NCBI GenBank assembly: GCA_017507525.1
Contig: JAFWAT010000062.1
Span: 1 to 49,308, forward strand
Length of the DNA: 49,308 nucleotides
Source: Clostridia bacterium
GTDB taxonomy: Bacteria; Bacillota; Clostridia; UBA1381; UBA9506
Direction of reading: 5' to 3'
In this document: positions 1-49,308 of the stretch, piece by piece
Layout of the letters: each line of letters begins with the position of its first letter
Numbering within the stretch: position 1 is the stretch's first letter
Notes under the pieces: model-generated
Database searches by the model: none
Told to the model about the DNA's origin: nothing
The model's input: only the letters and a program-made list of their open reading frames with translations
Position numbers and translations under genes: made by a program

Positions 1-138
1 ACAAAAAGAACGACTGGATTAAGCGCTTTCTGCCGGCACTTCGTTTGGCACAAAGCCTTACTCCATGTCAACGTACATTGCTGTACATTATTACTGAAAG
101 CAAGTACGGAATTTCTGATTTTACGTTGTTATTTATTT

Positions 139-272
139 AGGCTTCCCCTTGAGGGGAAGCTGTCGAACGAAGTAAGACTGATGAGGTGTAGGCAAATTCA
201 CTTGCCGTTAGTTATTCGGATTTTCCACCTCATCCACCGCCTACGGCGGTCCCCCTTCCCCTCAAGGGGAAG
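139..272. repeat. MITE-like dispersed repeat with inverted ends
   Basis: The two ends are inverted copies of each other (142-159 and 255-272), and each end is itself nearly palindromic (TTCCCCT-TG-AGGGGAA). Inside are a second inverted pair, GATGAGGTG at 180-188 and CACCTCATC at 226-234, and a hairpin ACCGCC-TAC-GGCGGT at 236-250. The first 28 nt (139-166) recur identically at 49274-49301. There is no ORF inside, so this is non-autonomous. It lies just downstream of pyrG and could also act as a 3' end structure, although no U-tract follows. Bases 1-138 upstream hold no gene that I can support. Confidence 0.6.
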
Positions 273-292
273 ACTAGTATATAAGAAGAAAC

Positions 293-1900
293 TCATTTTT
301 CATTTTTATATTCCAGACTATATTTCACAAAGTCACGGAACAAGGGATGCGGACGGTTAGGACGGGACTTGAATTCCGGATGGAATATCGCCCCTACAAA
401 CCAACGCTTATCTGCCACTTCTAAGATTTCGCAAAGCTTACCGTCAGGAGATTTGCCGACAAAGTACATGCCTGCTTCTTCCAATCTGTCACGGTAGGCG
501 TTATTAATCTCATACCGATGGCGGTGACGCTCATCAATACTTTCCTTCTGATAAGCTTCAAACACTTTTGTGTTCCGCATCAGGTGGCAAGGATATTTGC
601 CCAAACGCATGGTGTTGCCGGTTTCTTTCACATCTTTCTGGTCCGGCATAATATCAATTACGGGATACACTGTTCCCGGGTCAACCTCTGTTGTGTGCGC
701 TGCCTTTAAGCCAAGAACATTTCTGGCATATTCAACAACGGCAAGCTGCATACCAAGACCGATGCCGAAGAACGGCACGTCTTTTTCGCGCGCATACTGG
801 CAAGCTAAAATCTTACCGGAGATGCCACGGTCACCAAAGCCGGCAGGAACTAAAATGCCGTCAACATCACCCAAGGCTTCTTCCAGATTTTCTTCTGTTA
901 ACAGTTCAGAATTAATCCACTTGATGTCAATTTTAACATCATGGGCAATGCCACTGTGCTTTAACGCCTCAACGATGCTCAAATATGCATCATGCAATGC
1001 TACATACTTGCCCACAAGACCAATGGTGATTTGGTTTTTCAGGTTCTTTGTTTTTTCAACAATGGTCTTCCATTCCTCTAAATCAGGACGATAATCCGGC
1101 AGGCCAAGCTTTTTCAGAACCACTTTTGTGAGTCCCTGTTTTTCAAGAACGAGAGGCACTTCATACAAAGTCGGGATATCGGGATTTGCAATAACCGCCT
1201 CTACGGGAATATTACAGAACAAGGCAAGCTTGTTGATAATGTCATTATCCAAAGGATACGATGTGCGGCACACAACCACATCCGGCTGGATGCCGATGCT
1301 GAGGAGTTCCTTAACGCTGTGCTGCGCAGGCTTAGACTTAAGCTCGCAGGACATTTCAAGATAAGGAATCAGCGCAACGTGAATATACATCACGTTTTCT
1401 CTGCCCACCTCGGTGGCAACCTGGCGGATTGCCTCCAAGAAAGGTAAGCTCTCAATATCACCTACGGTTCCGCCGATTTCGGTGATGACAATATCGTTTT
1501 CACCAGATGAGCCGGCACGATAGATGCGCTCTTTAATTTCATTGGTGATGTGGGGAATAACCTGAACGGTTCCGCCTAAATAATCACCGGTTCTTTCTTT
1601 ATTAATAACGGACCAATAAATCTGTCCCGTGGTAACATCACTGTTAATATTTAAATTTTCATCGGTAAAACGTTCATAATGACCGATGTCTAAGTCGGTT
1701 TCGGCACCATCATCCGTTACGAAGACTTCGCCATGCTGAATGGGGTTCATCATGCCGGGGTCGATATTAATATACGGGTCAAATTTCTGGTTTGTTACTT
1801 TAAAGCCTCTGGCTTTTAAAAGCCGACCAAGTGACGCTGCTGTAATTCCCTTTCCTAAGCCGGAAACAACACCGCCGGTTACAAAGATATATTTTGACAT
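293..1900 (-). CDS. pyrG: CTP synthase (glutaminase nucleophile replaced by Gly)
   Basis: Converts UTP to CTP with ATP and an amino donor, the last step of pyrimidine nucleotide synthesis, in the cytosol. The protein has 535 residues, the usual length. The N-terminal synthase domain (about 1-265) shows the [11 protein letters not shown]-loop near residues 9-18 and the [15 protein letters not shown] segment near 63-77. The C-terminal class I glutamine amidotransferase domain (about 295-530) keeps Gln385, Glu405, His507 and Glu509. However, the nucleophile elbow reads GIGLGMQ, with Gly381 (codon GGT at 758-760) where the family has Cys, and the oxyanion loop reads PAGFG instead of PGGFG. The glutaminase is therefore predicted inactive, leaving ammonia-dependent synthesis. 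The start was set at ATG 1900, behind GGGAGG; a longer frame to 1918 has no ribosome binding site. Single-gene transcript from the promoter at 1934-1962; no GGGCUC-type initiation sequence is seen. Confidence 0.96.
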
Positions 1901-1933
1901 ACAAAACCCTCCCAGCATATATTCCTACACTAT

Positions 1934-1962
1934 ATTGTAACCATATTTTTGTTGATTGTCAA
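1934..1962 (-). promoter_or_regulatory. pyrG promoter
   Basis: On the minus strand TTGACA (1962-1957) is followed after 17 nt by TACAAT (1939-1934), about 35 bp upstream of the pyrG start. This is close to the sigma-A consensus. Confidence 0.8.
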
Positions 1963-2075
1963 GGTTTTTTTTCCACTTTCAAAGATTTTTCATAAATAGA
2001 TAGCATTTTATAAATTCAGTCTGTTTATTTTAACCAAAGACTGCTTTTATATGCCAGAAATATTTATAAACTATA

Positions 2076-2104
2076 TTGCGGCAACTGCAAACTTATGGTA
2101 AAAT
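2076..2104 (+). promoter_or_regulatory. possible aroQ-comF promoter
   Basis: TTGCGG and TAAAAT are separated by 17 nt, ending 36 bp before the aroQ start. The -35 match is weak, the -10 match is good. The wider gap 1963-2075 shows nothing else. Confidence 0.4.
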
Positions 2105-2140
2105 TATTAACTGTAAATATTTGTATGGGAGGAACAGAGG

Positions 2141-2581
2141 ATGGAAAAGAGAATTCTTTTAATACACGGACCGAATCTCAACATGTTAGGTATTCGTGAG
2201 CCTGAAATTTACGGCCGGACCACCATGGAGCAAATTAACCAGGAGATGATAGAGCTGGGGAAACGTCTGGGAGCAGAGGTTGAATGTTACCAGTCTAACA
2301 GCGAGGGTGCGTTGATTGACAAAATTCAGTCCGCCTATGGTGCAAAGGACGGCATCATCATTAACCCCGGCGCTTACACTCACTACAGCTATGCCATTCA
2401 CGATGCCATAAAGGCTGTGGCTCTGCCTGCCGTTGAAGTGCATTTATCTGACATTCAAAGCCGCGAGGAATTCCGCCGCATTTCTGTTATCCGCCCTGCC
2501 TGCTGTGACCAGGTTGCAGGTTTGGGGAAGGACAGTTATCTGGTGGCGCTGGAAAAGCTTATAACGGATTATGTTTCATAA
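2141..2581 (+). CDS. aroQ: 3-dehydroquinate dehydratase, type II
   Basis: Dehydrates 3-dehydroquinate to 3-dehydroshikimate, the third step of the shikimate route to aromatic amino acids. It has 146 residues, the normal size of the small dodecameric type II enzyme. It shows GPNLNMLG near residue 11, REPEIYG (catalytic Arg and Tyr) near 20-26, [15 protein letters not shown] and EVHLSDI with the catalytic His. Two changes from the common pattern (QSNHEG to QSNSEG, HLSN to HLSD) lie in the binding loops and are probably tolerated. The start follows GGGAGGAACAGAGG. The stop lies 11 nt inside comF, so the two are translationally coupled. No other shikimate genes are nearby. Confidence 0.95.
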
Positions 2582-3338
2582 AATATTAGACTTAGTCTTT
2601 CCGGAGCGCTGTATTGCTTGCGGAAGCATTATGAAACCAGCCAAAAGCCGTGTTGCCATCTGCCCGCATTGCCTAGAGACGCTTATCTTTTTAGATGAAG
2701 TCCCCACCTGCAGAATCTGCGGCTGTCAGTTGGATGGCCCTGAACCTTTTTGCCTAACGTGCCAAACCCATCAGCATTATTTTACGCGCGCCGTTTCATG
2801 CTTTCCTTATAAAGGCGGCGTGCGCCATGCCGTTTTGCAGTATAAGTTCGGCGGTCGGCGGGACTATTGCCGGACCTTTTCCCATCTTTTAACTTACAGA
2901 GTTTTACCCTTTCATAAAGAGCATCCTTTTGACTGTGTTGTGTGCGCGCCAATGACAAAGGCAGCACTTGCCGAGCGCGGTTATCACCAGACGGCACTCA
3001 TGGCATCCCGGGTTGCCGATGCTTTACAGATTCCATTTCTGGCAGATGCACTCGTAAAAACAAAAGAAACGAAAAAGCAGAGCACACTTTCCGGCTATTC
3101 TGAAAGATTTAAAAACGTTGAAAAGGCTTTTGCGCTCTCCCTGCCCAAAAGCATGTTTGCCGGTAAAAACATTTTATTAATTGACGATGTGTTAACCACC
3201 GGCGCAACTGCAGACGCTCTTGCCAAGATACTAGACGCAGCCGGAGCCAAGCGTATTTTTGTTGCTACCCTCGCCGGTACACAAAAGGAATTATATGAAC
3301 CGGTGACGGAAGAAGATGAATTGATGGTTACATATTAA
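2571..3338 (+). CDS. ComF family phosphoribosyltransferase-like protein
   Basis: A ComF-type protein of 255 residues. The N-terminus holds two Cys pairs typical of the family's zinc-binding region (CIACG near 14, CPHC near 32, then CRIC and CLTC near 47-65). The C-terminal half is a type I phosphoribosyltransferase fold with the PRPP motif [12 protein letters not shown] near residue 206. Relatives are needed for DNA uptake in competent bacteria and probably act in the cytosol on transforming DNA, but many carriers are not known to be competent and the exact reaction is unsettled. No other competence gene is in the window. It overlaps aroQ by 11 nt and ends before a bidirectional terminator. 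Confidence 0.88.
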
Positions 3339-3367
3339 TTAAGGAAGAAAGTCTGAAAATAATTTAG

Positions 3368-3385
3368 ATTGCGAATCGCCCCTAC
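3368..3385. repeat. partial copy of the GCGATTC palindrome repeat
   Basis: The half-site GCGAATCGCCCCTAC matches the right arm of the palindromic repeat found whole at 15446, 33933, 38740 and 44823. The left arm is missing. Confidence 0.5.
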
Positions 3386-3415
3386 ATTAAAATGCATAAA
3401 GAAACAATACAAAAG

Positions 3416-3448
3416 GGCTGTGACGAAATAAATCATTTTGTCACAGCC
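3416..3448. terminator. bidirectional terminator between comF and leuS
   Basis: GGCTGTGACGAAA pairs with TTTTGTCACAGCC across a short AT-rich loop. T-rich sequence follows on the plus strand (TCTTATCTTTT) and CCCTTTTGT follows on the minus strand, so it can end both converging transcripts. Confidence 0.8.
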
Positions 3449-3464
3449 TCTTATCTTTTATAAC

Positions 3465-5876
3465 TTATTTTACAACAAAGTTCACTAATTTATCCGGCAC
3501 GCAGATGGTTTTAACCACGGTTTTACCCTCTAAAAGGTTCTTCACAACCTCCTCAGCGAGTGCCGCTTCGCCTAAACCGTCACGGTCAAGCCCTGCAGGA
3601 ACAACGATTTTGCCCTTTACCTTGCCGTTTAACTGAACAACCACTTCTACGGATGCGTCTATCGTCTTTGCTTCATCATATTCCGGCCATTTTGCCTCGT
3701 TGAGGTTGCCGCCAAAGCCGGCGTTTTCCCACATTTCCTCTGTGATGTGCGGTGCGGTGGGGTTTAAGAGCAACAGGAAGGTTCTAAGCTCACCGCGAGT
3801 AACGCTGCCTTTCTTATAAAAATCGTTAATCAACGCCATCAGGGTTGCGATTGCGGTATTAAACTTCATGCGTTCAATATCTTCTGATACCTTTTTGATG
3901 GTTTTGTGCATGGTGTTCTCAAGGTCAGCAGAATAGCCTTCTTCATCTGAGAGGATTTCCTGCAGATTCCATACACGCTCCATGAACCGGTAGCAGCCCT
4001 TAACGCCGTTCATGGACCAAGGCGTTGCTTGGTCAAAAGCACCGATGAACATTTCATAGGTACGGAAGGTGTCAGCACCGAAATCGTTTACGATATCATC
4101 CGGATTCACCACGTTGCCACGAGATTTTGACATCTTTTCATTATTTTCACCCAGAATCATACCGTGAGAGGTACGCTTTTGATAGGGTTCCGGCGTGTTC
4201 ACTACACCAATGTCATATAAGAACTTGTGCCAGAAGCGGGAATACAAAAGATGCAGGGTGGTATGCTCCATACCGCCGTTATACCAGTCAACCGGCATCC
4301 AGTAATTAATGGCTTCTGCTGACGCCGGTGCATCATTGTTGCCCGGGTCAATGTAGCGCAGGAAGTACCAGGAGGAGCCTGCCCACTGGGGCATGGTATC
4401 CGTTTCACGAACAGCGTGACCGCCGCACTTAGGACAGGTGGTGTTCACCCAGTCTTCAATCTTAGACAACGGAGATTCGCCATTGTCTGTAGGTTCGTAG
4501 TTGTCAACCTCAGGCAGGGTCAGAGGGAGTTCAGACTCAGGCAATGCTACCCAACCGCACTTGTCACAGTGCACTAAAGGAATGGGTTCACCCCAGTACC
4601 GTTGACGGGAGAATACCCAGTCACGAAGCTTGTAGTTAACCTTCTTTTTACCAATGCCCTTTTCTTCAAGAAAATCACGAATGGCAGCGATTGCTTCTTT
4701 TACTTCCATGCCGTCTAAGAAGCCGGAGTTCACCATTTTGCCGCTATCGGTATCGGTGTAAGCAGCTTTTTGCACATCTTCACCACCCGCAACAACCTCA
4801 ATAATCGGCAGAGCGAACTTCTTCGCAAAATCCCAGTCACGGTCATCATGAGCCGGAACTGCCATAATGGCACCGGTGCCGTAGCTCATTAACACATAGT
4901 CAGAGATAAAAATGGGAATTTCTTTTTCGTTAACAGGGTTTACAGCAAAAAGCCCGTTTAAGCAAACGCCGGTTTTCTCCTTGGCAAGCTCAGTACGCTC
5001 AAATTCAGACTTCTTTGCTGCATTTTCACGGTAAGCTACTGCTTCATCGTAGTTTTTAATCATATCCTTAAATTTTTCAACATAAGGATGCTCCGGTGAC
5101 AGAACCATATAGGTTGCACCGAACAGGGTATCGGGGCGGGTGGTATAAACCGTTACCTTTTCGTCAGTGCCGCTGATTTTAAATTCAACCTCGGCACCCT
5201 CAGAACGGCCAATCCAGTTTTTCTGCTGGGTTTTTACCTTTTCTATGTAGTTAAGGTCATCTAAATCATCAATGAGTCGCTGTGCATACTCTGTAATTTT
5301 CAGCATCCACTGGCTCTTGTTCCGGCGTACAACCTCGCTGCCGCAACGTTCGCAAACGCCGTTTACTACCTCTTCATTTGCAAGACCGACCTTACAGGAG
5401 GTACAGAAGTTGATGGGCATTTCCTGCTTATAGGCAAGACCCTTTTCAAACAGCTTTAAGAAAATCCATTGGGTCCATTTGTAATAGGCTGCATCGGTGG
5501 TGTTAATCTCACGGGTCCAGTCAAAGGAAAAGCCAATGCTCTGGAGCTGGCGTTTAAAGTTTGCCACGTTATCTGCTGTAACCTTTTTCGGATGGATTTT
5601 GTTGGCAATGGCAAAATTCTCCGTAGGCAGACCAAATGCATCCCAGCCAATGGGGTACAATACGTTATAACCTTCTAAGCGGCGCTTGCGGGCAACAATG
5701 TCAAGAGCTGTGTAGCTTCTGGGGTGACCAACATGCAAGCCGTGACCAGACGGATAAGGGAACTCTACCAAGCCGTAGAATTTCGGCATGGTGTAATCGT
5801 CCTTTGCACGAAAGGTGTTGTTTTTATACCAGTTGTCCTGCCACTTTTTTTCAATTTTCTGAAATTGATATTCCAT
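3465..5876 (-). CDS. leuS: leucyl-tRNA synthetase
   Basis: Charges tRNA-Leu with leucine in the cytosol. It has 803 residues, the bacterial LeuRS size. The class I signatures are present: HVGH near residue 47 and KMSKS near 580. The editing insertion carries the Thr-rich TTRPDTLFG and AVPAHDDRD motifs that hydrolyse mischarged tRNA. CxxC pairs (CTSC/CERC, CPKC) suggest zinc knuckles. It is the last gene of the trxA-yhbY-nadD-yqeK-rsfS-leuS operon, only 5 nt after rsfS, so unlike many leuS genes in this phylum it has no room for its own T-box leader. The start ATG follows AAAGAGG. Confidence 0.98.
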
Positions 5877-5881
5877 CCTCT

Positions 5882-6241
5882 TTAGTCCTCCTCTATAATC
5901 TCGTCTAAGTTCAGCTCTAAAGCATCTGACCAGAGCTTCTCCAGACCGTAAAACTCACGGGTTTCCTGATAAAATATATGCACAATAACATCAGAATAAT
6001 CCATTAAAATCCAGTTAAAGCCTTGCTTACCCTCTTTTTGGAAAAGCATAATTTCCTTCTTTTCCATTTCCTCCTCCAAGGTGTCTGCCAGGGCTTTTAC
6101 CTGGGTAGAAGACTGGGCGGAGCAAATTACAAAATAATCTGCCAAAAGAGTCAGGTCCGAAACCTGAAGTGCCTTAATATCCTTTGCTTTTTTATTGTCT
6201 AAATGCCGGATGATGGCTTTTGCTTTGTCAAGTGATGTCAT
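5882..6241 (-). CDS. rsfS: ribosome silencing factor RsfS
   Basis: A 119-residue RsfS/DUF143 protein. The family binds ribosomal protein L14 and blocks joining of the subunits when nutrients are scarce. Typical blocks are [24 protein letters not shown]-like [22 protein letters not shown] and YGLEKLW. The start overlaps the yqeK stop by 4 nt (ATGA), which gives translational coupling. It sits in the conserved nadD-yqeK-rsfS-leuS order. Confidence 0.95.
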
Positions 6242-6837
6242 CCTGTCACCTTCTCCTTACAAATCTCTAAAAAATATTGCTGCGCCTGCAGGGTTTGACT
6301 ATGTAACTTTTTGTGCCGATGCTGAATATATTCAATTGTGCGCTCAAGCGCAAACAACATGGCACAATCTAAGTTCGTTTTACACAGCGCACGAAGTTCT
6401 TCAATTCCCTCAAAGGGTGTTCGGTTCGGCTCAATAATGTCTGCCAGATACAAAATCTTTTCCAAATCGGTCATTCTTTCTCTGCCCAGTGTATGATATT
6501 TGACCGCATCAATAATTTCAACATCTAAAATCCCAAATTCAGTTTCCAGCATTTTGGCGCCCAAATCTGCATGAATCAGACCCCGCTGTTCTTTTTTCAC
6601 CGGGTCCAGCAAAACGCCCAACTCCTTGCAAAGAGGAATCCTTTTATTTTTATCAATATCCTTGGCGCAATCGTGCAAAAGACCGGCAAGCTGCGCTTTT
6701 TCCACATCCACCCCAAAAATTTCTGCCATCTCTACAGCCGTTTCCATCACGCCGATAGAATGACGGTAACGCTTCTCCGTCAGCATTCCTTTCAGCTTCT
6801 CTTCCATTGCTTCAAGATCCATTCTGGCTAATTCCAT
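6238..6837 (-). CDS. yqeK: YqeK-type HD-domain symmetrical Ap4A hydrolase
   Basis: A 199-residue HD-domain phosphohydrolase. YqeK proteins split diadenosine tetraphosphate to two ADP. The HD metal ligands are visible: RHSIGV near residue 24, LLHDCAKD near 53, HADLG near 87 and KYHTLGR near 112, followed by ADIIEPNR. It starts after GGAGGAAAGC. It lies between nadD and rsfS, the usual context, and overlaps rsfS by 4 nt. Confidence 0.93.
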   Translation of the reverse strand: MELARMDLEAMEEKLKGMLTEKRYRHSIGVMETAVEMAEIFGVDVEKAQLAGLLHDCAKDIDKNKRIPLCKELGVLLDPVKKEQRGLIHADLGAKMLETEFGILDVEIIDAVKYHTLGRERMTDLEKILYLADIIEPNRTPFEGIEELRALCKTNLDCAMLFALERTIEYIQHRHKKLHSQTLQAQQYFLEICKEKVTG

Positions 6838-6862
6838 GCTTTCCTCCGTAGTCTTTCGTTTC

Positions 6863-7456
6863 TTAACCTTTGTATAAACCCTTTGCCTCTATATATTCCG
6901 CAATCACCGGCGGCACCAAACGGGAAATATCCTCTCCCTCTTTCACCATCTGCCGGATTTTGGTTGATGAGATGTCCATGAAAATGTTATCTAAAAAGAA
7001 CACTCTGGGTGGCGCTTCATCCCCGGAGAATCGGGATAAAAAAGTAGATTTATCCACATCCGGGCGGGATACCACCACGAAATTACACAGCCTCATCAGT
7101 TCCCGGTAATGCCACCAGGAGGGCAAATCCCGAAAAGAGTCTGCACCGATGATAAAATAAATTTCATCCTCAGGATACAGCTCCTTAAAATGCTGCAACG
7201 TTTTGGTGCTGTAGCTTTTTTCGGTTTTTAAAAGCTCCCAATCGGAAACAAAAGCACCCTCTTTTTCCGCTGCCAGCCTAACCATGGCAAGCCTATGGGC
7301 CTTGTCTGTAATTGTCTGCTCTGTTTTATGGGGCGGATCCCCGGCGGGAATAAAAATAATTCTGTCAAGCTGCAGGTGATTTTTTGCTGCCTGCGCCACC
7401 TTCATATGTCCGTTATGCAAGGGGTCAAAGGTGCCGCCGTATAACCCAGTTTTCAC
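6863..7456 (-). CDS. nadD: nicotinate-nucleotide adenylyltransferase
   Basis: Adenylates nicotinate mononucleotide to deamido-NAD, a core step of NAD synthesis. It has 197 residues from the chosen start. GGTFDPLHNGH near residues 6-16 is the nucleotidyltransferase HIGH-like motif, and SSTKIR near 162 is the second phosphate-binding motif. An ATG at 7495 in the same frame has no clear ribosome binding site, whereas GTG 7456 lies 8 nt after AAGGA and gives the normal N-terminus, so GTG was chosen. Between yhbY and yqeK in the operon. Confidence 0.95.
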   Translation of the reverse strand: MKTGLYGGTFDPLHNGHMKVAQAAKNHLQLDRIIFIPAGDPPHKTEQTITDKAHRLAMVRLAAEKEGAFVSDWELLKTEKSYSTKTLQHFKELYPEDEIYFIIGADSFRDLPSWWHYRELMRLCNFVVVSRPDVDKSTFLSRFSGDEAPPRVFFLDNIFMDISSTKIRQMVKEGEDISRLVPPVIAEYIEAKGLYKG

Positions 7457-7507
7457 AAAATCATTCCTTATATTGAGGGAAAGCGTATCCCTCAAGTCTT
7501 AAACTTG

Positions 7508-7795
7508 TTAAATTTCAATGGTTTTATTTTCTCTTGATTCGCGGTAAACCACAAACTTTGACCCGATAGACTGCACGGGTTCAGCATGCAGGCATTCTGC
7601 AACGTAATTGCAGGTTGCCTTTGTGTCAAGCATTGCGGTTTCTAAAATTGAGATTTTAACCAACTCGCGAGCCTCCAAGGCATCATCAACCTGTTTTAAA
7701 AAGTTGTCACATATGCCACCTTTACCAATCTGCAAAATAGCAGGGATGCCGTTTGCCATTTTCCGCAGTGCTGCTCTTTGTTTCCCTGTAATCAT
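7508..7795 (-). CDS. yhbY: YhbY family RNA-binding protein (CRM domain)
   Basis: A 95-residue single CRM-domain protein associated with pre-50S ribosomal particles in other bacteria. It shows the ITGKQRAALRKMAN start and the IGKGGI loop near residue 26, with basic and hydrophobic residues spaced as in the family. ATG 7795 was chosen because it follows CAGGAG and begins at the usual MITGKQR; the longer frame to 7867 runs into trxA. Second gene of the trxA operon. Confidence 0.92.
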   Translation of the reverse strand: MITGKQRAALRKMANGIPAILQIGKGGICDNFLKQVDDALEARELVKISILETAMLDTKATCNYVAECLHAEPVQSIGSKFVVYRESRENKTIEI

Positions 7796-7817
7796 GAAAT
7801 TTCTCCTGTCTTTTTGT

Positions 7818-8147
7818 CTATAGTGCCTGATTGAGCATTTCCTCAAAGTGCGCTTTGGGGTATGCACCGGAAACCTGCTCTACAATTTCACCTTTTTTAA
7901 ACACAATAACGGTAGGAATCGTCATAACGTTATATTGAATTGCAAGGGACGCTTCTTCATCCACATTCACCTTGCCAACCACTGCACGACCTTCATATTC
8001 TTCAGCCAGTTGGTCAATCAGCGGTGAAACCATGCGGCAGGGGCCACACCAAGATGCCCAGAAATCCACCAAAACAGGTTTATCACACTTTAAAACTTCC
8101 TGCTCAAAATTTGCTTCTGTAAATGTTTTAATTACTTCGTTTGCCAT
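7818..8147 (-). CDS. trxA: thioredoxin
   Basis: A 109-residue cytosolic thioredoxin that reduces protein disulfides. It has the redox motif WCGPC near residues 31-35 and the cis-Pro loop TIPTVIVF near 75. The start follows AAAGGGTGCAAAGAG. First gene of a six-gene operon reading into yhbY, nadD, yqeK, rsfS and leuS; the operon lacks the obg gene that often leads this group. No thioredoxin reductase is in the window. Confidence 0.97.
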
Positions 8148-8232
8148 CTCTTTGCACCCTTTCTTTACAGTTGTATTTATTATGACCCATAAAATTAAAT
8201 TTATTTTGTAAGCATCTAATTTCTCATTCTTT

Positions 8233-8261
8233 ATGATACCACAATTTCACTTTTTTGTAAA
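8233..8261 (-). promoter_or_regulatory. trxA operon promoter
   Basis: On the minus strand TTTACA (8261-8256), a 17-nt spacer and TATCAT (8238-8233), about 85 bp before trxA. Confidence 0.7.
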
Positions 8262-8350
8262 CAAAAAAAGTGATAAATCCGCTAAAACTTCTCACAAAAC
8301 TTATAAAAGGTCTCAATTTGTAAAATTAAAGGGTTTTCTCTTTCGTCATA

Positions 8351-8379
8351 TTGACTTTTTTTCTTTCGTATATTATAAT
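8351..8379 (+). promoter_or_regulatory. degV-lysC promoter
   Basis: TTGACT, 17-nt spacer and a perfect TATAAT, about 70 bp before degV. The gap 8148-8449 holds this and the divergent trxA promoter and nothing else seen. Confidence 0.82.
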
Positions 8380-8449
8380 GATATAATAAAATATTTCTGC
8401 CTTTAAGGCATATATATCTTACATCCCTAACCAAAAGGAGAGGATTTTA

Positions 8450-9307
8450 ATGGGGAAGAAAGTTGTTTTATCCGCAGACTCAACCTGTGACTTAACCCCT
8501 GAGTTGTTTGAAAAGTACAACATCAGCCGTTTGCCCCTGTACATAACTTTTGGCGAAGAAAGCTTTCGTGACGGCATAGAAATCACGCCGGACGAATTAT
8601 ATCAAAAAGTAAAAGAAACCGGTGTTTTGCCCAAGACCTCGGCTGTTTCCGTTGGTGATTTTATTGAATACTTCGAAAAGCTTTTAGAAGATGCTGACCA
8701 AATCATTCATTTTTCTTTAAGCTCCGGCCTTTCCTGCACTTACCAGAATGCTGTTTTGGCAGCAGCGGATTTTAATGGCAGAGTATTCCTCGTGGATACA
8801 TTAAATTTATCCACAGGCGAAGCGCTAACCATTCTGCATGCTGCAGAATTGTTGGCTGCCGGTCACACGGCAGAAGAAATTGTGGCAGATTGCGAGAGCT
8901 ATGTAAAGCGCGTTGACGCCAGCTTCATTGTAGATAATCTTGAATTTTTACGCAAAGGCGGCCGTTGCAGTGCCCTTGCTGCTCTGGGTGCCAACCTGCT
9001 GAGCATCAAGCCCTGCATTGAGGTTGGTGGCGGCAAAATGGACGTGGGCAAAAAATACCGCGGTAAGTTTAAAGCTGTTTTGCAAAAATATATTGAAGAG
9101 CGACTGGCTTCTGACGATATTGATACAAGTCGCATCTTTGTTACCCATGCCGGCTGTGCCGACGATGTGGTAGAGGCAGCCTATCAGGCTGTTTTGGATA
9201 CCGGTTTGTTTTCAGAAGTTCTGCAAACCCGTGCCGGATGTACCATTTCATCCCATTGCGGTCCGGACACCTTAGGTATTTTGTTTGTCCGTAACCGGGA
9301 AATTTAA
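8450..9307 (+). CDS. DegV family fatty-acid-binding protein
   Basis: A 285-residue DegV protein. The family binds fatty acids; in Gram-positive bacteria, FakB members present the acid to the kinase FakA. The N-terminus has the family pattern SADSTCDLTPEL, then RDGIEITPDELY, and the HFSLSSGLSCTYQNA segment whose Ser contacts the carboxylate in relatives, and RKGGRCSALAAL near 163. No fakA partner is nearby, so fatty-acid kinase function is inference. It starts 6 nt after AGGAGAGG and is 32 nt ahead of lysC, probably in one transcript. Confidence 0.92.
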   Translation: MGKKVVLSADSTCDLTPELFEKYNISRLPLYITFGEESFRDGIEITPDELYQKVKETGVLPKTSAVSVGDFIEYFEKLLEDADQIIHFSLSSGLSCTYQNAVLAAADFNGRVFLVDTLNLSTGEALTILHAAELLAAGHTAEEIVADCESYVKRVDASFIVDNLEFLRKGGRCSALAALGANLLSIKPCIEVGGGKMDVGKKYRGKFKAVLQKYIEERLASDDIDTSRIFVTHAGCADDVVEAAYQAVLDTGLFSEVLQTRAGCTISSHCGPDTLGILFVRNREI

Positions 9308-9339
9308 ATTGTGTTAATTATTGCGAAAGGACTGATCCC

Positions 9340-10545
9340 ATGAGTCTAATTGTTCAAAAATTCGGCGGCTCATCTGTTGCAAACGCTGAACGCGTGTTTA
9401 ACGTTGCTGACATTATTACGAGCACTTATAAAGCCGGCAATCAGGTTATTGTTGTTGTATCTGCTCAGGGCGATACCACCGATGATTTGATTGAAAAAGC
9501 AAAAGAAATCAACCCCTCGCCCTCTAAGCGTGAGATGGATATGTTGCTGTCCACCGGCGAGCAGATTTCCATTTCTCTACTTGCCATGGCTATTGAAAAG
9601 CTTGGCTACCCTGTTGTTTCATTAACCGGATGGCAGGTTGGCGTACATACGGATTCCAAGTATTCCGGCGCCCGCATCAGAAGAATTGAGCAGGAACGCG
9701 TTCAGATGGAACTGGATAAAAACAACATCGTGATTGTTGCAGGCTTCCAGGGCATTAATAAATATGGTGACATCACCACACTCGGCCGCGGCGGATCTGA
9801 CACCTCTGCTGTAGCACTGGCTGCAGCGCTTCATGCTGACCTTTGCGAAATTTATACCGACGTTGACGGTGTATACACCACCGACCCCAGAATTGTTCCG
9901 AATGCATCCAAGCTGGATGAAATTACCTTTGATGAAATGCTGGAACTGGCAAGTCTCGGTGCAAATGTTCTGCATAACCGTTCTGTTGAATTAGGTAAAA
10001 AATATAACGTAAACATCTGTGTCCGCTCAAGCTTAACCCGAGCAGAGGGCACCATCGTTAAGGAGGCTGTTAATATGGAAAAAATGTTAGTGAGAGGTGT
10101 CGCAAAGGATACAGACGTTGCCCGTATCTCTATCTGCGGCGTTGAAGATACACCGGGAAAAGCGTTCAGAATCTTTTCTCTGCTTGCGAAAAAGAACATT
10201 AACGTAGATGTAATTCTGCAGTCCATCGGCCGTGAAGGCAAAAAGGATATCAGCTTCACAACAACGGAAGAGCATTTGGATGAAGCACTCCGGCTGTTAG
10301 AAGAAAATAAAGACACCATTGCATATGAAAGCATCAGCTCAACCAAAGACGTTGCAAAGGTTTCAATCGTTGGTGCCGGCATGGTTTCAAACCCCGGCGT
10401 TGCAGCTAAAATGTTTGAAGCTCTCTATGATGCGCAGATTAACATTCACATGATTGCAACTTCTGAAATCAAGGTTTCCGTCCTGATTGATGCAGGCTAT
10501 GAAGATAAAGCCGTTCGTGCAATCCATGACAAGTTTGAGCTCTAA
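9340..10545 (+). CDS. lysC: aspartate kinase
   Basis: Phosphorylates aspartate, the first step to lysine, threonine and methionine. It has 401 residues. The kinase domain carries KFGGSS at residue 7, LGRGGSDTSA near 147 and YTDVDGVYTTDPR near 171. Two ACT regulatory repeats follow from about residue 265 (VSIVGAGM near 345), so feedback by end-product amino acids is expected. It starts after GAAAGGACTG and is followed directly by an intrinsic terminator. No lysine riboswitch is visible because it follows degV by only 32 nt. Confidence 0.96.
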   Translation: MSLIVQKFGGSSVANAERVFNVADIITSTYKAGNQVIVVVSAQGDTTDDLIEKAKEINPSPSKREMDMLLSTGEQISISLLAMAIEKLGYPVVSLTGWQVGVHTDSKYSGARIRRIEQERVQMELDKNNIVIVAGFQGINKYGDITTLGRGGSDTSAVALAAALHADLCEIYTDVDGVYTTDPRIVPNASKLDEITFDEMLELASLGANVLHNRSVELGKKYNVNICVRSSLTRAEGTIVKEAVNMEKMLVRGVAKDTDVARISICGVEDTPGKAFRIFSLLAKKNINVDVILQSIGREGKKDISFTTTEEHLDEALRLLEENKDTIAYESISSTKDVAKVSIVGAGMVSNPGVAAKMFEALYDAQINIHMIATSEIKVSVLIDAGYEDKAVRAIHDKFEL

Positions 10546-10569
10546 GTTGCATAAATATATATAAACAGC

Positions 10570-10600
10570 AAAAGACCCGTATTCAGGGTCTTTTGTTCTG
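10570..10600 (+). terminator. terminator after lysC
   Basis: AAAAGACCC, 7-nt loop, GGGTCTTTT with T-rich tail. Confidence 0.8.
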
Positions 10601-10634
10601 TGTAGGCACTTTTTAAATACAACAGGAGGCTTTC

Positions 10635-11195
10635 ATGCATATTATCGAGCTGATTATGATTGCCATCGGCCTTTCGATGGATGCTTTTGCCGTTTCGGTT
10701 TCAAACGGTATGGCAATTCCTGACCTCAGGGTAAGAGACGCATTAAAATTCGGTTTCTTTTTTGGATTTTTTCAGGCGCTGATGCCTCTCATTGGCTGGG
10801 TGGCAGGTCGCTTGTTCAGTGGCTATATCGCTACCTTTGACCATTGGATTGCCTTTATCCTGCTGGGGTATATCGGCGCAAAAATGATTTATGATGCTCT
10901 CTGCGGTGGCGATGACGAAGCCCACGGCAGCACTCAATTCGGCGTGTTGATTGTTCTGTCCATTGCCACCAGTATTGACGCCTTAGCGGCAGGTGTTACC
11001 TTTGCCTTTCTGCCAATCAGTATTTGGTTCAGCATCCTGATGATTGGACTTACCACCTTTGTTATCTGCACCGTTGGCGCTCTTTTAGGCAAATGTGCCG
11101 GATGTGCTCTGGGCTGTAGGGCGCAGATTGTGGGCGGCGTCATTTTAATCAGTATGGGCATCAAAATTTTGATTGAACATTTATTTTTTGCATAA
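10635..11195 (+). CDS. mntP: manganese efflux pump MntP family
   Basis: A 186-residue membrane protein with six predicted helices. It shows the MntP hallmarks GLSMDAFAVSVSNG near residues 12-25 and SIATSIDALAAGV near 113-125, each with the membrane Asp needed for manganese export. The family protects against excess Mn(II). The start follows ACAGGAGGC. Only about 40 nt separate it from the lysC terminator, too little for the Mn-sensing yybP-ykoY riboswitch that often precedes this gene; its promoter is not obvious. A strong terminator follows. Confidence 0.93.
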   Translation: MHIIELIMIAIGLSMDAFAVSVSNGMAIPDLRVRDALKFGFFFGFFQALMPLIGWVAGRLFSGYIATFDHWIAFILLGYIGAKMIYDALCGGDDEAHGSTQFGVLIVLSIATSIDALAAGVTFAFLPISIWFSILMIGLTTFVICTVGALLGKCAGCALGCRAQIVGGVILISMGIKILIEHLFFA

Positions 11196-11198
11196 AAC

Positions 11199-11240
11199 AG
11201 GCTGTAGCATAATAAAATTATTTTGCTACAGCCTCTTTTG
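11199..11240 (+). terminator. terminator after mntP
   Basis: AGGCTGTAGCA pairs with TGCTACAGCCT around an AT-rich loop that itself can pair, followed by CTTTTG. The rest of the gap to the MATE gene (11241-11382) shows nothing clear. Confidence 0.8.
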
Positions 11241-11382
11241 CAATAAAGTGTAAGTAATTTAATGACTAATTGGTTGATTACTTGCACTTATTTTTTCCGT
11301 GCATATATGAACACAACTTTGTTTCTGAATACATAAAACTTGCAAAGAAAGAGAGATATCATCTTGATTTGCAGTCGCTTTT

Positions 11383-12756
11383 CTATGCCTGTAACTCTGT
11401 CGCTTCAACAAGAGCGGTTTTTTTTCGTTTGCTTAGCACAATCCGATAGCAAATATAATTTGCCAACATTGTCACAATCCAGGATGCAGGAAACGTCAGG
11501 TAAATACCCTCAAGTGTATGCATTGCCGGAATCTTAAAAACCGTATTAATCCACAAAATACGGAATCCGCAAGCACCAATCATAGAAATAATGGTGGGCG
11601 CTGTAGAATATCCCATCCCGCGAATTGTGTAGGAATACACTTCCATAACACCACAGATAAAATAGGTTAAAGAAATAATACTCATGCGGGAATAGGCACT
11701 CAACATAGATTCTACATCCGATAAATATAAAGAAAGAAGCGGCGTTTTGCAGGCGTAAATTAAAATGCCCAGTATCAAACCGATGCCACCGCAATATAAA
11801 TTACCGACCTTCACAACCCTCGGCACTCGCTCTAATTTTTTTGCCCCAACGTTTTGACCCACAAAACTGAGAACACCCTGTGATACGCCGTGCATTGCCG
11901 TATAAATAAAGCCCTCAAGATTCGCTGCCGCTGAGCAACCCGCCATTGCCGCTGAACCAAACAGGTTAACCGCGGACTGAACTTGAATATTGGCGAAGGA
12001 AAAGACCATGCTGCCGACACTGGCAGGAACCCCTAAACGGAATATTTTAATAACCATCTTTTTATCCATCTTCAGTTTTTTAAACTTAAGGGCAGCAGGA
12101 TCTGCCGGATTCTTCAAGTAAATAACAACCAAAACTGCCGATACCACCTGAGAAATCGCTGTAGCAAGGGCAACACCCTCAACAGACATATGGAATACAA
12201 TTACAAAAAACAGGTTGAGAACAACGTTCACAACACCGGCTACGGTTAAAAATATTAAGGGATGCTTGCTGTTTCCCTGCGCACGGAGAATTGCCGCGCA
12301 GAAATTATACAGTACGCTGGCAGGAACACCAAGAAAATAAATTCGCATATATAAAACTGCCAATTCAAGCGTATCCGCCGGCGTGTTCATGGCAAGCAGG
12401 CAAGGACGGGACAGGCCGATACCAAACGCACTAACCACCGCGCCGCAGATGAACGCAAGAAAAACAGAGGTATGAATAATTTTATCAATCTTCTGATGGT
12501 CCTTTGCGCCATAGGCGTGAGCCGCAATGATGTTAACACCGGTAGAAAGACCGATAAAGGCATTGACCAAAAGGTTAATCAAGGCGCCGGTGGCACCCAC
12601 GGCTGCTAAAGCACGGTCGCCGGCAAACTGCCCGACAACCACCAGGTCGCAGGCATTAAACATCAGCTGCAACACACCGGTTAAAATCATGGGAACAACA
12701 AAGCGGGCAAGGTTCTTAGGCAAAGAACCGTTTACCATGTCAACATTTCTTTTCAT
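11383..12756 (-). CDS. MATE family efflux transporter
   Basis: A multidrug and toxin extrusion protein of 457 residues with about 12 membrane helices in two similar halves. The start region NLARFVVPMILTGVLQLMFNACDLVVVG is typical of the DinF/NorM-like branch, with the Asn/Asp pair in the first helix, and QGNSKHPL and GVPASVG motifs in the halves. It should exchange Na+ or H+ for organic cations across the inner membrane; the substrate is unknown. ATG 12756 lies 9 nt after AAGAGG; ATG 12762 is the alternative. Divergent from the ArsB-type permease. Confidence 0.92.
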   Translation of the reverse strand: MKRNVDMVNGSLPKNLARFVVPMILTGVLQLMFNACDLVVVGQFAGDRALAAVGATGALINLLVNAFIGLSTGVNIIAAHAYGAKDHQKIDKIIHTSVFLAFICGAVVSAFGIGLSRPCLLAMNTPADTLELAVLYMRIYFLGVPASVLYNFCAAILRAQGNSKHPLIFLTVAGVVNVVLNLFFVIVFHMSVEGVALATAISQVVSAVLVVIYLKNPADPAALKFKKLKMDKKMVIKIFRLGVPASVGSMVFSFANIQVQSAVNLFGSAAMAGCSAAANLEGFIYTAMHGVSQGVLSFVGQNVGAKKLERVPRVVKVGNLYCGGIGLILGILIYACKTPLLSLYLSDVESMLSAYSRMSIISLTYFICGVMEVYSYTIRGMGYSTAPTIISMIGACGFRILWINTVFKIPAMHTLEGIYLTFPASWIVTMLANYICYRIVLSKRKKTALVEATELQA

Positions 12757-12807
12757 CGACATTAGCCTCTTTTCTATTAAACACAAAGTCTCTTCCTATA
12801 CGTGGTT

Positions 12808-12836
12808 ACTATATCACTTCTATCCCCTAATGTCAA
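12808..12836 (-). promoter_or_regulatory. MATE gene promoter
   Basis: On the minus strand TTGACA (12836-12831), 17-nt spacer, TATAGT (12813-12808). Confidence 0.8.
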
Positions 12837-12970
12837 GAAAAAACAAGCTTCCCGATGTCATTTTTTGCTCAAGAAAAATAAACAAAAATACGTCATTTAT
12901 TAGCTCTTTTTTCGTAAAAAAATTTAATTACTTTTCGAATATTTCTCTGGATTTTTCTGTCGTTTTGTAT

Positions 12971-12976
12971 TATAAT
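12971..12976 (+). promoter_or_regulatory. possible -10 of the permease promoter
   Basis: A perfect TATAAT about 80 bp before the permease start. No convincing -35 lies at the right distance; the sequence around it (12840-12970) is very AT-rich. Confidence 0.4.
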
Positions 12977-13054
12977 ATAGTAGATTTTTGTTTTTTAACA
13001 AGACCCTTCTGGGGTCATGCTATAAATTGATTTATTGGAAAGAGAGATGATTTT

Positions 13055-14413
13055 GTGGTTCTCGCACAAATTACGGCAGCGACTATTTTTGTTGTTATGT
13101 TAATGTTAATTGTATGGGATAAAATTGAGCGTCACTATGTCACAATCGGTTGCGGGGTGTTGACGCTGGCATTGGTTTTTGGTCTTTGCATGAAAGATGC
13201 AAGCGCCATTGTGCACACCTTAAATCTGCACAGCTTCGTTAGCCCATCCTTCTGGTATTCTGCCGGCGAAGGCGGCGAAGTGGCCTCCGGTATCAACTGG
13301 GAAACCATTGTGTTTATTGCCGGCATGATGATTATGGTAGAAGGCATGGCACTGTCCGGCTTTTTCAGATGGCTTTGTATGCAGATTGCCAAAATGGTTC
13401 GCTATAAGACTATTCCGATTTTTATTACCTTTATGATTATTTCAGCTGTCTTATCCATGTTTATTGACAGCATTACCGTCATTCTGTTCTTAGCGGCAGT
13501 AACGGTTGAGCTTGCTCAACTGTTGAAATTCAATCCTATTCCTATGATTTTAGCAGAAATCTTCTGTGCTAACCTTGGTGGCTCTGCAACCATGTGCGGC
13601 GACCCGCCAAATATCATCATCGGCACTTCCTTAGGTTATTCCTTTACAGACTTTTTAACCAATACCGGTGTTATGGCAGGTATTTCTTTAATTGTGGTTA
13701 TTGTTTATTTTTACTTCTGCTTCCGTAAGCAGTTGGTATCTAAAAACACCTCCGCTGCAGAATCCGGCAATTACCCCGACCCAAAAACTGCTATCATCAG
13801 CAAAAAGCGTTTCATCCTCAGCTGGGTTATCTTCCTTTTGGCTGTTGTTCTGCTTGTTACACACGCATCCACCGGTTTGACTGTTTCAAGCATTGGTATT
13901 ATTATTACGGTGATTACCCTACTCACTGCCGGCAAAGAAATTCTGACCATTTTAAAGAAGGTTGACTATAAAACCCTGCTGTTCTTCATCGGCTTATTTA
14001 TGGTCGTTGGCGGCTTGGAGGAAACCGGTGTACTAGAAGTTGTTGCAAACTATATCGGCATTATCAGCGGCGGTAATGCATTTATTATGGTTGCTATTAT
14101 TCTTTGGGGTTCAGCCATTGCCAGTGCCTTTGTGGATAACATCCCTTTTGCTGCAACGATGATTCCTGTTATCAATGCGCTATCCGGCACGCCGGGTATT
14201 GACATTGATACCCTTGCCTGGACCCTTTCTATGGGTACAGACATCGGTGGCAGTGCTACGCCCATTGGTGCTTCTGCCAATGTTGTTGGTACTTCTGTGG
14301 CTGCCAAAGAGGGTTATCCCGTAAGCTGGGGTAGATATTGTAAGCCTCTTGTTCCGGCAACCATTTTAGTTCTTGCCATCTCCACTGCATATATTTTTCT
14401 GGTTTATTTATAA
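13055..14413 (+). CDS. ArsB/NhaD-type ion permease (SLC13-like)
   Basis: A 452-residue polytopic membrane protein of the ion transporter superfamily that includes ArsB, NhaD and the citrate/sulfate permeases, with about 11-12 helices. The family repeats are seen: GGSATMCGDPPNIIIG near residue 173 and the matching second-half segment DIGGSATPIGASANVVG near 390, plus FVDNIPFAATMIP near 358. The transported ion cannot be read from sequence, and no arsenic regulator or ArsA is nearby. The start is GTG 13055 after AGAGAG; an ATG at 13047 is in another frame. Confidence 0.88.
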   Translation: MVLAQITAATIFVVMLMLIVWDKIERHYVTIGCGVLTLALVFGLCMKDASAIVHTLNLHSFVSPSFWYSAGEGGEVASGINWETIVFIAGMMIMVEGMALSGFFRWLCMQIAKMVRYKTIPIFITFMIISAVLSMFIDSITVILFLAAVTVELAQLLKFNPIPMILAEIFCANLGGSATMCGDPPNIIIGTSLGYSFTDFLTNTGVMAGISLIVVIVYFYFCFRKQLVSKNTSAAESGNYPDPKTAIISKKRFILSWVIFLLAVVLLVTHASTGLTVSSIGIIITVITLLTAGKEILTILKKVDYKTLLFFIGLFMVVGGLEETGVLEVVANYIGIISGGNAFIMVAIILWGSAIASAFVDNIPFAATMIPVINALSGTPGIDIDTLAWTLSMGTDIGGSATPIGASANVVGTSVAAKEGYPVSWGRYCKPLVPATILVLAISTAYIFLVYL

Positions 14414-14427
14414 AAAAGCTTTTCGTC

Positions 14428-14449
14428 ATTACAACCTGCCGGTTGTAAT
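14428..14449 (+). terminator. hairpin after the permease gene
   Basis: ATTACAACC-TGCC-GGTTGTAAT is a perfect 9-bp stem 15 nt after the stop. The tail (TTCCTAC) is poor in T, so it may be a weak terminator or an operator for the next gene. Confidence 0.45.
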
Positions 14450-14471
14450 TTCCTACAAAGTAAAAAAGCCC

Positions 14472-14501
14472 TGTACAAACAGAAGAAAATTATGGTACAA
14501 T
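14472..14501 (+). promoter_or_regulatory. possible promoter of the cytidylate-kinase-like gene
   Basis: TGTACA and TACAAT separated by 18 nt, 33 bp before the start codon. Confidence 0.4.
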
Positions 14502-14533
14502 AAAAAAAAGGCATTTTTTCGGAGGTGCGTAAT

Positions 14534-15133
14534 ATGGAAAAACAGTTGATTATTTCTGTAGGCAGAGAGTTTGGCAGTGGCGGTCATGTGATTGCCGAAG
14601 CATTGGCAAAGCATTATTCTCTTCCTTTGTATGATTATAACCTGTTGCATGAAATTGCAGCGCATAAAAATGTTGATGGTAACGAGCTTTTAAAGTATGA
14701 CGAAGTGCCAAGAAACATTTTCCTACACCGCAACGTGAAAGGGCATAGCAATTCCCCGGCGGTTCAGATTGCCGAGATGCAGTTTGATTACTTACGCAAA
14801 ATGGCAGAAAGCGGCGCATCCTTTGTTGTTGTCGGTCGCTGCGCTGAGGAGATTTTAAAAGGAAATCCCAATCTTATCTCCATCTTTGTTCTGGGTGACC
14901 CGGAGGTTAAAATTCAGCGTATTATGGAACTTCATAATATCACAAAAGAAGCTGCGGCCCAGATGATTCGCTATAAAGACAGAAAGAGAAAAACCTATCA
15001 CAACTTCTATTGTAGCGTTAAATGGGGCGATTCAAGAAATTATGATATTTGCATTAACAGCAGCCGCTTGGGCCTTGAAGAAACCGCCCATGAGTTGATT
15101 GATTACATTAATAAAAGAATTGCAATGATGTAA
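14534..15133 (+). CDS. cytidylate kinase-like family protein
   Basis: A 199-residue P-loop kinase of the cytidylate-kinase-like group (Cytidylate_kin2). The nucleotide-binding loop reads SVGREFGSGGHVIA near residues 7-20 in place of a classical GxxGxGK loop, as usual in this group, and the lid-like region RYKDRKRKTYHNFY near 147-160 is rich in basic residues. The natural substrate is not established; true CMP kinase (cmk) is usually encoded elsewhere. ATG 14534 follows GGAGG by 9 nt; a GTG at 14525 overlaps the ribosome binding site. It ends before a strong terminator. Confidence 0.85.
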   Translation: MEKQLIISVGREFGSGGHVIAEALAKHYSLPLYDYNLLHEIAAHKNVDGNELLKYDEVPRNIFLHRNVKGHSNSPAVQIAEMQFDYLRKMAESGASFVVVGRCAEEILKGNPNLISIFVLGDPEVKIQRIMELHNITKEAAAQMIRYKDRKRKTYHNFYCSVKWGDSRNYDICINSSRLGLEETAHELIDYINKRIAMM

Positions 15134-15208
15134 GAAATTACATAGAAAAAAATATGCAAAATTCTGCTTGAAATAGTAAATTTTGAAAATTAAACCGCAA
15201 CAAAGCCA

Positions 15209-15252
15209 TACAAAAAGCCGACTGCAAAGTTTTTGCAAGTCGGCTTTTTGTA
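15209..15252. terminator. strong terminator after the cytidylate-kinase-like gene
   Basis: Two 15-nt arms, TACAAAAAGCCGACT and its exact complement, flank a loop that also pairs (GCAAA/TTTGC). A-rich and T-rich flanks make it usable on both strands. Confidence 0.85.
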
Positions 15253-15283
15253 TCAATTTTTGAGGATAAGACGCGATGATGCT

Positions 15284-15342
15284 GTAGGGGCGGGGTTCCA
15301 GCCCCGACCGCTATTCGGGAGGGCACAGAGACCCTCCTCTAC
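15284..15342 (+). repeat. 59-nt GTAGGGG repeat, copy 1
   Basis: The ends GTAGGGG and CCTCTAC pair with one G-T wobble. Inside are the hairpins CGGGG-ttccag-CCCCG and GAGGG...CCCTC. Copies of exactly 59 nt are at 33857-33915 (inverted) and 44886-44944. The following stretch 15361-15418 carries further palindromic pieces ending in CCCTACA. Confidence 0.75.
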
Positions 15343-15445
15343 TTTTTATGATAAAATATTATAGGGACCGACGTCCTCGGCGGTCCGCCTTCCGGCAGGA
15401 GCAAGCCCCTGCCCTACAAAGTCATTGTAGGCAATGGCAATTGTT

Positions 15446-15469
15446 GTAGGGGCGATTCACGAATCGCCC
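15446..15469. repeat. GCGATTC palindrome repeat
   Basis: GTAGGGGCGATTC, AC, then GAATCGCCC: an almost perfect palindrome of the second repeat family. Confidence 0.7.
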
Positions 15470-15507
15470 GAGCCAAATACTGAGCACATCTTCCGCCATA
15501 TACACAC

Positions 15508-15537
15508 AAAAAAGCTGTCTCAAAGAGACAGCTTTTT
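15508..15537 (-). terminator. terminator of the ribosomal protein superoperon
   Basis: On the minus strand AAAAAGCTGTCTC, TTT, GAGACAGC and a run of six T, directly after rplQ. Perfect 13-14 bp stem. Confidence 0.88.
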
Positions 15538-15548
15538 AATTTGTTTAA

Positions 15549-15893
15549 TTAGTCTACCAGTTCAATAATTGCCATTTCAGCAGCATCGCCACGTCTCGGG
15601 CCAGTCTTAATGATTCTGGTATAACCGCCGTTACGCTCTGCATATTTGGGAGCGATTTCTTCAAACAGCTTATATACAACGCTTTTCTTCATTAAGTAAG
15701 CTAAAGCGCTTCTTCTGGATGCTAAGGAATTATCCTTACCCAGAGTAATCATTTTCTCTGCCATACATCTAACTTCTTTGGCACGGCTTACGGTTGTTTC
15801 AATCTTGCCGTTTTCTAAAAGAGATGTTACAAGGTTTCTGAGCATAGCAATTCTCTGGTCGGTAGGACGACCCAGTTTTCTTGTACCCGGCAT
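15549..15893 (-). CDS. rplQ: 50S ribosomal protein L17
   Basis: A large-subunit protein of 114 residues binding 23S rRNA. It begins [14 protein letters not shown], the family signature, and ends in the usual [12 protein letters not shown]. Last gene of the superoperon, 84 nt after rpoA. That gap holds a stem-loop at 15921-15970. A terminator follows within 12 nt. Confidence 0.98.
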
Positions 15894-15920
15894 CTTATTA
15901 CCCTCCTTTTAATCGGTTTG

Positions 15921-15970
15921 TTTGGCGGACCTGACAGCTAGCGCTGCATAGAGGATGAAGGCCTGCCAAA
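15921..15970 (-). other. stem-loop between rpoA and rplQ
   Basis: TTTGGCGG at 15921-15928 pairs with CTGCCAAA at 15963-15970 (one G-T), with a small inner CAGC/GCTG stem. There is no U-tract, so it looks like an RNA processing or stability element and not a terminator. Confidence 0.5.
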
Positions 15971-15977
15971 TCGTTCA

Positions 15978-16928
15978 TTAGTCTTCTTTCTTTGCAAAGG
16001 TCTGACCCAATCCATGAAGCTTTTCAATCACTTCTTCTAAGGACTTGCGGCCCAGGTTTCTAACCTTAACCATATCTTCCTCAGTACGCTTTGTCAGATC
16101 TTCTACCGTATTGATACCGGCACGCTTTAAGCAGTTATAGGAACGAACAGAAAGATCCAGTTCTTCGATGGTCATTTCAAGAACCTTTTCCTTCTTGCCC
16201 TCTTCCTTCTCAATCATAATTTCTGCATTCTTTGCCTCTTCGGATAAATCGATGAACTGCATTAAATGCTCATTAATGATTTTAGCCGCAAGGCTCACTG
16301 CTTCATCAGGACGAATGGATCCATCGGTCCAAACCTCCAGCGTGAGCTTATCATAATCGGTGATTTGTCCAACACGGGTATTTTCTACAAAGTAGTTCAC
16401 CCGGTGAACCGGTGTATAAATTGAGTCAACAGGGATAACACCAATAATATTCTGGTTCAGCTGTTTGTTACGCTCTGCAGAAACATAACCTCTGCCCTTG
16501 CAGAATGTAATTTCCATGTACAGCTTTGCATCCTTGTTTAAAGTAGCGATGTGAAGATCGGGATTAAAAATCTCGATATCAGAATCCAGCTTAATGTCGC
16601 CGGCTTTGATTTCGCCTTCGCCCTCTTTTTCAATATATACAACCTTCGGTGTATCGCAATGGAGCTTGACAGCAATCTGCTTGATGTTTAAGATGATTTC
16701 TGTTACATCTTCTTTTACACCGGGGATGGTAGAAAATTCATGCAACACGCCGTCAATTTTAACACTGGTAGCTGCAGCACCGGGAAGAGATGACAAAAGC
16801 ATTCTTCTCAGGGAGTTACCAAGTGTTGTGCCGTAGCCACGTTCCAGCGGCTCTGCAACAAATTTTCCGTATTTTCCGTCCGGATCAAGTTCCAAACACT
16901 CAACATTTGGTTTTTCAATTTCCAACAT
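15978..16928 (-). CDS. rpoA: RNA polymerase alpha subunit
   Basis: Scaffold subunit of RNA polymerase, 316 residues. The N-terminal assembly domain shows [24 protein letters not shown] near residues 27-50. The C-terminal domain that contacts UP elements and activators has [22 protein letters not shown] near 257 and [11 protein letters not shown] near 290. The start follows AAGGAGGGTTTAGTCT. It sits between rpsD and rplQ as in most bacteria; the 102-nt gap to rpsD contains only a small GCACA/TGTGC hairpin. Confidence 0.99.
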
Positions 16929-17030
16929 AGACTAAACCCTCCTTATTCATGGTTAATTGTCGCACATATCTGTGCACTTAGGCGCCGAGGGTAATCCTGA
17001 TCATATCGAAATGAACGGACAAGCACTCTA

Positions 17031-17624
17031 TTATCTTGAATACAACTCAACAATCAGATGCTCTTCAACTTCATAATCAATATCATCTCTCTGCGCGAAA
17101 GCAATAACCTTACCGGTCAGAGTGTTTTTATCCATATCTAACCACTTCGGAACCTGTCTTGTAGAATTAGCTTCCACAACATCCTTCATTCTGTCGGAAT
17201 TCTTGGTTTTTTCCTTTAAGGTAATAACATCACCAATTTTAACACGGTATGAAGGAATATCAAGTCGTCTGCCGTTCACTAAAACGTGACCGTGGTTAAC
17301 CATCTGTCTGGATTCACGTCTTGTATTTGCAAGACCCAGTCTGAATACAACGTTATCCAGTCTGGACTCTAACAGCTGAAGCAGGTTTTCACCGGCAATA
17401 CCCGGCATTTTGATGGCGCTTTCATAAGTTCCTCTGAACTGCTTTTCAAGCATACCGTAGATAAACTTAACTTTCTGCTTTTCGGTAAGCTGGCGACCAT
17501 ATTCACTCTGCTTTCTTCTCATCGGCTTGGGATTTCTGTTAGAGCTCTTGTCGATACCCATAACAGAAGGCTCAATACCCAAAGTTCTGCATCTTTTTAA
17601 TATGGGCTGCATATTTCTAGCCAT
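17031..17624 (-). CDS. rpsD: 30S ribosomal protein S4 (zinc-free form)
   Basis: Primary 16S rRNA-binding protein, 197 residues. The N-terminus (MARNMQPILKRCRTLG) has a single Cys and lacks the four-Cys zinc finger of the C+ form. The S4 RNA-binding domain lies near 88-150 (LESRLDNVVFRLGLANTRRESRQ). In other bacteria S4 represses its own operon by binding a leader; here a structured gap before rpsM is a candidate site. RBS AGGAGGATAAACGT. Confidence 0.98.
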   Translation of the reverse strand: MARNMQPILKRCRTLGIEPSVMGIDKSSNRNPKPMRRKQSEYGRQLTEKQKVKFIYGMLEKQFRGTYESAIKMPGIAGENLLQLLESRLDNVVFRLGLANTRRESRQMVNHGHVLVNGRRLDIPSYRVKIGDVITLKEKTKNSDRMKDVVEANSTRQVPKWLDMDKNTLTGKVIAFAQRDDIDYEVEEHLIVELYSR

Positions 17625-17656
17625 ACGTTTATCCTCCTATCTTCAAAAATTTTGAA

Positions 17657-18049
17657 TCAAACTCTTCTTCTTTTCGGCGGTCTGCATCCGTTGTGAGGAA
17701 TCGGGGTAACATCTTTAATCATGCTAACCTCAAGACCTGCTGCCTGCAGTGCACGGATTGCAGCTTCTCTACCGGAACCAGGACCCTTAACATAAACCTC
17801 AACGGTTTTAAGACCATGTTCCATAGCAGCTTTTGCTGCGGTTTCTGCTGCCATCTGTGCAGCAAACGGCGTGCTCTTTCTGGAGCCACGGAAGCCCAGT
17901 CCGCCGGAGGACGCCCAGCTAATTGCATTGCCGGCCACGTCAGTAATTGTAACAATCGTGTTGTTAAAGGTGGATTGGATATGCACCGCACCACGCTCAA
18001 TATTTTTCTTCGCTTTTCTGCGAGTACTTCTTCTTGCCACTTTTGCCAT
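17657..18049 (-). CDS. rpsK: 30S ribosomal protein S11
   Basis: Platform protein of the small subunit, 130 residues from ATG 18049. This start follows GAAAGGAGGAGCAAAC and gives the family N-terminus [12 protein letters not shown]; the longer open frame to 18160 is in non-coding leader. Typical blocks are [18 protein letters not shown] and [13 protein letters not shown], ending PPKRRRV. Confidence 0.98.
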
Positions 18050-18223
18050 GTTTGCTCCTCCTTTCGCAAAGCTCAAAATCTGTCCTCTTCGGACAATGTA
18101 TTTAGAAAGGTTTTTAACATCGGAAGAAACTGCGTTCTGATCTATCCGGTGCTTTAGCACCTGTAAGCAAACGCATTTTGTCGTAAACTTGCATCAGGAC
18201 ACAGTCCCATGATGTGTTAACGA

Positions 18224-18592
18224 TTATTTCTTCTTATTCGCAATGGTTCTAGCCGGACCTTTTCTGGTTCTGGCGTTGGTCTTTGTTCTCTGACCACGAA
18301 CCGGTAAACCCTTTCTGTGACGAATGCCTCTGTAGCAACCGATTTCCATCAGTCGTTTAATGTCCAGAGCAACGTTACGTCTTAAGTCACCTTCTACCGT
18401 ATACTCGTTGTCAATAATGTCTCTTAACTTTGAAACTTCGTCCTCAGTCAGATCCTTAACACGGGTATCGGGATTAATGCCGGTTTTTGCCAGGATTTTA
18501 CGGGAGCTGGAAAGGCCGATACCGTAAACGTAAGTCAAGCCAATTTCAACTCTTTTTTCTCTAGGTAAGTCAACACCTGAAATTCTTGCCAT
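18224..18592 (-). CDS. rpsM: 30S ribosomal protein S13
   Basis: Small-subunit head protein that touches the P-site tRNA and L5, 122 residues. It starts [21 protein letters not shown] and has [20 protein letters not shown] and a lysine-rich tail. First gene of the alpha part of the superoperon, after a 125-nt structured gap. RBS TTGGAGGTGTAAAA. The 174 nt between rpsM and rpsK hold the untranslated stretch 18050-18223 with no clear element. Confidence 0.98.
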
Positions 18593-18717
18593 TTTTACAC
18601 CTCCAATACAATTCCATCGTGTATATGCCTAACCATGCAGGTCACGCTCGTAGCGTGCAGCCGCCCCGCATGGGTTTTAACATGTAGGTACCCCCGAAAA
18701 AGGGGGCTAAATAGTTC
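18593..18717 (-). promoter_or_regulatory. structured rpmJ-rpsM intercistronic region (candidate leader)
   Basis: Three stems are visible: an outer CCATGC (18633-18638) with GCATGG (18668-18673), enclosing CACGCT-cgt-AGCGTG (18643-18657), and separately CCCCC-gaaaaa-GGGGG (18691-18706). It is unusually long and structured for this tightly packed operon. In Escherichia coli, S4 represses the alpha operon at a leader just before rpsM, so an equivalent role is plausible but inferred. Confidence 0.5.
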
Positions 18718-18843
<126 letters not shown>

Positions 18844-18897
18844 TTAAAGACTGCATTGTGCGTCTTTTTTTATTCTCTATGCGGCTTTTCACCTGAA

Positions 18898-19116
18898 TTA
18901 TTTTGCTCTCCAAGTGATCCGGCCTTTCGTCAGGTCGTAGGGCGACAATTCAACTGTTACCTTATCGCCCGGTAAAATTCTGATAAAATTCATTCTAAGC
19001 TTACCGGAGATGTGAGCCAAAATCTGATGGCCGTTCTCCAGTTCAACCTGGAACATCGCATTGGGTAGCGACTCTAAGACTGTACCTTCCAGCTCTAAAA
19101 CGCCGTCTTTTGCCAT
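18898..19116 (-). CDS. infA: translation initiation factor IF-1
   Basis: A 72-residue OB-fold protein that binds the A site during initiation. Typical blocks are [20 protein letters not shown]-like start, [18 protein letters not shown] and [31 protein letters not shown]. Eleven nt after the KOW-domain gene. Confidence 0.98.
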
Positions 19117-19127
19117 AGTAAAACCTC

Positions 19128-19403
19128 CTATGCATCATGATCATTTAAAATTTCTGCCAAAGCCCTTTTTACGTCAGGGTTGGTAACAAAACCACCGTTT
19201 TTCAGTTTTTCTTGAACCAGCAAAGATGTGTATTTGCTCTTTTGCAAATGCTTTATCTTCTTTTTCTTCGGTTTTTCTACTTTCCGCCTGCGCCCGTTTG
19301 CGAGCCAGACATACTCATCATCTAAAACCTCTAAAACTACAAAGGGTGTGTCCTTGTCCCTGCCTGCTTTTGCATAAACAATATCACCGGCAAAAACGTT
19401 CAA
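19128..19403 (-). CDS. KOW-domain RNA-binding protein (L14e-like)
   Basis: A 91-residue basic protein. The N-terminal KOW-like fold ([21 protein letters not shown] near residues 6-26) resembles the ribosomal L14e/L24 type, followed by the lysine-rich [13 protein letters not shown]. It is found between map and infA in many Clostridia; its role, presumably ribosome- or rRNA-linked, is not established. The start appears to be TTG 19403, nine nt after GAGG, which is unusual; no ATG fits. Confidence 0.85.
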
Positions 19404-19425
19404 ACAATATCACCTCAAAAAAACT

Positions 19426-20175
19426 TTAACACGATGTTAAGATTTCCGCTTCTCCATCTTTAATCAAAATGGTATGCTCATAGTGAGCAGAAAGCTTACC
19501 ATCTGCTGTTACCACTGTCCAGCCGTCGGAAAGGGTATTTACATGATACGTTCCTTGATTTACCATAGGCTCAATCGCCAGAGTCATGCCGGGCATCAGC
19601 CTTGCGCCCCGCCCCGGTGTTCCAAAGTTGGGAACCTCGGGATCTTCGTGCAGGGCACTGCCAACACCATGACCGACTAAGCTTCTGACAACAGAGAAAC
19701 CGTTTTGTTCAACATAGGTCTGCACGTTGGCGCCAATGTCAAACACCCGATTGCCTGCCTGAGCCATTTTTAGGCCTTCATAAAAGCTTTCCTTTGTTAC
19801 ACGGATCAGCTTTTCTGCTTCGGGACTAATCGTGCCCACCGCAAAGGTTCTTGCGCTGTCACTGTGATAGCCCTTGTAGAAAACGCCAATGTCAAGACTG
19901 ACAATATCACCTTCAGAAAGTCTAACCTTTTTTGAAGGAATGCCGTGTACCACTTGCTCATTGACAGAGGAGCAAATGTGTGCCGGATAGCCGTTATACT
20001 GCCAAAAGGAACACGTCGCATTGTTTTTCCGGATAAACCGGGATGCTAATTCATCAAGCTCTGCGGTAGTAATACCCGGTTGAATGGATTCTGCCAGATA
20101 TTCAAATGTCTCAGCCAGAATTCTACCGGCTGACCGCATTGCTTCTATTTCGTGAGGGGACTTAATTTTAATCAT
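19426..20175 (-). CDS. map: methionine aminopeptidase, type I
   Basis: Removes the initiator Met from new proteins. It has 249 residues. The five metal ligands are visible: the two Asp in DIGVFYKGYHSDSAR near 97-107, His in GHGVGSALHED near 170, Glu in AIEPMVNQ near 204 and Glu in HYEHTILI near 235. ATG 20175 follows GAGGAG; the longer frame to 20253 lies inside adk. Its start is 2 nt from the adk stop. Confidence 0.97.
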   Translation of the reverse strand: MIKIKSPHEIEAMRSAGRILAETFEYLAESIQPGITTAELDELASRFIRKNNATCSFWQYNGYPAHICSSVNEQVVHGIPSKKVRLSEGDIVSLDIGVFYKGYHSDSARTFAVGTISPEAEKLIRVTKESFYEGLKMAQAGNRVFDIGANVQTYVEQNGFSVVRSLVGHGVGSALHEDPEVPNFGTPGRGARLMPGMTLAIEPMVNQGTYHVNTLSDGWTVVTADGKLSAHYEHTILIKDGEAEILTSC

Positions 20176-20176
20176 C

Positions 20177-20818
20177 TTATTTCTCCTCACCGGATACTGC
20201 TTTTTGAATCCGGTCAAAGATTTCTTCAACGGAACCTTCGCCGCAAACAGCAAACAGCTTGTTTTGCTTTTTGTAGTACGATTTCAGAGGCTCTGTCTGC
20301 TCATGATAAATGCGCAAGCGGTTTAAAACAACCTCCGGCACGTCATCCTCACGGATGGAAAGCGCCTCGCCGCAAATATCACAAACGCCCTCTTGCTTGG
20401 GGGGATTGAACTCTACATGGAAAGCTGCACCGCATTTTGAACAAACGCGACGACCTGCCATACGTTTAACGATGGCTTCGTCTTTCACTTCAATATCAAT
20501 CACATGGTCAACTAAAATCCCGGTTTTGTCCATAATTTCGGCCTGAACCAGAGTTCTGGGAAAACCATCTAAAATATAGCCCTTTTCGCAGTCGTCAGCT
20601 TGCAATCTTTCTGCTGCCAGCGCAGCAACTACATCGTCAGGCAGCAGTGTGCCGCGACTCATATAGTCTTCAGCAAGTTTGCCGATGGGGGTTCCTTCTG
20701 CCATAGCCTGTCGGATCATGTGACCCGTAGAGATGGCAGGAATACCGAGCTTCTCTGAGAGCTTAGCCGCCTGAGTGCCTTTGCCGGCACCCGGCGGACC
20801 AAAGAATACCAATTTCAT
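20177..20818 (-). CDS. adk: adenylate kinase
   Basis: Interconverts ATP + AMP and 2 ADP. It has 213 residues, the long-lid form. The P-loop is GPPGAGKGTQAAKL at 7-20, the NMP-binding part is near 30-60, and DGFPRT is near 84. The lid carries CSKC...CDIC (near 127 and 150), the four-Cys zinc site typical of Gram-positive adenylate kinases. Between secY and map as usual. Confidence 0.98.
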   Translation of the reverse strand: MKLVFFGPPGAGKGTQAAKLSEKLGIPAISTGHMIRQAMAEGTPIGKLAEDYMSRGTLLPDDVVAALAAERLQADDCEKGYILDGFPRTLVQAEIMDKTGILVDHVIDIEVKDEAIVKRMAGRRVCSKCGAAFHVEFNPPKQEGVCDICGEALSIREDDVPEVVLNRLRIYHEQTEPLKSYYKKQNKLFAVCGEGSVEEIFDRIQKAVSGEEK

Positions 20819-20831
20819 TGTGCCTGTCTCC

Positions 20832-22133
20832 CTATTCTAAGAAACCCTTATAATGACGCATCAGCATCTGAGATTCTAACTGCTTAACGGTTTCAAGTGC
20901 AACACCAACCATAATCAGCAAGGATGTTCCGCCAATGGCAACGCCTGCCATGCTCGGCATAAACACACCCATCAGAATCGGGAAAACGGCAATCACTGCC
21001 AGGAACAGTGAACCAAGCAGTGTAACCTTAGAGAGAATTCTGGAAATGAAGTCAGAAGTTGACTTGCCAGGACGGATGCCCGGAACGAAGCCGCCATTCT
21101 TCTTCATGTTGTTTGAAATCTCAATGGGGTTAAACTGAATTGCTGTGTAGAAATAGGTGAAGAACACAATCAATACGAAATATGCAATGATGTAGAACGG
21201 ATGCGTTTGCTGGAACAGTGAAAGCACTGTTGCCCAGAAACCTTCAGGAGCACCGTTTTGACCATTGATAAACATATTGATGGTCTGAGGGAAAGACATG
21301 ATGGATACCGCAAAGATAATGGGCATTACACCAGCCATAGACACCTTAATGGGAATATGTGTGCTCTGTCCGCCATACATCTTTCTGCCTACCACACGTT
21401 TTGCATACTGCACAGGAATTCTGCGCTCTGCATCATTCATGAATACAACAAAGGCAATGGCTAAAATCGAAATTGCTACAATTGCAATTAATGTAACAAC
21501 CGACTGGATGCTCATTGTTGCACCGTCTGCCGGCATAACGAGACCTGCCAGCGTCTGAATCAGTGCCGGGCCACGAGAAACGATACCGGCAAAGATTAAC
21601 ATAGAGATACCGTTACCGATACCTTTTTCTGTAATCTGTTCACCTAACCACATCAGAAAAGCGGTACCTGCTGTTAACGTTAAGGTTACGATGATGTAGC
21701 TCATCGCACCGGTGTTTTCCATGCCGGACCGTAAACCGAAGTATAAACCGGTTGCCTGCAGGAAAGCTAAAATAACAGTCAGGTAACGGGTGTAGGAAGC
21801 AATTTTCTTTCTGCCTTCTTCACCCTCTTTCGCCAAACGTTCCAATGCAGGAATTGCAACTGTTAACAGCTGCAGGATAATGGATGCATTGATGTAAGGC
21901 GAAATGCTCATTGCGAAAATAGAAGCATTCTCTAAAGCACCACCGGAGAAGTTGTTTAATAACCCCTGAATACCCTGGTCAAAGCCTCCCATCATGCTTT
22001 TAATCGCATCAGGTGACAGACCCGGAACGGTGATATAAGAACCAAGACGGAAAACGACTAACAGCAATAATGTGTAGAGAATTCTCTTTCTCAGTTCGGG
22101 AACCTTCCATGCATTTCTGAGCGTCTGCAGCAT
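20832..22133 (-). CDS. secY: preprotein translocase subunit SecY
   Basis: Channel subunit of the Sec translocon in the cytoplasmic membrane, 433 residues, ten predicted helices. It begins with the usual WKVPELRKRILYTLLLL and shows YINASIILQLLTVAIPALERL near 85, the GIGNGISMLIFAGI loop near 175 and PGIRPGKST near 351. Its start abuts the rplO stop without a gap, so translation is coupled. Confidence 0.98.
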   Translation of the reverse strand: MLQTLRNAWKVPELRKRILYTLLLLVVFRLGSYITVPGLSPDAIKSMMGGFDQGIQGLLNNFSGGALENASIFAMSISPYINASIILQLLTVAIPALERLAKEGEEGRKKIASYTRYLTVILAFLQATGLYFGLRSGMENTGAMSYIIVTLTLTAGTAFLMWLGEQITEKGIGNGISMLIFAGIVSRGPALIQTLAGLVMPADGATMSIQSVVTLIAIVAISILAIAFVVFMNDAERRIPVQYAKRVVGRKMYGGQSTHIPIKVSMAGVMPIIFAVSIMSFPQTINMFINGQNGAPEGFWATVLSLFQQTHPFYIIAYFVLIVFFTYFYTAIQFNPIEISNNMKKNGGFVPGIRPGKSTSDFISRILSKVTLLGSLFLAVIAVFPILMGVFMPSMAGVAIGGTSLLIMVGVALETVKQLESQMLMRHYKGFLE

Positions 22134-22577
22134 TTAGATCACCTCCGCCTTTCCTCCGGCGTTTGCGATCTTTTCCGCTGCAGTTGCTGAGAAACGTACT
22201 GCTTTAACTGTCAGATTCTTAGCGGTTAAATCACCACGACCTAAAACAACAACACCGTCATTTACTTTCTTGATGATTCCCTCTGCCTTTAATACTTCAG
22301 CTGTTACTTCAGTACCATCAGCAAATTTGTTTAAATCTGAAACATTAATCTGTGTATAAGTTTTTGCAAAAATATTGGTAAAGCCCTTCTTCGGCAAACG
22401 TCTGTAAAGAGGCATCTGTCCGCCTTCAAAGCCCGGTCTTACGCCGCCGCCTGAACGGGCGTTCTGACCTTTGTGGCCTCTGCCGGCTGTTTTACCGTTA
22501 CCGGAACCGTGACCACGGCCAACTCTGAACGCTGCTTTCTTTGAGCCTTCTGCCGGCTTTAATTCGTTCAGTTTCAT
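22134..22577 (-). CDS. rplO: 50S ribosomal protein L15
   Basis: Large-subunit protein, 147 residues, starting [14 protein letters not shown] with the Gly-rich [20 protein letters not shown] segment. ATG 22577 follows GGAGGTGCTCCC; an ATG three codons upstream lies inside that ribosome binding site. Adjacent to secY. Confidence 0.98.
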
Positions 22578-22595
22578 TGGGAGCACCTCCTTCTA

Positions 22596-22775
22596 CTATA
22601 TTTCTTCAACCTCGAGCATATAGTCCACCTTGGCAATCATACCGCGGATTGCGGGATTGTCCTGGTGTTCTTTTTCATCCCGGATCTTTTTAAGACCCAG
22701 TGCGTGTACCGTAGCAATATGGTCTTTTTTTCTGCCGATGGTGCTTTTTACAAGCTTAACCTTAAGCATAGCCAT
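22596..22775 (-). CDS. rpmD: 50S ribosomal protein L30
   Basis: A 59-residue large-subunit protein, below usual ORF cutoffs. Translation reads [19 protein letters not shown]... then HALGLKKI and a terminal [13 protein letters not shown], matching L30. The start follows AGGAGGTACGGTATT. Between rpsE and rplO. Confidence 0.96.
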
Positions 22776-22795
22776 AATACCGTACCTCCTTAATC

Positions 22796-23293
22796 TTATA
22801 AGTCTTCCTTAGATTTACCTCTGAGTTTTGCCACTTCAGCGGCATCCTTTAAGGAGGCTAATCCGGAAATTGTTGCTTTTACCACGTTGCTTGCATTGTT
22901 AGAACGCAGAGACTTGGTTCTGATGTCTCTGATGCCTGCAAGCTCAACAACAGCTCTGGCTGCACCGCCGGCAATAACACCGGTACCGGGAGCAGCAGGT
23001 TTTAACAGAATTCTGCCTGCGCCAAACTCGCCAACTGTTTCGTGGGGAATGGTGGTGCCGGTCAGGTTAACCTTAATCATGTTTTTCTTAGCATCTTCAA
23101 TGCCCTTGCGGATTGCTTCAGGAATTTCAATTGCCTTACCGGTTCCGCAACCAACATGACCGTTTTCGTCACCTACGACAACCAATGCTGAAAAGCGCAT
23201 GCTACGGCCGCCCTTAACGGTTTTAGCTACACGGCTGAGCTTTACGACTTTTTCTTTAATGTCTAAAACACTTGCATCTATTAACTGAGCCAA
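22796..23293 (-). CDS. rpsE: 30S ribosomal protein S5
   Basis: Small-subunit protein of 165 residues important for decoding accuracy. It shows [21 protein letters not shown]-like N-terminal ds[19 protein letters not shown] and the C-terminal domain with [17 protein letters not shown]. Starts after AAAAGGAGGAAACCAGTTT. Confidence 0.98.
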
Positions 23294-23311
23294 ACTGGTT
23301 TCCTCCTTTTC

Positions 23312-23674
23312 TTAAAATTCCAGGCCGCCTTCACGGGCGCCCTCGGCTAATTCCTGTACACGGCCATGATAGATGTAGCCGCCACGGTCAAATACAACGG
23401 ATTTGATTCCGGCGTCGATTGCACGCTGTGCAACCAGCTTACCAACTGCTCTTGCCGCATCTTTGTTACCGCCATAGCTTTCCTTGAGCTCTTTGTCCAA
23501 GGTAGAAGCGGAAACCAGTGTAATGCCCTTAGTATCGTCAATGATCTGAGCATAAATATGCTTTAAGCTTCTGAACACGTTCAGTCTGGGACGTTCTGCT
23601 GTTCCGCTGATCAGTTTACGAACTCTTTTATGTCTTCTGAGTCTTGCCACATTACTGACAGGCTTCTTAATCAC
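23312..23674 (-). CDS. rplR: 50S ribosomal protein L18
   Basis: Binds 5S rRNA. It has 120 residues from GTG 23674, which lies 8 nt after AAAGGAG. The in-frame GTG at 23683 overlaps that site and was rejected. Signature parts are [20 protein letters not shown] near 30 and [24 protein letters not shown] near the end. Confidence 0.97.
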
Positions 23675-23734
23675 GTTTTTCACTCCTTTTTTTATGCTGC
23701 ATGGATTTTGCCATGCTTACTTTGCAAAGTGATA

Positions 23735-24280
23735 TTATTTCTTACCGCCCGCTTTGCCTTCTTTGCGTCTGATGTGCTCATAAGAGTACTTGATACCTTT
23801 GCCCTTGTAAGGTTCAGGCTGTCTCTTTTCTCTTACTTTAGCGGCGAATTCACCAACAACCTGTTTGTCGATACCCTTAACAATGATTGTGTTGGGGTTC
23901 GGAACTTCAATGGTAACGCCCTCAACGGGAGCCATTTCTACAGGATGGGAATAGCCCAGGTTCATCAACAGGTTTTTGCCCTGCAGCTGAGCTCTGTAAC
24001 CTACGCCGTTAACTTCTAAGGTCTTTTCATAGCCTTCTGTTACGCCGATAACCATGTTGTTAAGCAGCGTACGTGTCAGACCGTGAAGTGACTTGTGAGC
24101 TTTTATTTCCGAAGGTCTTTCGATGGTGATTACACCGTCTTCCTTCTTGATAATCATATCAGGATGTAAATTTTTTGTTAATGTGCCTTTGGGACCCTTA
24201 ACGGTAACTTCGTTAGCCGCACCGATGGTAACGTCTACGCCGCTGGGAACCGTAATCGGCATTTTACCAATTCTGGACAT
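23735..24280 (-). CDS. rplF: 50S ribosomal protein L6
   Basis: Large-subunit protein near the factor-binding site, 181 residues. It begins [17 protein letters not shown] and ends [22 protein letters not shown], the family signature. RBS GGGAGGTGTCAGAGA. Confidence 0.98.
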
Positions 24281-24305
24281 TCTCTGACACCTCCCTGTCT
24301 AGTTT

Positions 24306-24701
24306 TTACCAGACAAAGGCCAGGACCTCGCCGCCGACGTTTTCCTGCCTTGCCTTTTTATCGGTCATAATTCCTTTAGATGTGGAAATGATGGCGATAC
24401 CCAGACCCTTTAAGACCTTGGGCAGTTCCTCAGTATTCTTGTAGATTCTGAGGCCCGGCTTAGATACTCTCTGCAGACCGGAAATAACCTTTTCTTTTCC
24501 AACATACTTCAGGGCAATTCTGATAACACCCTGTTTACCGTCTTCAATGACCTGATAATTCTTTATATACCCTTCCTCAAGCAGAATGGCCGCAATAGCC
24601 TTCTTCATGTTAGAGGCGGGCACATCAACCGTTTCGTGCCGTGCGGAATTCGCGTTCCGGATTCTGGTCAGCATATCCGCGATAGGATCGGTCACTTGCA
24701 T
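24306..24701 (-). CDS. rpsH: 30S ribosomal protein S8
   Basis: Primary 16S rRNA binder, 131 residues, beginning [16 protein letters not shown] and ending [26 protein letters not shown]. In E. coli S8 represses the spc genes from a site in the L5 region; no matching site was looked for successfully here. Confidence 0.98.
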
Positions 24702-24726
24702 GATTTTAGCCTCCTTCCAAATAATT

Positions 24727-24912
24727 TTACCAGCTGGCCTTTTTCACACCGGGAATCTGACCTTTGTAAGCCAGTTCTCTGAAGCAGATACGGCAGATAC
24801 CATACTTTCTTAAATAAGCATGGGGACGTCCGCAAATCTTGCAGCGATTATACGCTCTGGTGCTGAACTTAGGCGTTCTCTGCTGTTTGTTAATCATCGA
24901 TTTTTTAGCCAT
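24727..24912 (-). CDS. rpsN: 30S ribosomal protein S14, type Z
   Basis: The short zinc form of S14, 61 residues, with Cys24, Cys27, Cys40 and Cys43 (CKICG and CRICF). Starts after GGAGGAGAAAC. Between rplE and rpsH. Confidence 0.98.
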
Positions 24913-24937
24913 GTTTCTCCTCCTTCACAATCAGAGC

Positions 24938-25480
24938 TTACCGGCTGGCAAAGGGAGCGCCCATTAATGTGAGCAGTTCTCTTGCTTCTTCGTCGGTCTT
25001 GGCTGTGGTTACGACAATAATATCCATACCTCTGATTTTATCGATCTTATCATAATCTATTTCCGGGAAAATAAGCTGTTCTTTAATACCCAGTGAGTAG
25101 TTGCCACGTCCGTCAAAAGAATCGGGATTGATACCACGGAAGTCTCTTACACGGGGCAGTGCCACTGAAAACAGTCTGTCTAAGAATTCATACATCTTCT
25201 TGCCGCGCAGGGTTACCTTGCAGCCGATGTTCATGCCTTCTCTGACTTTAAATGCAGCAACGGACTTCTTAGCCTTTGTAATAACAGGGCGCTGACCGGT
25301 AATAGCCATTAAGTCATCCACTGCGCTGTCTAATGCCTTGGCGTTTTCTTTTGCTTCGCCCAGGCCGATATTGATAACAATTTTCTCCAGCTTCGGAATC
25401 TGCATCACGCTTTTATAACCAAACTTTGTCATCAAAGCGGGTGCTACCTCGCCGGTATATTTATCCTGCATTCTAGACAT
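24938..25480 (-). CDS. rplE: 50S ribosomal protein L5
   Basis: Binds 5S rRNA and the P-site tRNA, 180 residues. It shows [16 protein letters not shown] near 31, [21 protein letters not shown] near 63, and the C-terminal [22 protein letters not shown]. Confidence 0.98.
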
Positions 25481-25501
25481 CAGCCTTTAAACCTCCTTTA
25501 C

Positions 25502-25825
25502 TTAATCGTTAAAAACTTCGTTGCACTTTTTGCAATATCTGATTTTGTCACCGTTTTCTAAAACCTTACGGCCGATTCTTGCCGGCTTTCCGCATTTAGA
25601 GCAGATGTTCATCAGATTGGAAGCATCCACAGCAGATTCCTGCTTGATGATGCCGCCGGGTTCGCCGGCACGACGGGGCTTCTGATGCTTGGTTGCGATT
25701 GCAACACCTTCAACAATTGCCTTGCCGTTTTCCGGGAACACGCTTAATACTTTGCCCTTTTTGCCTTTATCCTTACCGGAAATCACGATGACCTCGTCGC
25801 CGGATTTAATATGCATTTTCGCCAT
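25502..25825 (-). CDS. rplX: 50S ribosomal protein L24
   Basis: Assembly-initiating KOW protein of the large subunit, 107 residues. DEVIVISGKDKGKKGKVL is the KOW part. The C-terminus has CSKCGKP and CKKCNEV, a zinc-knuckle-like pair common in this phylum. Confidence 0.98.
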   Translation of the reverse strand: MAKMHIKSGDEVIVISGKDKGKKGKVLSVFPENGKAIVEGVAIATKHQKPRRAGEPGGIIKQESAVDASNLMNICSKCGKPARIGRKVLENGDKIRYCKKCNEVFND

Positions 25826-25842
25826 AATAGCGTACCTCCTCC

Positions 25843-26211
25843 TTACAGCACCTCGGGAGCCAGAGAGAGAATCTTCATATATTCTTTTTCACGAAGCTCT
25901 CTTGCAACGGGCCCAAAAATACGGGTTCCTCTAGGATTTTTATCATCTCTAATAATGACAGCAGCGTTATCATCAAACTTAATGTAAGTTCCGTCGTTGC
26001 GTCTTACACCGCTTGCAGATCTAACAATAACAGCCTTGACAACGTCGCCTTTTTTCACAACACCGCCGGGTGTTGCCTTTTTAACAGAAGCAACTACAAC
26101 ATCACCGATGGCTGCGTATCTTCTCTTGGAACCACCCAAAACACGGATACACATAAGCTCTTTAGCACCGGTGTTGTCAGCAACCTTTAAAAGCGTTTGC
26201 TGTTGAATCAT
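25843..26211 (-). CDS. rplN: 50S ribosomal protein L14
   Basis: Subunit-interface protein, 122 residues, and the docking site of RsfS, which is also encoded in this window. It begins [27 protein letters not shown] and ends [16 protein letters not shown]. Confidence 0.98.
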
Positions 26212-26249
26212 ATCGGTTTCCTCCTTATTTAGTCTTGTGCTAAACCAAA

Positions 26250-26504
26250 TTATTTAGCTTTCTCTACAATCTCAACCAGTCTCCATCTCTTATCCTTAGA
26301 TAAGGGTCTGGTTTCCATAACGCGAACGCGGTCACCGATTTGACAGGTGTTGTTTTCGTCATGGGCTTTGAGCTTGTAGGTACGTTTAACAATTTTACCA
26401 TAAAGCGGATGCTTTACGTTATATTCAATCGCAACGACGATGGTTTTGTCCATTTTGTCGCTAACGACCTTGCCGATTTTCTGCTTTCTGAAATTACGTT
26501 CCAT
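26250..26504 (-). CDS. rpsQ: 30S ribosomal protein S17
   Basis: A 84-residue OB-fold protein binding 16S rRNA, with [19 protein letters not shown] and [20 protein letters not shown]. Confidence 0.98.
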
Positions 26505-26533
26505 GATTTCACTCCTTTCCGCTAAAAAGCAAA

Positions 26534-26737
26534 TTAGTTAGCTTCTTCTTCCAGCTTTCTTTCTGCTAAAACAGTTTTGATTCTGGCAATTGTCTTCTTA
26601 ACCTCGACGATACGCATGGGGTTTTCCAGCTGATTCGTCGCGTTCTGGAAACGCAGGTTAAACAATTCTTTCTTCAGGTCAGCTAAATTGCTTTCAAGCT
26701 CTTGATTTGTAAAATCGCGAATTTCTGTAACCTTCAT
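26534..26737 (-). CDS. rpmC: 50S ribosomal protein L29
   Basis: A 67-residue helical protein near the exit tunnel, with [20 protein letters not shown] and the ending [15 protein letters not shown]. The start is 4 nt after the rplP stop, with GGAGGCGTAAGCAT as ribosome binding site. Confidence 0.97.
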
Positions 26738-26741
26738 ATGC

Positions 26742-27167
26742 TTACGCCTCCTCTTCTTGCTGGGCGCGCGTTACGAATTTGCACTTGACAGGCAGCTTGT
26801 GGGAAGCAAGACGCATAGCCTCTCTTGCCACTTCTTCGGAAACGCCGCCGATCTCAAACATAACTCGACCGGGCTTAACAACTGCTACCCAGTATTCGGG
26901 TGAACCCTTACCGCTACCCATACGGGTTTCAGCAGGCTTTTCGGTAACAGGCTTATCCGGGAAAATCTTAATCCAAACCTGTCCGCCTCTCTTGATATAA
27001 CGAGTCATTGCGATACGGGCTGCTTCAATCTGGTTGGAGGTGATCCAAGCCGGACTCTGAGCCTGCAAACCGTATTCACCGTAAGTTACGGTGTTACCAC
27101 GGGTTGCTTTGCCTGTCATTCTGCCGCGCATGACTCTTCTGTATTTCACTCTCTTAGGCAATAACAT
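26742..27167 (-). CDS. rplP: 50S ribosomal protein L16
   Basis: Large-subunit protein near the A site, 141 residues, starting [22 protein letters not shown] 27167 gives this conserved start and lies about 10 nt after AAAGGA; a TTG two codons upstream is an alternative. [19 protein letters not shown] is the family loop. Confidence 0.98.
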
Positions 27168-27203
27168 CCTCAATCATTCCTTTCTTTCAGAAGTCGCAAA
27201 GCC

Positions 27204-27872
27204 TCAGGCTTTTGCAGGTGCTGCCTTTGCAGCCTTCTTGCTTTCGGGAAGAATTTCACCTTTGTAGATCCAAACTTTTACGCCGATCTTACCATAGGTA
27301 GTGTTTGCTTCCCAGAAACCGTAGTCAATGTCGGCTCTTAAGGTCTGCAGGGGGATGGTACCTTCATGATACTGCTCTGTTCTTGCAATTTCAGCACCGC
27401 CCAAACGACCTGCGCAACTGGTTTTAATACCCTTTGCACCCAGCTTCATAGCACGACCCATTACAGATTTCATAGCTTTTCTGAAAGAGATTCTCTTTTC
27501 AAGCTGTGCTGCAATGTTCTCAGCTACTAACTGTGCGTCAACATCAGGATGTTTAACCTCCTCAATGTTCAGCGCAATGTTCTTGCCGGTCATTGTTTCC
27601 AATTCCTTCTTGAGTTTTTCAATTTCGCTGCCGCCGCGACCAATAATGATACCGGGCTTTGCTGCAAAAATGTTAATCTTGATTCTCTTCGCAGTACGCT
27701 CAATTTCAACCTTGGCTACGCCTGCTGTGAACAGCTTATTCTTTAAGAACTTTCTAATGTTGTAGTCTTCTACTAACAGATCACCAAACTGGGCATCCTG
27801 CGCAAACCATCTGGAATCCCAATCCTTGATGATACCGACTCTTAAACCGTGGGGATTTACTTTCTGACCCAA
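27204..27872 (-). CDS. rpsC: 30S ribosomal protein S3
   Basis: Small-subunit protein at the mRNA entry, 222 residues. [22 protein letters not shown] starts it, with the KH-domain [18 protein letters not shown] near 75. The tail is Ala- and Lys-rich. Confidence 0.98.
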
Positions 27873-27893
27873 GCTACTTACCTCCTTTTTTGA

Positions 27894-28229
27894 TTATTCC
27901 TTTTCTTTCAAAACAATCGTAATATGACTGGTGCGTTTTCTGATTCTGAACGCTCTGCCCTGTGCTCTGGGACGAACTCTCTTCAGTGTCGGACCCTGAC
28001 ATGCAAAGATTTCTGCAACATACAGCTTGGAAACATCCATGCTGTGGTTGTTCTCTGCGTTAGCAATCGCGGACTTTAACAGTTTTTCCACAGGCTCGCT
28101 GGCTGCTTTCGGGGTATTTGCTAAAATACCCAGCGCAACACCTACAGGCTTATTTCTAATCAAATCTATTACAATCTTAACTTTTCTAGATGAAATACGT
28201 GCATAGCTCAGTTTTGCTCTGGCTTCCAC
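27894..28229 (-). CDS. rplV: 50S ribosomal protein L22
   Basis: Exit-tunnel protein, 111 residues, with [18 protein letters not shown] and the tunnel loop region [25 protein letters not shown]. Confidence 0.98.
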
Positions 28230-28258
28230 AAAGATTCCTCCTTTCTTGCAAGGGAATT

Positions 28259-28537
28259 TTATCTAACGCCTGACGTTTTGTTGCCGGCGTGGCCTTTATA
28301 AGTTCTGGTCGGTGCGAATTCGCCCAACTTGTGTCCGACCATATCCTCGGATACAAAGACCGGAACGTGCTTTCTGCCATCGTGTACAGCAATTGTATGA
28401 CCTACCATTTCAGGGAAAATGGTAGAGCTTCTTGACCAAGTCTTAACAACTTTCTTGTCACCGGACTCGTTCATAGCAACAATCTTCTTAATCAGGCTGT
28501 CTGCAACAAAAGGCCCTTTTTTAATCGATCTGCCCAT
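28259..28537 (-). CDS. rpsS: 30S ribosomal protein S19
   Basis: A 92-residue head protein, [22 protein letters not shown] 28537 follows AGGAGGAAAAAGA; an upstream in-frame start at 28570 lies in the gap from rplB and was rejected. Confidence 0.98.
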
Positions 28538-28606
28538 TCTTTTTCCTCCTTCGCCCAAGTTGGCATGCAAAGACCGCTAAGCGGCCTCGCTGCGATTGCG
28601 TCCGGC

Positions 28607-29440
28607 TTAGCGTGAGCCGCGACGTTTAACAATGAATTTATCATTAATATTCTTTTTCTTTCTGGTCTTAAGACCCAGTGCCGGTTTACCCCAGGGAGTA
28701 ACAGGTCCGGGACGACCGATGGGTGAACGACCTTCACCACCACCGTGGGGATGGTCATTCGGGTTCATAACAGAACCTCTAACGGTGGGACGAATACCCA
28801 TGTGCCGTTTTCTACCGGCTTTACCGATGGAGATGTTCTCATGATCCAGATTACCAACCTGACCGATGGTTGCCATACAGTTCAGTCTGATGTAACGAAC
28901 TTCACCGGACGGCAGTCTGACCTGTGCATACTTATCTTCCTTCGCCATCAGCTGTGCTGCACCGCCGGCAGAACGTACTAACTGTCCGCCTTTACCGGGC
29001 ATGAGCTCGATGTTGTGAATTAAAGTACCAACAGGGATGAACTGAATCTGCATTGCGTTACCGGGCTTAATATCAGCGCCAGCAGGGTCTGTTACTAAAA
29101 CAGTACCGTCAGTTACACCTAAGGGTGCTAAGAAGTAACGCTTCTCGCCATCCTCATACTGAACCAGAGCGATGTTAGCAGAGCGGTTCGGATCATACTC
29201 AATACCGATAACGGTTGCTGCACCGATCTTGTTTCTCTTAAAGTCAATGATTCTATACTTTCTTTTATTGCCGCCACCTCTGTGCCGAACTGTGATTCTA
29301 CCGTAGTTATTTCTACCGCCGTTCTTGCTGATGGTTGTCAGCAGGGAACGTTCGGGTTCACTCTTGGTAATTTCCTCAAAAGTGGAAACGGTCATGAATC
29401 TTCTGGCAGGAGATGTAGGATTAAACTTTTTTGTAGGCAT
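28607..29440 (-). CDS. rplB: 50S ribosomal protein L2
   Basis: Core 23S rRNA-binding protein near the peptidyl transferase centre, 277 residues. It has [18 protein letters not shown] near 54 and the [14 protein letters not shown] loop with the functional His near 225-240. Confidence 0.99.
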
Positions 29441-29475
29441 CCTTTTTCCTCCTATACTAAAATATTAATCGGCTC

Positions 29476-29769
29476 TTACGCCATGCCTTCGAAAAATTCG
29501 ATGGTCTTGCTGTCAGCAGTCAGTTTAACGATGGCTTTCTTCCAGCTTGCGCGTCTGCCTTCGTTTCTGCCCATGCGCTTTACTTTACCCAGCATGTTCA
29601 TGGTGTTAACGCTTTCAACCTTTACGCCAAAGATTTCTTCAACAGCTTTTTTAATTTCAATCTTGTTAGCAGATTTCTTAACTTCAAAGGTATATTTCTT
29701 GTCAGAAAGCTGATCCATGCTCTGTTCGGAGATGATGGGTTTAATGATAATATCGTGTGCATATGTCAT
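29476..29769 (-). CDS. rplW: 50S ribosomal protein L23
   Basis: Exit-site protein that docks trigger factor and SRP, 97 residues, with [23 protein letters not shown] and [15 protein letters not shown]. Its ATG overlaps the rplD stop by 1 nt. Confidence 0.98.
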
Positions 29770-30392
29770 TATGCATACACCTCCCCTAACTGTTCAGCTG
29801 CGCCCTTAGCAAGAATGATGGTGTTACAATTTAAGAGATCGTATACATTCAGCATTCCTACAAAGCTGGTCTTAACACCTTCAATGTTCTTTGCGCTGCG
29901 ATAAACAGCTTCGTTCATTTCAGGCAGAACAATCAGCGCTTTGCCGTTTACGTTCAGATTTTTAAGCATTGCTGCAATCTGCTTGGTTTTGATTTCGGGT
30001 ACTGCGATTTCATCCAGCACCTTGATTTCCTGATCCTTAGCTTTAGCTGATAAAGCAGACTTCAGTGCTAAGGCACGGATTTTCTTGTTTACGCTCATTG
30101 CGTAGCTTCTCGGCTTCGGAGCAAACACAACGCCACCGCCTGTCCACTGAGGTGAACGAGTGGAGCCCTGACGTGCTCTGCCGGTACCTTTCTGTCTCCA
30201 GGGTTTTGCGCCGCCGCCACGAACCTCAGCACGGGTCAGTGCGCTCTGTGTGCCCTGTCTTTGATTGGCAAGATAAGCCACAACAACAGAATGAACAGCT
30301 GCTTCGTTCGGCTCGATACCGAAAACTGCATCGTTTAATTCGTAGTTGCCTACTTCTTTGCCTTCCATATTGTATAATACCACGTTCGGCAT
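29769..30392 (-). CDS. rplD: 50S ribosomal protein L4
   Basis: Large-subunit protein, 207 residues, with the extended tunnel loop [20 protein letters not shown] near 60-80. In E. coli L4 represses and attenuates the S10 operon; here the long rpsJ leader with an attenuator-like hairpin makes a similar loop possible, by inference. Confidence 0.98.
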
Positions 30393-30419
30393 GATACTTC
30401 CTCCTTTCGATCAAGTCGC

Positions 30420-31052
30420 TTAGCGCGCCTTTACAGAATTCTTGATGATAACCAATCCGCCCTTAGGTCCGGGAACTGCGCCGCGAACTGCGATGATGTT
30501 CTTTTCAGCATCAACCTTAACAACGGAGAGGTTCTGGATTGTAACCTTTTCAACACCTAAGTGACCAGCCAGTCTCTTACCCTTCATAACACGGGACGGG
30601 GTGGAACAAGCACCCATAGAACCGGGGCCTCTGTGGTAGCCGGAACCGTGAGTCATAGGACCGCGGTGGGTACCCCAGCGTTTGATTGTGCCGGCAAAAC
30701 CTTTACCTTTGCTGATGCCGGTTACGTCGATGGACTCGCCTTCAGCAAAAACGTCTGCCTTGATTTCATCGCCCACGTTCATGTCAGCTGCATTTTCCAG
30801 CTTGAACTCTTTCAGGTACTTCATGTAGCCTGTGCCGGCTTTCTTGAAATGACCCTGCAGGGGCTTGGTAGTATGTTTTTCTTTCTTTTCCAGGAAACCA
30901 ACCTGAACGGCATCATAACCGTCGTTTTCGGCAGTTTTCTTCTGGATGACTCTGCACGGACCTGCTTCAATGACGGTAACGGGGATTAAAACGCCGTCTT
31001 CGCCAAAAAGCTGTGTCATGCCGAGCTTTGTGCCTAAAATCGCTTTCTTCAC
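30420..31052 (-). CDS. rplC: 50S ribosomal protein L3
   Basis: Large-subunit protein reaching the peptidyl transferase centre, 210 residues, starting [15 protein letters not shown] with the [20 protein letters not shown] loop. The start is GTG 31052, seven nt after GGAGG. The 119-nt gap to rpsJ holds the hairpin GTTCACC-aatc-GGTGAAC at 31083-31100. Confidence 0.98.
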
Positions 31053-31082
31053 AAAAGCACCTCCTAAAAATGTTGGTTATTG

Positions 31083-31100
31083 GTTCACCAATCGGTGAAC
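31083..31100 (-). other. hairpin between rpsJ and rplC
   Basis: GTTCACC, AATC, GGTGAAC: a perfect 7-bp stem about 30 nt before the rplC start. No T-run follows, so it could slow decay or influence rplC translation. Confidence 0.4.
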
Positions 31101-31171
31101 ATGACCCGCCGCCTATATGGCTGCAGTGCCTTTTAACAAACCCGGCTAAAAGCCTTGGTTTGCGAAATACA

Positions 31172-31486
31172 TTAGTACTTCATTTCAATGTCCACACCGG
31201 CAGGCAGCTCGATTCTCATTAAAGCATCAACTGTCTTGTTGGTGGGGAGCAGGATGTCAATCAGACGCTTGTGTGTTCTCATTTCAAACTGCTCACGGGA
31301 GTCTTTATACTTGTGAACAGCTCTTAAGATGGTAACAACCTCTTTCTTCGTGGGCAGGGGAATCGGGCCTGAAACTTTTGCACCGGTTCTCTTCGCGGTT
31401 TCCACGATCTTCTCGGCAGACTGATCTAATAAAACGTGATCGTATGCCTTCAGTCTGATTCTGATTTTCTGACTTGTCTGTGCCAT
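31172..31486 (-). CDS. rpsJ: 30S ribosomal protein S10
   Basis: Small-subunit protein (and NusE, part of antitermination complexes), 104 residues, with [29 protein letters not shown] and the terminal [14 protein letters not shown] 31486 follows AAGGAGGAAATAAA; the longer frame to 31600 lies in the leader. First gene of the superoperon. The str genes (rpsL, rpsG, fusA, tuf) that often precede it are absent; a cation transporter lies upstream. Confidence 0.98.
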
Positions 31487-31636
31487 TTTATTTCCTCCTT
31501 TTAGAATTGGCGCTTCCATATGTAATAGGAAGCTTGTTTTTGTCTGTGCATGTAGAAACGGCTCGCCGAAGCTACACTTTGGGGCGCAGCTTCTTTTCAA
31601 AAAGCGTACACACGGCCGGGCGTTTCGCTATTGGCC

Positions 31637-31668
31637 ATAAATAAAACCCAAAAACCTCTGTTTCTGGG
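31637..31668 (-). terminator. attenuator-like hairpin in the rpsJ leader
   Basis: On the minus strand CCCAGAAAC, loop AGAG, GUUUUUGGG (9 bp, one G-U) followed by UUUUAUUUAU. It lies about 150 nt before rpsJ and downstream of the promoter, so it can stop transcription before the first gene. Another hairpin, CTGTGG-gaaaga-CCGCAG, sits just upstream at 31684-31701. Confidence 0.55.
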
Positions 31669-31779
31669 CTCCGTCACGCTTTTCTGCGGTCTTTCCCACA
31701 GGAAATCCCGAACACAAACGAAAGCAAAAAAGGACAAAAAGGCAGACAACGCCGCCCTGGTAAGCTTTTTCTCTCTTCA

Positions 31780-31885
31780 TTTGCGTATGACTAGTCGCCC
31801 GGTTTCTTGAATCGGACATTCTCCACGGAAAAACCCGCCCTAAGGCGGCAACCTCCCGCTTCATCGTATGTCATGTCACAGCCCT
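31780..31885 (-). promoter_or_regulatory. structured 5' leader RNA of the S10 operon
   Basis: Just after the predicted transcription start the leader folds as ACAU...AUGU, CGGGA...UUCCG and CCGCC-uuag-GGCGG nested in one arm (about 31814-31871). CATACG-AUGAAG-like words occur on both sides of the arm (near 31860 and 31787). It has the look of an autoregulatory ribosomal-protein leader; which protein binds is not known to me. Confidence 0.5.
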
Positions 31886-31888
31886 TTA

Positions 31889-31917
31889 ATGATACACTAT
31901 TTAGAGAAAAAAAGCAA
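31889..31917 (-). promoter_or_regulatory. S10-spc-alpha superoperon promoter
   Basis: On the minus strand TTGCTT (31917-31912), 17-nt spacer, TATCAT (31894-31889). The surrounding T- and A-tracts upstream could act as an UP element. Start would be near 31882, giving a leader of about 400 nt. Confidence 0.7.
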
Positions 31918-32020
31918 GTTTTTAAAGAAAAAAAGCACAAAAAATTTTCCACAAACTTTTCATGCTTTTTATTCGTTTTATTGTGCAACTTTTTCAACAC
32001 TTGTGGTCTTTAATGACTTA

Positions 32021-32045
32021 ACCACAACAACTTGTTGTTTGTGGT
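32021..32045 (-). terminator. possible terminator after the cation efflux gene
   Basis: ACCACAA...TTGTGGT with extra CAAC/GTTG pairing inside, 18 nt after the stop codon. There is no strong T-run, so this is tentative. Confidence 0.35.
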
Positions 32046-32062
32046 AAAAAGTGCCGATTTTC

Positions 32063-33250
32063 TTAATCCTTTGTCTGCCAGGACTTGTTTTCCACCTGAA
32101 TCACAGCATTATAACGGGGGTCGATTTCCTTGAGCGATGCCTGAATGCACGCCGCCGCCTGTTCCCTATCCTCCGGCGGCAGGCTAAAGGGCACTTCTAA
32201 GTCAAAAATCAGGTTAATGCAATGTTCTCCGTCAGTCATTCTGAAATCATGAATGGAAAAGGCAGGATTCCGTTTTCTCACGCAATCAAGCACCAGAGCA
32301 CGAACCGCGCTTATCCGTTCGTCACTGACGCTGATGGGGTCCATGTGAATAACAATATGAACACCCATCTCCTTTTGAATCAGCTTTTCCGTTTCGTCAA
32401 TCACCTCATGAACCCTGACAATGTCACCGTCTTCCGGCACCTCGGCATGAACCGATGCCATACACCGCCCCGGACCGTAATCGTGAATAATCAGGTCATG
32501 GACGCCGGAAATACATTCCTGTTCCATAATGGTCTTGCAGATTTCCTCTGCCATGGCAGGGTCAGGGGTTGTGCCCAATAAAATCGTAATGGTATCCCGG
32601 GCAATTCCGTAACCGGAGAACATAATCAGTAGGGAAACACAGGTACCCATAATGCCGTCTATGGGCGCTTCCACAACCAGCCCTAAGAACATAGAGGCCA
32701 GCACCGCACCGGTGGCATACACATCGTTTAAGCTATCCTGGGCAGCCGCGCGAATGACCACAGAGTCAACCGCCTTGCCGATTTTACGATTGGCAACAAA
32801 CAGCCACAGCTTGACAAGCATAGAAAAAACCAGAATGCCGGCAGAGAGCCAGCTAAAAGACAGCCTCTCATAATGAAAGATTTTACCTGCAGAGGTCTTT
32901 AAAAGTTCAACCCCTACCAATATAATAATAAAGGAAACAATTAGGGATGCAACGTACTCAAACCGACCGTGACCAAAGGGGTGCTCCTCATCGGCATGGC
33001 GGCTTGCCGCTGTTGTGCCAATCACCGACACCACCGACGAACCCATATCCGACAAGTTATTAAATGCATCAGACAAAACCGCCACAGACCCGCTGACAAT
33101 TCCGGCGAGCAGCTTTAAAACAAACAAAGCAAAATTGCAAACAATGCCAAGCACACCGGCAAGCTTCCCGTATGCACTGCGCACAGCAAGGTCATCCACC
33201 GCTTCGTGGTTTTTTATGCATTTTGAAATGAGTAGCTTAATCACAAACAT
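32063..33250 (-). CDS. cation diffusion facilitator family transporter
   Basis: A 395-residue inner-membrane metal exporter, six helices in the first 210 residues (VLSDAFNNLSDMGSSVVSV near 58 with the metal-site Asp/Asn, then HPFGHGRFEYVASL near 92), followed by a cytosolic dimerisation domain (HDLIIHDYGPGRCMASVHAEV near 270). The C-terminus is longer than in short members by a second ferredoxin-like segment of about 80 residues. DAFNN and DSLND site patterns differ from the Zn-type HDxxD, so Mn or Fe may be the substrate; this is inference. Start ATG 33250 abuts the AAGGAAG site, so GTG 33244 may be the real start. Confidence 0.9.
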   Translation of the reverse strand: MFVIKLLISKCIKNHEAVDDLAVRSAYGKLAGVLGIVCNFALFVLKLLAGIVSGSVAVLSDAFNNLSDMGSSVVSVIGTTAASRHADEEHPFGHGRFEYVASLIVSFIIILVGVELLKTSAGKIFHYERLSFSWLSAGILVFSMLVKLWLFVANRKIGKAVDSVVIRAAAQDSLNDVYATGAVLASMFLGLVVEAPIDGIMGTCVSLLIMFSGYGIARDTITILLGTTPDPAMAEEICKTIMEQECISGVHDLIIHDYGPGRCMASVHAEVPEDGDIVRVHEVIDETEKLIQKEMGVHIVIHMDPISVSDERISAVRALVLDCVRKRNPAFSIHDFRMTDGEHCINLIFDLEVPFSLPPEDREQAAACIQASLKEIDPRYNAVIQVENKSWQTKD

Positions 33251-33450
33251 CTTCCTTTATAATACAGTTTCATTTCTACTGCATAGCGTATCATATTTTT
33301 CCTCTCTTTGTCAATGCTTCGTCCTGTCCTTTTTGTCGACAAAATCCGCACAGACCCCAAAACTGCACAAGATACATACGTGTCTGGGTTTAAAACGGTT
33401 TCTGATTTCACCTGTTAATGATATTTTCCATAGCTTTTATGAAGAAACTT

Positions 33451-33762
33451 TTATATGCCGCTGCTCATAATTGCAAAAACAATAAGGAGAATATACAAAA
33501 TTACAACCAATAAAGAAAGCCCCACAGACAAAATCGCACTGACCAATGCACCCTTGCCGGCAGATTTTGCTTTCAGCGGCATGGTATCCTTCCACACAAG
33601 ATAGAGCACAAGACCCGCTACCGGAATTAAAAAGCCAAGTAACGCAAAACCAAAGCTACTGGAATCCTGCACAACCGAAAGAGGTGGCTGGCTACAGCTG
33701 CAGGTAGGACAAATCTGCGCCTGATCTGCCAGTTCAGCACCGCATTTTGGACAAAATTTCAT
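33451..33762 (-). CDS. zinc-ribbon small membrane protein
   Basis: A 103-residue protein of unknown role. The N-terminus is a zinc ribbon, MKFCPKCG...CPTC with Cys4, Cys7, Cys18 and Cys21, followed by two hydrophobic helices (about 37-58 and 71-98) with a short basic loop. Such proteins sit in the cytoplasmic membrane with the ribbon inside. ATG 33762 follows AAGGAGGG; the frame to 33840 runs through the promoter. It is a lone gene. The zinc ribbon resembles that of the VWA protein at 36563 in form only. The 200-nt gap to the cation transporter shows nothing clear. Confidence 0.8.
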   Translation of the reverse strand: MKFCPKCGAELADQAQICPTCSCSQPPLSVVQDSSSFGFALLGFLIPVAGLVLYLVWKDTMPLKAKSAGKGALVSAILSVGLSLLVVILYILLIVFAIMSSGI

Positions 33763-33792
33763 AGAAAATCCCTCCTTAATAGATTTATCTAC

Positions 33793-33821
33793 ATTATATA
33801 ATATAATTCTCCAAAAGGCAA
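33793..33821 (-). promoter_or_regulatory. promoter of the zinc-ribbon gene
   Basis: On the minus strand TTGCCT (33821-33816), 17-nt spacer, perfect TATAAT (33798-33793). Confidence 0.7.
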
Positions 33822-33856
33822 GAAGTTTATCGGCGAACAACCCGGCTGTCAGCGTT

Positions 33857-33915
33857 GTAGGGGAGGGTCTCTATGCCCTCCCGAAAAACGGATGGGGATG
33901 GAACCCCACCCCTAC
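33857..33915 (-). repeat. 59-nt GTAGGGG repeat, copy 2 (inverted)
   Basis: Reverse orientation relative to copies 1 and 3. Ends GTAGGGG and CCCCTAC pair perfectly; inner stems TGGGG...CCCCA and GGGAGGG...CCCTCCC. Confidence 0.75.
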
Positions 33916-33932
33916 AAGAGATGTCGATTCTT

Positions 33933-33959
33933 GTAGGGCGATTCTTGAATCGCCCCTAC
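33933..33959. repeat. GCGATTC palindrome repeat
   Basis: GTAGGGCGATTC, TT, GAATCGCCCCTAC: both arms complete, 17 nt from the 59-nt repeat. Confidence 0.7.
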
Positions 33960-33973
33960 TAGTTTGCCAAACA

Positions 33974-34003
33974 AAAAAACGGACGGTTTAACCGCCCGTT
34001 TTT
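33974..34003 (-). terminator. terminator after pckG
   Basis: On the minus strand CGGGCGGT, TAA, ACCGTCCG (one G-T) followed by TTTTTTT, 17 nt after the pckG stop. Confidence 0.85.
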
Positions 34004-34019
34004 GTTGTACTTCTTTAAA

Positions 34020-35807
34020 TTAGTTCAGCTTTTCTTTTAAGGTATTTAAAGAATCAGCCAGTTCAGCCGGCAGCTTGTCACCAAAGGTGGAAGCAAAGAA
34101 TTCTTCAATATCCTTAGCTTCTGCTGTCCAAACGTCTTTATCAACGTTTAAGAGTTCTGCCAGTGTATCAGCATTCACATCATCTAAACCTTCAATGTCA
34201 ATGTCTCCAGCGTTGGGAACATAACCGATAGCGGTTTCTTTTGCATCAACCTTGTTTTCACAACGGTCTAAAATCCAGTTCAGGACACGCATATTGTCAC
34301 CAAAGCCGGGCCAGATGAAGTTGCCGTCATCATCTAAACGGAACCAGTTAACGTTAAAGATTTTCGGAGCCTTGTCGCCCAGCTTGTCGCCCATATCGAG
34401 CCAGTGCTGGAAGTACTCAGCCATGTGGTAACCGCAGAAGGGGCGCATAGCCATGGGATCATGACGAACAACGCCAACCTTACCGGTTGCAGCAGCTGTG
34501 GTTTCAGAAGCCATAACCGCACCTACGAATACACCGTGATCCCAATCTCTTGACTGGTAAACCAGCGGAGCAGCCTTAGCACGACGGCCACCGAATACGA
34601 TTGCGGAAATGGGCACGCCCTTACCGGAATTGAATTCAGAGCTGATGCAGGGGCAGTTTTCAGCCGGAGCTGTAAATCTTGAGTTGGGATGTGCGCCGCT
34701 TGTGCCGACCTTGTCAGCCTTGTCGTACTTTTTGTAATCCCACTCTTCGCCGCGCCAGTTAAGAGCATTCGTCGGCGGATTGTCATTTAAGCCTTCCCAC
34801 CAAACTTCGTTGGTGTCAAGGTCATGCGCAACGTTTGTAAAGATGGTGTTCTTGCGGGTAGAAGCCAAAGCGTTGGGGTTGGATTTTTCGTTAGTACCGG
34901 GAGCAACACCGAAGAAACCGTTTTCGGGGTTGATTGCCCACAGTCTGCCGTCTTCTCCAACACGCATCCAAGCGATATCGTCACCAACGCACCAAACCTT
35001 GTAACCCTGCTTGCGATATTTTTCAGGCGGAATCAGCATAGCCAGGTTGGTTTTACCACAAGCGGAGGGGAATGCAGCAGCAATGTACTTAACCTCACCC
35101 TTGGGATTTTCCAGACCTAAGATGAGCATGTGCTCAGCCATCCAGCCTTCGTTCTTACCTAAGAAAGAAGCGATACGCAGTGCGAAGCACTTTTTGCCTA
35201 AGAGCACGTTTCCGCCGTAACCGGAGTTAACAGAGATAATGGTGTTATCTTCGGGGAAGTGGCAGATGTATCTCTTGGATTCATCAATTTCGCATCTGCA
35301 GTGAAGACCGCGGATCCAGTCTTCGCTGTCGCCTAAAGCGTCTAAAACATCAGCGCCCACACGGGTCATGATTGCCATGTTTAAAACAACGTAAATAGAG
35401 TCAGTCAGCTCGATACCAATTTTAGAAAATTCAGAGCCAACTGGACCCATAGAATAAGGGATAACATACATCGTTCTGCCTTTGTATGAATCTTTTGCAA
35501 TGTCATACAGCATTTTGTATGCTTCCTGAGGTTCCATCCAGTTATTGGTAGGGCCTGCTGCCTCTTTGGTCTTAGCACAGATAAAGGTTCTGTCTTCAAC
35601 ACGAGCAACGTCATTCACTGCGGTGCGGTGCAGGTAGCAGCCGGGCAGAGTTTCTTCGTTTAATTTGATCATTTCACCGGTTGAGCAAGCTTCAGCGCGG
35701 AGCGCTTCATACTGCGCTTCGCTACCGTCGATAACAACAACGTTATCGGGCTTTACTAACGCCTTCATTTCCTCAATCCAGGCATTTACAGATTGGTTTT
35801 TAATCAT
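34020..35807 (-). CDS. pckG: phosphoenolpyruvate carboxykinase (GTP)
   Basis: Interconverts oxaloacetate and PEP with GTP/GDP, at the junction of glycolysis and C4 acids; in fermenters it often runs toward oxaloacetate. It has 595 residues, the GTP-type size. The P-loop kinase-1 motif FPSACGKTN near residue 265 with the reactive Cys, YVIPYSMGPVGSEFSKIG near 117, and the guanine-binding FNVNWFRLDDDGNFIWPGFGDN near 490 are clear. Most Clostridia known to me carry the ATP form, so the GTP form is a lineage marker. ATG 35807 lies 8 nt after AAGGAG; three codons upstream overlap that site. Single gene with promoter at 35937 and own terminator. Confidence 0.96.
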   Translation of the reverse strand: MIKNQSVNAWIEEMKALVKPDNVVVIDGSEAQYEALRAEACSTGEMIKLNEETLPGCYLHRTAVNDVARVEDRTFICAKTKEAAGPTNNWMEPQEAYKMLYDIAKDSYKGRTMYVIPYSMGPVGSEFSKIGIELTDSIYVVLNMAIMTRVGADVLDALGDSEDWIRGLHCRCEIDESKRYICHFPEDNTIISVNSGYGGNVLLGKKCFALRIASFLGKNEGWMAEHMLILGLENPKGEVKYIAAAFPSACGKTNLAMLIPPEKYRKQGYKVWCVGDDIAWMRVGEDGRLWAINPENGFFGVAPGTNEKSNPNALASTRKNTIFTNVAHDLDTNEVWWEGLNDNPPTNALNWRGEEWDYKKYDKADKVGTSGAHPNSRFTAPAENCPCISSEFNSGKGVPISAIVFGGRRAKAAPLVYQSRDWDHGVFVGAVMASETTAAATGKVGVVRHDPMAMRPFCGYHMAEYFQHWLDMGDKLGDKAPKIFNVNWFRLDDDGNFIWPGFGDNMRVLNWILDRCENKVDAKETAIGYVPNAGDIDIEGLDDVNADTLAELLNVDKDVWTAEAKDIEEFFASTFGDKLPAELADSLNTLKEKLN

Positions 35808-35936
35808 TCCCAACACTCCTTTTTATTTTTTGTTAGACATCTATGATGTCAAGAGATGTCAGGACAAAGTCCGTCATATCTCAGCGTTTACATCAGTTCT
35901 AGAAAAGGATAAAAGCCTATATCCCTTCATTATGAA

Positions 35937-35965
35937 AGTATAGCACAGATTAATTTCATTTTCAA
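35937..35965 (-). promoter_or_regulatory. pckG promoter
   Basis: On the minus strand TTGAAA (35965-35960), 17-nt spacer, TATACT (35942-35937). The leader of about 125 nt holds the repeated word TGACATC twice near 35840-35860. Confidence 0.75.
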
Positions 35966-36149
35966 GTGATTTAATGAAATATTTTTCATTAAATTCACAT
36001 TTTTTACGAATTTTTGCCCTGTTTAGTTTCGTTTTGTCCTTTTTTCGACCGATTGATTTATATGTGAGAAGGATTTACTTAGCTCAATTGCAACGCCAAA
36101 AGGATTAAATAGAAAGTATCCGCACCTGCTTTTTGCCGCTTGTTATCAC

Positions 36150-36314
36150 CATTTTCGCTTAGACACAAGCGGAGCGAAGAACATCGGCGCCCTTAAAAAC
36201 AGGCAAACGACGGAATATATGATTCAATATATTCATGAGCATTTCAGCTTGCGCCTGTCCGTTCAGGTTTTGGCTAAAAAAGTATATTGTAAAAAAACAC
36301 ATGGGTGTTTTTGA
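36150..36314 (+). pseudogene. remnant of an AraC-type HTH regulator
   Basis: In the plus frame through 36201-36314 the translation reads TEYMIQYIHEHF, then LSVQVLAKKVYCKK before a stop. This spacing (YIxEHF, LSxxxLAxxVY) matches the first helix-turn-helix of AraC-family regulators; the second helix pair is missing. There is no start codon or ribosome binding site. The rest of the 36000-36500 interval is AT-rich and empty. Confidence 0.45.
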
Positions 36315-36502
36315 TGTGACTTCAAAGAAATAGTCTGCCACCAAAAGAGTCGGGATATACCACTCTACTGTTTTTTGCTTTTTTATAATGAGAATATATT
36401 ATAGGAAAACACGAGAGAGACTACCGATGCTATCCCCCTATGCAGAATGGTCGGAAAGCCACACGTAAAGCCATTGGCATAAATATTTTTTGCCAAGGGT
36501 TC

Positions 36503-36531
36503 TTGAATTTCCGAGCAAATAGGTATACAAT
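36503..36531 (+). promoter_or_regulatory. promoter of the VWA/lectin gene
   Basis: TTGAAT, 17-nt spacer, TACAAT, ending 31 bp before the start codon. Confidence 0.7.
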
Positions 36532-36562
36532 AGTATCATAGATCATTAGGAGGGGAATTAAT

Positions 36563-38638
36563 ATGAAATGTAGAAATTGCGGTAGCGAGCTGCCGGAGGA
36601 AGCAAATTTTTGTGCAAGCTGCGGTACCAAAGTTGAGCATGAGACTGCACCTGTGGCAGAGACCGAAGCTTCACCGACTTGGTTTGCTGCTACACAGGAA
36701 GGTGATCCTGAACCGGCAGCAACCACCGAAGCACCGAAAGAGGTGCCAGAAGAAGCACCTGCTACAGAAAACAATTCTGTACCACCAGTGCCGGTAGCCA
36801 AAAAGAATAACGTTCCTTTAATTGCAGGGATAGCTGCTGCAGCTGTGGCTGTTTTAATTGTTATAATTACAGGAATCGTTGGACTTTTTTCTCTCATCGC
36901 ATCCAGACCGGTCTCTGATGAAAAGGCAGGCGGCATGATTGAAGAGGTTATGTGCGAGCTTCAAAATTATGAATATGATGCAGCGGAAAGTCTTTTAAAG
37001 AAAATTAAATTAAAAGAAGACTCACAGTATACAGACATCTTGGCAGAGCTTGAAGAAATCACAGCCGCTAAGCCGAAGGTTACACGTGTTGACACCTCTG
37101 ATTATCCAAAGGTCACGGTGACATTAAAAACCGATGATGGTGATGTTAACTATCAAAAAGAAGACTTTGAGATTTTGTGTGAAGATTCATCGGTTGAATC
37201 GGTAATAAAGCTTGAAAAATCCGGCAAAACATATCAGCTTACATATATAGCAACGGAAGATGACGGCGGCGAAGATATAGAAGATAAAATTCTTTTCACC
37301 AAATATGAATATGTAGACTTTTATGTCCCCTTTGAATTTGTTTCAGAATATGTAACCGATGCAGGTATTTCTCTTGTAACGTCCAATGTAGAGAAATATC
37401 CTGAGATTTCATTGTACCTGAAAGTTGTTGACGAATATGGTGAACCCATTGAAAATTTAACGAAAGAATCCTTTACCGTAAGAGAATATCTCAACATTCA
37501 TGATTATCTTGAAAGAGATGTTATTTACGCTGCTAAGGTTGATGGCAAGGACGCCTTAAACGTTAGCCTTGCCATTGACAGGAGTGACAGTATCAGCGAT
37601 ACAGATATGGGTAAAATCAAAAACGCAACCAACACGTTTTTGTCAAAGCTGCAGTTTAACTCCGGCGACAAAGCAGAAATCGTAGCCTTTGACACGCACG
37701 TTATGCAGATGTGTCTGTTTACCAATAATAAGGATAACCTGATGAATGGTGTAAACAGCATGTATCCTTACGGTATGACAGCTTGCTATGATGCCATTGT
37801 TCGGTCCATTCAGAACGCAAGCACGCAAAGCGGTGCAAGATGCGTCATTGTCTTTACTGATGGTATGGATAACGAAAGCGTTAATACGGTAGACAGCGTT
37901 ATCAGCCTTGCCAATGCAAAAAGCGTTCCCGTATATACCATCGGTGTCGGCAGAAACTTAGAGGAAGGCGACCTTCGCAGAATCGCCAGCAGCACCGGCG
38001 GCACCTATCACCACATTGACGATATTTCCGCAATGAGCCGGATTTATGAAGAAATTTACAGAGAACAAAAAAATTTGTACCATGTAAAATATGTCAGTGA
38101 CACTTCCCTTTCACAGGACGCAGAAAGGAGAATTGTTGTTCGTGTTTGCGGCAACGGCTACAAAGGCGCGTGTGACAGAGTCTATACCCCCATTACGCCT
38201 GTTGTAAAAGCTTCTCACAATTCAAGATATGAGGTTATCAAAGCGGATATATCCTGGGAAGACGCAAACCGGGCTTGTATTAATAAGGGCGGACATCTTG
38301 CAACCATTACAAGCAAAGAAGAGGAAGACAAGATTATTGCTGTTGCTGAAAAGAGCGGCATTGGCAGGCTCTGGATTGGCGGATACACCACAAACAATCA
38401 GTACGACGAAGCCGTTGGCCACTGGGTCATGGGTGAGCCCTTTGTTTACCAGAACTGGTTCTCAGAAGATGAACCCTCTCGGTTTGACAATGCAGATGAC
38501 GAAGCAGAATTTTACCTGATGCTGTGGAAAATTGACGGCAGATGGTCATGGAACGATCAGCGAAACGATTTAATTAACAGTCCCTTTGCAAGCACCTATC
38601 AGGGCAAAATGGGATATGTTATTGAATACGAGGAATAA
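36563..38638 (+). CDS. membrane protein: zinc ribbon - VWA - C-type-lectin-like
   Basis: A 691-residue protein of unknown function with a clear modular build. Residues 1-22: zinc ribbon with Cys3, Cys6, Cys17, Cys20. Residues 25-80: Pro/Glu/Ala-rich linker. Residues 84-113: one membrane helix, so the ribbon should lie inside and the rest outside. Residues 120-330: acidic stretch with beta-rich repeats. Residues 332-500: von Willebrand A domain with a full MIDAS (Asp339, Ser341, Ser343, Thr406, Asp433). Residues 553-691: C-type-lectin-like domain (WEDANRAC, GGHLATITS, LWIGG, WND, GYVIEYE), with only one Cys, as in bacterial versions. RBS AGGAGGGGAATTAAT. Single gene. Likely an adhesion or surface-sensing protein; this is inference. 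Confidence 0.87.
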   Translation: MKCRNCGSELPEEANFCASCGTKVEHETAPVAETEASPTWFAATQEGDPEPAATTEAPKEVPEEAPATENNSVPPVPVAKKNNVPLIAGIAAAAVAVLIVIITGIVGLFSLIASRPVSDEKAGGMIEEVMCELQNYEYDAAESLLKKIKLKEDSQYTDILAELEEITAAKPKVTRVDTSDYPKVTVTLKTDDGDVNYQKEDFEILCEDSSVESVIKLEKSGKTYQLTYIATEDDGGEDIEDKILFTKYEYVDFYVPFEFVSEYVTDAGISLVTSNVEKYPEISLYLKVVDEYGEPIENLTKESFTVREYLNIHDYLERDVIYAAKVDGKDALNVSLAIDRSDSISDTDMGKIKNATNTFLSKLQFNSGDKAEIVAFDTHVMQMCLFTNNKDNLMNGVNSMYPYGMTACYDAIVRSIQNASTQSGARCVIVFTDGMDNESVNTVDSVISLANAKSVPVYTIGVGRNLEEGDLRRIASSTGGTYHHIDDISAMSRIYEEIYREQKNLYHVKYVSDTSLSQDAERRIVVRVCGNGYKGACDRVYTPITPVVKASHNSRYEVIKADISWEDANRACINKGGHLATITSKEEEDKIIAVAEKSGIGRLWIGGYTTNNQYDEAVGHWVMGEPFVYQNWFSEDEPSRFDNADDEAEFYLMLWKIDGRWSWNDQRNDLINSPFASTYQGKMGYVIEYEE

Positions 38639-38739
38639 TTTGACGATGAATTTTCTACAATTGAAGCTTTATTAAAGCCTTCATAAGCTATTACAGGGGC
38701 AGGCTCAATAAACAAACAGGATGTAGAAATATTCCTTTT

Positions 38740-38786
38740 GTAGGGGTCATTCATGAATGACCCGCGGGCGATTCGTGAATCGCCCC
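38740..38786. repeat. two GAATG/GCGATTC palindrome repeats
   Basis: GTAGGGGTCATTC, AT, GAATGACCC (38740-38763) is followed after two nt by GGGCGATTC, GT, GAATCGCCCC (38766-38786). The first arm pair differs from other copies by CG to TC with the matching change in the other arm. Confidence 0.7.
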
Positions 38787-38807
38787 AACAAATTTTACTC
38801 AATCTAC

Positions 38808-38866
38808 TGACACAAGGGTGACATGACACAAGGGTGTGACACAAGGGGACGGTTCTATTGTGCACA
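38808..38866. repeat. TGACACAAGGG iterations
   Basis: TGACACAAGGG occurs at 38808, 38824 and 38837; the last continues into GGACGGTTCTATTGTGCACA, whose end partly complements the start (CACAA/TTGTG). It resembles short mobile-element end repeats seen in many genomes, from memory only. Confidence 0.55.
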
Positions 38867-38867
38867 G

Positions 38868-38900
38868 AGAAAAAGCAGGTTTTTGCCTGCTTTTTCTTTT
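38868..38900 (+). terminator. terminator upstream of perR
   Basis: AAAAAGCAGG, TTTTTG, CCTGCTTTTT with further T: a perfect 10-bp stem. It lies 230 nt after the VWA gene and shields perR from read-through. Confidence 0.75.
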
Positions 38901-38934
38901 GCCCAAAAAATTTTTAAAAATTTTAAAAAAAGTA

Positions 38935-38963
38935 TTGACACACAGATATACCCTTGCTATAAT
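38935..38963 (+). promoter_or_regulatory. perR-rbr operon promoter
   Basis: Perfect TTGACA and TATAAT with 17-nt spacing, 53 bp before perR. Confidence 0.9.
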
Positions 38964-38967
38964 TTAA

Positions 38968-38982
38968 TTGTAATCATTACAA
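38968..38982 (+). promoter_or_regulatory. PerR box
   Basis: TTGTAAT-C-ATTACAA is a perfect 7-1-7 inverted repeat just after the -10 hexamer, differing from the Bacillus PerR consensus (TTATAATNATTATAA) at two symmetric positions. Placement over the transcription start fits repression of the operon by its own first product. Confidence 0.8.
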
Positions 38983-39016
38983 AAGTGAAATCGTTACAGA
39001 GTAAGGAGGTTTTGTT

Positions 39017-39415
39017 ATGACATCGGCAGAGATACTTGCAAAGCATGACATTAAGCCTTCGCTGCCCAGAGTGCTCATCTTTGATTACCTCAGGCAGCAC
39101 AGAACGCACCCAACAGTTGATGAGATTTATTCCTCATTATCCAAACGGGTGCCCACCCTTTCCAAAACAACGGTGTATAACACAGTAAAGCTGCTTTCAG
39201 CAGCGGGCATTGTTAAAACCATTACCATTGAAGAGCAGCAAGCCCGCTATGATGCCTGCACCGACCTTCACGGTCACTTCCTCTGCACCGACTGCGGCGG
39301 CGTTTTCGATTTTGACACCTCACTGCCTGACAGCCGGCTGCCCCATGGGTTTACCGTTAAAACACAGGAGGTATATTACACCGGCTCTTGCGAACATTGC
39401 AGTCAAAAAAATTAA
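39017..39415 (+). CDS. perR: Fur family peroxide regulator PerR
   Basis: A 132-residue metal-dependent repressor. The winged-helix DNA-binding part has LPRVLIFDYLRQH and SKTTVYNTVKLL near 49-60. The regulatory metal ligands of Bacillus subtilis PerR align with a constant shift: His31, Asp79, His85, His87 and Asp98, the Asp marking PerR as opposed to Fur. Cys90/Cys93 and Cys125/Cys128 form the structural zinc site. Oxidation of the ligating His releases DNA under peroxide in characterised PerR. It leads an operon of rubrerythrin, a [2Fe-2S] protein and ferritin, which supports this role. RBS AAGGAGG. Confidence 0.93.
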   Translation: MTSAEILAKHDIKPSLPRVLIFDYLRQHRTHPTVDEIYSSLSKRVPTLSKTTVYNTVKLLSAAGIVKTITIEEQQARYDACTDLHGHFLCTDCGGVFDFDTSLPDSRLPHGFTVKTQEVYYTGSCEHCSQKN

Positions 39416-39451
39416 AATAAAAAATTATTTTTAAAAAGGAGATTAAAGATT

Positions 39452-40039
39452 ATGAAAAAATTTGTATGTTCTGTATGCGGTTACGTTCACGAGGGAGATT
39501 CCGCTCCCGAAAAATGCCCGGTATGTAAGGTTCCGGCTGAAAAGTTTAAAGAAATGGAAGAAGGCGCAGCACTGGCTGCTGAACACGAATACGGCGTTTA
39601 TGGTAAAACCGTAAAAAACAATCCCGATATCTCTGAAGAAGATAAAAAATATATTTTTGAACAGCTGATGGCAAACTTCAACGGCGAATGTGCTGAGGTT
39701 GGTATGTATCTGTGCATGGCAAGAATCGCACACCGTGAAGGTTACCCCGAGGTTGGTCTTTACTGGGAAAAAGCAGCTTATGAAGAAGCTGAACACGCAG
39801 CTAAATTTGCTGAACTCTTAGGTGAAGATTTAGAACCCAACATGAAAGCAACCACCAAGGATAACCTAAAGTGGAGAGTTGACTGCGAATACGGCGCAAC
39901 CCAGGGCAAGTTCGATTTAGCCTCCTGCGCTAAGAAAAACGGTCTGGATGCCATCCACGATACCGTGCATGAAATGGCGCGCGATGAAGCTCGGCACGGC
40001 AAAGGCTTAGAAGGACTTTTAAAGAGATATTTTGGTTAA
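39452..40039 (+). CDS. reverse rubrerythrin (rubredoxin domain first)
   Basis: A 195-residue peroxide-reducing protein of anaerobes. Unlike classical rubrerythrin the rubredoxin-like Fe(Cys)4 site is at the N-terminus (Cys6, Cys9, Cys22, Cys25), and the four-helix di-iron domain follows ([31 protein letters not shown], and DEARHG near 180 giving the Glu/His ligands). This order matches the reverse rubrerythrins of Clostridium, which accept electrons from NADH via other proteins and remove H2O2 and O2. RBS AAAGGAG. Second gene of the perR operon. Confidence 0.94.
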
Positions 40040-40058
40040 ACCGAAGGAGGGAGACAGC

Positions 40059-40262
40059 ATGGAAAATTATATGGTTTGCAACTGCAAACAGGTCAGCTAT
40101 GCAGATATTTCTGATGCGGTTCATGGTAACGCACATTTTGATGATGTTTTAAAAACATTTGAAGATGTGCAGAAAATAACCCATTGCTCCACTGGCTGCG
40201 GCGGTTGCCATCAAAAGGTTTTAGATATTATATCCGATATTTTAAGCGGAGCATCACAGTAA
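40059..40262 (+). CDS. BFD-like [2Fe-2S]-binding protein
   Basis: A 67-residue protein with the bacterioferritin-associated ferredoxin pattern: CNCKQVSY at residues 8-15 and CSTGCGGC near 47-54, giving the four Cys of a [2Fe-2S] cluster. In E. coli-like systems Bfd helps release iron from bacterioferritin; being two genes from ferritin suggests an iron-release or electron-transfer role here. ATG 40059 follows GGAGGGAGACAGC; an earlier in-frame ATG at 40032 overlaps the rubrerythrin end. Confidence 0.85.
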   Translation: MENYMVCNCKQVSYADISDAVHGNAHFDDVLKTFEDVQKITHCSTGCGGCHQKVLDIISDILSGASQ

Positions 40263-40273
40263 AATTGAAAGCA

Positions 40274-40300
40274 GGGCACGCCGCTATCGGGGTGCCCTTT
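40274..40300 (+). terminator. hairpin between the BFD-like gene and ftn
   Basis: GGGCAC pairs with GTGCCC across a loop that starts GCCGC, followed by TTTT. Possibly a partial terminator lowering ftn expression. Confidence 0.5.
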
Positions 40301-40322
40301 TACATGAAAAGGAGAGAGTAAC

Positions 40323-40835
40323 ATGTTAGATGCAAAGGTAGTAAAGCTTATCAACGAACAGGTTAATAAGGAATTATATTCAGCGTATTTATATCTTGAT
40401 TTTTCTATTTTTTATGAACAGCAGGGCTTAGACGGCTTTGCCAACTGGTATATGGTTCAGGCGCAGGAAGAACGTGACCATGCGCTGCTGTTCTTGCAGT
40501 ATTTACAGCAAAACGGCGAAAAGGTGACCTTAGAAGCCGTAGCAAAGCCTGACAAGGAAATGAAAACCTTGATGGATCCGCTGCAGTTTGGTTTTGAGCA
40601 TGAACAGTATGTAACAAGCCTGATTAATGATATTTATGCAGCGGCATACGAGGTGAAAGACTTTAGAAGCATGCAGTTTTTAGACTGGTTCGTCAAAGAG
40701 CAGTTAGAAGAAGAAAAGAACGCAGACGACATGATTAAGAAAATGGAGCTGTTCGGTAATGATTCCAAAGGTCTTTATTCTTTGGATTCTGAATATGCAC
40801 AAAGAGTGTATACGGCTCCCTCCCTTGTTTTATAA
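40323..40835 (+). CDS. ftn: ferritin
   Basis: A 170-residue non-haem ferritin storing iron as a 24-mer. Ferroxidase ligands are visible: Glu17 (NKELYSAYLY), Glu49/Glu50 and His53 (AQEERDHA), and Glu94 and the EQLEEEKNADDM segment near 127. RBS AAGGAGAGAG. Last gene of the perR operon, ended by a strong terminator; the group limits free iron and peroxide together. Confidence 0.95.
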   Translation: MLDAKVVKLINEQVNKELYSAYLYLDFSIFYEQQGLDGFANWYMVQAQEERDHALLFLQYLQQNGEKVTLEAVAKPDKEMKTLMDPLQFGFEHEQYVTSLINDIYAAAYEVKDFRSMQFLDWFVKEQLEEEKNADDMIKKMELFGNDSKGLYSLDSEYAQRVYTAPSLVL

Positions 40836-40847
40836 AGCCGTATACCA

Positions 40848-40880
40848 CAAGCCCTGTTTTCTTGACAGGGCTTGTTTTTC
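40848..40880 (+). terminator. terminator after ftn
   Basis: CAAGCCCTGT, TTTCTTG, ACAGGGCTTG, then TTTTT. Confidence 0.88.
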
Positions 40881-40905
40881 GCCTGTTTTTGTGGTACAAT
40901 ATTGC

Positions 40906-41170
40906 TAAGTTTTTTGCCGAAGTATGAGGATGAGCGCCTCGTCGGCAGCGAGCGTGAGCAGTGGGAAAAAGGTTACATCAAAGCATATACAGAGTATGCA
41001 GGAAGCGGCGTTACCCTCCATCCCGGGGAATATTTTAAGTCCTTCGTGATGATGGCAAGAACAACCTGTATATTGAAAAGGAATCCGGCGAAAACGGCTG
41101 GATTAATATTGATTACAAAAATCCTGCACGCTATGAATTAAATGAACTGTTTTTCTTTTTGGCAGGATAA
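40906..41170 (+). pseudogene. frameshifted 3' remnant of an unknown gene
   Basis: One frame gives LPKYEDERLVGSEREQWEKG and YTEYAGSGVTLHPGEYF up to about 41047; the coding pattern then continues one frame over as DDGKNNLYIEKESGENGWI and YELNELFFFLAG to a stop at 41168-41170. Both halves look protein-like, hydrophilic and of normal composition, but there is no start or ribosome binding site. Not recognised. Confidence 0.5.
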
Positions 41171-41188
41171 CCGAATAAACATTCAGCC

Positions 41189-41217
41189 TTGACGAAAGGG
41201 CTAAAATGATGTATGAT
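41189..41217 (+). promoter_or_regulatory. murJ-DUF5693 promoter
   Basis: TTGACG, 17-nt spacer, TATGAT, 33 bp before the start codon. Confidence 0.65.
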
Positions 41218-41249
41218 GTAAATTAGAGTTTGAAAAAGGAGGTCATGCA

Positions 41250-42758
41250 ATGAATGGCGGAACCTATGTTCTTGTGGTTGTTGGCATATTAATGGCAAAA
41301 TGCGTAGGTTTTTTGCGTGATATTGTGTTTGCATCAACCTTTGGTGCCTCTCCTTTAACGGATATATATTTTCAGATTTTTAGTCTGGCATCTTTAGTGT
41401 TTACCGGCATTGGCGGTGCCCTTTCCACCCTTGTGATTAAAAAACTGAACAAGCCCGAAAACACCATGGATAGCGGGCGCAGCTATGTGGCGTCCTTCAT
41501 TTCGAAAACAGCTTTGGTGGTTATAGGCGTTACGGCTGTTTTATATGTCTTTTCCGGAGCAGCGGTAGACTTTCTTTTGCCGGGTCTTGAGGCTTCGCTC
41601 CATGATGAAGCCGTACAGATTATGCACATTATGCTGCCGAGCTGCCTGTTTGTCATTGTGGCATATATTATGTCCGGTGTTTTGCAGAACCGAAATGTGT
41701 TTTTTGTCACATCTATTATGAGCCTGCCTTATAACGTGATAATCATTGCATCTTTGATGGTACCGAATGTCAATCTAATGACCGTCAGCATTGTGACCAC
41801 AATCGGTTGGTTTTTACATATCGCAATTTTAATGCCTGCATTTTTCAAAAAGGGATACTCCTTTTTCGGAAGCATCAAAGGAAGCAAGACGGGCGGTGCA
41901 GATAACCGTGAAGTTTTATATATTTTCATATCCAGCATGATGTTTCAGCTTGTGTTTATGGCAGATAAGGCGGCGGTTTCAGCCGATTCAGGCGCTGCTA
42001 CAACCATTAATTATGCCTCTAACCTTTTTGTGACCATATCCAGCGTGTTTGTGGTGGCAATGAGCAATGTTTCCTACCCGGCTCTATGCCGTCACTATGA
42101 AAGCGGGGATATCGGCAGTGTCAGACAAAGCCTTCGGTATATCCTTACGGTGCTACTAGTAATCTTTGCCCCGTTTATTCTAACGGTGAACTGCTTTGGC
42201 GAAAATATCATCTCCCTTTTATATCAAAGAGGTGAATTTACAGCAGAGCTCAGCCAGGTCACCGCTACGCTGTTTGCCCTCTATACCTTCGGCATCTTCG
42301 GCTATGTTTGTCAGGAGCTTTTAAACAAAATTTTATATCTGGATTCAAAGTATACATATACAGTAATTGGCACTTTGGTTGTTGTGATATCCAAGCCCAT
42401 AATCAACATGTTTGCCGGCAGCGCTGTGGCTGTGGCAGGGTGTACGGCTGTTATGTTTACAGCCTATGCCGTTTGCATCCTTTTTGCAATTAAAAAAACG
42501 ATTGGGAACTATGTAAATAAGGCATTTATTAAAAACGTTGTAAAAATTGCTCTGGCATCACTGGCTGCGCTGATTGCTTATTTTGGGCTCGGTTTTCTGC
42601 CTCTTCCTCTGGCGGATACAAAAATCGGGTTTGTGATTCCTCTCTGTGTGTGCGGCACAGTCTATCTTGCAGTGCTTTGGGGCACCGGATGCCTACGATA
42701 TATTGCCAACCGCCGGAACATGGCAGGCGGCAGTGAATCAATCTCCTGCGGAGGATGA
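41250..42758 (+). CDS. murJ: MurJ-type lipid II flippase (MviN family)
   Basis: A 502-residue polytopic protein, about 14 helices, of the MOP exporter superfamily. The N-terminus (KCVGFLRDIVFASTFGASPLTDIYFQIF, residues 11-38) and RQSLRYILTVLLVIFAPFI near 290 fit MurJ/MviN. MurJ flips lipid-linked wall precursor across the membrane. A related polysaccharide flippase cannot be excluded since Clostridia often have several copies. RBS AAAGGAGG. Its stop overlaps the ribosome binding site of the next gene. Confidence 0.85.
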   Translation: MNGGTYVLVVVGILMAKCVGFLRDIVFASTFGASPLTDIYFQIFSLASLVFTGIGGALSTLVIKKLNKPENTMDSGRSYVASFISKTALVVIGVTAVLYVFSGAAVDFLLPGLEASLHDEAVQIMHIMLPSCLFVIVAYIMSGVLQNRNVFFVTSIMSLPYNVIIIASLMVPNVNLMTVSIVTTIGWFLHIAILMPAFFKKGYSFFGSIKGSKTGGADNREVLYIFISSMMFQLVFMADKAAVSADSGAATTINYASNLFVTISSVFVVAMSNVSYPALCRHYESGDIGSVRQSLRYILTVLLVIFAPFILTVNCFGENIISLLYQRGEFTAELSQVTATLFALYTFGIFGYVCQELLNKILYLDSKYTYTVIGTLVVVISKPIINMFAGSAVAVAGCTAVMFTAYAVCILFAIKKTIGNYVNKAFIKNVVKIALASLAALIAYFGLGFLPLPLADTKIGFVIPLCVCGTVYLAVLWGTGCLRYIANRRNMAGGSESISCGG

Positions 42759-42762
42759 TTAT

Positions 42763-44490
42763 ATGAAAAAAAGACAGTTTGTATTGATTTTTTTGATGGC
42801 GGTGGTCTTTTTGGCTTCTATCGTGCCTTCCCTGGCGGCAAGGCTTTATGCAGAAAGCCAAAACACCGCTTTTTGTGTTGCCTTAGAGGCAAATTCCACG
42901 TTACGGCATTTTGAAAAAGAAGCGTACTCTGAGGTGCTTAAAGCCTACAAAGAGAGCGGCGTTACCGTTGCCGCTATTACGGAAGAGAATCTTGCTTTTG
43001 ATGAAGCAATGATTTCACTTGCAGAAAACAACGGTCTTTTCGTTGCTCTTTTGCTTGACGGAACCTGCGAGAAACCGGCAGCATTTTATGACTCGCTGGA
43101 AACGCTTTTAAACCAGCATGATATACAGTATATCGGTGTCCAAAACCGTGATGCCAAAAAGCAAATTCCTGTGTCTATAAAAAGTTTTTTAAAGCAGTCA
43201 GACATGACGCTTTTGGTGATGGAAAAAATGTCTCAGCTTTCCAATGAGCAGTTTATCGGCTATGACGAAGCCGTATCTGCGGCAGACGGCAGAATTATGC
43301 GCTGTTATGAAACCTGGAAGGAACCGGCAAAGACGATTTCCGCAGGGAATCAGCCGGTAGATTATGCAGATGTTTTATATCATCAAATGCTAAACTCTGC
43401 CAAAGACAGAAACACCCGCTTCATTCTTGTTAATCAAATTATTTCCGGAACGGATAATCCCTTCAGCCAGGCAACCCAGACCCAGACAGCTGTAAAAGCC
43501 TTCACCCAAGCCATGGCAGCATCGGGATATGACACAAAGGCCGTGCCGGATTACTCTGATTATCTTCCGAGCCATAAGGTGACAAGTGCCGGTGCTGCGA
43601 GCATTGGTGTGCTGATGGTGCTTTTCATGATTCATATTGTCTTTAAAAAATCCTCTGCCATCTTGGATTATATCTTTCTGGCACTTTCCGTTTGCGCTTT
43701 TGCCGTTACTCTGTTTTTGCCGGAACAACTGATTCGGTTATATCCCACGGCTTATGCCGTTTTAGCAGGTTGCTTTTCTTTGACGGCGTGTGCTTACCTT
43801 GCCGAAAAACTCAAAGAAAAGATTGCCGCACCCTTTTGGTTCACGATTGTTATGCTGCTTGCCACTCTTGGCACACTGGTGCTTTCCGGCTCGGTGCTGC
43901 TGGCGCTTCTTAGCGGAGCGGACTATTATCTTAACAACCTTATTTTCAGAGGGGTTAAGCTGACCCTTTTAGCACCCATCGCTTATGCTGCGGTTATGCT
44001 TTGGCTGTTTTATAGCCGAAAAACTGTGAAAGAACAGCTTTTAACCTTACCTCGTACTGCAAAGGAAACCATTGCAAACATTCGTATCTATCATATAATT
44101 TTAGTTGCCTTAGTCGGGGCGGCAGGTGCTTTGTACCTGATGCGAAGCGGAAACTCCGGCATATCGCTCTGGGAAAACCAATTCCGGAATTTTCTGTCTG
44201 AGCTATCCGGCGCAAGACCCAGAACGAAAGAATTTTTAATCGGCTGGCCTTGTTTGGCTTTGTGGATGTATTATCTAAAAAAAGACTCCGGGTTGTGCAA
44301 ATGGGTCTTCGGGGTGGGGGCTTCCTTGCTGTTTGCCTCTGTTACCAATACGTTCTGTCATGTATTTACAGACGGCTGCATCTCTCTTTTGCGAACGGTC
44401 AACGGGCTTTTGTTCTCTTTGCCGGTGATAGCGGCGGTTTCTGCCGGAAACGTTTTCGTACGGAAGCTTATCAAACAATTTAAACAATAA
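42763..44490 (+). CDS. DUF5693 family membrane protein
   Basis: A 575-residue protein of unknown function. An N-terminal signal anchor (residues 5-25) is followed by an outside domain (about 28-290) with the family pattern KAYKESGVTVAAITEENLAF near 57, then about seven to eight membrane helices from residue 290 to the end. ATG 42763 follows GCGGAGG, 4 nt after the murJ stop, so the two are translationally coupled. Proteins of this family occur in Bacillota near envelope polysaccharide genes; pairing with a flippase suggests a part in wall or polymer export, by inference. Confidence 0.82.
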   Translation: MKKRQFVLIFLMAVVFLASIVPSLAARLYAESQNTAFCVALEANSTLRHFEKEAYSEVLKAYKESGVTVAAITEENLAFDEAMISLAENNGLFVALLLDGTCEKPAAFYDSLETLLNQHDIQYIGVQNRDAKKQIPVSIKSFLKQSDMTLLVMEKMSQLSNEQFIGYDEAVSAADGRIMRCYETWKEPAKTISAGNQPVDYADVLYHQMLNSAKDRNTRFILVNQIISGTDNPFSQATQTQTAVKAFTQAMAASGYDTKAVPDYSDYLPSHKVTSAGAASIGVLMVLFMIHIVFKKSSAILDYIFLALSVCAFAVTLFLPEQLIRLYPTAYAVLAGCFSLTACAYLAEKLKEKIAAPFWFTIVMLLATLGTLVLSGSVLLALLSGADYYLNNLIFRGVKLTLLAPIAYAAVMLWLFYSRKTVKEQLLTLPRTAKETIANIRIYHIILVALVGAAGALYLMRSGNSGISLWENQFRNFLSELSGARPRTKEFLIGWPCLALWMYYLKKDSGLCKWVFGVGASLLFASVTNTFCHVFTDGCISLLRTVNGLLFSLPVIAAVSAGNVFVRKLIKQFKQ

Positions 44491-44531
44491 ATATTCATCC
44501 GCATACTATGTGCGGTGAATGAAAACGAAGG

Positions 44532-44560
44532 AAAAAAGGACGGTCTCCCGTCCTTTTTTC
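44532..44560 (+). terminator. terminator after the DUF5693 gene
   Basis: A 12-bp stem AAAAAAGGACGG, TCTC, CCGTCCTTTTTT with a built-in T-run. Confidence 0.88.
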
Positions 44561-44585
44561 GTGTGTGAAAAGAAAAACAAATCTT

Positions 44586-44780
44586 TCTCCAAAAGGAGAC
44601 GTTTTTCTGCGCATTAAAAAATGCGCCAGCCGGAGCCGACGCACGAAAAATGCATGGCTCGAACTGTTGCTACACAAGTTTTTCGGCAAACTAACAAGGA
44701 TGCGAAAATAGAGCATGCATTTTTACCAAAAGGTAAAAAAAGACATCCACTGTTAATTAACCTATTAACTTGTGTAGCAA
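44586..44780. other. hairpin cluster with AAAA loops and 14-bp inverted ends
   Basis: Three stems each close on AAAA: TCTCC-aaaa-GGAGA (44586-44599), GCGCATT-aaaa-AATGCGC (44609-44626) and TTTTTACC-aaaa-GGTAAAAA (44720-44739). The last is enclosed by GGATG (44698) and CATCC (44744) and by a perfect 14-bp pair TTGCTACACAAGTT (44667-44680) and its complement (44767-44780). No plausible protein is encoded. It may be a structured RNA or a non-autonomous mobile element. Confidence 0.5.
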
Positions 44781-44822
44781 TACCAGTATATCACAGGAAA
44801 GAAATTTTTGCAAGAAGAAATT

Positions 44823-44863
44823 GTAGGGGCGATTCAAGAATCGTCGGGGACGTCGGCCCCTAC
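44823..44863. repeat. variant GCGATTC palindrome repeat
   Basis: GTAGGGGCGATTC, AA, GAATCG, then GGGGACGTCGGCCCCTAC: the usual palindrome with an extra palindromic insert before the closing CCCCTAC. Confidence 0.65.
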
Positions 44864-44885
44864 AAAAGTACAGAACCTTGCGGTA

Positions 44886-44944
44886 GTAGGGGTGGGGTTC
44901 CATCCCCACCCGCTATTCGGGAGGGCGCAGAGACCCTCCCCTAC
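44886..44944 (+). repeat. 59-nt GTAGGGG repeat, copy 3
   Basis: Ends GTAGGGG and CCCCTAC pair perfectly; inner stems TGGGG...CCCCA and GGGAGGG...CCCTCCC. Nearly identical to copy 2 read in reverse. Confidence 0.75.
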
Positions 44945-44986
44945 ATAATACCCACAGGTTGCGGCATTAATCTTTTGTGTAAACTC

Positions 44987-45015
44987 TTGACTTTTTTCCT
45001 CAAAAATTATACAAT
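44987..45015 (+). promoter_or_regulatory. iorAB operon promoter
   Basis: TTGACT, 17-nt spacer, TACAAT. The leader of about 80 nt contains the hairpin GCCGCA-aagcc-TGCGGC at 45043-45059. Confidence 0.75.
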
Positions 45016-45101
45016 TAAATGTAGACATTTTTCGATTTTTTTGCCGCAAAGCCTGCGGCGGCGAAGAAAGACTTTGGCAGGCAGAAAGGCTTTTGAGAAC
45101 C

Positions 45102-46829
45102 ATGAAAAAATTAATGCTGGGCAATGAAGCCGTTGCACGGGGTGCCTATGAAGCAGGCGTTAGCGTCGCTTCTTCTTATCCGGGAACCCCCAGTACGGAA
45201 ATTACTGAATTCATTGCAAAATATGATGAAATATATTCTGAATGGGCGCCGAATGAAAAGGTTGCTGTTGAAGTTGCTTCGGGTGCAGCCATTGCCGGTG
45301 GCAGAGCGCTCTCTGCCATGAAGCACGTAGGCGTAAATGTGGCGGCAGACCCGCTCTTTACCATGAGCTACATTGGCGTAAACGGCGGATTAGTGCTTTG
45401 TGTGGCAGATGACCCCGGTATGCACAGCTCACAGAATGAGCAGGATAGCCGCAACTATGCCATCGCAGCGAAGGTTCCCATGCTGGAGCCTGCGGATAGC
45501 TCAGAATGCCGTGACTTTGTGAAAAAGGCATATGAAATCAGCGAAGAATTTGACACCCCTGTACTTCTCCGCTTGACCACCCGTGTGGCACATTCTCAGA
45601 GCGAGGTTGAGCTATACGAGCGAGAAGAGCATCCGGCAAAAGAATATAAAAAAGATGCTGCAAAGCATGTTATGGTGCCGGCAAATGCCCGCCCGAAGCA
45701 CGTTTTGGTAGAACAGCGCATGGATGCGCTTTCAAAATATAACGATACAAGTGACTTAAACCGTGTGGAAATGAACGATACAAAAATCGGTATTATTACC
45801 GCAGGTATTGCTTACCAGTATGCCCGTGAAGCATTCCCCAATGCCTCTTTCTTAAAGCTGGGCATGATTAACCCCCTGCCGGAAAATCTGATTCGTGATT
45901 TTGCGGCAAAGGTTAAAACCTTATATGTCATTGAAGAATTAGACCCCGTGCTGGAGCGCCAGATTAAGGCAATGGGCATCACGGCTCACGGCAAAGACCT
46001 GCTCCCCTTAATCGGCGAATATTCCGCAGCACTGCTCCGTGAAAAAATTCTGGGCGAAAAGCCTGAAGCCGGCTTTACTGTTGACGAAACCATTCCTGTT
46101 CGTCCGCCGGTTATGTGCCCCGGTTGTTCTCACAGAGGCGTGTTCTATGTTTTAAATAAACTAAAGCTAACGGTCAGCGGCGATATCGGTTGCTACTCGC
46201 TGGGCAGCGCAAAGCCCTTAGACAGTATTGATTCCATCATTTGCATGGGTGCCAGCATTTCGGCGCTCCACGGTATGGAAAAGGCTCAGGGCAGAGAATT
46301 TGCAAAGAAATCCGTTGGCGTTTTAGGTGATTCTACCTTCCTGCACTCCGGTATTACCGGTTTGATTGACATGGTGTATAATAAAGGCACCTCCACCGTA
46401 ATTATTCTGGATAACTCCATCACCGGCATGACAGGGCATCAGGAAAACCCTGCCACAGGTTTTACCATTAAGGGTGAGCCTACCCGTCAGGTAGACCTTG
46501 AAAAGCTGTGTCACGCAGTTGGTATTGATAAGGTAACCATTGCAGACCCTTTCTGCGTTGAGGACTTTGAAAAAGTACTCAGGGAACATTTAGAGGCTGA
46601 AGAGCCTACCGTTATTATTGCACAGCGCCCCTGTGCACTCCTGAAAAAAGCAGGCTACACAGGCTGCTGTGAAATTACAGATGCCTGCAAAAACTGCAAA
46701 ATGTGCATGAAGCTGGGATGCCCGGCTATCTCCATGACGTCATCCGGTCCTGTCATTGATGAAACTTTGTGTAACGGTTGCGGTTTATGCGTCAACATTT
46801 GTAAGTTTGGCGCAATTGTGAAGAAATAA
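45102..46829 (+). CDS. iorA: indolepyruvate:ferredoxin oxidoreductase, alpha subunit
   Basis: Oxidatively decarboxylates aryl pyruvates from aromatic amino acids to acyl-CoA with ferredoxin reduction, in the cytosol of anaerobes. It has 575 residues. Order: pyruvate-binding domain (SSYPGTPSTEITEFI near 24), the TPP-binding half (CPGCSHRG near 343, GDIGCYSLG near 364, GASISALHGME near 384), and a C-terminal pair of [4Fe-4S] motifs (CKNCKMCMKLGC near 529 and CNGCGLCVNIC near 555). ATG 45102 gives the family start MKKLMLGNEAVARG; its ribosome binding site is weak. 18 nt before iorB. Confidence 0.96.
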   Translation: MKKLMLGNEAVARGAYEAGVSVASSYPGTPSTEITEFIAKYDEIYSEWAPNEKVAVEVASGAAIAGGRALSAMKHVGVNVAADPLFTMSYIGVNGGLVLCVADDPGMHSSQNEQDSRNYAIAAKVPMLEPADSSECRDFVKKAYEISEEFDTPVLLRLTTRVAHSQSEVELYEREEHPAKEYKKDAAKHVMVPANARPKHVLVEQRMDALSKYNDTSDLNRVEMNDTKIGIITAGIAYQYAREAFPNASFLKLGMINPLPENLIRDFAAKVKTLYVIEELDPVLERQIKAMGITAHGKDLLPLIGEYSAALLREKILGEKPEAGFTVDETIPVRPPVMCPGCSHRGVFYVLNKLKLTVSGDIGCYSLGSAKPLDSIDSIICMGASISALHGMEKAQGREFAKKSVGVLGDSTFLHSGITGLIDMVYNKGTSTVIILDNSITGMTGHQENPATGFTIKGEPTRQVDLEKLCHAVGIDKVTIADPFCVEDFEKVLREHLEAEEPTVIIAQRPCALLKKAGYTGCCEITDACKNCKMCMKLGCPAISMTSSGPVIDETLCNGCGLCVNICKFGAIVKK

Positions 46830-46847
46830 GAAAGGCGGAGTCAGAGT

Positions 46848-47414
46848 ATGAATATTATGATTGTAGGCGTTGGCGGACAGGGCACTCTGCTTGCCAGCCG
46901 TATATTGGGTGCTGCAGCCTTGCGTGCAGGCAAACAGGTAAAGCTTTCAGAGGTTCATGGCATGAGCCAGCGCGGCGGCAGCGTTGTGACCTATGTTAAA
47001 TATGGTGACCGTGTTGATTCTCCCGTTATTGAGCCGGGGGAAGCGGATATGATTATCGCCTTTGAAGAGCTGGAGGCATATCGCAGCCTGCCGTATCTTA
47101 AGAAAGACGGCGTGCTGATTGTGAACACCCAAAAAACCAACCCCATGCCGGTTATCACCGGAGCTATGGAATATCCCGAAAATATTTTAGATAAGCTCAC
47201 AGCCAAGGGCATCCGTGTGGTTGCCTGTGATGCGCTCCGGCTTGCAAAAGAGGCAGGTAACATTAAGGCCGTGAACGTTGCCTTAATTGGCGTTATGGCT
47301 AAAAATTCGCCCCTGTCAAAGGAAATTTGGGACGGCGCTTTGGTTGATGCCGTTCCCGCCAAGTTCTTAGAGGTAAACCAAAAAGCCTTTAGCCTTGGCT
47401 ATAATCATCAGTAA
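46848..47414 (+). CDS. iorB: indolepyruvate:ferredoxin oxidoreductase, beta subunit
   Basis: Partner of IorA, 188 residues, the gamma-domain of 2-oxoacid:ferredoxin oxidoreductases. It shows GVGGQGTLLASRILG near residue 7 and SEVHGMSQRGGSVVTYVKYG near 38. RBS AGGCGGAGTCAGAGT. Followed after 15 nt by the ACT-domain gene. Confidence 0.95.
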   Translation: MNIMIVGVGGQGTLLASRILGAAALRAGKQVKLSEVHGMSQRGGSVVTYVKYGDRVDSPVIEPGEADMIIAFEELEAYRSLPYLKKDGVLIVNTQKTNPMPVITGAMEYPENILDKLTAKGIRVVACDALRLAKEAGNIKAVNVALIGVMAKNSPLSKEIWDGALVDAVPAKFLEVNQKAFSLGYNHQ

Positions 47415-47429
47415 GAGAGGATGGTTTTT

Positions 47430-47864
47430 ATGACAAAGGTAAAGCAAATTTCTGTGTTTGTTGAAAATGCAGGCGGTAAGCTGTCTGACATTACGGCGCT
47501 TTTGGGCGAAAATGACATTAACATCCGCGCCCTTTCTATTGCCGACACCACCGATTTCGGTATTCTGCGTATGATTGTGCAGGACCCGGAAAAAGCTCTG
47601 TATGTTCTTGCGACCAATGATATCATGGTGAAAGCCACAGAGGTAATCGTTGCAGAAATCAGCGATAAGCCGGCGGGGCTTAACAAAGCGCTGAGCATTT
47701 TAAAGGATGCAGACGTTGCCCTTGAATATTTATATGCTTTTGCAACCAATCACGGCGACAAGGCATATGTTGTTATGAAAACTGACAAAGCCGAAGCCGC
47801 AGAAGAAGCTCTGGCAACGGGCGGCGTTCGGGTACTCTCGGCAAAGGAAGTATATGCACTGTAA
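47430..47864 (+). CDS. tandem ACT-domain protein
   Basis: A 144-residue protein built of two ACT domains (KQISVFVENAGGKLSDITALLG at the start; DVALEYLYAFATNHGDKAYVVMKTD in the second half). ACT folds bind small molecules, usually amino acids. Placed after iorAB it may sense an aromatic or branched-chain amino acid and tune the pathway; this is inference. ATG 47430 was chosen since the in-frame ATG 47421 directly abuts GAGAGG. The stop overlaps the next start by 1 nt (TAATG). Confidence 0.88.
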   Translation: MTKVKQISVFVENAGGKLSDITALLGENDINIRALSIADTTDFGILRMIVQDPEKALYVLATNDIMVKATEVIVAEISDKPAGLNKALSILKDADVALEYLYAFATNHGDKAYVVMKTDKAEAAEEALATGGVRVLSAKEVYAL

Positions 47865-49125
47865 TGGATACATTGATTCAAAAAATCTATGGTATAAAAG
47901 AAAGTACCATCCGTTTGATGCGTCAGGCGGAAGCAGAGCTTTCTGAGCGTTTTGCTCTTTTAGAGAAAAAGGCAGAGGTTGGTCAGGCAAAGGTTCTGGC
48001 AGCTTTTCATGAAGAAGGCATCAGCGAGCGCCACCTTTTAGGCACAACCGGCTATGGCTATGATGATGCCGGCAGAGAAGCATTAGAGCGGATTTATGCA
48101 TCCGTTTTCGGCGCGGAAAGTGCCTTGGTTCGCCAGCAGTTTGTGTCCGGCACCCATGCTTTGGCTGCTTGCTTTTATGGCGTGTTGCGCCCGGGGGATA
48201 CTTTGGTATTTGCCACCGGTACCCCTTATGACACGTTAGAAGAGGTAGTCGGCCTTCGTGGCGGTGGTGATATGGGGTCTTTAGCCGATTGGGGCGTATC
48301 CTGCAGGATTGTTCCTCTGCTCCCTGACGGAAGCCCTGATTTTACCGCATTAGAAGACGCCATTGACGATACGGTTAAAATGGTTTCCATCCAGCGGTCA
48401 AAGGGCTATGCATGGCGCAAATCCCTGACGGTTGCTGAGATTGGTGAAATTGTCAGCTTTGTTAAAACGCTTCGTTCTGACATTGTCTGTATGGTGGATA
48501 ACTGCTACGGCGAATTTGTGGAAGAAAAAGAACCCACAGCGGTTGGTGCCGATTTGATGGCAGGCTCACTCATTAAAAATCCCGGCGGCGGCCTCGCCCC
48601 CACCGGCGGTTATATTGCCGGCAGAGCAGAACTGGTTGAAAAAGTTGCCTGCCGATTAACAGCGCCGGGTATTGGCGGTGAGGTGGGCGCCACCTTAGAT
48701 GTAAACCGGCTGTTTTATCAGGGGCTGTTTTTAGCGCCCCACACTGTTTTGCAGAGCATGAAAGCAGCCGTGCTTGCGGCAAAATGCTGGAGCTTGCAGG
48801 CTTTGATACCTGCCCGAGAAGCGATGAAACTCGAAGCGACATCATTCAGGCTGTGCGGCTGGGTGACGCTGACAAGGTTTGCGCTTTTTGTCAAGGCATT
48901 CAAAAGGGCTCTCCCATTGATTCTCAGGTGTGCCCCATGCCGTGGGATATGCCGGGATATGAAAGCCCCGTCATTATGGCGGCCGGAACCTTTGTCTCCG
49001 GTGCCAGCATTGAAATTTCGGCAGATGCCCCCATCCGGGAGCCTTATGCCGTCTATTTGCAGGGTGGCTTAACCTACGAGAGTGCTAAAATTGCACTCCT
49101 TTGTGCGATTGATACAATCTTATAA
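47864..49125 (+). pseudogene. frameshifted PLP-dependent methionine gamma-lyase/aluminium-resistance family protein
   Basis: The first 307 codons match the PLP-dependent family called methionine gamma-lyase-like or aluminium resistance protein (ERHLLGTTGYGYDDAGRE near 46, VRQQFVSGTHALA near 87, catalytic Lys in SLIKNPGGGLAPTGGYIAG near 230). At the run AAAA 48781-48784 the frame breaks; the true C-terminus (MLELAGFDTCP..., SQVCPMPWDMPGYE, GGLTYESAKIALLCAID) continues in the -1 frame to the stop at 49123-49125. Restored length is about 420 residues, normal for the family. In frame 0 a wrong tail runs to 49072. One missing A explains it: real mutation, recoding or sequence error. Fourth gene of the iorA operon. 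Confidence 0.85.
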
Positions 49126-49138
49126 AGATAATAAATAT

Positions 49139-49162
49139 CCACCCGCATAGCGGGTGGTTTTT
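49139..49162 (+). terminator. terminator of the iorA operon
   Basis: CCACCCGC, ATA, GCGGGTGG, then TTTTTC, 14 nt after the stop. Confidence 0.88.
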
Positions 49163-49273
49163 CATTTTCGGGCATAGCCCTAATACTATTGGCTGCGCTA
49201 CATAAGCGCTTTTTTATTGGCCTGCCAGCCATGCAATTGTTACTTGCTACCCATAAATGGGTTGCCTTTTTGC

Positions 49274-49301
49274 AGGCTTCCCCTTGAGGGGAAGCTGTCG
49301 A
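49274..49301 (+). repeat. left end of a MITE-like repeat, second copy
   Basis: 28 nt identical to 139-166 and in the same orientation; the element continues beyond the window. Bases 49163-49273 hold no gene. Confidence 0.6.
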
Positions 49302-49308
49302 GCATAGC

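Follow-up and report, generated by a model that had tools for sequence, protein, structure and literature searches.

A zinc ribbon, membrane helix, VWA and C-type lectin-like fusion protein of gut Clostridia: a putative metal-dependent surface adhesin or receptor

Introduction

Proteins that carry both a vWA and a CLec domain have been described as DGR-diversified targets of VMAP-type conflict systems, those of Thiohalocapsa among them (PMC10907252). In the C-type lectin-like domain (CTLD) of cow CD23, the Asn of the sugar motif contacts both Ca2+ and a sugar hydroxyl; in human CD23, which has Thr in place of that Asn, sugar binding is not detectable, and surfactant protein A with EPA or EPR retains weak sugar binding (PMC6791321).

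Here we analyse a gene of a Clostridia bacterium whose product unites a zinc ribbon, a single membrane helix, a VWA domain and a CTLD. The gene lies in a stretch of 49,308 nucleotides, called the window below. A sequence-only reading had proposed this layout, with the ribbon inside and the two other domains outside the cell, and had suggested a surface adhesin or a sensor.

Results

Organisation of the gene and its product

The gene is one unbroken open reading frame on the forward strand (36563-38638) encoding 691 residues plus a stop. Its features, and those of its immediate context, are the following:

36070..36302, forward strand: context, stop-broken remnant of an AraC-family regulator (tblastn with the intact SIG439 protein)
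36548..36555, forward strand: ribosome-binding site AGGAGGGG, 7 nt 5' of the ATG (read from the sequence)
36563..38638, forward strand: whole gene (uninterrupted reading frame; dN/dS 0.12 against SIG439)
36566..36634, forward strand: zinc ribbon, residues 2-24 (C3, C6, C17, C20), expected in the cytosol (Pfam Zn_Ribbon_1; cysteines invariant in orthologues)
36812..36901, forward strand: single membrane helix, residues ~84-113 (hydropathy; AlphaFold2 helix 89-114, low confidence)
36905..37072, forward strand: helical stalk, residues ~115-170 (AlphaFold2, confident)
37073..37348, forward strand: beta domain, residues ~171-262 (AlphaFold2, confident strands)
37349..37558, forward strand: beta subdomain before the VWA, residues ~263-332 (within a sub-cut-off TIGR03436 match, 281-533)
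37559..38050, forward strand: VWA, residues 333-496, MIDAS D339-x-S341-x-S343, T406, D433 (Pfam, full profile)
38219..38635, forward strand: CTLD, residues 553-691; predicted Ca2+ site E637, S639 (replacing Asn), E649, N664, D665 (Pfam Lectin_C; PDB profile and fold matches)
38737..38847, no strand assigned: context, intergenic repeats, a 63-bp element and 2.7 copies of a 16-bp unit

Zn_Ribbon_1, VWA and Lectin_C alike pass their Pfam cut-offs, and all three are present in each of the four orthologues (4/4). The use of curated cut-offs, together with conservation in four genomes, rules out chance domain matches, and the three-domain order is therefore more than chance. With hydropathy added, these matches bear out the layout of the sequence-only reading.

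The ribbon (PF13240, residues 2-24) scores 31.1 bits against a cut-off of 25 and contains two CxxC pairs, whose cysteines C3, C6, C17 and C20 are invariant among the four orthologues. The sole strongly hydrophobic stretch (~84-113) reaches a hydropathy of 2.93 over 19 residues, the next best segment 1.0. Since it is preceded by KK, an N-inside topology is expected, with the ribbon inside and the remainder of the protein outside; the orientation first proposed is accordingly judged right.

A full-length AlphaFold2 model, run on the four orthologue sequences, is confident only over residues ~115-260, which form three helices and a beta domain; Foldseek matches of this model have no bearing on the VWA or the CTLD. 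The beta domain (~171-262) is probably Ig-like, as judged from the model, and the beta subdomain that follows (~263-332) is 71-81% identical among the orthologues.

The VWA (PF00092) scores 65.7 bits (cut-off 23.8, 7.8e-18) and covers positions 1-173 of the 174 of the profile. Its MIDAS is complete (DxSxS, T, D), and D339, S341, S343, T406 and D433 are invariant in the four orthologues, so that a complete MIDAS VWA was correctly recognised from the start. The VWFA-related model TIGR03436 misses its curated cut-off of 81.25, with 72.7 bits over residues 281-533 and 70.6 for the SIG439 orthologue. The VWA is a poorly modelled region, where good AlphaFold2 confidence is absent. An Rfam search gave no match, and a promoter scan gave nothing above its shuffles.

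The CTLD and its predicted Ca2+ site

Lectin_C (PF00059) matches residues 563-644 with 35.6 bits against a cut-off of 22.6 (1.7e-8), and a profile of 11 clostridial CTLDs strongly matches solved CTLDs, including mannose receptor family members, Mincle and CD23. The AlphaFold2 model of residues 545-691 is weak (mean pLDDT 52, pTM 0.51), and a PDB fold search with this low-confidence model retrieved mainly CTLDs. The lectin-like fold anticipated in residues 553-691 is thus found by Pfam, PDB profile match and fold match. The name "lectin-like" holds for the fold and not for the sugar motif: the EPN/QPD motif at the main Ca2+ site is absent, being EPS at 637-639 in every family member, and glycan binding should not be assumed. 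The conserved Cys pairs of the canonical disulfide-bonded CTLD are also absent, the domain containing one Cys (C572).

A well-supported branch (100/99) in the tree of 46 clostridial CTLDs sets 15 of them apart. This clade comprises the four-genome fusion family, the proteins with a zinc ribbon, a membrane helix and a CTLD (ZnR-TM-CTLD proteins), the membrane proteins L066 and L079, and L065 and L120, which are lipoprotein-like by their N-termini. Position 639 is Ser in 13 members and Thr in two, so that EPS/EPT is found in 15/15, and E637, E649, N664 and D665 are unvarying in all 15; outside the clade, 28 of 31 CTLDs have Asn or Asp at position 639. The split gives a Fisher p of 1.6e-9, a value that ignores kinship and to which the fusion family contributes five of the 15 clade rows.

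These residues describe a new, well-supported clade of predicted membrane-anchored CTLDs, in which EPS/EPT replaces EPN/QPD and the other four predicted Ca2+ ligands are fixed. The fixed ligands make a Ca2+ site in the fusion CTLD likely, and the exchange at position 639, of the kind that goes along with undetectable sugar binding in human CD23, puts simple sugar binding in doubt. Surfactant protein A still binds sugars weakly with EPA or EPR, so EPS does not exclude sugar binding.

A DGR target was also considered and ruled out: the 3' end of the gene is without a second copy in the 96% complete assembly, where its best other match is 19 bases long (E 0.01).

Spread, divergence and selection

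Full-length orthologues, 63-73% identical, occur in three other genomes: SIG439, of the same genus (about 73%), and RGIG5440 (sheep colon) and RGIG4103 (roe deer cecum), both of another order (about 63-66%). The fusion is found in 2 of 95 genomes of its own order. In an even sample of the class (391 genomes) it occurs only in the window's genome and in RGIG5440 and RGIG4103, and a sample of the phylum (398 genomes) yielded no further fusion. We found no widespread, already characterised family to which the protein would belong, and our literature search on the exact domain combination returned nothing relevant. Among Lectin_C proteins from the sampled loci of the class, VWA and CTLD are combined in the fusion family only, as judged with a VWA profile built from the four orthologues, which a very distant VWA could escape. 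Plasmids, phage records and viral contigs gave single-domain matches and no full-length relative, which rules out phage or plasmid cargo. A second CTLD almost identical to that of the fusion lies at a contig edge of RGIG5440 (L058, G228:C223:2-418), a genome that may carry the fusion twice.

The gene is under purifying selection, strongest on the VWA and the CTLD, with a dN/dS against SIG439 of 0.12 for the whole gene and 0.07 for the VWA; a value near 0.12 rules out a pseudogene. The VWA and CTLD are the slowest-evolving parts (79-88% identity among orthologues), and conservation is among the lowest (32-64%) in the ribbon, the linker and the membrane helix. Against SIG439, the VWA is 85% and the CTLD 88% identical, and identity falls to 47-57% in the ribbon, the linker, the helix, the helical stalk and the first beta domain. 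The neighbouring PEPCK, Fur and rubrerythrin are 94-97% identical to those of SIG439, so the fusion protein evolves faster than its neighbours, though its two binding domains are conserved.

Ribosomal protein L2 shows 96% identity between the two members of the genus and 78% identity to its counterpart in the RGIG5440 genome; the corresponding values for the fusion are 72% and 66%. This flat identity ratio, together with the patchy spread, suggests that the fusion was transferred horizontally between the two orders. In the CTLD tree, the window's copy lies closer to those of the other order than to that of SIG439, with modest support (80/80).

Genomic surroundings

The gene had been described as standing between repeats and a decayed regulator. 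Both exist: the decayed regulator is upstream and of AraC type (36070-36302), and the repeats are downstream (38737-38847). The AraC remnant is 58% identical over residues 185-234 to the product of the intact gene of SIG439, and its stops lie in the other fragment. The Fur gene downstream (39017-39415) was ruled out as the decayed regulator, since it is intact, passes its Pfam cut-off and is 94% identical to that of SIG439 across its full 132 residues. The 63-bp element (38737-38799) matches another place in the sister genome's contig at 90% (L021:2216-2278) and looks like a dispersed repeat.

Two further stretches of the window were noted. On the forward strand, 38935-40835 has a perfect sigma-70-type promoter (12/12, with TG) before the intact Fur-family regulator and rubrerythrin, followed by BFD-like and ferritin-like genes identified by eye, and looks like an oxidative-stress and iron cluster. 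On the reverse strand, 33451-33840 encodes another small protein, which has hydrophobic segments and, at its N-terminus, a zinc ribbon that scores below the Pfam cut-offs.

In SIG439 the fusion gene lies between pckA and Fur-rubrerythrin and is preceded by intact AraC, M24 peptidase and PIG-L genes; no trace of the latter two was found in the window. In the other order (RGIG5440 and RGIG4103) the neighbour genes differ. In RGIG4103 the 3' end of the fusion is slightly overlapped by a GH3-family gene (L023:9952-11145, forward strand), whose start lies at that end or just within it, and co-transcription is possible. No conserved partner gene was found among the orthologue neighbourhoods, so the fusion protein probably acts alone or with unlinked partners.

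Related clostridial proteins

ZnR-TM-CTLD proteins and stalk-VWA proteins each recur separately in the class sample. Other CTLD builds of the class are TIR-TM-PASTA-CTLD, kinase-TM-CTLD and secreted CTLDs with NlpC/P60, M23, dockerin or S-layer domains. The TIR protein (L076:1189-2688, forward strand) combines a TIR domain, a membrane helix, a weak PASTA match and a CTLD, and is possibly a surface receptor with the TIR inside; the kinase protein (L110:1-2268, forward strand), whose start is cut off by the locus, has a protein kinase, a membrane helix and a CTLD. The CTLDs of these TIR, kinase and secreted builds belong to the other CTLD clade, and any role of theirs in signalling or wall binding is therefore not simply transferable to the fusion. 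In the same genus, the gene of a different zinc-ribbon-TM protein is lined up with those of a VWA-like fragment, a PP2C-like phosphatase and a Ser/Thr kinase-like protein (L009, G002:C17:53685-57095); the row resembles VWA-phosphatase-kinase triads, the assignments being by eye except for the ribbon.

Discussion

We propose that the protein is anchored in the membrane, N-inside, and that its helical and beta stalk would hold two metal-dependent binding domains off the cell. The VWA would bind its ligand via a divalent ion in the MIDAS, and the conserved site of the CTLD would take up Ca2+. The ligand is probably a fixed one, the same in different hosts, and may be a protein or envelope component and not a simple sugar of the mannose or galactose type. 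In this role the protein would be an adhesin or receptor, the cytosolic ribbon being most likely a small anchoring or partner-binding module. We put the chance that this reading, of a surface adhesin or receptor that depends on metals and recognises a fixed and perhaps non-sugar ligand, is correct at about even. The slow evolution of the VWA and CTLD fits a fixed ligand, and the lack of a conserved operon partner fits a stand-alone binding protein. The surface adhesin of the sequence-only reading is compatible with all the evidence. Some bacterial VWA domains function in assembly, not adhesion.

That reading had also suggested a sensor, that is, a transmembrane signalling receptor in which an outside ligand changes what the cytosolic ribbon binds. 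The invariant ribbon cysteines and the existence of clostridial proteins with a CTLD outside and a signalling domain inside (L076, L110) point in this direction; however, the CTLDs of these two proteins belong to the other clade, the ribbon region drifts fast except for its cysteines, and no linked signalling gene or conserved partner gene was found, which leaves signalling a fairly unlikely function. If the CTLD were a true lectin, the protein could be a conventional adhesin that recognises glycans of host mucin or plant fibre. Such a role would suit the hosts of the relatives, which include sheep colon and roe deer cecum, and the retention of four of the five canonical Ca2+ ligands. We nevertheless consider it unlikely, because the EPN or QPD motif on which sugar binding depends reads EPS throughout the family and EPS or EPT throughout the clade, and because the tip of a host-facing adhesin would often vary, whereas the fusion is most conserved at its tip.

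Quite improbable, in our view, is a non-adhesive, housekeeping protein of the envelope whose target is the wall or surface layer of its own cell: fusions of CTLDs with wall hydrolases (NlpC/P60, M23) and with S-layer domains, and neighbours such as the PIG-L deacetylase of SIG439 and the GH3 gene of RGIG4103, would agree with it, but the hydrolase-linked CTLDs lie in the other clade and the neighbours vary between genomes. A conflict-system sensor like the DGR-diversified proteins of Thiohalocapsa is hardly credible, even though vWA and CLec targets are described in such loci (PMC10907252), since the 3' end has no second copy as template repeat, the CTLD is conserved and without hypervariability, there is no PADLOC match, and no MoxR-like ATPase or VMAP gene was recognised among the neighbours read in three genomes, part of which were profile-searched.

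Among our results, the EPS/EPT clade offers the most useful starting point for tests: the split from EPN/QPD predicts that the membrane-anchored clade binds Ca2+, and sugars weakly or not at all. The fusion offers a defined small family in herbivore-gut Clostridia for probing what bacterial CTLDs bind. As a speculative extension, which we think unlikely to hold, this clade (membrane-anchored, with many members behind a cytosolic zinc ribbon) may have lost the sugar motif and kept the Ca2+ site as an undescribed family of receptors for non-sugar ligands, of which the fusion protein would be the member that gained a MIDAS VWA and became a two-metal receptor.

Compared with known systems, the fusion shares its N-terminal zinc ribbon, single membrane helix and C-terminal EPS/EPT-clade CTLD with the ZnR-TM-CTLD proteins (L064, L069, L070, L077, L078, L116), for which no named family was found; these, however, are without a VWA, have short linkers or other stalks, and their CTLDs are at most 49% identical to its own. 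With the stalk-VWA membrane proteins (L067, L068, L071, L072) and TIGR03436 it shares a beta start of the "YPKIxxxV" type followed by a VWA, although no zinc ribbon or CTLD is seen in the stalk-VWA proteins. The vWA-CLec DGR targets also have a vWA and a CLec fold in one protein, but their CLec is DGR-diversified, they have MoxR/VMAP neighbours and several are cytoplasmic (PMC10907252), whereas the fusion has a conserved domain of the Lectin_C type, is predicted to be membrane-anchored and is without a template repeat. Human CD23, the low-affinity IgE receptor, resembles the fusion CTLD by profile and fold match and by a hydroxyl residue (Thr) for the Asn of EPN (PMC6791321); it is an animal receptor without VWA or zinc ribbon, and the likeness would be one of working, not of descent. 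The modules are known, and their combination is rare, under selection and present in a few herbivore-gut bacteria, where two common clostridial surface modules are united in one protein and kept by selection.
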